64,000 nucleotides of DNA, from NCBI GenBank assembly GCA_009869945.1, contig WIXG01000013.1, positions 248,001-312,000 of the forward strand, read 5' to 3'. The translations under genes were made by a program, and so were the position numbers. This document shows, piece by piece, positions 1 to 64,000 of this stretch (its first letter is position 1; each line of letters opens with the position of its first letter). Below the pieces are notes generated by a model. It searched no databases. It was not told the origin of the DNA and saw nothing but the letters and a program-made list of their open reading frames with translations. This DNA is from Mesaphorura yosii. Its lineage: Eukaryota; Arthropoda; Collembola; Poduromorpha; Tullbergiidae.

Positions 1-3000
1 AAGAGTGCTATTATTCATTCCTTATTTAGGTCATCTTGTGTCCATGTCCACGGTAGTCTGTCTAAACAGTATCCCAGTACACGTGTGAACAACAGCACTT
101 GTTCTCTGTCCATGGCCAGGAGACACGCGAGATGAGATAACAAGCGACGCGACGCAGTTTGGTCGGAATATCGATTAAATTGCCGCTAATTGAAATCAAA
201 CGTCTCTGCTGCTAAATGATGTCATATGCAGTGTTAACTTACATACAGATTCGATCACATCATAACAATGTAAGCACATGGTGAATAAGACATTGAGGAA
301 AATTGAAAAATTTCATTACGCATCGCAAATCAAGAAGACGTGTCCTAAAAAGAAGGTTTTCGCGAGATTAATACTAGAAATTACTTTGATTCCGTTTTGC
401 ACTCTCAATCATCGTCTCTTCTGGTCTTAAAAAGGATATCCTAAAAGGAAAAAATGCCAACGCATCCAAGAAGTAATTTATTTGCGTATTAATTACACTC
501 CTTGTTTGCTCGTGCAAAGGTTACTTCCCCCAGCCTTTGGAGCGCGTACAGTTTCTGAGGAAAGAGTTCAAGTATCATTCTTCAACTGCTACGGCTTGGC
601 GTACAGTGCAAGTGCTCCAAGACAAGAACCACTCATCGACTCATCATGATTAATTTTTTGTGGGGCGTAGTTTCTCGCATTGCATTGCATCATGCTGTCT
701 CATCTTCACCACCACAAAAATATTAAATAAAACCCATTTGTCTGAAGTGCGTCTTACGCACAATGAAAACACAAAACTCGTTCAACCTTTCTTCAGCTAC
801 CTGCCTCACGCCTGGTTTTGATCTTGCTCTCAGGTGTCTGTATAACTTTCGTCATCACTCGATCATCTTCGCCTTGATCCCAAAATAAAATCTTAACTTA
901 TTCCATTTCCATTGTTGGATTGTGGTAGATGAAATCGCAATCACACTTAGGTCATGAGTAAGCACCTACGCGCTGCACTGGCGGAGGTTATTAATTAAAA
1001 TATTGAATAATTCATCAATTTCAATTCTGATGCTTCCAACAATTGACACCTTTGTCTCTGTCCCGCTCTTTGCATGACCTTGGTCTCTATTCTATTTTAA
1101 TGAATGCCAACGATTGCTTCTGGGATCACGGGCTATAATTAATTATTGACCACTTCAAAATTCAATTGTCTCACATGCCATTGCTTATCTGACTCTTTTT
1201 ACTGCCGTTTGGCAGTGTGGAGATGCTCTACTTGACCTTTGCACAGTACTCTTGATTCGTGCCTTATTTCCTCGACCTCCGAGGTCTATTTCATGAAAAA
1301 TGGAGCGCATGTAACCTGCAATCACACATGAACGTGATCCAATTTAAGCAAGTGCAAGCTCGTCAGTGTCCGCAATTGCAGCCAATTTATGAACTCGAAG
1401 AAGAGGTGTGGAAAGTCACGAACAAAGAATGTACCAAGAAATTAATATCATTTCATTTCTGTCATTCAAATTTATTGCTTTACTTCATGCGTTACATGAG
1501 AACGCGAGGGCGAGAACAGTGATGAACGAGTGCAGACTTCCTCAAATTCGAAGGTAATTTGCGAATGATGAATGGAGTTCGTTAGATTTCCGAATTTTAC
1601 AAATTACAGCAGCGTATCACGGACTTCGTGTTGTCCTTCTGAAGTGAAACCAAATCATTAGCTTTTGCAGAGCAAGGGCAGCAAAGGAAGTGACAATTTG
1701 ACCACAGATTCACAGAAGCTAATAAGTTAAATGGCAATGAGATGATTCGTGAGTGATCTTCAACTTCATCTCTAATTTCGTTGTTCTGGCTTGAGGCTTC
1801 TACGAAAATGATGTGCTGATGGGCATTTCGAAGAATTGCGAACAATGCAATGGGGATTGGCGACGATTAGACTCATTTTCCTGAGTCAATTGTTTTTTTT
1901 TTTACTAAAATTGACCAATTCCTTGGGCTGAAGGAAATGGAATTGGCGTGATTTCCGTCTCAGGCTCAAGAAATACTAAACATTTTATGCGCACCATGAT
2001 ACGGAATTTCCATTGCGAATTTTTAGGTTATGAAATTAAAAATTTTACGATCTGCCAAAATACTCGAAGGCGATAACGCCGGCAATAACAAGAGCCTGTG
2101 TTTTAATGTGTATTACGTAATTCTAGGCGATTATGATCAGAAATGGGATCAAGAGTACCAATGATCACCTGCGTGGGCAACAATAATAAACGACTGGCCA
2201 TCGGTCCTCTTTTGATGGCGTGTCCCGCTGAGTCTGCCTGTCATCCCTCACAATCGTCCTGCTTGAAACCTGGTGTGATTTGGCATGGGTCTCTTTTGTA
2301 CGTTTTTCTCGATTTGCCCCGCTTATTAATCAACCGGACAAACAGGGCCGTTGTTGACTGAAATCGCTGTCGGGACAAATACGCGTGAAATTGGTAGACA
2401 ATAGAAAAGGAATTATCACCTTCTTCAACCTGGCATGGAGTCCACCTGCTGCAGAATGCAGTCAGGCCTTTCTTTCTTCCCAAATTCACTTTCCGTATTT
2501 ACGTTACGCCGCGTTGCGTTACTTTTTTGTGATATTTGCACAGCCCGCAGTGATTTTGCGCTATTGTTCAGACATGTTGCGATAACGCGTCCACGTCATA
2601 ATGCAAAACATGAAAATATTTTATGTAATTCTCGAATTATTTGTTAAGCCCGTACAATAATCAAAGGTGAACAAAATTTGATGAAAAAATGATCGAGGCT
2701 GATAACCCGATCATCGCAATGGAAAGAAATTGAAGATTGTTGCAACTCCCGTCATCTCACAAGTCATCCCAAAAAATAAGTCACATTTCATAAGCAGCTG
2801 AGCAAAACTGAGTAGCTTACTCAATATGTTGATACATATTTAAGCGCACTGTTGCACTGCCTGATTGTATTGTATTCACAACAGAATTTTCAATCAATGT
2901 CTCTTGGCAATTCGCCATTCACGCCTTCGTTAACAAGCCGCGACGAGTGCGGACGTTCTGAAAATGAATGCCATCCTAATGAGGGCCACAACAATAGTCA

Positions 3001-6000
3001 GTACACTGCCTACTGAATAAATCGGTGAGGTGAACAGATTGGCAAATTAAAGAGATCGGCTTCAGGAAATTAGAGAGTTCGAGCCGGTATGAACCCACAC
3101 GTAGCAGTTCGCTTAAATTCTGTGAAAAAGCAGGTCTAGCTGATGAAATATTGCTGAAGTGCTCCATTTTGTCTCAAAACAGAAAACAGGCACGCAATCT
3201 GAATGAAAACAGCAAAACCCGCTTGCACTACCATTGTAATTGACTTTGCATTAATAAAATTAGCGCGTCTTTATCGTTCTGTCAATCTTAATTGAGTTGT
3301 AACAATTTACAACCTAAAAGTGTTCCCACACGTCATATGAAGCCAGGTAGTCAACCCGTGATGGGCATTTTTGAATGAATGCAACTTCTGAATTACAAGG
3401 TGTATTTGAACAAGATTCAAACCACTTAAAAGGCGTCCACTGCTCCATAATTAATGTAGAATGTAGACACGTCAGAACTCACGCCGGCGCGATTCGCAAT
3501 TATACCATCTTCATGTAAGTAATTGAAATGTACACCACTCTTAAATGAAGTTAGAAGCGTTTTTGACCAGCTAGGAAAATATTGCATAAAAGTGACTTTA
3601 CTTTTAGAGAGACATTTGAGGCCTGATTTTGCTGGCAGTCTTTCTCTGCGAGTCTCGCTGTGAACTTAAAAACGAGATAATAATCATGTATGACTAATCG
3701 CGAAGTAAATAAAAAGTAGGCCCAATTAGTATCAACATTTTTTCGCACAATTCATCACCGCATGTGCACGCTGGGATGACATCAGTGCGGTCTTCGTGGT
3801 TGCTGAGTCCACAATGCACTGTGACGTATCTCGCAACACTTTTATGGGAACAGAAATCCGCTCTCATCGTTTTTCATTCCTCTTGATACCGTCTAAAGTC
3901 AAGTCTGCGACTTTTCAGCGTAATAAAACCATAAAAACTGCAATCAATCAAATGCGAGTAAAATCGTATTTCGAAAACCGCTTGCTGGCTAGGCTGACCT
4001 TTACAATGCAATTTTTTTCGCATTCGCACTGGCCCAGATTTAATTTTAAGGTCAAGCCTTGTGTTAGTCTTGACATTACATAATCCTATCCTCGTCGTGA
4101 TTCGTGAGCGGCTGCGCTTGTGAGCTTGACATGATCCGATTTGTAGTCCATCATCCAGTTCAGTTCAGAGCCTGTTTTAGTGTAACAATTCAATTTAATG
4201 CATGTTAAGTGGATTATGCTCAACACGTGTTAATGCTTCTGCTGTTTTGTGACGGGTTGTCAATAAAATGCTGACTATTGCATCATACGACATGGTGCCT
4301 TCGCTTGTGTTAATGGCTTGATTCCATCAATCACGACGCGTTGTATGATTGTGATTTTGTGCTTTGGTTCTTCCACCCTGACATTCTTGCATTAATCTTC
4401 TGGCTAGTATTTAAGAAGAAATCATGACTGTTATGTTTTGAAATTGAGCTGTGGCACATCGAAAATGGTTTTATCGTGTTCTCGCGTACGCCGTCGCATG
4501 AATACGAATTTGATGCTCTGCGGCATCATCTTCAATTAATGACTCGACAAATTAATCGTATCACTATCCATTAGAGCGTACTGTACAAGTACGTGTTCAT
4601 CATTCGCCAGTTTGCAGCCACTAATTGCATTTTGAATTTGGCTGTGCCAGTGACCTTCATTTTGCCTTCTTGCGTTTGTGGAAGAAGAGTCGAGGAGCAA
4701 CTGCTGCACTGTAATTATCATTAAGATGCATGCTGATCTGATGTGTTTTCTTGAAAATGTTTCACATACATCAAATTAATTAATTTATTCATTTTTAAGT
4801 ATCAATTTATCGATACAATGTATCGACACTCGCTCGTCTGTAATTTACATTACTTTCGCATGCATTGCATTTGCATTGCGTATTCCGTATTTACCAGCGA
4901 GCAATTAATTAAGAGATAACCTCATCCAAGGAGCGTAAGGGTTTTGGAGCATACATCATAATTACTTTACAATGACCTTACGCCACACTGCTGTTTGATG
5001 AGGCCAAGACCAAAATCAAACCAAATCAGACGACGAAGAAAAAGAAGCAGAAGTGCCACAAGACACGGCCTGAATCAGAATCAGAATTCCAATTCCTATT
5101 CATCATTAGGTGTGGTGATGGATGGCTTGATAATTGACAACTTTATTACTGTTACTGGCATGCACGGGAGCCAAAAGGCAAAAACTCATCGAAGATGCGA
5201 TCAAAGTCAAGAGAGTAGCTGCAGATGCGTCGGATCATTAATATTCTCCGTCCACACACACTCAATTATGAATCGCGTCCATTGTTCGCTTATGCTGTAA
5301 TGGCTGGTGTCAAAATTATAATTCAATTTGTTTCGAGATGGTTGATGGTTGATGATCGTGTCGTGATCGGTGATTCGTAACCACTCAATGAACTTCGCAG
5401 TTGTTCGCCTGTTTCACTGTGCTGCGCTGCCTTGAATGATTTGGCATTTGGCATAAAATATTTTCATGCTTGATTGGTCATCCAAGTTGAATAGAATTAC
5501 CATTACAGGATTACTGGCAAAGTCACCTTTGCAATGGATCTCTTTCTAATAACAGTGTAAAGGTAAAGATGCGTTTCTATTTATAGCCATAGAGCAAATG
5601 TTCAAGACTTGCTGCAATATGAAATGCATTTGGTGACCGTACAATTGCTGACTGAGTCCAATTTACTTCTCAATTGCGAATTGCCAAATTCTGACGATTG
5701 ATCACAAATAAAATGAGTCGACCGCGAAATGGTGAAATTCACAGTTTCACAGTCGCCAGCTTTAAGCTTTGAAATGGCTGAATTTATTTCGTAATCCGCA
5801 GCCCAGTTTTGCTCTGTGTAACTTTGCTAATCTCATTGTTATTGTTACTTTGACCCTACGAGTGAACCGTTTCTGTTCAGCATTGAAAGCGCGTTCTTGA
5901 GTTTTTGTAATGAGTATTTGAACCACAAAAATTGGCAATCGGAGGCGGATCGAAATGAATTGGGAGCATCGAATTTTTAAAGTTGTCAAAATGACACGGC

Positions 6001-9000
6001 TTGTAACACCTTTTACTACAAAACTCAGATCTTGTGGGCTTGAGAAAATGGGCAATTAGCACAAAAATGGATGAGCAAGGTGAAGAATCATCAATTATAC
6101 AGACACTTCTTAATTTACTCCAAATTCCACTTGCATTTGAGCTTGAAGTGGAGTGGATGAGTTTCAAAAATAATTAACAATTCAAGACGCAGTTCGGTTC
6201 AGTTGTTGCGCAATGAGGCAGATTTCAGGTTGCAAATTAAAAATATGGATAGATGATGACTATTAAATTTTTATTAGCTTCGTTTACGATGTTACTTTCC
6301 ACCTTGGGACCCAAACCGACCTAACGGGAACAGATGCGCATGATGATTGCATTTTTCTGGTGATCTTAGCCTGCGAGCCAGGTTTTACGGCCTCTCGCAA
6401 TTTCATGAATTGAGATCTCTTCGCCGGCAAGGAGATCAATCTTTACAGACACTAAAATAAATGTAGGGCACTCTCACCTTCGTCATGTTCCTCACGCAAG
6501 AGCGCATAAAATTCCAAAATTAATTAAGCGCAGAGATCAGCGAAGAATTCTTTCCTTAATGATAAATGTCCCATTTCAATTTCAATACTCTGGCCATTAA
6601 CCCATTTAGATTTGCATTGTCAGAGGTCCCGATTGCGATTGCAATGCAGCAGAATGACAGAATGTTCTGAACTCATTCTCACGCTTTTAATCCCGTGCCG
6701 TGCCTTCTGTCCTGTGTCCTTTGGTCACTGTTCGTGACTCGAGTGCCCTTGCTGCCTCGCTCACCACGCACATGATCCGTGTCATAATTGAGGAATCTTC
6801 TCAGAATTATCGTATTCACGCCCTAATGACAATATTCTCATCTCATTCTGCGTTCTCGGTAATAACTGCCCAAAATAAGAGCTAGGACATCATTTCGTAA
6901 GCAGTGTCGAATGTCGGAATCATTTGTGGATTGCATAAGTCATTAGCTGAAGCAAATTTAAAAAATTTAAACCCATAAACCAGATCCATGATAATTGCTT
7001 TGCGTCGATAAACCAAGTGCTGTACCAGCACCATGTTGGTAGTATTTTAGTGAGTTACATCACCCTCGCACGACGATGCGTGCAGCTGTATGTGAACTTT
7101 AACCACACCTCTCCTTTTTCGGGTCTACGCAGAGGAATTTGATTATGATTGCCTGTTTGGCAATCTTATTCTAATCTTGCATTATGGGTTAGTAACAAAC
7201 TCTCACAAATTCCACGCTTAATTAAAGACCTCAATTCCAGATTTAATTTCGTCACACCCAGCGTAATACCAATAAACCTAACTACGAGGAAATGGAAATG
7301 AAGTGAATCATCAATAAGCCTTGGGATTGAGATTTGTGCCATTTCACTTTTGAATTGCTACTCATCTCTTTTCAGACTTCAGAGGATATGCTTTGCCTGG
7401 GTAATTTGAGACACGTTTGGCACGTTCCGCTAATAAAAGTATGCAATTTTAGCATAAACGTGGAATTCTCAAACTAACTGCTTAATTGTGCTGTGCTGAA
7501 TGAATGGATTGCATAAAGCCGGCTAAGTTCCCTCGCGTGAGTAATTATTAAGTGCATTGTACTGCATTACAAGAATTCAAAACTGCAAGAAACTTATTAA
7601 AGGACGGATTTTATGACAATGCAATTCCGGCTTATCTGACTGTCAGTGATGCTCTGAATGATGATTGCAATGATTGACACGATTTGAGACTTGAGACCAG
7701 ATTAAAATCTGAACTCTTGCACCAGCGAACCAAGTCGGTCACTCCGTCGACATATTTTGGCGCATTGCATTGTTGGGGGAATCTTGCGAAAGAAGTAAGC
7801 CGAAAGTGAATTCTACAGCATTCTCTACAGATCTTTAGCACCGATTGCGATCTATAACTCCCATTTCATGTGCAATTCCGAAGGAGGGTCGACGCCGCAC
7901 TGCGTGGCGCATCAACCGGCGCATTGAGAGCAGATTCAAACAATGAGATTATGCCTTGAACTTGGTGATGCAATAATCAGCCACGATTTGCAAGTTAGTG
8001 CAATTTGGGGTTTATAATTTCTTCCGGATACACCACTTTTGATTTTTATACACAGCACATTGGGCTGAAGTACAGCGACCCGTGATTATTCTTGATTCTT
8101 CAGTAATTGCAGTTGAATTGTCTTCAAAGGCTTGCATCATGCTGGCGATGCCGGTACGAATCAAAATTACGTATCGCGTCTTACTTTCAAGTGCAGTGCA
8201 GCGTGAATAGGATTTTGTAGAACTCCTCACAAGCCATTCCGAAAGCGGGTTCCCTTTCAGAGTGCCAGCTTGATCAAAAGTCGTCTAAAGCATAAAATAT
8301 TCGTCCACACATCGCAATCATACAATTTTAGTTACGATTTCCTTGTATACTACTTAGTGCTTGTTCTCTCTAATTAGTTGGCTTCATAAATATGATGAAC
8401 CTCTAAGAGCGATAGAAATATTTCGACTGTGCGACGATAAGCGACGCCTGCTTATCCTGTACTTCCGTTGTCCGGTTCAATCCCAATGGGCAATGGTGCA
8501 GTATTGAAGTGCCACAAGATGAACACAATAAGAAATAGATGTCTTAATTTCACAATACACACAGTCTTAACTGTTTAGACGATGAATTGCTTGACATTTA
8601 TGGGTGAAATTGAATTGTGTAATCGGCTGATAGCCTTTAGCATGGTTTTACAGCACTGACTTTGCTGAAGGAATACATGTTTGAGATTTCTCCCCAGTAT
8701 GAGCACCAAACCCGAAGGCTGGAGTGTGGGGCAGAGTGAGACTTTGCGGGACGGTTGCCGTTGAAGAACATTGGAACTCTGCTCTTGGCTTTTCGAATGC
8801 ATTAGTCTGCAATTAGCGGGGATTACATTCTCACACTGTAAGCTTGCAGTATTAAAATTAGCCTGTAAGTAAAATCCCCAATTAATGCTCGGATTACATA
8901 ATCAGGCTTGTAATTGAATACTCGAGACTAGCCTTTCATTCCTTTCTTTGTGTCATCGCCGAGTTCCTTAATCATTGTCATTATTGCCAGATTACGAGTA

Positions 9001-11126
9001 CTGCTACTGCATTTATACGCAGATTTTAGATTGCAGTGCAAAATGCAAAGACTTCGAGCCTGAGCGGCACCTGAGTTACGTGGATTACATTTGATTGATT
9101 CAAAATGGCGCCGCTCTGAGCTCTGAGCATAATGAATCAGACGCTGAACGCTGCATTGTTATTAGCTTCACCGTCACCGTGATTAGCATTGCGGCAATAA
9201 ATAAAGATAATGACACAGTACGGGACGCCAATTCGAGCAAGCATGCAATGTGCAATGCAGTGCAATGCTGGGGAGCTGTCATTTTATGGTCAAATACGTG
9301 CGCATGAAGAAATAGACCAATTATAAACGAATTAGATCATTTCACGGTTGACGGCTGTGGTCAGTTCGCATCCAAGCGCACACTCGTGCGCACACACAAG
9401 CGGCGATTTTGATTGCGAGGATGATTATGGCTCCCTTCACATATGACATAATTCTTTGGTGACCAGCGACGAGCAGCGTTCAGAAGATGTTCGACCACAA
9501 GCCCATGCCATGCCGGGCCTTATGAAACATTCTCAGAATAAATTTAGTGCAGTATTATTCTGAGATTAGCAGCCGAGAAGGAGAAGCCGAGATCGATGAC
9601 ACATCATCAAAACCAAATTTATGACTCGGCTCTCGATAAAGATAAAGCAGCCGCTTCACGTCACGTCGTCGTTTCGAGTTTAATTCGGATTACATCACAA
9701 TGACGTAAGACGTGAGACATGCTACATGCGGAAATCAGCAACCAGTTATTTTTAACCAAAATTACGATTACAATTACGACGTGGTGGCATTCGGCGGCGG
9801 TCAGCATATGTGATGCGATTCTGATGGTTGCTGTACAAACAAATGTGGACAAATTGCCGCCGTTGCTAAATACAATGAACACGATGACGGAGGTAATCAG
9901 TTTGGGTTACACAAGCGTGAGGATGAAGATGAAGACCAGAAGAGACGGCAGTTGTTTTACATTGAGGTTTTAATGATGTCTCTGTTGGACTGTCAACATA
10001 CCATTTGTTTTAATGAAGACGCGGACGCTTTCCGTCTACATGCGGTATACTCGTTTGTCGTCCTTTCTCTCAAATTCCAACCTGCATTGCGAGCAGCAGC
10101 GGCTAATTAATTGTGGGAAGATCACTGATCAATGAGAAATGAATTTTTAATTCCTGGTTGCAATTGTAGCCAATAGGCAGCTGGCGGCACGGAAGACGAG
10201 CCACAGACGATGACGAGGAAGTCTGACGCTCTGCTTGATTAATTGTGATTGATATGCCAGCGATCTTCGTTCAAGAGCGCGGTCCGCACCTGCCCTTGCC
10301 CATTGTTCTCCGAGTGTCAGTTCAAGATTAAGATAATCAGTCTAATCACACGTTATGGATTGCATTTCCCGCCTGCCCACTCGAAAGTCACATCTCCTCT
10401 GCTGGCCATCGTCTGCCGTCTACTCTATTAATTCTCGAGGTCAACGAAGATGATTTGAATCTTTCATCTTCATCATCTCACATCTCGCCATTAAAAATTC
10501 AATTACTTATCCTAATTGTTGTAAACTTGCAAGCAAACTCAAAAATTACGATAATAATAATGAAGAGAAGAGCCGTACAAGTAATTATTGAGGGCAGGAT
10601 CTCAAGGCGCCGATTTTAATGCCTTCTTGGTCTTGTACGCGATGCATATTAAATTAGCCGCAATTTCTTCCCATTTTTCTCTCGGCCTTTCCGTAATCAA
10701 GTTGAGGATTAATGCTGAAGGAAAAGATCCAATTGTTAAATGCTTTTACTACGTGCCAGTGCCACAGTGCCAAATGCACCACGACGCACGCATGCAAGCT
10801 CGGCTCGACTCATGATCCATGTAGTCATGAAATATATGAACTCGCCGTGAATTTTGACGTGGTGACTACTCCCATCATCATATGATGATCACCACGTCTG
10901 GGCTGTAACCAGCAGCAACAGTGGCAGCCGCCGCCGTACTGTTGCACTGGCGCATTCTTGGTATGCGAATAATTATGGAATTGGGAGATTCGTGGCCAAG
11001 AAAGCAAAGGCACTGTGTTATTTTAAGACCCACACCCTCATCAGCATCAGCAGGCTCGGTAACGGTAATCAATTGCCTCCCTTGCCTCGCCTTGTCTGTA
11101 TGCATTCGTCCTCAGATCCCAATCGG
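1..11126. other. Gene-free intergenic region (11 kb)
   Basis: I see no convincing gene on either strand. Open frames are short (about 100 codons or less), lack flanking splice sites that join into a longer frame, and have no recognisable domain. The DNA is AT-rich, with many TTAATTA-like and GCATTGCA-like words but no long tandem array and no terminal inverted repeats. It lies upstream of a cuticle gene, so distal regulatory DNA is possible but not shown by the sequence. Confidence 0.6.
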
Positions 11127-11166
11127 TATAAAAATCCAAGACACGACGATCTTAAACCATCAGTTG
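11127..11166 (+). promoter_or_regulatory. TATA box and TCAGT initiator of the pro-resilin-like gene
   Basis: TATAAAAA starts at 11127 and the arthropod initiator-like TCAGTTG at 11160, a 33-nt spacing that fits a TATA-driven start near 11161. This leaves a 5' leader of about 255 nt before the ATG at 11416. The second cuticle gene, at 43.1 kb, has the same pair of elements. Confidence 0.7.
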
Positions 11167-11415
11167 TTGGATCCTCATCCTGAGTTCAGTACACACCAGC
11201 CGCAGCACTTTACTTCACGTACACCTTTCCGCTGCCACGATTATATAACATCTTGAGTTCATTCATTCACCAGTCTCACTTTCACATAAAAGTTCTCACA
11301 AGAAAAGTACAACTCAACTTATTCGCTCTTCGTGCTTGTTTCACTTTCAGTACACCTGTGATCTAGACCTGTGATACATCGCTCGTGCTGAGCAAGCATT
11401 CGGAATCAAGCCACC

Positions 11416-13190
11416 ATGATCTTTAAGGTTCCACACTTTGTTTCTTGAGACGCTGGACAAATTGACACTTAGTTTGATTCGACAGTGAAAGTGTCACCTG
11501 ACAAGCTGTATTCAAGTGTAAAGTGACTCTTCGGTGTGCTGGGCTCGGACTCGAACTCCTACCTCATAACGCGACAAATCTGAAGTGGATTCGATCTGCA
11601 GAACTTCTAATTTCGAATATTTTGTCTTTTCTTCGCAGGCAATTTGTCTTCTCGCTCTAGCTCTGGCAGTTAGAGCTGAGCCACCGCCACCGTCCAACTT
11701 TGGAGGCTCATTCGGATCTCCGCTCTCATCGTACGGCCCACCAGGCCGTAACGGAAACGGAGGATCCCAATCCTACAACGCTCCACCGTCTCAGAACTAT
11801 GGTGCACCAAGCCAAGGAGGTCAATCAGCGTACAACGCACCTCCCCCAGCGCCGCCAAGCTCATCGTACGGCGGTCCGCAATCATTCAACAACGGAGGAG
11901 GCAGCTACAACGCCCCACAGCAAGGAGGTGGTTCTGGTTCATACCAGAACGGCGGAGGGCACCAACAGCAACAGAGCAGCTATAACGCCCCTCAACAAGG
12001 CAACCAGGGATATAATTACCAGGCGCCACAAGGTAATCAAGGAGGTTACAACGCTCCGCAAGGTAACCAGGGAGGGTACAACGCTCCACAAGGCAACCAG
12101 GGAGGATACAACGCCCCACAACAGAACGGTGGTTACTCCGACTCTGGCAGCCAGGGAGGACATGGCGGATATGGCCAGGTTAGCGAAGAACAATTAAGTC
12201 AAGTGTAGGATTTGAGACTCATGCAAGTGCCAGAGAGCCAAAACGCTCATTTCTTTCGATTCCGTTTCGTATTTTTAATTTCTTGCATCTTACGTAACGT
12301 AGGAGGCTCCAATGCCATACAACTTCGCATACGCGGTGAAAGACAACTACGGAAACGATTACAATCGCGAAGAGACCAGCGATGGCAATGTTGTCAACGG
12401 GCAATACCGCGTCCTGCTTCCCGATGGTCGCACCCAAATCGTCCGCTACACAGCTGACTGGCAGAATGGTTTCAACGCTCAGGTAACGTATGAAGGTGAG
12501 GCCAAGTACCCAGAGCCAAACAACGGTGGATACGGAGCTTCAGGACCACAGTCTTCAGGATACGGTGCTCCAAGCGGACCTCAACAACAATCATACGGAC
12601 CACCACCTCAACAACCTCAGCAATCGTACGGACCACCGCCTTCCTCTAACTATGGAGCTCCATCAGGTGCCACTCCAGTGCGATCTGCCCCACCTCAGCA
12701 GAACTACGGACCTCCATCAGGCCCATCGTACAACGCTCCTCCACAGCAGTCGTATGGTGCTCCTCAGCAATCATCCTACAACGCTCCGCAGCAGTCGTCT
12801 TACAATGCCCCACCTCCACAAAACAACTACGGGCCTCCATCCTCAAACTATGGAGCTCCATCAACTCAGGTGGCCGCGTATAGCAACGGAAATGGAAATG
12901 GCAACGGCCACAGCAACCAGGGTAGCTACTCCAGCGGTGGTAAGAGTGGAGGTGGTAACGGGGGTGGCAACTTTGCCACCTCGTACAGCAACCAGTCTGG
13001 GTCTGGACCAAGCTCAAACGGGTACAACAGCAACAGCAGCCCAGCTCAGTCCTACTCACCCGCTCCGAGCCAGTCGTACGGGAGCCCAGCCTCCAACAAC
13101 GGCTACTCGGGTGGCAACGGCGGGTTTGGCCAGCGCGTAGGTCAGAGAAACAGCAGTAGCTCATCGGGCAGCTACGGTAGGAGAAAGTAA
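11416..13190 (+). CDS. Pro-resilin-like cuticle protein (R&R chitin-binding)
   Basis: Predicted exons are 11416-11427, 11639-12178 and 12303-13190 (479 aa). The ATG sits in a near-ideal AGCCACCATG context. Exon 1 codes only MIFK and the intron splits the signal peptide, as is common in arthropod cuticle genes; cleavage is likely after AVRA (residue 17). Residues 18-184 are Gly/Tyr/Asn/Gln/Pro-rich with GGYNAPQGNQ repeats. Residues about 185-255 form an R&R domain (Chitin_bind_4) containing LLPDGRTQIVRYTADW. Residues 256-479 are a second elastic-type region with SYGAP, NYGPPSG and SYNAPQ motifs. Repeats, R&R, repeats is the layout of insect resilin, in which tyrosines form di-/trityrosine cross-links and the R&R domain binds chitin. 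It is inferred to be an extracellular cuticle elastomer. Intron 2 follows GGCCAG|GTTAGC and keeps phase 0. Another glycine-rich R&R protein would be the alternative to true resilin. Confidence 0.9.
12029..12118 (+). repeat. 30-nt coding tandem repeat, three units
   Basis: Three adjoining 30-nt units (12029-12058, 12059-12088, 12089-12118) each encode QGNQGGYNAP. The differences are mostly third-position changes. Degenerate partial copies flank them on both sides. The units lie in the N-terminal repeat region of the pro-resilin-like protein and look like recent in-frame duplications. Confidence 0.85.
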
Positions 13191-16100
13191 ATAGCAAAAT
13201 AAGCCATAGTCTTATTCTGCCTTATTGCTTCGCGGTTGCGACACCATCGCCACGTAGTAATTTAATTACTTTTTACACTTTACCTTGAACTTTTATAATG
13301 CAAAAGCTAGAAATTACGTAAGCTACTTTCAATGTGCATATATTTTTAACCTTTCTGCCAAATTATGCATAAAATATAATCGTAATCGTATGCGCATCAA
13401 TGATTTCTGCCTTCCCCTTCTGCTTTGAGTAGTAGTCGAGTAGTACGGCGCGGTTGTACTAAATGGACACTTTACGGAGTTACAATTTAATTACACAATA
13501 CATTAGCGAACCACATAATAGCAAATCGCACAGACAGCAGGCAGCCCACATAACAATACAAAATTCACACGGATGGTTTCTGTTGATAAGGACGAAGCGA
13601 CTCTTCTCTCAACTAATTCAGGTCATTATTAAAGTAGTCAGGCGCGTCTTCTTCACAACAATGCAATACACTTTTATTACTCTAAGCGAGCGCTGAGTTT
13701 ATGAAAACGAAAGCTTGGCTTGGTTCTTGGGTTTCTGGCTAACCTCTTTCTCTCAATTTGCTCTTGCCTTGTATTCCTGCATTTAAGCATTACCTGAGCC
13801 ACGCCGCGCCGCGTGAATCTCATTCCGACTTCAAAGCCAGTACTGCTTATGTAATTCCAAATTCCACGACAATGAATTTGAATATTAATCAGCTTGAGAT
13901 CTCTCGCTTTTCTGCTCCTGTTCTTAAACTTGGCATGCATGCATCGTAACGCAGCGCTGAGAAGTCTTATGCCAGTAATTCTAAAGTACCGTTCTCAATT
14001 TGGCAAGTTTGCATACACTATTTTACACATGACAGGCCATTTTCTGCATTTTGCGACACATTTCTTGTTAACGTTCCATATTTCCAATTTTATCCGTCAA
14101 AGTGTCACAAATTAGTAAAGCTCAAACCCGTGATCGTAATTTTCTTTTGAATCGGCTGACATATTAATGGTGGAACAAATCGAAACATTTACCGACCCTT
14201 TCATCAGGCCTTTTATTCAGATTTTATTCAAAAATGCAACTGCAATCTGCGATGATTATCCAAAACAATTATCCTGGTGGCACTCAGTCAGTGAGTCAGT
14301 CATTCATAATCATGATCGGCTCCTTCACTCACACAACAGACTTGCTACGACATGTTATGTAATATTGCACGCGGATTCATAATTCACTATTCACAGCTAC
14401 GCGAAGCGATGGCATTTTTAAGCAAGAGAACGAATTAAGAATAGATTTGTGAGATTTATCGAATGGGGAGGTCTTTTGATAATTGCAGTTTTGCAGTCTT
14501 TCTTGCATTGGTCATTGTTCGAGATCATCGTTGCTTGCTCTCGCTCTGCCCTGCTCCTTTTAATCCTTTTCTTCTCCTCAGCCTCAGCCCTTTGCAGCCA
14601 CAGTCAAGCTAAGCTGAGCCATTACCTTTTTCATCGGTTACCATCACGGTCTCGCAGTGTCCGCATTGTCCGTGACTCACTTAGCGAAAATTACATTTTT
14701 TGGCACTGTCAATCCTTCTTCTATTCTCTTTCTTTTACGATTTGTTTCCAAATTTGACCGAGTAATGTGGCATGAAATCGAAGGTGCTTCTCTTCAAAGC
14801 TCTTTCATACGCTCTTTACACGTAGGTACCTTCTGCACGCTTGCGTTGCAGGGCGAGAACGAAACAAAGTTTCATTGCAGTCCAACAAAGGTGTTTTTGC
14901 TCTACATTTTAATAGCGTCTGATTTTTCGTTCGTTCGTTCATCTCATTTCACAACATTTATTTATCAGAACATTAATCTAATTCATCTCTTCCACATTCT
15001 GTAATCGCCTGCGCATTCGTCTTGACGTAATTTTTCATTATTCGCGTAATCTTTGCATTGTATTTCGTGTTTAACGTGTTAAGCACTCATTGTGAAAGAA
15101 TTTTATTTCTACTCGACATTAATCTAATTTTTGCTCAAAATCCAAACTCAAAACGCAAAGTCTTCTTTCTTTCATCCGTTGCATTGCCATTGCGTGGCAT
15201 GGCGTGCTTTAATATGATAAGCAGCGATTCTTCCTTCTTCCTTTTGCTATGTTCTGCCTATTCGATTCACGAAACTCTTTCTTCAGTAATCAGTCTCAGT
15301 TTCCGTATCCATTCGTTTTCGACTTTTCCATTGTGTAAACTCAAAACGGCCCAAATTTATGTCAACACTCCACTCTGCTATTTGTCATTATCATTATAAT
15401 TTAATACTGCATTGTAGTCTTCGTAGCCTGAGCCAGAGCAGCGTACGAGAGCACATCTTCTTTCCACTGCTCCTTCAATCTTCTTCAACAAATGAGGGAA
15501 TTAAGCTTTGTGTAGTAATTACAATAAATATTATTATTATTATTGTAATGTGGCATTACTCAATAGAATAGAATAAAAAATGTAGATGGAAAATGTGACC
15601 AAAATTCAGCGTGATTTATTTCGCCATCGTGCACTTGTACCATTCGCTTTCGTGGCTTGGCTGCACTCGGCACGGCACGCATGCTCAATTCTCAAGTTCT
15701 GATTTAATTTAATTTAATTAAGTTGCAGCTGAGCACACGTAAACAGTAAAACCACGACGCACGCCAGGCGAAGCACCTTTCTCAGCTGGTGCTGGCACAG
15801 GCCCCGTGTTAAGGACAAAATAATTAAAATTAAGCTGCGATTTATGAAATCATTCAAGCGGCAAGGCAAAGCGAAGTGATAACTGTGCTTGGACATTGAA
15901 AGTGCAGTTGAGGAGTTGAGCTGTGCTGCGAATGAGTGCACTCAGAAAGCAGCAACATCGGCGCATCATCATTCATGAATCATGAGCGAATACATGTTAC
16001 ATGTGCTTTGGTTGCGTGTACATGCAAAAATCTAGGATAAATGTCGTCGTGGTTTTTTGCTTTTAACTTAATTGATATTATTGTAATTATAATTATAGCT

Positions 16101-16427
16101 GTCTGGTAATAACGACGATGTTAATGCCCACGGTGTGGCAAAATGCATCGGGAAAGCAATAACAATTATTTATATGAGTAACGTCCGGTCACTCAAACTA
16201 TTTTCCCATGATTATGTTCTAATCATATTATGATTGTCAGCATTATGTTTATTAAGTGAGAATGTTTTAAGCACTGCTTGCTTTCTTGTATAAGAACTAC
16301 ACGTGCGGATTACCGCAATTTATTGATACCAATTCATCAAGAGACATGAGACTGGAATGCGACCGCTAGCCAATTTAGAGAAATAGTTGTCAATGGTCAA
16401 GGCATTGCGCAGAATAACCGGAAACCA
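13191..16427. other. Intergenic region between convergent genes
   Basis: This is the 3' side of the pro-resilin-like gene and, at its right edge, of the minus-strand C16orf89-like gene. I see no canonical AATAAA just after 13190; the nearest AT-rich candidate is around 13370. The open frames here are short and lack splice-compatible neighbours. A small hairpin at 15518-15549 is the only structure noted. Confidence 0.55.
15518..15549. repeat. Small inverted repeat enclosing ATT microsatellite
   Basis: ATTACAATAA at 15518-15527 is the exact reverse complement of TTATTGTAAT at 15540-15549. The short loop consists of ATT repeats. It could fold, but AT-rich DNA produces such structures often. Confidence 0.5.
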
Positions 16428-16433
16428 TTTATT
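16428..16433 (-). terminator. Poly(A) signal AATAAA for the C16orf89-like gene
   Basis: The minus strand reads AATAAA about 115 nt beyond the stop codon at 16547, a plausible 3' end for the gene at 16547-18129. Confidence 0.5.
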
Positions 16434-16546
16434 TTTCCTGACACCAATAAATACAACAGCAAACACCCGAATACAAAACATAAATGCAATCACCCAAACA
16501 AAAGCGCACCGATCACGGACGTAACAAAAAGCAAAGTAAAGTCAAG

Positions 16547-18129
16547 TTACTGAATATTTAAACTAAACTCCATTATGTACCGCAAGTACATCGCAAGAGC
16601 CGATATTGAGACTGCAGTGAAGTGCACGGAACAATCCTCGTCTTCAACATCCGATTGTATCAAAAAATCCGATCGCTTTTGGATTCGACCTGCAAAGCAA
16701 CGAAACATATTTGACCTATTACAATCTTTCAAATTAGGCCGCATTTTCTTTTACCTTTCTGTTTAATCTCTTCAAGCCCAAAGCATCCGTTGGAATCGGA
16801 AGCGTACTCAGTGTTTTGCCAAGCTAGAATTTCATTCAACCAGTCAAACTGCATGAAGTTCTTATAGCCGGCCAAGCTGCAAACTGCGACTAGAAAGTAG
16901 TAATCAAACTGATGAGTAATTACATTCGAAATCCCCCCAATTTGAATTTGAGCAATTTCATTACTTTGCTCTGCCATTAAATCTCGAAGTTCATTTGGGA
17001 AACTTTGTTCAGCGATCACATTTGCTTCGAACCAAACTTGTTCACACAACTGTGCTTTGTAGGAATCCCAGGAAAAAGATTCGTCGTACTTCGTTCGAAA
17101 GCTGCTCTTTTCATTACACTTGTTCTAAAAACATGAAAATATAATATCAATTTGGAAAATGGGCTGTGAAATCATTTGGAATTATCTCTTACCTTGTCAG
17201 CCACCAGCATAAATATGACCTGATGAGTCAAAGAGTAACGGGCATGCGGCTTTCGAAGGAATGTCTCAGCGCACCAACTCGTCAACCCACAATCCCTGAA
17301 GACGTCTCCAATGCAAGCATCTGACACCGTCTCATTCAATGCCTCTGCCAATTGTTCGCTTGACTCCTCAACGAAGATCGGAGCCGGATTTGTGAAGTTG
17401 CCATTGTCACTCCATTTGCCAATCTTCGGTGACTGCCACAAGTGGTATGATTTTACCCACGGGAGAGTGTCTAATCAAAGAGTAAAATACAGCGTGTGAA
17501 GTGTCAGGTGAGAAATCTACATTACGATTCAACAATGTTTATGTAAATTGTCAAATATGCCATACTGTTCTTAACACTTTCGGGTAGGTCCGGGTCGTGG
17601 TGGACATTGACAACAATTTGCTCGCTCAGGACTCGAGATTTTGTGTACAGCAAATTCAGAGCTCGTCGCATATTTCGAGAGATGTTAAATGACGGTTGTT
17701 TCAAGACGAGTTGAAGTTGTGCTGCACAAAATTCAAAAGCCGTTAATTCTTCAAATGCAAATGTATACAATACGACGAGGTTATTAAAGATGCATCAAAT
17801 CGTGAGGGCTCGCAATAGACTTTACCTTCTAAAATCCTCGTCCCCGTTGCAGCATCCAGCACGAGATCCGCAATGTGATCTTGGAAGAAATCTAGTCCGT
17901 CGTTGATTGCAATTATGATTCTGCTCAAGTCATTCAGATCGAACAGAAAGGGCTCAGGTGTTGTTGTCGAGGGCGGGGCAATGGTCGTGTCGTAAACCGA
18001 ATCTTCTCCCACTGGAATGCGATCTGTCTCACCAGACATGATTTCCACACCAGCTGCACTCGGGGTCAGGCAGATGCAGATTACCAGACACACGCAAATA
18101 GCTGCCAAAATATTGCAGGAGGAAGCCAT
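16547..18129 (-). CDS. Secreted C16orf89-family protein (DUF4735)
   Basis: Predicted exons in transcript order are 18129-17826, 17748-17566, 17470-17193, 17124-16755 and 16689-16547 (425 aa). All junctions are GT-AG and phase-consistent; introns are 65-95 nt. A strongly hydrophobic, Cys-rich signal peptide (residues 1 to about 27, ending PSAAG) is followed by a Thr/Pro-rich linker. The body matches what I recall of C16orf89: YSLTHQVIFMLVADK at the end of exon 3, FPNELRDLMAEQ and FDWLNEILAWQN...GCFGLEE in exon 4, and CSVHFTAVSISALAMYLRY near the C-terminus. Paired Cys residues (CIGDVFRDCGLTSWC) and sequons NIS, NET and NFT fit a secreted glycoprotein. Human C16orf89 is a secreted thyroid-enriched protein of unknown biochemical role and similar length, about 400 aa. 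No function is assigned. The gene looks intact. Confidence 0.85.
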
Positions 18130-19136
18130 TTTGCATTCTTGAATGAGTTGACTTCCTGAAGATCAAATTGAGACTGCGAAGCTTGGTCGGGTTGAAAGCT
18201 TCAGCTAAAGCCAAGACGAATCACCGGTGCGAAAGTCGGTGGAAAAATTTGCATATGGCGAGATTTGCAATTCTGCAAAGAGGATTTTGATCATAAAGTC
18301 TCCTTTGCCTGTTTGATGACGCTGTATAATCTTTCACTGTCCACCTCCAAAGTTTGCAACGCCTGCTTTGCTTTGAGACTCTAGAGACGACTCTCTGAAC
18401 CTGACCTGTATGGGGATTCAATTTAGTCTCAAATCCGTTAAATCCCTTTTTTATTGCAAACACCGCAACGATTTGGTTATTTTGTACTTGCATTTCAAGA
18501 CTATCAGGAGAGGAAAATTGTCCTGTGCGTCTGGGAATTCTGATGCTCTTGGCTCTGACTTAGCCTGAATTCTTTATATTCAAGTCACATTTTGCTACAG
18601 TGAAATCGTATTTTATTCTAATGCCTTCGAAGCCAAGCCAAAAGAGTAAGTCTTTAAAATGTTAACTTTAACTACAATATCGCACTCATTCGGTTCACCA
18701 TCAACACAGCACAGTTATTTGCAAAATATCTGCAATTCATGAACCTGAATACCTTAAACCCTTAAACTGGCCATGGTCTTCGATCAAATTCTTTTTATAT
18801 GGTTGGTGGCTACCCAAATCTCGGAATCGAGTTTGTATTAAATTCGGGGAGCATCTGGAATTATTTGCTTGGAAGAATTATTCACGCAACATTGACCTTA
18901 ACAAAGCCATGAAGGAAATCTGGACACTTGATTCACCAAAAGGAATTCGAATGGAACAACTGTAATAACAAGTGCGTGAGCGGCTCTGGGCTAACTCCAA
19001 CTGATCTTCCAAGTAAGCGAATGCGTGGATTCGACAACCGCATGAATGAAGAATGCTAACAAACTAAACAAATCCACACAAAACATAAGCACGAGGAAAG
19101 AAATGTGTGGTTTAGGAGTACAAACCGAATCAATTA
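18130..19136. other. Intergenic region upstream of the C16orf89-like gene
   Basis: It should hold the promoter of the minus-strand gene at 16547-18129, but I see no clear TATA plus initiator pair. The left end of the ILK-motif gene's possible 3' untranslated region adjoins on the right. No other gene is supported. Confidence 0.45.
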
Positions 19137-19142
19137 TTTATT
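19137..19142 (-). terminator. Possible poly(A) signal for the ILK-motif gene
   Basis: The minus strand reads AATAAA here, about 840 nt beyond the stop at 19978. If used, it implies a long 3' untranslated region or an unmodelled 3' exon. Confidence 0.3.
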
Positions 19143-19977
19143 TAATCAAGCAAGCAGAGGTCCAATCTTATACAGTGTAGCTTCCATTGCAATTTATAGA
19201 AGCCCATCGGAACGAAAATCACAATAAATTAATTGTAACAAAATTTGGCATTATGTTAAAGTAGATACCAAGTTTCCTCATCAGCACCAGATTCACCAAA
19301 CTAATATTAAGTAGACTATGCATTGTATTGTGCGTAATGTAATGCTTAGCATCAGCTATTAATACAAAACAGTTATCAAATGCGTCTGTAAATACATTAA
19401 ATACGTGATAGATAAGATGACGAGAGGTGACTTAATATCAATATCTAGCCCAAACAAATGGGATCAATAAATATCAGTGCCATTTTGAGCTGGTTACGAT
19501 TAGCGCAGGAACGATAGAAAATAGTATCGCAAGGCCTGAAGGTGTAAGGTTATTTGATGAACTCAAGCTGAATCGACTGAATGTCTAGGTAGCATCTATA
19601 AATAAATTGCCAAATCGTATAAGAAAAGAAAATAAATGCGAAGATTGTGTAATGTGCTCTAGACAGGTTTCACTTCCATTACGTTTGCCAATCGTATATC
19701 AAGTCCTTATCCATCAGAAACTCAGGAATAAAACTGACGAGATCGAAGTGAAGCACAAGGAGCCTCACGGCAAGTAGTAATTGATTGATCGATCGACGTA
19801 GCGTTCCAAGATGATTTTGTTGTGAGCGTGTATATGTAATCAATCGACTGAAGAGGGCGGAAACCGAAAATAAAATGAAACACTTCTTTTTCCTCGGAAT
19901 CACAAACACTAAGAGGCAGTAGGATAACTTACCATGGGGCGTAGGCTGCGTCTCAGAGTCAAAGCTTCTCTCATTTT

Positions 19978-21845
19978 TCACTTGTGCTCTATTTGATCGT
20001 TCAAGCTCAAACGATCAGTGTGTAACTCCAAGCCCATCTCATTTTCCACCGTATAATTCCGCTGAATTGGTCTTGACAAGTTAGCAGAAGCGGAAGTCTT
20101 ATTCAGAATTTCCTCTTGGTTTTCGAGCTGTCTGGCTTGAAATGCGGGATTCAAATTTTCGACATCAAAATCAGCTTGCTTTCTGCTATCTGGTGAATCT
20201 GGTCCTAAAATATCGACCGTTGTTGTCTCATTGCTTGCTCCGATGTTACCCGCATTGTGACTTGTATTGTTCACTTTTCCTTGTGAATCTCCATCTTCAT
20301 AGGCTCTTCTTGAAATTGTATCATCAAAATTAACGACGTGTTGTTTTCTATCATGAGAGTCACTGATCTGGCCAAGAATTGAACTAAGTAGTTGACCTTT
20401 ATTATTTAACGTAGCAACCATTTCGACTGACACAGGCGATTCAATTCTCGGCTTCGGTATATTCAGCATCTGTACTGGTTGGTCGAGATCACGATAGGGA
20501 GAATTTCTATCACTGTTGTCAAAAGGGCGCGAAGCTAATCTCCTATCCACTCTGCTTCCCCGCTTAGAACCTCTATCCACTGACGCACTCTCCATTTGCA
20601 TTAAAACTGATCGTTTTTCGGCTAAACTAATCCCGAGCATAATTTCTTCTTCACTCTCAGAACGAGGTGTGGTCGAACCTGCCCTTCTGTGCGGAGATTC
20701 TGAATGCCTACAATCAAATATCAGACGATAATTCAATAACTGAAATCCATAAATCACCCAACCGCATACTTGAGGTGCATCAGTACCTGTATCTTGATTC
20801 CAAGCCGTCATCTCGATTTAGCATGAACCCAGCCGCACTTCCATGGTCAAAGTCATCAGGGTCCAACGTGTCGGATCCACCACTTTGACGTCTAGAGTTG
20901 CTGGACGATCTTTTAAGTATTCCTTTCCCAGACGATTGATCGTCGTATCTCTTTTCGATTGAGTGGGCAGATCTCTTCAAAATTGGCCTAATCGGTTCGT
21001 CCGATGTTCCCTGAGTACCATTGCGCCTGGGACCATTCTTGAGGATTGGTCTTGGCGTGTGTTGAGTTTGTTCTTCCTCATCATCATCGAGTACATGTTC
21101 ATCTGAGCTGTACTTATTTTTAAGAATAGGTTTGGGCTCCGGACTGACGTCCGACATGTCCGTTGGCAGTGAGTTTGTTGAGAGAGAAAATTGACTAGAT
21201 TTGGTAGAATTGAGAAGTACTGAACTGTCGTAAGAAAGTTTCCTCTTCAAGATTGAATGAAGTTCATTCCCTTCAGGATCGTTCTCAGCAGTTAAATTTC
21301 CTAAAGAAGCTCTTCTTTGTTTCAGGATTGACTTGCCGTCTATAAAACGCAGTATTGTGATGTTAAGCATCTCTTTCGGAATATTTTTTACAATAATTAC
21401 TATAATTTTTACCAGAACTACTGCTCTCACTATCGGATTTGCAGCTCTTCAGTATGCCGGAACCACCACTTCCTCCTGACCAGTAACCAGTTTCAGACTC
21501 AAAACTTAGGTTGCTGTCACTACTTTTGGCTCTGCTCAAGGCTGGATCCAACTCAAAGGATACTGTGGGACCATGACCATCCTGTCTCTTCTTCTTAAGT
21601 ATGGAGGATCGTTTGACTTTTGCTGGTGACCCCGATCCAGAGGCTGCATTATCGTCGTTACTTTGGACAGGACCAGATGAGCTGCGCAAAATTGGTGGAA
21701 TTGCTGGTTTCTGCAGGATGGATCTTTCTGACGAATGTGGAGTACTTGAGCTGCGGTTTCGGATCCGATTTGTGCCCTGCTGTTCGTCTTCGGAACGGTC
21801 AGGATCGCCATCATGCGAAATTTGATCATCTGGCTCTCGATCCAT
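19978..21845 (-). CDS. Ser-rich protein with repeated [S/P/G]ILK motifs
   Basis: Predicted exons in transcript order are 21845-21413, 21339-20787 and 20707-19978 (571 aa). Donors TCTG|GTAAAA and ATACAG|GTACTG join in frame over introns of 73 and 79 nt. In-frame stops precede the ATG at 21845. The protein is hydrophilic and low-complexity, rich in Ser, Asp, Glu and Arg, with no membrane segment. It carries eight ILK motifs (for example SILKKK, GILKSC, SILKQRR, SILKRK, PILKNK, PILKNG, PILKRS, GILKRS) plus two variants, SILQK and PILRS, spread over the first two exons. I do not firmly recognise it. ILK-rich disordered stretches resemble, from memory, the N-terminal region of some arthropod supervillin-like proteins, but no gelsolin or villin-headpiece sequence is visible. 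Coding-like sequence in another frame continues past the stop to a strong donor at 19933, so the 3' end may be incomplete. Confidence 0.75.
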
Positions 21846-24800
21846 TGTTCTAAATTATTCAATAAATTACGTTAAGGACGTAGCAGTTCTTGAAATACAA
21901 ATTAGCTGCCTGTTTACTAGCCTAATGTCACGTTCACTACTTAATACTAGGTGAAAGGGCTTAATTGCTCCCATTAATGGGCCTCCATGCTGTCGGACTC
22001 GCTTGACTTGACAGCAATACAATTTATTGCAATTCCAATTACAGTCAGCTAGTACACATACGCAATTCTACCAGCATGCAGTGCGATGAGGTGGAATGAA
22101 CTTTTCCATTGAAATGCAGATTGCACTATTGTACTGTCATATGTCAATAGCCAACATGCAGTGGGTAGCCCAAAGTGAATGTAGAGTTTGAACGAGAGCG
22201 CTTCCGTTTACAGTCATCGATTTTATGGCATTCATGCGCAGTTTTAGCAATTCGCCTTTGTTTCAAGCTGATGGTGGAATTCGCAGAATTAATTAAGGAG
22301 CAAAGAATTCATCGAATTAATTTCATTAATTCAAGCGACAACTTATGCTTGACTATAAAATCTAGTTGTCATTTACTGCACTTTGACGAGGAAAGTACAA
22401 ATTGGCCGAACGACGGATCTCCGCAAGGTCATGCTCACAATTAAATTACAGTTTCGAGTCAACAGCGTGACAGAAAAGAAGGTGCTAAACAAATATTATT
22501 ATTGCAAACTATAATTAAGAGGTGAATTACATTTGCAACCTGCTAGGTAAAACCTACTCATGTTTAGCGCCCATCAAGATTACGGTCATGACTTACATAA
22601 GAAGCAAACAATTAAAAGTAGCTTAGAGAAGGAATGTTATCAAAAAAGGAAGTTGGCATTTATTGTTCAGCGGAACTTTCAAAGATGCACACGGCAAGCG
22701 TGGGAAGATGTAACAATGCAATGACGTGAATGACGTTGGTCACTTTTAGACTGCGTTGGTTAATGGTTACCATTATATGGGCAATGGTGGAATATTTACT
22801 TTAAAAAGGATTCGTAGATCTCTTAGTGACGGTCTAAACGGTCAATACTTATTGTGATCTAGAACACATTAGCCATCAATCTTGTTCGTAAGTTCGTAAA
22901 TATGCTCCGAAATCAATTTATTGCTAGTTCAAGTGCAACATTTGTGCTAATTCAGAATTCACACGCGAATTTACCTTGTTCAAGTCTCGCACACCGCGAC
23001 CTTCACGAAGCAGACGCTGCAAATGTTGGAAACATGCTACTTCAGTTCCTCATTCATCAAATTAGCACACGTTGCTTGCTTGAAGTGTGAAAATTGCACA
23101 TTGACTTTGTCCAGGAAGAATGATTCATAATGTGTGTAATTAAAGGGGACACAATTAAACGCGAACCTGCACAATGCTGAAAAATTAATGTGCAACGCTT
23201 ATTTTGTATTTTATACACCTGATTCCTTCTTGTTAATCTCGCAACCCAAGAATTCCAGACCTACTGTGTTGTAATAAAGTAGGATCAGTATTCACGCGTC
23301 TTCTCGAGTTGGGAAACCCGAAGCTGAAGCTGCAGCTGAGGAGATCAGCAAAATAAGGAAATCCTGCCATGATTCTTCAGGCCTTCCTACAAGCCTGATG
23401 AATTCATTAGCCCTTGCTTGAATTAAATTAGACACTATTGAGATTAATCTAAATTCGAATGATTCATAAAGATCACGGTCAGCAAAGTGATTTAATTTAG
23501 GCATGAGTGCTCTCATCTCACGTGCACTGGTTCAACAATACCTTTAATGACTTCACACGGAAGTAGAGCTGGATCTGGATGGCATCATTCTGATTCTGAG
23601 TTCTGTGTCGTGCCATGCTCTAATGAAAGTGCAGATACAAAGCCACAGCGTCAGGGCGATGAGATGACGTGATGAGATCTCCTGCAGTGATCCATAATAT
23701 ATCTTCATTGTCTCATGAAATCTTAATTTCAATTGTCTCACTAAATCAAAACAAAGCGTACCTGACTTGAAACTAGAACCAGCACCAGCCATTATTAAAC
23801 ACGAATGCTATCGACATGAATTGATGTGGTTCGCCAACATTCCAGAATCGCACTTTTGGCAACTCACTCTGTCATGAAATATCGCATCAGACTGATCACT
23901 ACAAGTAATTCAAGACCAATTGTGGCAATAAAATTATTCTGAAGAAGATTTACGTCTTTTCCTCTGCTCAGCTCGATAATTAATAAACAAGGAAAAAAAT
24001 GCAAACGGCCATTAAGATAAGAACACTGATAGAAGCCATAAGCAGTGAAAAAATGCGTGTGTAGGAAAATGCCGAGCATTATTCGTCTAGGTGCTAAAGT
24101 GGAACATTTTATGACTATGCGAGTCTGTACATTACATTGTTCAGCGAAGATCATCTGCAATGTGCGCTTCTTGAAGGCGTTATGGTGAGATGACACAAAA
24201 CAGAAGACGAAGCTGCGTTGCGGCTGCAGACCATACCAGGATATGAAATCATCAACATTTAATATGCTAAGGGCGAGGTCGTCTGCATTTTGCACAATAA
24301 ATGCAAGTGACAAACAATCGAAAGATGCGCACTTCGTTCATGCATTGATATTTGTTTTGCAACGGGCAAACTAGCTTACTCGTGTAACGTACGCTCTTTA
24401 ATGAATCAAGAAATCATTACTTATGAGCGTTCAATAATTCACATTGTACACGAACATGTGAGTATTTTGTGCCCAATGACAAGCTGTGAAGTTAAACTGT
24501 GAATGAATAATTGCGGTGACAATTTGCAATTAGCTTGTGCTGGCGTCTCCAAGTTTGGAATTGATAAATGGTTTTAATTATCTTTGCTTTCCGCGAGCTG
24601 GCTCTAATAATAAATTCTCTGATGAGGGTGTTATCATGAAATCTATTGGGCAGTTATCACTTCCTAGGATGTGGCCATATTGAAGCGGTGATGATTTGTC
24701 ATTTAAGGGCTATTGTAAATTTTGTCACCTGGTATGTCCTGCGCGTTGAGAATTTGATTGGAATTGGATTTGAGCTGGCAATGAACCTGAAGAACACCTG

Positions 24801-27800
24801 TGAGATGCAATTAGAAACATATTCTTCTTTTGCAGCTCCATCATTGAACAAACGTGTCATTCCAAATACTTAAGGTCGTAAATTAATCCAGCACCGTCCA
24901 AACTCTGTCACAAAGTAGAATTTCTAGGCTGCAGACTTTTTTCAAGTTCCAATTTCAGGCTGAGCTCGCTACAATTTTTGGACAACTTCTTCTTAGAGGT
25001 CGCCCACTAATTAATTTTTGTGCAGAATACGCAATCATTTGAGAAGTCAAGTTCAACACGCAGACAGACAGACATAAAAACCCACAAAATAAATATTTTA
25101 ATTTTTTGAGTGATATGTAAATCAGATTTCCATCCCAAAAAAACAAAACCAGATACGAGGTACGAGTCATAAAACTTGAGCACGTTCGTGCTTCAATTAT
25201 TTCAATGAAAAGATGCTAATGCTAATCTCTTAATCAAACGTTCAAATCTAGATGCGATGCGAGTGATGTCATCTTCATTTGTCGTGGTCGTGATCTTCAT
25301 TTTCTTCGTCTTCTGTGCACTTGGTGTCTGCTCTGCGTGAATCCATCTCACAGAATGGTCCAATAATTCAATTCTTAAATTAATTCAGAATAATGAAATC
25401 AAGAAACTATTTTTTGTTCATTTCCTGTTCAACCTCGTCTTCTTGTTCTTGCCATGCGTCAATATACAGTGTTAATGAAATCGCTGTATGGTACAGGACG
25501 AATGACCAATACTAGCAGATTTCCTTGACATTGGCGAACTAATCAACATGTAGATTTGCCTAAATTCTGTCTAATTCTGATTACGTGTTAGTGGAACCCA
25601 ATTAGATCGTGCAAAACTGATCCTTGTAATTTAAATACATCTTCCAATATTAATTGTGGCGAAATTTAGATTTAATGCACTCAGAAACCCATTGCACAAG
25701 ATTCTTCTGTTTTGACACTCCATGCAAATCTCTGCAACATTTCATCCTCCACCAGTCCACAATAAATTACTGTAAATCTTCAACTATGACATTTCTAATG
25801 CGACTGTGACCTTTCTGATTATGTGATGAAGATGATTGAAGACTTGCGTGTATTAACAGCAACAACAAGAAGTTTATCTGTTTACATAAGTTAAGCAGAG
25901 GTTCGAGCACAATACGCATAATAAAATTATCGACTTGAGCGACCACGACAATGGCAGGGCAAGGCGGACAGAGGCTTTTGACTTATTATGTAATCAAAGT
26001 CATAAAGCACCACAGCACGCGATGCGATACGCTGTACGCACGACACATCTTCCACATTCCCATCTCATCATTCTTGTGGCCTGGCTTGGGATTGTAATTT
26101 TGTAATGTCTCATTTCAAGGTTCAAGGAGAATAAAACATTAGTTTACTTTTATGAATGACTTCATGGCTAATAACCTTCTGCATAATGTTCTCATTGACC
26201 AACGCAATTAGCGTCACTATCATCAGCACCACTCTTCAACGAGAAGGTGAAGAGGATCAACTCATTATGCTCGTGTCCAAGTATGGGTCATCTCAATTAT
26301 AAACGAATTAGTATCAATGTGATATAAATCGATTTTTGCGCTGCGTTGAGTTAATTACAATTTTATGAACAAGAATTCTCACTTCTTTACAACCGCAAGA
26401 TAACTGGAGTCAATGGCGTGAATTATTAGACTTACATAATTAACGAGATGAGTAATTGCAATTATGATCGGCCTGAGGCACGGACGACAGTCTCATTAAA
26501 TGTGTACATGCCTGAGAATCCTCAGATAGTGTGAAAGGCGAAAGAGAGAATTCAAGTTCATACTGAAGTTGCTTTTCACACTCATCTCGAAGTTGTTATC
26601 TTGACATTGCTAATTATAGCCTTTTCACAGCTTTAAATTACGATTATGGCTGAGTGGAGTGCATTTGCATGCGCAAAAGCAATCGATCGAGAGTGCTCAA
26701 TGCAATTACTGTTACTCCAAGACGATTTGATTAGATTTTGTGGTGAGCATGGCAAGATTCATGATCACTGTCTGCTTCGTTGTAAGGGAACGTCTGCCCC
26801 TGTGCTGGTGAAACCTGTCACGTAATTTTTAATTCGATAAGCCACAAAACAGCATGATTAGCGTAATTAAATGGTGAATGTGACGGAGAGGCTGCCTGAA
26901 ACTCTATGTTGTGATTTATTCTCCTGCTGTGCCAGTCGTTCAAAATATTTTATTTACACTGTCGGACTCTTTTGTGTGATTCATTGATAAAGGTCATCTT
27001 CATCACAAAATTGCACATATTGCACCGCATGAATGGTATCAAGTGAATGAACTAGAAGAACACATCACCGCTGGCCAAGCTGCTGCCAGCATGCCAACTA
27101 AAATGTTAGAACATGGGTGAGATGTTAAGATGAAGCAGCAAATCTGTCCATCAGCCCCGTCAAACGAGACACGATCTGGCAATTTAGCCTCTTCATTTAT
27201 GGACACGGCATCTTTATTGTCAAGTAGTCGAGTCAAGTTGCAAGCGAATTGAGATAAATGCTTGAAGTGGAAAGGAAATAGGAAATGAACATGCATTATT
27301 TTGGATGGACATGGACACGCATTATGCATGCATGCGTGCAAGATGCAAATTTTAGGCTGAAGACCATCTCGTTTTCAAATTTGACATTCCAATATGACCC
27401 ATGCCGAGCACGGATGATGGATTACGAGATGACAGGCGTTTCCAATGAAAAATGCTCAAATAAATCGCCCTGGAATACAAAAGTACACAATTGGACTCGA
27501 GCATTGTGATCACGGTACTTGAGAATGACAAATTATGATGCAATCATTTGACATTGAAAACTCTCCTCAAAATAACTTTTCCTTGAGGAATTCTAATTTT
27601 TGGGCTGTGAGAAGGTTGTGGACATTGTGAACGTCGCCACGCAAAAATCTCATTAATATCTGTCATGCTTTATCAAGCTATCTCAGATAAGAGCAGGTGA
27701 CATTACAAGAGTTATGAGGAACCGTGCATTTTCTCACACTCTTGTAATTAGCACTGCTTGTAGGAAATGGATTTGCTCGTTGACACAATTAAGAACAAAA

Positions 27801-30800
27801 AGGTGGTTGATTGACCCAGACTACAGACATTGAACCTCCAGGCCTTGAATGCGAAGTCATAAGAAGGACTCCTTAATGTGCGTGAGCGTAAAAATGTCAC
27901 AAGAAAGAGAAGATGTCTTAGTCTTGTCGCCAGCGTTGATTTGGCACGTGATTGTTAATCACAGTTAATCATAGTTGGAGCTAGCACAATTTCATGCACA
28001 AATTCGACCCAACCTAGTTTTCCGACTTACTTGATCACTTGCTCGAATTTGTCATGTTCGCAGTACGCAGAGGAAGAAGCCTTTAAGCTTGACTTCCTCC
28101 TTACACACAGGATCCGGTAGTTCATTAACTAATTAACTATTAACTATGAGGATTTGTTCGGATATAGCACAGAGTATTAACATGTTACGACTAAAGTGGA
28201 CCCATATTCAATGACAATACGAGCATGACTTTGACGGTAGCATGCCCAGATTCGATCAATCAGTCTGTTGAAAAGAACTGAAGGCCTTTAACAAGTTCCG
28301 TCATATGAAGTCGCCATGTCTAAAAATTGAACGGTGAGTATTGACAGTCGGAGTCCATTGTGATCTTGTAAAGGTAAAAGACTGACCACGAACCGTGAAA
28401 ATGTAATCGTGATTGAGGTAGCCGTTGAGCAATTGACAAGAGCTTTATGATGGGCTCATTGAACTAGAACGGAATCTGATAAAACAACTGCGCTCTGCTA
28501 TAATTGGACAAGGTCGAATTTTAAGTGGTCCAATTAACGTCCACTGTTTGTTTGCCAGAATGAATTAGCACCATTTCAAACTTCAAAATGATGGCAAATT
28601 GGCCAAACTTTTGTTTTCTTTCGGCAGTGGCATTCACAATTGACGCCTCTGCACGATAATGTGGGCCATTGTTATGCCATAAATTAAATATTATTTTATT
28701 TTGGCATTGTCACTCAATATTATTAGCACCAACAACATTAGCGAGTTTCTGTCGGTTTTTGTTTTGGGATTGCACAATGCGATAACAATCCAACCTATGC
28801 TCAGAACGTGGCAGCACGAATGAAATTAATAATGAGAACAAAAATTATGAATGAAAATTCACATTTGCCAAAAATGTGGCGTTGATTTTGAGTGACATGT
28901 GATGTTTATGCGTGATAGTGATAATGATAATGATCGCATCTGCAATTAGCAAATGCAAAGTAATTGAGATCAATAACGAACTCAGAAAGGATTCGAATGC
29001 TTGAAATAGAAAGAACTAATTAATCGTTGAATTAATCTTCGCCATGCAGTAAATTCTCACGTTCTTTCTTTTGCAGATGTGGAATGGAAGAGAATTTAGT
29101 CCGAAAAATTATGCAATCAGTACCTAAAACTTGAGTCGCGTACCAGCCCGACAAGTTACTTAGCGCGCAGAGACATCAAAATATTTGACAATTAATTAAC
29201 ATGCACAATTCGGGAGCAACCAGCCATGACAAAATTATGTAATGTGAAACGAAAACATGACGAAGGTTTTATCACAGTGCGGTACACGAGAAAACTGTGC
29301 TATTCGGTGCACAGTAAAACATGTGTTTACAAAGATGAAGACAGCGGCGGTGGAATCCCACCGTATCCATTCATTCCTTAATGTCTAATTTGGCGATTTG
29401 TATTTGAGAAGACTTGAAGATAACAGTGATTAAATTATGACAGCAAAATATATCGCAGCCTGCCAAACAAAGTAGCCAACCTCTACGTCGACGGGTCGAC
29501 GTGTTCGTGAAAAGTAGTCGCTGATGATGTTGAGTGATGGAAATGTGTCACTACGCCAGCCAACCGCTCAGCAGCAGCCGACGCAAAACGCAACTTATAA
29601 ATGGGCAAATAAATTTTGTATGCCCAAAGCGATGTAGCTCATTCGATTTTAATGGATTTCTGAAGCGTATTATTTACTAAAACAAGTAAACGGAGATTCA
29701 TTCCCGTAATTATGTAATGTGTACTTCGTACAATATACAATTTATTGGCAAGCTCACAAGAATCGATGCAAATGAAATAAATTGTCATTCGGTTAGTCAG
29801 ATGGATGCATTTTAACATCAAATAATTTGTAACAAAGACAATTTCTTGATTTGTAAAGGACAACGTCACAGCTTGATTATCGCGTGGCGCAGCAAAGCGT
29901 TCACCTTTGCTGAACTGAGTTGTGATAAATTATTCATTAAATGTTTGATGGATGAACTTTGCCTAATAGATTGTTTTCATCATCACGGCACAGTCAGCCC
30001 AGCCAACAAATGGTCGAGATCACAGTGACAGCAATGATGAAAACTCATTTATAAAGTTAACTAGATGCGCAGCGCACATATTTGCATATCACATCGCTTC
30101 ACGTCACGTGTGACGGCGGCCCTGCAGGCAGTAGCGAAATTGTAATGAATTTGATTCTGAGCAGTTTGATTGCCTTGATTTTTGATTCTGCCCTTTATCC
30201 ATTTTGGGACTTTGTTTTGATGAATGTGCTTGTGCTTGGTTTGTTTTGCTTTATTCAGTCAGTCAATCATTTGTTGGAAGTGTATACAAATCATTGCGTT
30301 TCAGTATCAGTATCGTTTGCGAGTTTGTACGCTGGAATTCCATGAGCTTAATTAGATCTGCCTAACAAACACATGGCCTCTTCAGTTTCACGTAGAGCAA
30401 TTTCATGCGACATGAAGGCTTAGGTCTCTGAGCTCGTAAATCTTGTGGCTACTAGTTTGTTGACGGAATAATGAGCATTAAGCATAAATCTCTACCCTGA
30501 GAGAAGTCACGACTTAGCGGGAGAGGTCAAAGAAAAAGGCAAGTACGCAATTATGGAAATAAAATTATATGAAATTAATGTCTAATTAATTAAGTTGTGC
30601 TCTTCTCAGCATTACATAACGTTCATTGCACTGCACGATTTTCGCATTTTAATTGCAGTGAGCGTGTTTAATGCTCAAACAATAAAGCACCGTGTTCGAT
30701 CCAGGAGTAATAATCATAACTTTGATTGGATTTATGATGTGCACTTTAACTAAACCAAGGCGAGGCAGTCCAAAGTGAATGAATTACCCTGTTCAGACGC

Positions 30801-33800
30801 AATTGTGACGAATTCTCAATGTACAGACGTCCTAAATTGATTATTAGCCACAAAATTTGGATTTTGAGGTGCGCTGGCTGAAAAGCACAAATTATAAATT
30901 TTGCATCTTGCCGAGCGTTTCATCGAAGTCATTGTTGATTACAAATTCAACACGGTAGAAAGGATCAAAGAGCATTCCATATCCATATCAGAATCATTGC
31001 AGAGATTAGCTTCTCAGCGGCAACGATTAGCATAATGCGTGGTAATTGACGTTTGACGAGGACGGAGCATCGTTCACTTCATTGTTATTCGAAGCAGGTT
31101 CTACTCGTGCTCATCTTCATCGCATCGCATCTTCGTGGCCGCTTCTTCTTGAGCTGTAATGTTGAATTGGAGCTGATACATAATTTAGCATAAATTCATA
31201 ATTTGTACTTCCAGACCAGACTGGTTGACCACGAAATCTGTCGCTTCTACTTCCATTCGTCCGTGCGTGCGTGAATACTTGTGTTCGTGATTTATAGAAA
31301 GAGGAAGTAAATGAGCAGGCATTAAAAATAAATACTATTTTAATTGTTCTGCTGCACTGCACAGGGAATTAAAGTGGCTTGCATTATAATTACATCCTTT
31401 TATGGAATCACGGTCAGAATTCCTTCAAAAATCTTGTAATGAGGAGAGCACGACTGTAAATTATGGAATAAACAAAAATACAAATGGCTTGGTAGCTTTT
31501 GCCTACTTTTGTGATTTTTGTTTTGTGTTTATTGGTGATCCTCGCTGAACTTAATTTGATTAATATTTGCGAATGAGTCAATCAGTTCACGAAATTCATT
31601 GCTACCCTACTCATACTCACGGACCAAAGGTGACGTAAAGTACGAGCACTTCTAACACATTGCAGCCGACTGCTTAATGACTGCTTGCTTGATTGGTCAG
31701 AGGTCAATCATGAGTTAAAGTTTCGTGTTCCTCGTCGTGACCAAACCTTACATTGCAACGCTGCTAAAGAGCTTTCCGCAAGCTTTTCCTGTATGATTAG
31801 CCGGGTTGGTGGTTGCATGTCGTAAGGCAACACCAAGTGGCAGCGTGGCAGCACAGTGCCAGTTGCCAACCAGCATGACCATCATCTCGCGTCTTGCCGG
31901 CATGATTCGTTTAGGCAATTAGCGGTTCTTGACTCTGACTGGCGTGGCTGTGGCGCTGGTGGTGTGTTGATCTTGGGTAATAAGGTAACGGTGCTAATAA
32001 GCGGTTGCCTGTACAAATGAACAGTCCGCATGACTAATTAGCTGCCCATTATGTCAAGATGGAGATGCGCAACCGAAGAAAACCGCTGCCGCGCTGTGTC
32101 AGTCATTTACTCATTTTAAGATCATTATTCCTGCGGACTGCGGATTACTCAAATCAAACTGGCGTTTGCTCAGTTTACTGCAATTCAAATTCGTTAAGTT
32201 GACATTGATGGATTCAAAATGTCCCAAGTTACACTTGCACAATGAGATTCGGACATATAATTGCTATTGTAATCCTCGACAGGAACTTGAGCACAAACAT
32301 AGCATGGAGTGTTCAGTTTTCAACTACGTTGACATTCCACGGGCAAAAGCTGGAATTTCAGACTTGAAAGTGAGTGATGACCTTGTTTCAGTTCTGAAAC
32401 TTGAATTGGAATGCGCGTGCTGCAATAGTAACTAATTTATCGGGTACTTAACAGTGGCTTTAATAACTTCTTAACAGGCAGGCATACAATTTCCCCACTT
32501 GCACATTGTGCTGCATAGGGAGAATAATCGCTATTCATGACCTCGTTGACCCAATCATCATAAATTCTTCTCAAATACGCATTAATTGCACTCACGCACA
32601 TTGACAAAAATGCAGGCAAAACGTTAGAATTTTGAAAGGCCAAAGCCAAAGTCAAGCCAAGAACCAAAGTCGAAATACAAAATGCGAAATGCAGCAGAAA
32701 ATCCTTAAAACAGGTTAAACAAAATCTCTGACAAGTTGTACGCAGTGTTTACGTTTTTATGCCCAGCGAAAGAATTTCGACATGTTATACCAGTCACTCA
32801 CTCCGCGATGCTCTCCACGCTGCAAAAACTCTTATTTTAATCATCCACAACAAAGCCAGAAGAATTACATCAGACAGAGTGTAAGCTTTACACAAAATTT
32901 TCACAATAGTTTTGTCTTGTCTCGATCTTGTCTGCCAATTGCCGTGTTATGTGTTAATAATTAATGATAATAAATCGTTTTCGTATTCACGCGGTGTGCG
33001 CGCCGAACGAAAACAAACGAAGCCTGTGACGAAGCAGCAGAAAAGCAACAGACCCACGACCCTTCGCAGCTCAAGTGGCTTGACGACTTTGGACTCAGCG
33101 CGGCGAGTCAGTCACCGGCTTGCGCAAGATTTTATCATTGCCAATGTCTGACCGACCGACCGCGAGGCGGCTGGGTCACAATTGGCCAATTGCGTGTTTG
33201 GCAGGATGATTCTTTGGCAGGTTTGAGTGGCAGAAAGTAAATACTCCGAGTCTTCAATTCCACTCCAAATTACTGTAATTGATTGGAATTATTTTATTGT
33301 TTCGCGAAAAAGTTAAGAAAATTACCCCAAATCATACGCATCGCAATAATCATTTCGTGCAATGTCTGGTTGACCATTTTCTGCGTCCGCAAGATCGCAT
33401 CTGCCCTGCCGATAATCATGCAGTTTTGGTGTCAAACATGATAAGTTGCTGGGGAATATTTTATCAACCAGCCATAATCAAAGGTGTGATGTAATTACAT
33501 TTGTGATTGTTGTCGGACAATAAAACAATGCAAAACATACGTCGAACATGAACATGAACGAGTGCACCCGATTTGCCATTTCATTGATTTCAATGAATGT
33601 GATCTTGTAATCATACGATTATCATAAATTACTGCCAGACTTAAGCAGATTCGATTAGTCGAATTGTAAATCTGATTACACGCGATACGCAATTCGCAAT
33701 TCTGTTTACCTCAAAAATGCAAATGAGATTCCAAAATGTGTGTAAACTACCCTGACACACAATTTCGCACGCACGCTTAAAAATGAGACGATCTTTTAAT

Positions 33801-36800
33801 TGGCTCATAAAATGGCAAGAGAAGAGAAGAATGACAAAAATTCGAAGGGGAGGGTTCACCGCAACGTTTATTGCGTCCGCACTGGCAGCGAGTAGCCAAT
33901 TGAATTTTTATACAGGTTTGGGTTTGCAAAATACAGAATTTTAATAGCGTCTTTTCCCAACAAGTTGGCATTCTTTTTCTGTGAATACGGAAACCTGGCT
34001 GGGCTGTAGCTGGCTTGGTTTTGATTGTAATTGTACAAGCGTACGAGTGACAGCATACTTAAAGCGTGTGTTGGAGGTATCTTGCATTGTGTGCTCTCGG
34101 ACGATTACCATTCACAATTACGTTATTGCTCAGGCACGCTGGTCATCGCAATCATAAATAAAATGACAGGGCGATTAAAATTTTGATGATTGGGTAACAT
34201 GAAACAAGAATGACGATGCGGTTGCGGACTTTGAACTTACTGCAGATTTTTAAATGGAAGTACAGCTCGCTTCATGGATAACTAAAATTCTTTATAGTGA
34301 CATCCGACACGATTGTCTGCGAAGTGATGAAAATTGAGACGTTCATCTTGTGCAATTAAGTACGTCGCGTTCTTACAATGCCTTTCTGCAGACTATAAAT
34401 CTGAGATGAAACTTGATACAACACGAAACACAAGTTAAGATTATTCTGTGTTGAAATATTCAGCTGCTTCTTCATTTAGGTTTCCTATTTCAATGATCTT
34501 TTAGGGAACGAAATTGTGAAATGCAATTAATTGTTGTCGCCTTTCTTCACTACGCAGTCGTTCCCAAAAATAACATTTGAGAAGTGACTTCAATGCTACG
34601 AAGTTCACGCGTAGGATGTGCGTTTATTTTGGTTCTCCTATCAGTATGGGTCAGGAATGCCAGCTTCTACCAAAATAGCCCATTTAGAACTGATGATACT
34701 GTTTCAAGAAACAATCGCTTTATTTTACTGCCTCGCCCCAAAAAAGGAGGAATTTGCCCAAATTGGGAGACATTTTATGAAATATACAGTCTTTATGATT
34801 CTCAGACATAAAATGTTGGACCAGGCAATGTTATGACTCATAATGCCAAAAAAGTAATGCTGGGAGAAAATATATTTCAAGTAAAAACACCCCGGTTGAT
34901 AAAATATGTTTGGGTGAAGTCATGTCAAGTAAACATTATGTTAGGACACATGATCTTTTAGAATTTAATTACAGATGAGATACCAAGTTACATACGATTA
35001 ACTCTTTCCCTGGTCACTGAAAAACGTTGTCAGTTACACAGAGGCCATTGAAATGACCACAATAAAGGGGTAGAAGTTCATGCCAAGTTGCAAAAGGGCG
35101 AACAATTACTTGGTCATACTCGTGAGAAATTCAATCTCGCAAAACAAAGTAAAGGAGACAGTGGAAAAATTAACTAGTATTAACAATCCAGTCAAAGAGG
35201 CAAATATTTCTTTTTTTAAATTAGATTTTTCTGTAACGGGATTTGTGATTTGCATTAATATTACTTGATATATTTGTGTTTTGGCATTAGTTTTAGCAGG
35301 ATTACATGTCCGCTAACATATTCTGTCCACAGCATTACTTTTTTTTAGTATTATTAGTCAACATTTTTTGTCTTGATACACAAATTTACTGCTTAAGGTG
35401 TTGGGAAGACTTGTGACATATGTTTGAGTTGTAAAACGTATGTAATGTCGTGTTCTACGTAATCCAAACCCATGCGTCGTTGTAATCAGATCGTACACTG
35501 CCATTTTGCAATGGCTTTCCTGACCTGTTGTGGGTTACACTGGAAAGTAAGTCATTTTGCAAGCTGAGGAATTTTTCATTTCAAAATTGATCTTCTGGCG
35601 CCCACACTTTCATCCAATTATATTTGGAATTGACATTTTGGCACGCGTACTTGACGCGTGTTCAAGTCTCGAAATCATTGAAATGGATCTGCTCTCAAAT
35701 TGAAGAAATTGCGCCTTTGAAGACATTGACATCACGAGAACATGACACATGAACGTGTTTTTCATTTAATAATCGCGTTTCGATGCTAATCTTGACATTT
35801 GCGCATCAAGTGAAATGTCGCGCCAGCCATTACACGCCAGGAATGTCATTCTCGAGCACTGATGATGCCAATTTTATTAGCACTTTAGGCCAGATTGTGC
35901 GCTTGTAGTGCTCAGGTGAAAAGCCTTCCATCCTGAGCATGACTGCAGAGCGTGACCGCTATAAATTTGCCGAAGAAATGCGCCATGCCGTGATGTAATT
36001 GAACATGTTACGAGTGCTATCTCGTAACTGGCAATAGATTAAAGTCTAATTATTTATACGTCGCGTCATTGCATTATTCTTGGCCAGCATAAAATCTCAT
36101 AGTTTTCAGCGTGTAAATAATAATTCATTCTGTATTGCCGAGTCTCTGCTGTTTTGATGACAATTTTTTCATCTTATCGTCCTCCTTTGTTTGCGAAGAA
36201 GATTTATGTGATGAATTATATTGTCAACTGGCGTGTCTTAGGTTGCTTGGATTAGACGTGCGGGTTTGTTTCATTTTAGTTTTGTGTGCTGTTACAATAT
36301 ATACTTACAGGACAGCAGGACGTTGGAGAAAACAAGAGAATCCAGTTGAGATCCAGACACAAAACCATTTTTCACGTTTGGACGCTCGAAAGCAATAAAG
36401 TGTTCAAGTTTTGATTTCAAAGTTGAGAAGACAAAACAGCTAAAACCCAGTCCTGACATCCTGAACTTTGTATGAAGCAGCCATCAACTTTCGATAAGAA
36501 GGTATTCACATTTCAAATTGCATCACACGGCGCAGCGCAGATGCGCAATCAGATTCTTTTGTCCCAGCTGAAATGTAATGCAAGTAAAGTGAAAAAGAAG
36601 TGTCCAATGACTCATTGACCTGGTTGGTTTTGTACCAAAGCACTCATCAACGCAAATAGTTCATATTTGGCAGGCTCGCAGAATTGAAATCAAATCAAGC
36701 TGAAGTGGTTGTGCAGTGATTTTGCAAAACATAAAGTGATTTTATTAATTAATCACTCACGACGAGGTTTAACTGCTTATAATGAAGGAAGCTGCGGTGC

Positions 36801-38213
36801 AGTAGTATTAAAAGTATGCCCTTAAGAATATTACGATTGTGTAAATACTACCGCTCAACACATCATCAACTCTTATGAAAGTGAAATAGGATCAAACATG
36901 TGCAATCAAGCATCCCGAACGCTGAACATCTTCAACTCAGTAATGATTTATCTGAAGCAGCAGGAAGCAATGCTTTCAATGGTTAAAACAGTTTCATGGC
37001 CAGTTGGTCAGTTCTTACTCTTCAATTTTCAATGCTCTATTTTCAAGATGCTAATTATGAGAATTGTGCACATTTCATGGACTCAATTCACGAATCATGC
37101 GTGGATGCGTCTTAACTAATTTGATTTTGATCCCATTTCACGTTTCACTGTGACCGGCGGTTGTCGTACAAAGGGACTCATTTAAATTACATAAAATCTA
37201 AGCATGGGCGCCAGCCAGTCAACAACATTGTATAATTTTTTTTCGTTTCTTCAAGCAAAAAATGCTGCTACTGTGATGTAATGAACGCTTTTTGTATGTA
37301 ATACCTTGTACAATAAAATACGTATGCAAAAGAAAGTCTTATTGCAGACATACTCGAGCTATTATTGCGACTCCCTTCTCATTTACGCGCCACTTGACTC
37401 ATTAAAATTTTTGACAAAACTCCACGAATTGGGAATTTAATTTTATACACACACAGGTTAAGCGAAACAGTTGAACTAAAAAACTTACACAATTGCAGCA
37501 GCCAACATTTGGCATTTGGCTAAATTTACTTGCTGTCGTTACAATGTCGCTTCGCATTTATGCGCGAGTTGCCATATTTTACTAACACATGTAAAAAAAC
37601 GACCATTTAAAGTCAAAGCTTCTTTTGACTCATCGCTAATAACTCTGTTTAATTGCAAGTTAATATCCCTGTTACGGAGTCAGGCACCAGTTCATAAGTG
37701 CGCGTTGTGTAACACGAGCCATAAATGACGAAATATGGGCATTATTTTTTAATTTGCTAACCATAAACGTCAGCCGCCTTTGTCCGTGGTCGTAACGGGC
37801 AACACGCCGAGAGGCCAGACAAACTGAAGTTTTAGTTGCTTAATTCATCCTTCATTGTTTGCAGTCGTCTCATAAAACGCCTAATGCAAAAACATTCTTG
37901 TCAGATACATAAGACGTAAGAGATAATTTGGAAGATCCTAGTTTTAAACCTGGGCCAACCAAACTCCACCATAAACAACAAAATTATATGCGATAAAAAT
38001 TCAACACAGAATTCTGGCAAAAGCTCTGTTGTAATTCGGCCAGGACCGGATCTGAATTTTTTGTGCATTTAACTTTGATCTTTGGAAATCCACTCAAGTA
38101 ATGCTCATTAGCAGTGAATTAATAAACAAACGAAATGTAGCATCCTGGTGAGTATTTTACATGCTTGGGTTACGTTTCTTGATGTTATGATATTGCAACA
38201 CAGTGGACTTTAC
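21846..38213. other. Long gene-poor region (16 kb)
   Basis: I find no convincing multi-exon gene. The longest frame, 23864-24313 on the minus strand (149 codons), is near the chance expectation and has no domain. A 73-codon frame at 34593-34811 (+) begins with a signal-peptide-like stretch, and a minus-strand frame at 32437-32667 is hydrophobic at its start; neither has supporting context. No tandem array, terminal inverted repeats or transposase-like frame was noticed. Confidence 0.5.
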
Positions 38214-38412
38214 CTTCGTTCGGCCCATTACGAAGATCGCATCTGTACTGGAGTTTTTTACGGTTAAGTGCTTCTACGGATGCGGATTTCATTTCTTCAT
38301 CGGCTAAGCAAGTCTCAGCTTGCCCCTCGTGCTTTTCTCGTGCTCGGCGAACCGGAAATAATCCTGAGATTCGGAAAACTCTCAACGCGTTCAATTCGAG
38401 TACGACTTTCAT
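38214..38412 (-). CDS. Orphan putative first coding exon
   Basis: An ATG at 38412 opens 66 codons of hydrophilic, coding-like sequence, including REKHEGQAETCLADEEMK and ALNRKKLQYRCDLRNGPNE. It runs into a good donor, GAAG|GTAAAG, at 38213 (phase 1). I could not find its next exon. The acceptor just before the ILK-motif gene's ATG would put this exon in the wrong frame, so it is probably not part of that coding sequence as modelled. It may be the 5' exon of a gene continuing left, or a chance frame. Confidence 0.3.
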
Positions 38413-41400
38413 AATGCCAAGAATAATTTAACGACAAGCATAAAACGTTAAATGTCGTAGAGTCTGGGATAATCATATCATACATCGTTCAGTCGAGAAC
38501 TCTCTTCAAAATCCATTAACACAACCGTGTACTTTCGAATTTCTTTTCTATTCACCAATTTGCTACAGTTGATGCGTGAGACAATTAAATACTCTATTTT
38601 TGTCTCATTATTAGTTACATGGCGAATTAAGAATGTGCAACTCATCAGAGTCGCATCGTAAAATTCTTGGTATCTCCAACGTCTCCGTTCTTATATATCA
38701 CATGTCACACGCAATTCGTATCATATTTCCGTCGCGGCTGCGAGTGACTGCCGTTCAATTAGTACGAATTTGTCGTCAGATAAAAATTTGCAGGTAGTCT
38801 AATCGTGAAAGAATGCAGATGTCTTTGAAGCTCACTCCAAAACAGAATTGAGGAGATAATGTTCAAGAATTTCATGATTTTGGTCATGAGGCGTTAATGA
38901 AACAGTCGTGGCGCTGCTGCCGACTTGGTGCACAGTTCCTGTTACATAATTTGAAGTCCTTGCTTGCCGCATTGCATTTAGCTTCCTAATCTTTCATACT
39001 CATAAATATTCATCTAATTTCAGAAGTTGCATGAAGATTCGTTTTAATTTTAAAATTCGGCATCATTTATCGTGAATTCTGGCTTTCAATTAATCACGAC
39101 TTTTACGAGGCGAACGAAGCAATAATTGCTGACGATTGCTTCAGATTGCTCAACACAACACCAATCACGCTGCTTCGAACACTTTTAGCACAGAAAGGTA
39201 TCAATTATAGTAAAAATTTACATATTCGGCGGCAGAAGTGTTAAGATTATGGGCATTAAAACTAATTGCTGATTAAGTGCCGTTCGAAATTATTGAGTCG
39301 GGCCGTACATATGTGCAAGTGCTCTTCGAAATAATTGCCGACATAGTTTAATCATAATTCAGTAAATTCAGAACTCATGTTGGCGGGGAGGACGGGCGAA
39401 GGGTTGCCGGTGAGAATAATCACAGTAATTATTTCCTCGCACCTTTTAATTACGTGAAATGGTGGAAATGAAAGTGCAAGCGAATTCTTGACCCATTGGC
39501 TCTAATCAATACTTTTGTGCTTGACCTCAAATTGCAGCGTAAATTTAGCTTGGATTGCGATTCTGCATTCTTCTGTCGACGCATAGAATTCTATCATTTT
39601 TGGGGTGAAAACTTCAAAAATTTGATAATTGTTGCACAATTGTCGAAGTTTTAATTAATTACCTGATACGAATATCAGCTTATATTTCACGACCTACTTT
39701 AAAGCCTCTCCGTTCCATTACGTCTCCGTCTGACATTCACTCAGTCTGGGCTGACCAGGGTTACCCAAATTTAATCGATTACTAGGCAATGGATTTTGAG
39801 CGAAGGCAACCAGTCGATCAATTGTGCGAATTGTAATTTTTGCATTCATGAGGCGTGAACAACCTATAAATTAAACGGAGGAAAGGTGTCACGAGTACGT
39901 GAGAATAGAAGAAAGGTCGCCTGCGCTCTTAATTATTCTTATCACTCCCAATTTCCATTAATTGATTCATCTTCACTGCTAACAGGAACCGAGAGCAACT
40001 CATTGACCACGGAGATAATGAGCTGAGAAACTGACAGGCAGAAGTCCGCCAGCACGAAGGGATCGCAATTGACTTAAAAAATTGGAATCAGACAAGAATT
40101 GTAACATCAAAACCAAATTATGGAAGTCGTCAGTCAAGACAACATCAAGCTGCATCTTTAAGCGTGGCAGCATCTCCAAGAACTCGTACTATTCTGCATT
40201 GCTTGAATTTGCATGTGTACTTGAAACTACTTTTAATAGCGACGAAAGATGAAAAGATGAGGTCTAAGTTGTCAATCAAATATTTAATCTGTAACAATAA
40301 ATGCGTCATGCTCAAATGTAAACGCTGCTCTGTGATACGTGAGATTCATTTTCAATCGTCCATTGTTCTCTTTAATCAATATGTGTCTACGTGGCTCGTT
40401 GTACCTTTATTACCAAATTCATGTCTTGAAAATCAAATTTGACGTGTTTAACATCGCATTGAAGTGATAACAATGCAAATATTGTGGATAATCCGTTGCG
40501 ATTGATTTCTGAAGATTATCAACTTGTCCTGAAAGATGGGCTTGAATTCTTCCTGCACTAACTCACAATCTTCTCCCCAAAGCGTGGCCTTGTAAGGAAG
40601 CCTAGTTTACACTGAAAACAAAGAGACAATCGCAGATCCAAAATCATGAGCCAACTAATCAATGAGCGAGATCTCATGCTCCATGAATCAGTTCGAGACT
40701 GAAAACGGGTTCCCTTAATGAAGTACAGTGAGTCAATATCTGAATTTTGAAAAATCGGCAACTCATGCCTCTGACAGCTGACATTGAAAGGCGGACACTC
40801 AACCAGCGACCATTCGTGAGGTCCTTGCCATGAATTGCGAAAAACGTATCTTCAATCTTCAGCTAAACGCTCACTAAATTCCGCTAAATGCTAAACTCGT
40901 GTACAAAGTCAAGGTGAATTGATTGCGCTGTACTGCCTGACTCATTAATCTTATCCTTATCACGCATCCCTAAAATTATTGTGCGCATTAACGTTTGACG
41001 TTACACTACGCTAATACGGAACCACAAACAAGCACTTGAAGCAATGACAAAGTTATAAGATAAACAATCGAAATTGAAACCAGCGGGATTATCTGCAACA
41101 CATGCACACTCAAACTCGCTAACTTTCTGCGTCAGAACTTCTCTTTTTTACTTGATTCATTCTTGTATCGGACAGCAGTTCAATTTGTTAGAGTCCGTCT
41201 TGTCTTGTGCCTTCCCTTCTTGGTCGGCCTGGCAAACAGGCAAAGGACAAGAAAGGGATGTTTTTCAATGACAATTCTGATGATCATGAAAACGAAATCG
41301 AAAACGAAATGAAGAATGCACCAAGCAGGAGTGAGTAGAGTGGACAATGACGAGCAGCTCCTTAACTTCGTGCATCGTGCGTACGTATGTGGAATTAACG

Positions 41401-43137
41401 GCAATGTATTTTGGTATTGGGGTCATCTCATAATCATAATCATGCAAAATATTTTAATGCATTTTTCTCTCGCTGCTCACTGGCTCCTTAAAGACGGGCC
41501 AAAACCACATATCATTATTAAAGAGGCGGACAGTGGACACTGAATTGCACTGTGCACGTTGTCGCTTACATAATAGCAAGGCGAACAAAGTAAGAAGTCC
41601 ATTTTGTGCCATAAAAGATGACATAATTCAAATTAGGTCAACTTATTGTAATAAGGTATGAAGCGCACGCTCGCTCGGGTTTGGGGACCTTGATTCGAAG
41701 CTCATTCTTGTGGATCAATTTTTTACGCCTTAAACTTCGTGATTTTGGTTTTATTGTCTTTATTGATTTTCAGATGTTCGCCGGACCAACAATGAAGCTA
41801 GGAGCCAACAGGCCAATGCTGTGCACTTGTGGAGGATGCACAAAGGCGAAAGCCAAAAACGATTCACGTCTCGAATGAACGTTGAAAATGATGCAAGAGA
41901 GTGAGATCATTCTCAGAACCCAAAAGAAAACCCAATCGACAAAGGTCAGGCTTCTGGCAGCTATAAAATGAAGATTTCTTAGCAATTATGGAAGATGCCA
42001 ACTAAATGCTAAAACGCTTGCTATGCCATGCCGTCCATCCCCATTCAACCTTAATCTACATAAATGAATCAGCCAACAGCATAATTACTAATTGGAATGG
42101 AATCCGTACGCCGTATGTGGATTAAATCGTGAAGGACCACTTAGCACGTCAAACAATAGCAACACGTCTGATACCTAATTAATTTACAATGGTTGTTGGT
42201 AAGCTAAAGGTCAGCCGCGTGTGTACGTGAGCGCGAGCGCACCTTGACATTTATTTGTCGTTATTCATCAGGCCTGAAGTGTGAAATTGACGTGTTTGTT
42301 TAACCTACACATGACAATGCGGGCCAAGACGTGGTGCTCGTCGAAACTAGTTCGCGAACAGCGTAAGGCGCATGGCACACGGACGTTGACGAGTCGTTCC
42401 ACAGTCATCTTCGAGTCGAGTGAATTTTTCGTTGAAGAACAAGGCAGAGAATCTTTGCGAATAATTGCACATTGCAAAATGGGTATTCATATTCTCGAAT
42501 ACTCATTCATTCTCATTCTTTACTCTCACTTTTTTCCTTAAACTATTATGATGATTGAGATTCTTAACATTTGTGTAACGCGTACATGTAATTTGGTTAT
42601 GGAATGTCTGAAGGTAACTTCGCGGTAGCGTCTTGGCACCGCTGCGCTGATGATGCGATGCTCTCGTAAGGCAAAGGCATAACGTTTGCTGTTATCTTCC
42701 TAACACCTTCTTGAGCCCTTTATTGCCTGCATTGCGCTGCGTCAATTGAAGATGAAGGCAGGACTGCAGGATACAACAATACAAATTAAGAACTGTGCAA
42801 AAATTGTGCACAGGGAACCGCAGCCAGTCACGAGCAATGCCGTGTGTACATTGTACATGACCTGCGAAAGAATTTTATAAGCACTAATACAATATGAGGA
42901 ATACTTCTTTTGTCTCATCTCCTGGCCCATCTTGGCAAGGCACGCTGGTGTACTGACTTGGCTTGGCTCGCATGTGCTGCAATGATGACCAAATCCCTCG
43001 TGTTGGCTGGCTCTAGTGCCGTACATATTGCACCCAAATAACTCGTAAGTAGTCGGCAGTCCTGTAAACCCTAAAAATATGTACTCAATTCTGCAGCAGC
43101 ACAATTATTAATTCGTCTTCTTATAATTCCATGGCCC
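38413..43137. other. Intergenic region upstream of second cuticle gene
   Basis: No gene is supported. A 120-codon minus-strand frame at 42742-43104 lies just upstream of the cuticle promoter and looks like chance. Proximal control elements of the cuticle gene are expected at the right end, but only the core promoter can be pointed to. Confidence 0.5.
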
Positions 43138-43176
43138 TATATAAAAGATGAATTTACGTACATCCGTAATCAGTTG
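43138..43176 (+). promoter_or_regulatory. TATA box and TCAGT initiator of the Pro-rich cuticle gene
   Basis: TATATAAAAG begins at 43138 and TCAGTTG at 43170, about 30 nt from TATAAAA. This predicts a start near 43171 and a 5' leader of about 120 nt. The initiator heptamer is identical to that of the pro-resilin-like gene. Confidence 0.75.
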
Positions 43177-43290
43177 AATCTTTTCAGTTGAGCAAATCAG
43201 ACATTATATCGCGAAGTATATATAGTAAGATCTTGCAAAACTTGGATCCTTAAGTGTGTTCAACGCCCGTGAATAAGTGGATCTTTCAAC

Positions 43291-46200
43291 ATGAAGGTTA
43301 GCAGCGCAAAAAATTTCACAATTTCGCGTTCCAGGTTCCAGGCAACTGGCAATTGCTGGAATGCGGGATTAAGGCGAGAATTTATACGGTTCCGATTTTG
43401 TGAAGTATTTGTCTCGGACTGTCTTGTCTTGTGACACGCCTTTTGAAGAATCGAGGACTCCGAATTATTCTCAGATTCTAAAGCCGTCCTTTTCTCTCGT
43501 ATTCGCAGGTAGGAACTTCCTTACTGGTGCTGCTCATGGCAGTGGCAGTGTCCCGTGCTCAATACAACTACCAGCCTTCCAGAGAAGAGGACAGCTCCGG
43601 TGGCTACGGAGGTTACGACAGGCCCACACCTCCGAGAGGAGACTACTTGCCACCACGCACCACTCAGCCACCGCCACCTCCTCCTCCACCAACCACCACC
43701 AGAAGACCGTACGAAAGCGAAGCCAACGTTGCGGCCGACGCAGTGAATGTAAGTGCCAGAATGTTTTCTTCCTCTTAATGGTCTTAAAACTGGGATAAGG
43801 CTTAGAAAGGCAAAGGCAAGGCTAACTTAAACAAAAACTGGTCTCTCCAGACTTCTTGTCTGGTAGTCGCACACGCTGAGTTGCATCGCACTGCAGCAGT
43901 CTGTTCATTATCATAATTTCGGGTTAAACAGGTTTCAAACCACTCCACTCAGCTCATACAGGTGAAATTTCATACGCAGCTTTCTTGCATGCATGCAGCG
44001 AAAGTCTCAATTTCAGTTTTGTTATATAATCCGTAATCCGCATCGCATCACTACGATTCCATTGAATTTGGAATCGGGAATTTGCTCATTATTGCAAAAA
44101 TTAATTGACTGTAAATAATGGTTTCGTTCATTTTATTAAGATTCAATTGAATTACGCGAAGATGACTTTCAGTATAGAGATAGTCAGTCAGGTAGGAGTT
44201 ACGTGGCAAAAATTGCATAAAGGTTTCTCGTTCAGTGAGAGTGAGACCGACGAGAAATCAATCTCGCATCGTTCGCATCGCCGTTTCATAATTAATGGAA
44301 TGCATTTGGGCATGTTTGCCTGCCGATGATATAATAGCCATTTGATTGCTTGTGCTTACTAAACTCGATTCATGCCAGACCATGTGAGAATGAGATGAGA
44401 TTTGTTATTCTATCAATTTGTGCCTCGGGATTTAAATTCTTCATCTTCATCTTACATCTCGCCGTCCGCCGTCCGTCTCTCATTACTTCCTAATTCTCAC
44501 TAGTACACAGATTAAAAACTTTATCCCACACATGCAGCGTTTTGAGCTTGGTTATTTTTTGTACCGCGAATGCAGCGTATTCGCATTGAATTCTGGTCGA
44601 TAAATACGTACATCATACCATTTCATTAGTTCGTAATTAGATCACCAGCATTGCTCAAAAATCAATTTAAAGATGGTGTGATTCGATAAGCTGTAATTTG
44701 TAATTGAGATTACGAGTTAAAATTAATTACATCATCAATTCGCCCCTCATTTTCGCGATTTCTTTCAGGTTCACACGTTTTTCGATAAAATCATTCAATT
44801 TTCAGAAAATTCTCCGATCAGAATCAAATCAGATATCGGCCATTGCAATTGTAGTGCAGGGAAGAATTAAAGGCGAAAATATGTACGGTTTTACAGCGTT
44901 GAATTATGTAACATCATTTAGAACGCAGAAAACAATTGAATCGTCTTTTCGTGAGCAAATCAATTGATAAGTCAGTGCATTAGTGCATTTCATGCTGCAA
45001 AGCAGTGCAGAATGTAGGTAAAGGCAAGAAAGAGTTATTAGTTTATTATTAAGATCACGAAATGACTACGAGGTGAAAGCTATCCATCAAAAGTCATGTC
45101 AAGTTTGCCAGTCACTCGTTCATTATTAGTTCAGAGCTGCAGTGACGCCCCACAATACAACAATCTACAACTCACAACAACAACGTCGATTATGAGCTCA
45201 ATCTGTTATATTAACACATTTCCAATAACAATGCATCGTGTAGTTTAAACCAATGCAAATTCTGTAACAGCATCGACAAGGCAAGTATTACAACAATGAG
45301 ACTCCATAAAAGGCCAATTTCCTTCACATCTCATGTGCAATGTGCAAAGAATGCGAGACGAAGACGAAACCCAGATTAAATTACAGCCGCAGCATTGAAA
45401 TCACAGCTTGTTATAATCTTCTTTCTTTATCGCACAAAATTATTAAATAATTGCACACACAATTTTCGTGTAAAATGTGAGATTTTGCGATGGTGATTTG
45501 AAGGTGATCGAGTTGAATTCCAATAGCGCTGCGCTGCTGAAAAGATTCGTTCCTCGACTTCTCATTGCAACTGAGCAATGGTAATAATAAACGGGGTCCT
45601 TCATCTTCAAAAATGATTACATTGTTTGCGGATGATTGAATACGAAGAAAAGACAAACTCAATGCAAATGCAATGCAAGCAAAGATGTTAAACTCCACAA
45701 CCGACGCGACGAGTGCGAATTTGATATTGAAATTGATTGCAGTCGAGTCGAGTCGTGAAGTTGAAGAGATGATGCATGCGTGAAGCCATGATTCATTACC
45801 AGCCAGCAAGGAATTTTGGAGAGACTTACTTGAGCACTTTGCATGTAACATTCTTGTTGTTCTTTCCCCATGATATTATAATGGACGCCATAAAATGCCA
45901 TGTACATATATTTTAAGTGTCACATGCTTACCTTGACTACATGTAAATATTTTACGAGATTCTTGTACAGATTTTCCTGCGATACGTATGTAAATGATAC
46001 CTGGTACAAGATCACTCGCGCTCGCGCTCGTGCGGACGGCTCGTACTTGGAATTTAGTGGAATAAAAATCAAATTAAGTGGGCAAAGCGCGCACTGCAAG
46101 CCGCATTAGCATTTAGCGTCATCATCATTCATTAGCGGCAATAGAACGGACGGGCGGATGGCGTTATATAATCAATTAACAAGTCAGCTCTTACTTTCTG

Positions 46201-49200
46201 CATATGTCTTGCTCATTTTTAATCCCCTTTCAACAATGGCAACAATGGGGTGCCTGCCGCTGCCGCAGCTGCAGCAAGCGTGCGTGATGTAGGCTGCAGG
46301 AGGTGAATTAATTTTGTGTCTTCGTCGACTTGACACTCTAACACAGAAAGTCCGTTAAATGATAATAAGAACTGACGTAACATTGTTCTGTTCCCACTCG
46401 ATGTGATTGTGAGAACCGTGCAGAAGGTTAACGTCTTCATTCTATTTTTAAGATCGTACTTGCCACTTGCATGACGTTTTCGCATTTTGCATCTTTGTTT
46501 TCGCGTTTTACGGTCAGCTGCACCTTTTGCCCAGAGAGAAGATCTAGACAAACAAATTACACTGTAATGGTCAGGTAATTTGTATTTATGGTTTCTCAGA
46601 TGATCTTTTGTGCTATTGTGAACCAGGGAGAAGTGACAAGTGTGTAAATGAAGAGATGAAAGGCGTAGTAATAACATGATTCTCAATTCTGGCATTCTGG
46701 GTTTGCCGAGGCAGTGGTCATAAAATTAACACCTTGCAACAACGTGTAGTCTTGCGCTGAATGCTGGGATTGCGACACTTCAATTGCCACTGAAGAGCCT
46801 TGCATTCTCTACGTTCCTGGGAATCTTTGCATTCATTGTTGCTGTTTGCTCTCGCTTGCTGCAATGGACAGAAAAGTTACTAGCTATTTATCTAACTCAC
46901 AAAGCTGTAGCATGGATTTGTCTCATTTTGACACTGACACCTTTTCAAGTGTAAATTAGCAACGCTGTAAAATGCATTGACCTAAAATTCTCTAGAATGC
47001 TGCAATTTCAGTAACCTGAAATTTTTGCATTTAATGATTCTCAACTAAGCAAACTTAAAATTTTACAAGTCTAAATTAATGCAAATAGGAAGCGAATTAT
47101 ACGGCCAGGATTCGCATCCAAAAGACTCTTTTTGCTTTCAAAAGGAAGTTAAATGGTCAAGGAGTAGGTGACATGTGACATTTTTATGCTGGTGACCTTT
47201 CACAAATTTTATGTCGAATTAGGAAATTGGTGAATCAAAAGCTTCGCCACCCGCGCAATGAAGATAAATCAAACTGCAGGGTAATCCCATTTCAACCAGC
47301 CAGTCGGCCAGTCTGACGCACCGCCGAACTTGGCTCGCGCATTTTTGGGGGAATTTTATGACGAACTTAAACTTATTAGCTAATTTCAAGATCATCATGG
47401 ACGCAAATTATTAGTAACTCGCAAAACAATGACATTATTAATTCGACGTGCATAACTTTATTCAAATGAGCAGCATTGTCTATTTAATTCCATTAACTAC
47501 TAAAAATCGTGTATTGTTAACCAATTTGATGGGGCAAAAAATGAAGACGCTTTGCTGCCTTCCTCAGAACTAGTTTACCTTTTGTTACCAAAGTGGATTC
47601 GCATCTGCCTTCAATATGGGCATTTGCATCATCGTGATCTTATCAATAATTTTGTTTCTTTGTTTTGCCCATCATCATTAGAAGCGTTTTTGCATAATTT
47701 ATTCAATTTTCCTGAACTTGACATTATTATTAACACCATGCACATCTTCTTGGCGCAGCTTTGGTCATTTTTATGAGGTGGACATGAAACTTGAGTTTAT
47801 GAGCAGTGCTGGCGGACGGCTTCAGCCGTTTCCTTGTTCGTTGTCTGTTGCAAAGCAAATATGCCACTGATCTGAGCAAGATACAAAATCTTTATCCCGT
47901 GACTGCGACTACGATGCCATTTCATTAATCGAGGATTTCGTCACACCGTGCGATAATGTGTTTTTCAGTAATCACAAATAATAATTAGCATTTCTCTTTG
48001 CATCGTCTTCCATTTTGCGAAAGAATAATTACACCAAACGCCGTTATTCATGTGGAACTCAATTCACCCGTGTGCACGTACACGCACGACTTTCATTCCA
48101 ATCTTTGGCTTGTCCCACGATGAGTGAATGATAAATATAGAATTGGGATTAACGAATATATTTACTTTGTAAACAACACAATAACAAATGATCATCATCG
48201 TCGTTGCCATTCAGGTACGACGTCCACCGTGCGGTGATTTGCAATGACTCCATCGCCGTACAAAAGACTAATTAATAACGGCAAAATGATTTTATGGTTT
48301 ATGATAATACAGAAAATTACGTTTCCTTTTGAAATTCACCATTCACGTCCTAGTGCATATATTTAACAAAGTGACGTTTTCATCCCACTTTTGTGCAACA
48401 CGCCAGTCAGCCAGTCAGCCGGTCAGTCAGCGCCAGCGTGAGTAACTTTATTAGCATTAGCATTGGAATGTGCAGTGACAGCGGTTACATAACAAGCTTA
48501 TTAAGTTGAGTAAAACTCGCAAATCGCGAAAGGTTACTCACAAATTGCAATTTGCAACTTACAAGGCAGTGCACGCCGAGACAGCGGCACGGTGCCACAC
48601 ATTTTAATTAGTGAAAAATGTGATCATTTATCTTTCTCAAATCAAAACGTGTTCAGCCTGCAACCATCAGAAATCTGAACGATAATTTAGCAAACATTAC
48701 AACTTAAACGGCTTCCCTCGTTTGATCAGAATTTTTGTTCACTTAAAGCTGTGAAAATTTATCTTTTCAACTTTTCTCTACGTAAATGGGACGTTGTACT
48801 ATGTACAACGTAAATGTAAATGTACTCAACTTAAATAATGATCAGCGTGGGACAATGTCATCGTATTAAGCAATCGCGAGCAGAAGATGTAAGTCAATGC
48901 TAAATTAAATGCATCAAAGAACAAGAGCATATACATAGGCACATGCTGTAGCCCTGCTCGCATAATGTGAATGACGAATTCTTGTTGGGTCATGTTCGCA
49001 AAGCAGAAAAACCGGAAATCTGCCGTAGATCGCAAAATGCGTGAAAATCCTTTCGTTGCAAACTACAGCTAGCACCAGCCTGTTCTAGCCTTAATTTGCA
49101 TATGTGAGACCATAAATTCAATTTTCCTATTAATTTTCATCTTCTCCAATTGCAACACCCAAGACACTGTGACACAGTTGACTCAATGCCAGAAAATTTG

Positions 49201-52163
49201 TATTACACACGTACACGCTTGACATGGTCGGGTGTTGCAGCAATTTATCAAAAACTTCACAATTTAATTAAGAGTATTTCTCAAGAAAAGTGAAGAGGCT
49301 TTTGGGTTCAGTTCGCAGGCGCAGGAATCGGCTCAACAGCTTAACACCTTGCGTAAGAGTAAACTCGAACTTAAAGCGTCAGTCGTCCGTCGATGAGGCA
49401 ATCCTAATTCCAAAAGTCAAGTGCATGCTTATGCGATGCGTTTGATTAAAGTAATTTGTCCTTAACAGTTGGTTAAATTATTGACATTTATATTTTATGT
49501 AACTGGGCATTGCATTTTGCAACAACGGAGCGTCTTCCTCCTGCTGCGTGCCGTATTTCTCGTTTAGTCCCGGCCTAACGCCATGTCCAATTACTTACTG
49601 CTCGTCGTTCGTGATGTTTGTAAGAAAGATGTCAAACCTATTGAGACAACGACCATCATCACGATGACCGATTCCGTGTAATTGTTTCGCCTATGTTGAA
49701 CAATTATACTTGTGATACAGCAACGAGCCGAGCATGCGAAGCGTGATGATGTGCATGATGGTTGTGGTATATTTGGCGGTGTCAATGTGCAAAGAAGTCA
49801 GACAGTTAGCAGCAGTCACTGCAATGCAACGCAACCCTCCGAAGTGAAGATGGCAAATGCCAACAGATGATGGCATAATAGCCGCTGCTCATTATAAAAT
49901 CATCATCCGCGCACAACATTGTTGCGTGGCCACGTTGTGTTGGTTGCTATTCTCTTCTCCACTTGCATCCAATTATTTATTCACACACCTCGTCGCTGGT
50001 TTGGCATTTTATGTTATAATTGTTTAACAAGAAAAAAGTTGCCATCATAAATTATGCGATTCTTTCTCTCACTCGCACTGGTGCGCGTTGCACTCGAACG
50101 TGAGTTTTACTTATTATGGACTTGCATTTTTAAATACTTGGCTTGGTTTGGCCTTATTCGAGCCAGCCGGCTGAATGGCGAATAGTAAATGAGTGTTTTG
50201 CATGTTGTATTGTGCTTGTATTGCTTTGTTACACGTTTGTTTCTCAATGCACATCAAAAAGCGAGCGAAGATGAGCAATTTGGCCCCTTCCCATTCATCC
50301 CTCGCCAGACTATTACATATATGTCGTTACTATCCTCATTACGTTTTAATTAATAATCTGAACGATGAAAATGTGCGGTGGCTGTTTGCTTTCAGAGGTC
50401 TGGTTCCATTTCATAAGTAAATATTAGGTAGAGATGATGAAAGACGCGATGATTTGGTAGAAAGTCGGCAGACTCGTTAATTTAGCATTGAAATTGCGTT
50501 GCCGGTCGCATGATTACATTCAGTCTCGTCTCGTGTTTGTCGCCTGATTTGTGCATAGACTTAAATTCAAATTCACTCATCTCTCTCAAGGCAGCTAGAT
50601 TGTTGTACTCACGACTGTCGGTATTACGGACTTTGACGACACGATTTTCATGCGTAGGATGATCGGTGGGTCTTTGGCAAGCTCCGTCTGAAAAGTGACC
50701 AAAGTCACGAAAGCCTCTTTGTGTCCTTATCTTTACTCGCCATTCATCTCATTTAAGCCAAGAAGGATGCGTCCATGTTTCTTACGTATCATAACACAAA
50801 AGTATGATTTCAGCTTATGTAATCTACGCTTTTAGTGCTGTGATGACCAAATTGCGACACATTCGTATGCAACCACATAAAATCAGCTGAATTCATGCCA
50901 ATTCTTGTATTCAGAGTTACATCTCGTTCAGTCATCAAAAACCCAACTAATAAGCTGAAACAAAAGAAATTAAGACGAGTAAATTGCTGATTTGCATAAG
51001 TTGGCGTTTTTGTTTGAAAAGTGGTTCCAAATTCCAAACGATTGAAGCAATTCAATTAATCTACGAATGCAACTCAGTTGCGTCTTGTGTGCGAATGATT
51101 CTAGCGGAGAAAAATCTGCAGCTATATTTCTTTGCCTTTACCTTGTTTAATTTATTACTCTTTTCCTGCTTTGTTTTTGTACACTTGCTCATCTTCACTT
51201 CTTTGTTTCTTGTCCCATTAGCCTGATGGTGAACACGAACCTGGAATGCCGTACGACTTCACGTACGCCGTGAAGGATGATTATGGCAATGACTTCTCGC
51301 ACAGCGCCGAGAGTGACGGCGAAGTGGTCAAGGGAGAGTACAAGACTCTGCTGCCTGATGGGCGCACGCAAATCGTGCGATACACTGCCGACTGGAAGAA
51401 CGGTTACAATGCGGAGGTCACGTACGAGGGTGAAGCCGTGTACCCGGAAGAACCAGTCAGGCCACAACCAACTCGCCCACCACCACCAACTCAGCCACCA
51501 CGCAGAAACCCGTACGAAACTGATGAACAGATTGACTCGCAAGGACTGTACCCTTCAACCACCCGTGCCCCGTACGTTCCACCAACCACCACCCGCCCTC
51601 CGTATGTCCCACCACCAACGACACGTCCCCCTTACGTGCCACCGACTACCTACAGAACTACAAGGCCACCAACTTACAGAACCACAACTCTTCCTCCATA
51701 CAGGTAAGAAAATTATCGCCCCGTGTTTACCTTCGGGATTTTTTTTCCTGTTCTTGTACTAACTCACTAACTGGTAACTGGTCTCACTTTTCTTTCTCTT
51801 CTCTTTCACTCTCTCCATCACAGACCGCCAGAGACAACCCGGTATGTACCTCCTCCACCACCCCCAACTTACAGGACTACCACGCTTCCTCCATACAGGT
51901 AAATTAACATGCCCTTCTTCCCCTGCCTATCCTCACCTCAACCGACTCGATCCAGAGCCGCGGCGAAAGTGAATTCGATTGAATCCTAACCTTTTCGCGC
52001 GTGTACACGTTTATGTATTTTCAGGCCACCAACCACATACAGGACAACCACTCGTCCACCACCGCCAAGAACTACCCAGCCACCAACTGAGCCTCCAGGT
52101 CTCTACGGAGCTCCATCCCTCCCGTACGGCGTGAGAAACAACCCCAAATTCGGCTACGCATAG
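43291..52163 (+). CDS. Pro/Thr-rich R&R cuticle protein
   Basis: Predicted exons are 43291-43296, 43509-43748, 51222-51703, 51824-51898 and 52025-52163 (313 aa); all junctions are GT-AG and frames close. Exon 1 codes only MK. The signal peptide MKVGTSLLVLLMAVAVSRA is likely cleaved before QYNYQ. Residues 20-82 are Pro/Tyr-rich with a polyproline run. Exon 3 carries the R&R domain (residues about 91-158: MPYDFTYAVKDDYG... LLPDGRTQIVRYTADW ...VTYEGEAVYPE). Residues 160-313 are repeats of PPTTRPPYVPP and TYRTT..PPYR. About 50 of 68 R&R residues match the gene at 11.4 kb. Known role of the domain: binding chitin in the extracellular cuticle. Exons 3 and 4 end in near-identical sequence (TYRTTTLPPYR and then a donor), which suggests exon duplication. 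Whether it is resilin-like or a stiffer Pro-rich cuticular protein cannot be told. Confidence 0.9.
43749..51221 (+). other. 7.5-kb intron of the Pro-rich cuticle gene
   Basis: The donor AAT|GTAAGT and the acceptor TCCCATTAG|CCTGAT bound this phase-0 intron, far longer than the others in the window (under 250 nt). It holds no convincing nested gene. Minus-strand frames at 46219-46695 (158 codons) and 45411-45851 (146 codons) have no domain and are near chance length. A CAGTCAGC-type tandem tract lies at 48402-48433. Confidence 0.8.
48402..48433. repeat. Short CAGTCAGC tandem tract
   Basis: About four imperfect copies of an 8-nt GCCAGTCA-type unit run in tandem inside the long cuticle-gene intron. 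This is a minor satellite-like tract. Confidence 0.6.
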
Positions 52164-55100
52164 TAGGCGCGCACGGTGTACGAATTGGGCATACGTCACG
52201 AGCAATGCCAACAAATGTAAAATATAATAGAGAAAATATTTACCATAGGTGAATAGACAACTTCGTTTGACCAGTCAATCTTGTGAAAGACTAGACCTAC
52301 GACCTTTCTAAGGACAATTCTCGTCAATTCTGTTAGCTAAATTAATTTTGTTTTCATTCTACGCTTTTTTTCACTCCTCACTCAAAGTCTTGTGATCTTA
52401 CGTTACAATGAACTTGACTTCTCGCGCGGGCGAGGTTCTTCATAGACTTCGACGACTACACGACGGCGGCAGAAGACGGTGGACTTCTTTATGGACGAGG
52501 AAAGACGCGTCGATGCGTAAGCGATTTGCTTAACCCAAAAAATGCGAGCCGACCACCAGCGACCAACGACTTTTCTTGATGTTTTACTTTTATTATTTGT
52601 CTCTTACTTTTTGTAATTGTACGCGTACTTGTAAGTATATATATTTTTAGTTGTTATAATATGATAATCGAATATAAATATCAAAATGTTTTGATAAGAT
52701 TTACACATTTTTATAGTACGAAGCAATTGAAAGCTTAATCACACAGAATCCCAAATCCAAGTTTCATTCTTGATATGCTTGCTTCAGGCTTCTGGAATTT
52801 TTCTCAGCCTACGAATGTTTTCCCATAAAACATGACTTTGCTCATTTTTACCGCATACTCTCAAATGTCGGACTGTAATCATATTTCTATTGTCTTTTTA
52901 AATTACAGTGCTTTTTACATCTGTCGCGGATGCCATAATCATAATCATGTAATTTTACTCTTCATTTTTGTACTGTGCACAAATTACATGTTTTAGTGAT
53001 ATGAAGGGTTTGATGTACATTCGCTGCTGCTTTCTAGGAAATTCTGTTAGTGCTACATTTTCCTGCTCCGACTCATTGTTCTGATTCTGATTCTTGTGCC
53101 TTCATCAATTTTGAAAATTCCTTACTGAAAATAAACCTGTCATTAAAATTCCGAACTCCGTCGGCAAGTCTTTCGCATACGATCCGTCTCCAACTACTTT
53201 CGCTGCAAAGTTTCGCACTGTCGTGTAATTGCTCGCGTTATCAGTAATCATTGCTTTTTTTCAAGCCAGATTAAACCAGCACAAATTAATTTCTGAAGGC
53301 AATAAAGGAGGTAACAATGGCCGTGTCTTTTTTGCATGGCACATTACTGTTTAAACTTGTTCGATAAAATAACACAGTTGTGCACAAAAGAATGGAAATG
53401 AGATGTGACACGAAGCGAGTCGTGTTCATGATTTATTGTCATATTGAGTTAATTACGTATAAATCAGAGAGAAGAGATGCTGCCAGCGCGCACAAGAGAT
53501 AAGGGAACGGAACACGAATGAGAATGCAATGTGCAGGCTCAAAGTGCCCATAAATTAAAGTTATTCTTTAATAAATACAGCTACAGAATGGGAACGAGTG
53601 TGTCAGTAATTTGTGAATGAATCTCAATTTGTACCTACGGGTCGAGCGTACAAACAATGGCATACGTGAGCGAAATAACGCTACATGCCATTTAATGTTA
53701 AAAACTAAATGTTTAAATGTTTACCTCAATTTTATGGTCTGCAAAATATTTTGATAGCGTAAATATGGCATGCGGTGCTTGTTACAATGTACAATTACGC
53801 TCAATCCATCAATTACCTAATATATTAATTCCGGTATCAGCATAAAGAGTTAAAAGGGAAAACTAGCTTCAAATCGAGTTGAAAGTACACAAAAGCTGTA
53901 TCTTTTCATTGCAATGCAAGCAAAGTCTTGAATTTCAATCTAATACTTCAACTTTTGATGCATCTCAGAAAATTTCTGTTGGTCATCGTTATGAGTGATC
54001 AAATCCACAGAACGAAGATGATCTTCGCTTGCAAGCATGACGAAATCCCTTCCTAATTTACATACTACTAAACACAATACATTACACCATTATAACAGCA
54101 TAGTACTATCTAATCTACAAATCTTTCCTCATTTATCAACTTGGGCCATTTTCATATGGGATCCATTATGTGGTGGACTGAGATTGCGTGAATCTTGAAG
54201 GAGCCTTGCTGTATAAGGCTTTGGCTTTTGGCAAGACACGCATGTCGCGTCGCGTTGCAATTTTATGCCAGCAGAAACACAGTAGTAGTGTTGAATTGAG
54301 GTAAGGGCTGAAGAAGAATTATGCTCACTGTATCACTTATCGTATTACAAAAACAATTAAATCTGGCATGTTCTTTGTTCTGGGGTTGCAACTTGCAGTT
54401 TTTCCGTTTCTGAGCAGGAATCGTCGTCGCCGTCACAAGTTCAATTCCAGCATTTATGACTCGATCGACGTGTTTTTCCTCGAAAAGAATTCCACCGAAC
54501 TCCATAAAATTAAAAGTTATTGCATTAATAAAACATTTTGATCTTCCGCCATTCGCCATTGCTCTTTGAAGAGTTTGAAGATTCCTAGCATGAAATTGAA
54601 GAATTCAAGTTTGGGCAACTTTTTGTACATGCAGCGCAGTCGAGTCGAGCAACAAACAACAACGTAATAACATTTTAGTACGTGTTACGCATAATTAACA
54701 GGATGACAAGACTTCTTGTCTGTTGTGTCATTTGGCTGGCAGTCAACAGAAGAAGATGCACTGTCATTGTAAGGTTAAAGCGTGAAGCGTCGCGACGCGA
54801 ACGGTAGCAATGTCAAGGCAGGCAAATCTTGCTAGTCTTGTGCAGGAACCAGAATCATAATTTATGAACTTCGATCAGGGCAACGAAATGCGTAGCGTAA
54901 GATTCGTATCGACAAAATATTGCACCCATTCGTCACCTGTGATCACGTCTCTCACGTTCGCAATTGCAGTTACCACTTTCACGTCGTCGGAGACGTGCCG
55001 CTGACTCCTGACTGAGATCGCAGATGCCTTTCGTCCTTGACACAATTCAAACACAGGCGCAGACCACAGTAGCATCTTCACTTGGCGCGGCGTGGCAGTG

Positions 55101-55778
55101 GTGGCAGGCATTTAAATCCAAACCACTGATTCTGAACTACTTTGAGCGTTAATTACTTCTTAATGTAGGACATTAAGCGTAGCGTGATTTGATTGCGCTG
55201 TGATTTGGCTGTCAGCACCATGCATCTGCATCGTGACTAATTTTTGCATTCCATTCTAATCCCTGTGCTGGTCGCTGATGTGTTGCACGGTGCATGAGCT
55301 GCCAGTTGCAATGTCATCTGAGGCCCGTAGCGATAATTATCACTTTTCACACTGCCACTGCCATTTGGAAAGATGTGTTGTGCTTTTTCGTACTTGGGTT
55401 TGATCCATACGCGTAACGCGTATAGCAATTTCATAAACGAATGTCCATCAAAATTCCTGTTGCAAATAAGTTTAGGTAATTTCACTCGTGCACGCAAGAA
55501 CATTGAGGAATGGAGTCAGTCGTTATAGCATTCAACGCTCCTTCATTCACTTCATTCGCGGAAACACCATTGAAGATTATAAGCTAGCTGTTTGTTCGAT
55601 GCCGCATTTCCTCTATTTACAAAATTATTGAACCGGCTTGGACTCGAGACATGGAAGCAGCAACTTTTATGAGATTGACTGTGACGCGACATTCGTTTCG
55701 GAATCTAAATTGAATTACGGCGTCAAAATTCTCACTGTAACCTAACAAATCAAGATCAAAATTTTGACGACCCGCACC
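52164..55778. other. Intergenic region between cuticle and DRC5 genes
   Basis: The left part is 3' flank of the cuticle gene, with AT-rich poly(A)-like words near 52670. Minus-strand frames beginning with ATG at 54559 and 55111, and another frame ending at 55237, have mildly protein-like composition but no domain or matching splice sites. I do not call a gene. Confidence 0.45.
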
Positions 55779-58293
55779 ATGAAAATCCCGCACACGATTC
55801 CGAAGCTGATTCTCCGGGCTTACGCTCATAAGCAAACGCCTGAGAAGTTAGCAGCGCAGTACGAAGGTCGTGTGCTCCGTGCCGAAGATCTCACTTGGGA
55901 TGAAGGTATTTTCGACATTGGTTTCGTGAAAGAGCTGGCCAAGCAAAGCCTGCAGCTCATCATCGACGACTACCCTTTCTACGTCAAGCTGGTCAATGAG
56001 TGGAATCGCATTGGTGAGATTGAGCATGGGAAAGCGCATGAGAAATGGGAGGTGGACAGAGAAATCTACCTTCAGAAGAAGGAGTCGTACGATGAGAAGT
56101 AGGAATAGCAATGTTGAATAATTTGACCTTATGAAACTGATTAATTGATATATGTCTGCAGGCTTCAGGAGTTGGATCTCATGATCGAAAGATTCGGTCG
56201 CAATGTGGGACAACTGGAAGACATGATGAATACTGAGTCGAACTCTTCATCTGACAACAGCGATGATAACAGCGATGAGTTCCGAAGACTGAAGAATTTG
56301 ACCGAACCACCTTATGTTCCGGAAGAATTTTCAATTTTTGTTCCACTACCTACCGTGCTGGACCAGCTGGACGATACTGATCGCATACATGTGATTGAGG
56401 AGCTGGATTTTGAAACTATTCCGCTCGACCTGGCAATCGCAACCATCCCGGATGAGTATTACTGGGAAAGAGTTTGTGAGGACCGTTGGCCAGTGAGTTT
56501 ACACTTTCTATTAGCTAATAGCATTCGCTCGCTGTGTATTCACATATTTAACACTCTAATCTAATAACTGGCCAGCAGGAATCCGACACGTACCATCATG
56601 GCTACAGTTGGAAGCGCATGTTCATGGAAAGGCACGTGCGCGAAGCTATTGAGGCATTTCATCCAGCCGAAAGTGAATGGCCACCACTTCTCGAGCTGAT
56701 TGAATTGTGTGCGTCGTCCGTGATCACACTGACTCTTTATCATTTGATTCCGGAGTGCTGGGGTGTCCCAAGAAAGCCCGTCGTTCAGCCTATGTTTGAT
56801 GGGTATTGATTTGTTTGAAGATTTCTGTTCTTTCCAATTGCAATGGCTGATGGGTCTATAATGCGATCTTCGGACTTGGTTTTTGTCCAGTGATGAGCCA
56901 CCACCTCTTGACGTAGCGACACTCAAGTTTACTCCAGAGGATGAGGGCTTTCAGGAGTCTGCATTTATTGCGCATTTCCAAGAAAAGCAGGCGGAACGGA
57001 AAGAAAAGTTGGCACATGCAAGGAAAAAGTTCCAGGAAGAAGGTCGTGAGGGTGAACTAACCGAGGAAGAAATGCTGGCGGAAGAAGAAGCTGCAGAGGA
57101 GGAGGCGAAACAGCCCCGCACCAACTCGCATCTGAACTTATGCCTAGTCATACCAAAATTGACTAAGCTCACAAAACTCTGTATAGTTTATGAAATGGCT
57201 GAGATGGGCGAAAATTGGGAGCCAAGATTCTTTGAGTTTACAACACAAGATTGTGAAGGGTTGGCTAAAGCCCTGGCCGAGACGCCGACAATAAACCATC
57301 TGGAACTGAATCGGAGCCGCATGAATGGAGAGCAGACCAAAGTGCTGGTTCGTGACGGGCTCCTGCTAATGCCACATTTAAAAGTGCTGAATCTGAATTA
57401 CAACAGCATGGGCCCTTCAGGTAGTTCCACCGGAAGCAATTGGCGCAACAAGAAAAACTGAAAGAGTCTTACATATTGATCCGTGTACAGGAGCTTTGGC
57501 TATTGGACGATTGATTACGGATACGAGTTCTCGAGTGCGGAGGACGTTACATACGCTAAAGTTGGCACGCAATAATATACGAAGTAAGGGTGCCAAAGCA
57601 ATTGCCTACGCCTTGACTCTGAACACGTACTTGACATTTCTCGACGTTCGTCTGAACCACATTGGAAATTCGGGCGTCAAAGATATGGGGCACGCGCTCG
57701 TCGTCAACAAGTCTCTGCAAAGCTTGAATTTAGCTGCCAACAATTTAGGCGAGCCGGCATGCCTCATTCTTGCAAACATGTTGCACCATAACACAATGCT
57801 CAAAGAGCTCGACTTGAGCTCGAATCCGTTGGGAACCCCAGGTATCTGGTTTGATCAATCTTTTGCTGTCTTCATGAATTAACCTTTCCGGCCATGTTAC
57901 TTAGGTGGCGATGTCATCGCACGAGCTCTGCGTGCTAACAAGACAATTCTCAAACTCGACGTTCGCCTTGCAAATACAGGCCTTGAAATTGAATATGATA
58001 TCGAATCGCATCTGAAGAAGAACCGTAATCGATGTTCTTACTTCTTGGTTGACCGCGAAGATATTTACCCACCTGAAGCCGAAGAAGGTGAGCCAGAAAA
58101 GGAGGAAGAAGAAGGCGAGAAAGAGGAGGGCGAATATGAAGGTGTGACAACATGGAGGGCTGAGAGAAGTGAGAACGAAGACTCTGACCAAGATGATGAT
58201 ATGGCGAACGTTTCCAAGAAGACTTCAATGGCAGGACCCATGGGAGCCGAAGAAGAAGGCGAGGGTGAAGAAGATGTTGAAGAGGATGAATAG
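55779..58293 (+). CDS. DRC5: Dynein regulatory complex subunit 5 (TCTE1 homologue)
   Basis: Predicted exons are 55779-56098, 56162-56492, 56579-56802, 56891-57420, 57491-57841 and 57905-58293 (714 aa). Introns are 63-88 nt, GT-AG and phase-consistent. DRC5/TCTE1 is a leucine-rich-repeat subunit of the nexin-dynein regulatory complex, which links axonemal doublets and controls dynein-driven beating. Family marks seen: YYWERVCEDRWP followed by YSWKRMFMERH (residues about 206-237), the block LCIVYEMAEMGENWEPRFFEFT, RNase-inhibitor-type LRRs over residues about 370-620 (LKLARNNIRSKGA, LDVRLNHIGNSG, LNLAANNLGEP, ELDLSSNPLGTPGG), and the closing ILKLDVRLANTGLEIEY. Human TCTE1 is about 500 aa. This protein adds a charged N-terminal extension (residues 1 to about 180), a coiled-coil-like acidic insert before the LRRs, and a Glu-rich tail (641-714). 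A mini-dynein gene follows on the same strand. Confidence 0.92.
56573..56578 (+). promoter_or_regulatory. NAGNAG tandem splice acceptor in DRC5
   Basis: Exon 3 is preceded by CAGCAG. Using the upstream AG would start the exon at 56576 and insert one Gln between WP and ESD. The downstream AG starts it at 56579. Both keep frame. Confidence 0.5.
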
Positions 58294-58860
58294 CAGGACA
58301 GACTTTACCTAACAAGCAGACAGCCCAAACTTACTTGTGTCCTTGACCTGCAATGTTAAAAAAATTGAAAGTCATTTCTGTGAATCAAGCTTAAAATCGT
58401 ATCCGCATGACTTCGCTTCATTTTTAGCGAGTAGTCGTCATTCCAAATTATATTGCCAGCCATTAATTCGCAATTCGTTGCCTTACCTTGATATTTTATA
58501 CAGTCTAATGCGGTTCTTTGCAGAGTTCTGTGTGGTATGCCGAGTGACTACCTCAACGATGTCGTCTTCGATTTATGATCTCTCAACGCGTGTTCATATT
58601 TCAATATTGACCTCAATGGCCAGCGACCCCATCGTTGCTTCTCACGACCATGCCCTACAGTCATCGGCTCGTCATCGACACTAATCGCAATGCTACGCGG
58701 TACGGTGCTGGCTACTGATTGAGCTCAGCCACCAATTAATGAATTGTATTCTTGTTTGTTTTAATGTATTCATAATTTTATAATTATTAGATTCCACCCT
58801 TTTGTTTACATAAAAGCATGCTGATGTTAAACTGAAAAGGGAGTGCGTTCTTGTTGTAAG

Positions 58861-59213
58861 TAATATCCATGGGAAGATAGCTCGTAGGTCGAACTTGCAA
58901 AGTTTGTGCAAAACAGAGAAGCTTTCCTCTGGTGACGTATGGTTTTCCTAATGAACATCAACTTTAATTATTGAAATATTTTTCAGTTTCGCCCCTTAAG
59001 GGAAGAAGATGCCTTTTCATGCTGATAATTTTGACTTATTAGATGTGATAGAAATAGATCCAGACTAACTCTAATTTCGTAAATATATTGCATTTTAAAA
59101 AAATATTAAAGTTAATGTTCATTAGGAAAACCATAAGTCACCAGAGGAAAACCTCTTTGTTTTGCACAAACTTTGCAAGTTCGACCTACGAGGCTATCTT
59201 CCCATGGATATTA
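58861..59213. repeat. Foldback (MITE-like) inverted repeat
   Basis: The left arm (58861-58968) and right arm (59105-59213) are reverse complements over about 108 bp with roughly seven differences, including one 1-nt indel. They are separated by about 136 bp. The arms start and end TAATATCCATGGGAAG / CTTCCCATGGATATTA. If the outermost TA is a target duplication, the element would resemble a TA-inserting miniature DNA transposon. There is no coding capacity. Transcribed from either strand it would form a long hairpin. I saw no second copy in the window. Confidence 0.85.
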
Positions 59214-59366
59214 CATTTAGCAATTAACGAGTCAATATTCATCCCATCTCCTGAATTTCGTTTGTACTGACGAAGTGAGGTTGATCTGAAACTACATGTC
59301 ATTCACTCGTAAATGATGCTCTCTCAGTCATAATACTTTATGTCCACCGAGTCAGCCCAATCCAAT

Positions 59367-59386
59367 ATTATTATTATTATTATTAT
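59367..59386. repeat. ATT microsatellite
   Basis: About seven uninterrupted ATT units form a simple-sequence tract 150 bp to the right of the foldback element. Confidence 0.8.
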
Positions 59387-60750
59387 GCACGGACGCCACA
59401 GAATAAAACGTTTAGCATTGAACCTTGATATTAATTGAGGTGAAAGAATGCACGAGATGCATTACAAATTACATTACATCCTAAGCGCATTATCGAAAGG
59501 AAAGCAAATGCAAAGACAAGATTAGGTCAAGATTTATTACAACATAATTACTGCCTCGTGGAAGCACGCATGATTTATAGCACACGACGAGCAAAACGAA
59601 ATTAAGGATCTTCTGTCTACACTTAATTGAAGCAGTCTACTGCAGTTTGCCATCGAATCCACGTTGATGAAAATACATACTTTGCTCCTTCCATTGTTCC
59701 AGTATTGAATACACCGCCATGTGACAGAAAATGACAGCACAGTCTTGGAATAGCAATGGACTTTCATTTTGATAATTCTATGCCATAGAATACGTAGGCT
59801 TTCGTTTAAATCTTTTTATAATTTGGGTTTGCAAAACTAAAGACGTTTTCGAGACGCGACGCGACAAATGAATCAAAGTGAATCAAAGGTCGTTGAGATT
59901 TTATGTTGTTTACGTTTACCACGAGTCATGCATTTTGAGAGGCAGATCCACACACTGTGCGTTGAACGTGTAATTGTGATTTAATTATGAAAACATGAAT
60001 TAGGCCACTAATTGTCGTCTGTGAAGTATACGCTACATTTGCTCGTTGCGTCGCACGCGTGAGTCGCGCAGAAGCTTCTCAAGGCTCGATGGTTTTATGA
60101 TGGTGATAACTCAGGCGGCCAACCAAATCTCAGGTGGCAGAGGCGCTGTACCTCATCACGCGTGTCAACCTTTAATTTTTCAGCCAGTCGCAGTTCGCAT
60201 TCGTATTAATTTCCATAAATTAAGACATAGGACTCAAAAGTGTGAAGAATTCAATTCGCAGCTCTCAGGACTGACAGAACCTACTGACCAATGCCGATTC
60301 GCCACTTCATTGTTGTCAAAGGAATTCTTCGTAGACAGAAACAGAACCCATTGTGATGTGCCGTTATTGTTATCTGCGAAACCACCAAGAACAACAGTCA
60401 TGAGCATGAGCTATGAGACCAGTGAATGTAAGAGAACTCTTCGTCAGGGTGGAAAAGGCACGAGATTGGTGAGCAATTTATTAACTAGCACTAATTCTAA
60501 TGATTGCGATTCAGTTAAGTTTAGTGTTAATATTCATTGTCATCTCACAATTGAGTAACTTAATTAGCATGAAGTTACATGCGTGGAGTCGCGAAGATTT
60601 TTATTGTTCTTCAACCAATTGTAATCAGCCCAAATGTGTATTTGTTTTGTTCTGTACAGGTTCATAGAAGTCTCGTTCATTTCATTGAAACTTGTTTCCC
60701 TTATTTGGTTGCGAATATTCCTCAGGGATTTGGGACAGAAACACAAACGC

Positions 60751-63547
60751 ATGCTAATTACCTCATCAAAAATGTCACGGTCAAATACGAGAGCTACAGT
60801 TGCGTCAGTAGCGTCAGAGTTGTCAGAGTCAAAAGCGGATGGACTCAGTTCAGCTAGTCGGAGTAGTCGACCGATTAGTGTAGAGGCGTCGTTAGATGCG
60901 AGCACGTTTGCAATCGGCGATAATGGCGAAGAGAAGCAAGGTGTTTTTGTTCCATGGGATCCGATTCTCGAGGGGACGGTCAACACGGAGTACATTCAAC
61001 GGGCCGAACCAGTACTCTTCTCCAAACTGATCAAGAAGAGCAAGACGGAGACCGTAGGCTTTGTGCATACAGAGCTGCAATTCTACACAAAGTTTCTTGG
61101 CGGCCCATACTTTAAGGAGGTAGATCGAATCATCATCTGTATGGGCTTAAGCTGAGCTGATCTTAGTAATTGGTGTCTCACAGGTGCCACTGACTGAGTT
61201 ATCCAAGAAGCCTGGACTTGTTCCAATCAGCAATTTCTTCCATCTCGAGTCGTATCGAGCCCGACGTGACTCGGACGATGATGGGTTGGATGAGGAGGAC
61301 ATCAAAGGTATTTTAAATCATAATGTTTTTGAACTATTTTAATTTAACATGCGGATCCCAGCAATTAAACCAAGAATCAAGCCTATGAACACGAAAAATG
61401 TCGATCGTCATGAATCCAGGTGCCAGTCTTTCATTAAGGAGACCTTAAGTCGAGTTCCTGAGGGTCAAATGTCACAGGTATGGTGAGAGAATTGTTTTAA
61501 AAATTTAAGAAGGATGAAGGTGATCTTATGTTTATTCGATGGGTAACAGACTGACACGATCGAGAGACTTCGTCGAGAGGCTGAGTTGGTGGACGAAGGC
61601 AACGAGCGACTGAAGGATGGGCAAGAACCGGAAATGTTTACGATGAACGACTGCCAGGAAACCGAAATGCTAATGCTCCAAGATGCTCAAGAAGCTGAAT
61701 ATTTTGTAGAATCTGATATGCCAATCTTGCACAAAGCTGGAGAATCTGAGTTGTCAATGCTGATGCTGGGCGATATCCAAGAATCTAAGATATCCATGAG
61801 CGATGTTTGGGAATTTGATATGTCAAGGTTAAAGGGTTTCCGAGAATCTGAAATATCAATGATGACCGGTGTGCGAGAGTCCAAAGTGTCAGTACCGGAA
61901 GCTCGAGAATCGGAATTTGCTGGAGAGTCTGAGATGTCACTGAAGGAGATTCAAGAATCTGACATTTTATTGCTGCTCACTGCTCGAGAATCTGAAATGT
62001 CAATGCTGAACACGGTCCAAGAGTCTGAAATGTCGAACCTGGTCGACGAAGTAGATCACTTCACATTAGAGGTGGCCGATCTTCTGGAGTACGTTGAACT
62101 TGAGCAAGCACCAGAAGTGGCAGCGAAGTATGGAAAACTTGCAGAAGCCCTTGAGCAGCTGGAGGAACAGGATGTGCACTTGAAGGAACGTCAAGGAATA
62201 CCTTCTGAAAAGAACCAGGATTTGGTCCGTCTGCGAAGAGACCTTGAAGCGTTTGAGTATTTGTGGTTGACAGCCAACGGTAAGCCATTGGCTTACCGTT
62301 GCCGTATTTGTGTATTCATGCTTCTTCTACTTAGAGTGGCTACGCATCCGAGAGTTTTCTCTGCAGCTGCGGTTGAGTAAAATCAATGAACAAGAATTCG
62401 CAACCATTGTTTCGGAGGGTGTGAAGGCTATTGACAAAAGTGTGGAATACTTTACTGGATATGAACGTACTGACAATTGACACGTATATATCGATGTCCT
62501 GAAGTATTACCAGAGCCTACATCTGTGCCGACAAAACACTTATTGATTTACTTTAGCTGCGCTTCGCATTGCACGAGAAATACGGCAGGAGATTCTTTCG
62601 TTGGAACCGGTTCTGCCAGTATTAAGAGCTCTGAAGAATCCGGATCTGCGGGAGCGCCATTGGGAAGCGATTTCTGACGTTGTTGGTGTGTGAGGCGTCC
62701 CTCGGATTTTTCAATGCAGGAAAAATTTTGCTCATCGCTCAATGTTGTTCACACAGGTTTCCCGGTCGACCCGAAGGGTACTCAATCTTTTCAAGAATTG
62801 CTTGATGGAGGGGTTGCTAAACACGTCGACACAATCATCGCAATTGTCGAAATTGCTTCAATGGAAGTGGTCATTGAAATAGAACTCGCGAAAATGGACA
62901 AGGAGATGCAAAAGTACACAGTGCAGTTTGGAGAAGACCCGGACTCAAGTAAGTTGTTCATTTTTACAGATGCACGATGCCGCTGAACGTAATGGACATT
63001 AATTATAACAGAAATTACATACATGGCTGTTGGAGACGACGTTCTGGAGCGCCTTGATGTCTGCATTATTAAAATTTCTGAACTCATGCAAGACGAATTC
63101 AGAAAGTATTTCGAGACAAGCCTTGAAGAATGGGAAACAAAACTTAACTTATCACGAGGAAACATCGACGAACTATTGAAATGCCAGAAGCAATGGCTGG
63201 AAATGCAGTCTGCATTGGATGTTGCCACTGTAGCGACTGCTGATCCAAGGCTGGCGAAGGAAAACGACATGCGTCTAAAATTACAACGAGTTTGGGGACG
63301 AATTTTGCGCGTTGGCCGTACAGACTTGCATGTAACAAAAATGACAGAAGATCTTAGCCTCATTTATGATCACTTAATACCTGTTTAAATTAATTTTTAG
63401 ATTCTTGATCTTGGATGTGACCATGCTTTGCCACTCGGCCTCGCACAATTTGCTACCCTTCTCAAGAAAATGCAGAAAATGCTGAACGCAAGATTGAGGC
63501 CTCAGAATTCGGACTCGGACGAAGATATTCAAGCGGCAACCGAATGA
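60751..63547 (+). CDS. Motor-less dynein heavy chain-like protein (stem plus linker)
   Basis: Predicted exons are 60751-61119, 61184-61307, 61362-61477, 61550-62279, 62335-62466, 62557-62685, 62757-62948, 63012-63331 and 63401-63547 (752 aa; 745 if the ATG at 60772 is used). Introns are 54-90 nt and all phases close. Residues 1-203 are unrecognised; 226-368 are an 11-residue repeat array; 370-446 are Glu/Leu-rich, coiled-coil-like, running into LEAFEYLWLTANEWLRIREF. From there to the end it matches the dynein heavy chain linker (DHC_N2): LRALKNPDLRERHWEAISDV, then VGFPVDPKGTQSFQELLDGG, EEWETKLNLSRGNIDEL, KLQRVWGRILRVGRTDLH and LLKKMQKMLNARLR. In dyneins the linker is the power-stroke lever, about 1,200-1,400 residues in and followed by the AAA+ ring. 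Here a stop falls just where FPRFFFLS-type sequence should begin, after a short acidic tail. It probably acts, if at all, as a non-motor axonemal protein. The DRC5 neighbour supports an axonemal setting. Confidence 0.82.
61616..62044 (+). repeat. Degenerate 11-residue (33-nt) coding repeat array
   Basis: Within exon 4 of the dynein-like gene, 143 codons are built from about a dozen degenerate units of the form D-x-Q/R-E-S-E-M-S-M-L-x (for example DGQEPEMFTMN, DCQETEMLMLQ, GFRESEISMMT, ARESEMSMLN, TVQESEMSNLV). Most are 10 or 11 residues. An eleven-residue period fits a hendecad coiled coil. Ordinary dynein stems lack such an array at this point. Confidence 0.85.
62275..62301 (+). promoter_or_regulatory. 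27-bp palindrome over the exon 4 splice donor
   Basis: CAACGGTAAGCCA (62275-62287) and TGGCTTACCGTTG (62289-62301) are perfect reverse complements around a single T. The 5' splice site of intron 4, AACG|GTAAGC, lies inside the left arm. In the pre-mRNA this could fold into a tight hairpin that covers the donor. Confidence 0.8.
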
Positions 63548-64000
63548 GTGATGTCATTGTCATAATCAAGTAATCAACTAGCGCAATGAAACTCGAAACT
63601 CCAGCTTGGTCTGCCTACCCTTTGTTCTAGCGTATTACGTGAAGGTTTTACCACCTCGCAAGTTTCAAAATCTTCTTGTGCTTGCACGAGCCCAAGTCGA
63701 GTGATTGACATGAGACCTTTATCGTTGACCCTTGCTCGTTCGGTTAAATCTTAATCCTCTGTGCATATCGTAATTATTAGAGAGAAGTCGGTTTGTCTGA
63801 AGCAAAAGCAAGTTAACCTTGATCTTTGTCCTGTGATGCACTAAATCCAGTGGTACAAGTGGTGCTGCTTGTACTCTTGATATTTCTTTAATGCCTCTAA
63901 GACAAAGCTTTAAATACCTACTTCACTACATTCCAATAGAAACCTCTGGTACATTTCGACAATTCATATTCTTTCGGGCTGCAAGCAAGTTAAGTAATCA
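63548..64000. other. 3' flank of the dynein-like gene
   Basis: No dynein motor sequence and no new gene are seen in the 453 nt after the stop. There is no canonical AATAAA, so the transcript end is not located. Confidence 0.5.

Follow-up and report, generated by a model that had tools for sequence, protein, structure and literature searches.

Axonemal dynein heavy chains that consist of a tail without a motor are described from Chlamydomonas, where the beta and gamma chains of oda4-s7 and oda2-t lack the motor and yet the arms assemble (PMC12338079, PMC11496786), an outcome attributed in PMC12338079 to the N-terminal segments that are kept. As stated in PMC6249098, the motility of oda4-s7 is much like that of a strain without the outer arm, so a motorless arm need not be useful, and the same source mentions a motor mutant of the I1/f beta chain. 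The genes reported here likewise encode heavy chain tails without a motor, but whereas oda4-s7, oda2-t and the I1/f beta-chain mutant are single-gene laboratory mutants, here five genes of one genome are concerned and further classes are included. According to PMC11949491, mammalian DNAH12 has no microtubule-binding domain, and sperm depend on this chain for recruiting DNAH1 and DNALI1. It is thus also a heavy chain missing part of its motor, and differs from the DNAH12 chain of this genome (contig C211), which has no AAA+ part at all. The mammalian chain retains its AAA+ part. Among the top-ranked results of our searches of the open-licence literature on truncated or motorless chains and on gene losses, none described axonemal heavy chains that are motorless in nature.

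The window is the whole stretch of 64,000 nucleotides analysed here (C13:248001-312000) from the genome of the springtail Mesaphorura yosii (93 Mb, 1127 contigs), and neither it nor the 36 fetched loci contain runs of N. In agreement with the initial annotation, nine exons, joined by hand, read in frame into 752 aa and a stop; all eight introns have GT-AG borders (Table 1). The homologous region carries no pseudogene marks, that is, no stops, frameshifts or lost splice sites, and the 752 codons are open. Exon 9 contains one GT, early in the exon and within GATGTGACC, where none had been noted. With a simple gene finder some of the nine exons were lost or came out too short; it returned only four genes over the window, and made wrong fusions on wide regions (in a first run on C211, and of the neighbouring LRR gene with the window gene); the hand-joined model and a narrow C211 run were used instead. 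Because of the dropped and shortened exons, the exon set represents a hand join guided by homology, with no independent predictor.

Table 1. Features of the window, in window numbering
Feature	Position	Strand	Description
Cuticle-type protein	10712-13190		One of two, by eye
Cuticle-type protein	51246-52163		One of two, by eye
LRR protein gene	56181..58293, start approximate	+	Upstream neighbour, separate; ORFs; Pfam LRR_6 5.8e-24
Inverted repeat, arms	58881-58968 / 59105-59192		88-nt arms, 136 nt spacer
Exon 1	60751..61119	+	ATG 60751, second in-frame ATG 60772; donor GTAGATCG; no dynein match and no known relatives (phmmer vs PDB chains, Pfam)
Exon 2	61184..61307	+	AG before, GT after
Exon 3	61362..61477	+	AG before, GT after
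Exon 4	61550..62279	+	Glu/Ser/Met-rich repeats, then DNAH1-like distal stem begins (TRF; phmmer from residue 349 of 745)
33-nt period repeat in exon 4	61952-62034		TRF
Exon 5	62335..62466	+	Distal stem / linker start; DHC_N2 from residue 423 of 745
Exon 6	62557..62685	+	Linker; DHC_N2 58-103 at 62550-62687
Exon 7	62757..62948	+	Linker; DHC_N2 103-280 over 62756-63352, stops read through
Exon 8	63012..63331	+	Linker; DNA-level DHC_N2 match and splice sites
Exon 9	63401..63547	+	Final kept linker part, acidic tail NSDSDEDIQAATE, TGA 63545-63547

Elsewhere in the window, the LRR protein has a long acidic tail and is possibly axonemal and DRC5-like, as judged by eye. Between the LRR and the dynein gene, the inverted repeat, with arms that are 94% complementary, looks like a MITE-like or foldback element. 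One of the two cuticle-type proteins has resilin-like Gly/Pro/Gln-rich repeats, by eye. Searches with a generic arthropod COI and with the insect odorant receptor family 7tm_6, the latter run with no positive control, gave no match.

Upon searching the window protein against Pfam, the sole domain above cut-off was DHC_N2 (E 7.2e-43, 147.4 bits, cut-off 31.9), matching residues 423-729 of the 745-aa form, which is counted from MSRS, to profile positions 3-305 of 403. The final ~300 residues are dynein linker, as had been proposed; the description of the chain as reduced to its linker, however, goes too far, as about 100 of the 403 linker positions are also gone and the protein is therefore not a whole linker. 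Dynein similarity starts near residue 356 of 752, close to residue ~370, where stem likeness had been thought to begin. Upstream of residue 349 of the 745-aa form, phmmer against PDB chains detected no DNAH1 proximal stem, the part expected to dock on the doublet, and for the ~350 N-terminal residues (window 60751-62100) we found no relatives in PDB chains, Pfam or the organism's own genome. The best PDB match was the DNAH1 chain 9fqr_X1 (phmmer, E 8.5e-40; query 349-732 to chain 939-1322), and three DNAH1-named chains rank first (8.5e-40 to 4.2e-38), with the next heavy chains at 1.2e-26 and worse. We take the 9fqr chains to be bovine, 8glv to be Chlamydomonas and 9e5c to be trypanosomatid; some PDB chains bear names at odds with a dynein (CFAP57, malate dehydrogenase 1B, RSPH9) and were taken as dyneins by their length and match.

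A tree of 10 rows groups the window protein with the 9fqr DNAH1 chain (support 99/97). It sits on the longest branch (3.61; median 1.4), and rows of such length are flagged by the tree tool as hard to place. It is 26.9% identical to the 9fqr DNAH1 chain (379 sites), lower than the protist chain 9e5c_6e, which shows 37.8% (376 sites). The phmmer ranking and the tree, a phylogeny being among the routes suggested earlier for finding the parent dynein class, both lead to DNAH1. Judged from its sequence, the window gene belongs to the DNAH1 class (inner arm d) and stops at linker position 305 of 403. It shares with DNAH1 a distal stem and linker that are collinear over 384 residues, as well as the clade, but differs in being without the AAA+ ring, the C-terminus and the last quarter of the linker, in its unrecognisable proximal stem and in its very long branch. 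The genome searches gave no intact second DNAH1; apart from its own gene, the window protein matches best on contig C298, and that gene is DNAH7.

At the point where the window protein ends, the intact linker of C260 continues with EYLERERSSFPRFYFV. It reads SFPRFYFV after the helix that is kept last in the window protein, which places the cut before the last linker quarter and bears out the earlier statement that the reading ends where an FPRFFFLS-type segment should begin. No match to AAA_6, AAA_8, AAA_9 or Dynein_C was found on the 482-kb contig C13 at E <= 0.001 (a stalk with its microtubule-binding domain would be placed among these AAA domains), tblastn with the motor-locus ORFs against the window and ~17 kb past the stop gave no motor match, and positions 63548..64000 contain no dynein coding that we could find. 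Some 0.6 kb past the TGA, just outside the window, comes a pterin-4a-carbinolamine dehydratase gene (start read by eye at ~64128 of the window numbering; Pfam Pterin_4a 1.3e-31), so there is no room for motor exons. AAA+ exons beyond the window, into which transcripts might have continued, were looked for on the contig by profiles and tblastn and none were found; reading positions 2900-10000 of a fetched 20-kb stretch, together with tblastn over its full length, ruled them out. With the next gene this near, no N runs and no motor match around, the view that the gene has no AAA+ motor and is not a gene-model fragment stands.

Next, the whole genome was searched with the profiles DHC_N2, DHC_N1, AAA_6, AAA_8, AAA_9 and Dynein_C. 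Among the best-scoring candidates, which were the ones assessed, there are at least 12 dynein heavy chain genes, seven with a motor and five without. The motor-bearing genes are C298 (DNAH7), C45 (DNAH3, by a small margin of 437 bits vs 401 for DNAH7), C158 (DNAH5/8), C193 (DNAH6), C12 (DNAH9), C260 and C607/C183, the last two of which we take, by eye, to be cytoplasmic dyneins 1 and 2. C607 (1-9000) reaches the start of its own contig and motor pieces occupy the first 8 kb of C183, from which we infer that the latter continue the C607 gene, so that one cytoplasmic dynein 2-like gene appears to be divided between the ends of two contigs. As a side observation, the C298 and C45 models are 48-55% identical in the linker and the motor start and 84-91% identical in the last part of the motor (~800 residues, C298 model 3601-4400), which points to gene conversion or to a recent common origin of that half.

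The motorless genes comprise, besides the DNAH1-class gene of the window, C211 (DNAH12), C74 (DNAH10), C33 (DNAH5/8) and C16 (DNAH2). C211 matches DNAH12 at 3.3e-77 vs 4.2e-23 for the next chain, is collinear with it (413-862 vs 405-852) and ends about one third into the linker (profile position 147 by protein, 166 by DNA) with the tail ETGQFESGSEE. C74, whose first exons are doubtful, matches DNAH10 (9fqr_K2, 9.6e-90) ahead of an unnamed chain (8glv_Cn, 3.6e-47) and DNAH5 (1.2e-19), covers 1000-1276 of DNAH10 with its residues 400-676, matches up to linker position 93 and ends MEIRFDEEQRS. C33 and C16 have a DHC_N1 match and no DHC_N2 match. For C33 the scores are 8.7e-167 to DNAH5, 3.5e-174 to a longer chain read as DNAH8 and 8.4e-44 to DNAH10, which gives the class DNAH5/8 (150-1202 vs DNAH5 434-1471), and a donor-like GT just ahead of its stop might splice to a different short terminal exon. 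C16 matches DNAH2 at 8.6e-192, a 1-beta chain at 5e-143 and DNAH5 at 1.7e-41 (327-1163 vs DNAH2 388-1229). At all five loci the gene is open and stops somewhere from the stem end to three quarters of the way through the linker, and no motor match follows it. Motor loss is common to the five, and a recognisable tail to the four besides the window gene. These four were modelled with our own gene finder, which is built to avoid stops, so the near-collinear phmmer coverage is the only argument that it skipped no homologous coding. The gene structures are well supported and, with the classes and the absence of motors, are what the analysis shows; we are confident that one genome holds five open heavy chain genes of assignable class that lack a motor.

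Whether the missing motors lie elsewhere can be judged from the profile and tblastn searches. Matches to AAA_6, AAA_8, AAA_9 and Dynein_C fall only in the seven motor-bearing genes, with C607 and C183 counted as one, so the searches turned up no orphan motor. As tblastn queries, ORFs of 60 aa or more taken from the seven motor loci gave four matches at C13, two at C211, none at C74, three at C33 and none at C16, with none to a motor; they fall in the stem or linker, plus one 29-aa match ~7 kb past C211 (to a C193 ORF upstream of the linker), and the control, C298, gave 225 matches. Diverged tails can thus escape tblastn, as the two that returned nothing show; conservation is far higher in motors. 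By eye, the next gene lies within ~1 kb at four of the five loci, whereas at C74 ~4.7 kb of apparently empty sequence is followed by a weakly predicted gene on the opposite strand; the neighbours include genes that we take, by eye, to be ACE-like, bursicon-like and LIM-homeobox. Split genes, in which these tails are trans-spliced to distant motors or joined to them across giant introns, as for kl-3 and kl-5 on the Drosophila Y, would have a precedent in the gigantic introns described for fly sperm dynein genes. Yet all the motors detected are assignable to loci that have a linker of their own (C183 to C607 by the inference above), four motor-domain families return the same set, and at four of the five loci another gene begins so close by; this reading is largely refuted and we hold it to be very improbable. 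An assembly that is in error or incomplete might also have cut the five genes, and it does have 1127 contigs and one motor gene (C607/C183) that seems split at contig ends, but the five loci are internal to contigs that measure 137 to 482 kb, the fetched stretches have no N runs, and each gene has its own stop, so that an artefact of this kind is equally hard to credit.

The reading frame itself bears on whether the genes are decaying. When neutral decay of the window gene's coding sequence was simulated, 0 out of 100 runs were stop-free with 90% of residues kept (mean 5.0 stops), and 0 out of 100 with 47% kept (mean 21.1 stops). The gene is far diverged yet open, in contrast to the neutral runs, which argues for some constraint during much of its divergence, a comparison that cannot speak to the most recent past; its very fast evolution also fits weak constraint. 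For the other four genes the argument for constraint lies in collinear homology, because their frames come from the stop-avoiding finder. Selection on some sperm motors may have been lost, with chance truncation leaving surviving 5' ends as drifting pseudogenes, and both the fast evolution of the window gene (seen in its branch and its identity to DNAH1) and the likeness of five losses, which fits a common relaxation, speak for such relics. The open frame and canonical introns of the window gene, the open models at the other four, the stops that arose in 100 of 100 runs already at 90% retention, and the lack of motor remnants at all five loci by tblastn speak against them, and we consider decay unlikely, if the least so of the alternatives. 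The initial annotation saw in the window gene a domesticated linker. A reading in which this gene alone gained a role outside the axoneme, with its novel N-terminus, accords with ~350 N-terminal residues that match nothing and carry Glu/Ser/Met-rich repeats, and with conservation confined to the distal stem and linker. But the linker too has lost its end, DNAH1 can be named as the parent class, and four more genes lost their motors, two of them having no linker match, and this interpretation now appears improbable.

We instead favour, as fairly probable, a reading in which the tail-only chains hold axonemal slots as force-less scaffolds, a natural motorless DNAH1-class chain being among the five. 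Under this proposal, the AAA+ ring, stalk and C-terminus would have been lost from five heavy chains of the genome; the motorless tails would still be made and enter the sperm axoneme, where they would keep their places in the 96-nm repeat, with light or intermediate chains attached, without producing force, and force would be supplied by the motor-bearing DNAH3, 6, 7, 5/8 and 9. That the genes are expressed, recently selected and at work in sperm is what we infer, and a selected scaffold function in sperm is moderately likely. The scaffold role is least certain for the window gene, because most of the proximal DNAH1 stem is unrecognisable and ~350 residues without recognisable relatives stand in its place. 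Whether both heavy chains of I1/f (DNAH2, DNAH10), the d arm (DNAH1), the arm of DNAH12 and an outer-arm-type chain exist only as 'dummy arms', selected motorless tails that sit in their slots while the motors that are left drive the sperm axoneme, seems to us evenly balanced.

Axonemal genes are kept in the genome, with an RSPH4/6 radial-spoke gene, a family that is testis-only in the fly, and tektin matches above cut-off on six contigs. As given in PMC6367277, the Drosophila DNAH2 and DNAH10 chains are testis-only and DNAH3, 6, 7 and 12 occur in sensory neurons and testis, while for DNAH1 that source gives no Drosophila orthologue and a human function that appears sperm-restricted. The motorless classes are largely those that are sperm-biased in flies or mammals, a pattern recognised post hoc; it is not clean, because Drosophila DNAH12 is also in sensory neurons (as given in PMC6367277) and C33 is not settled as the sperm-type DNAH8. 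Separately, matches to the DNALI1/p28 family (PF10211) occur on seven contigs (C10, C11, C84, C37, C300, C97, C177), some of which may be AXDND1-like, against one DNALI1 gene listed for Drosophila in PMC6367277; light chains of single-headed arms may have expanded where motors were lost.

Surveys that filter by motor domain or by length miss motorless chains; the 2007 survey, as described in PMC2239267, relied on motor models and excluded sequences shorter than 1000 aa. The need for many axonemal arms is usually probed by deleting whole arms, so that tail and motor are lost together. Nature seems to have removed the motors and kept the tails in five genes of one genome and, if the tails are made and docked, the body of the I1/f, d and DNAH12 arms, through docking, regulation and spacing of the repeat, would be worth keeping without force.
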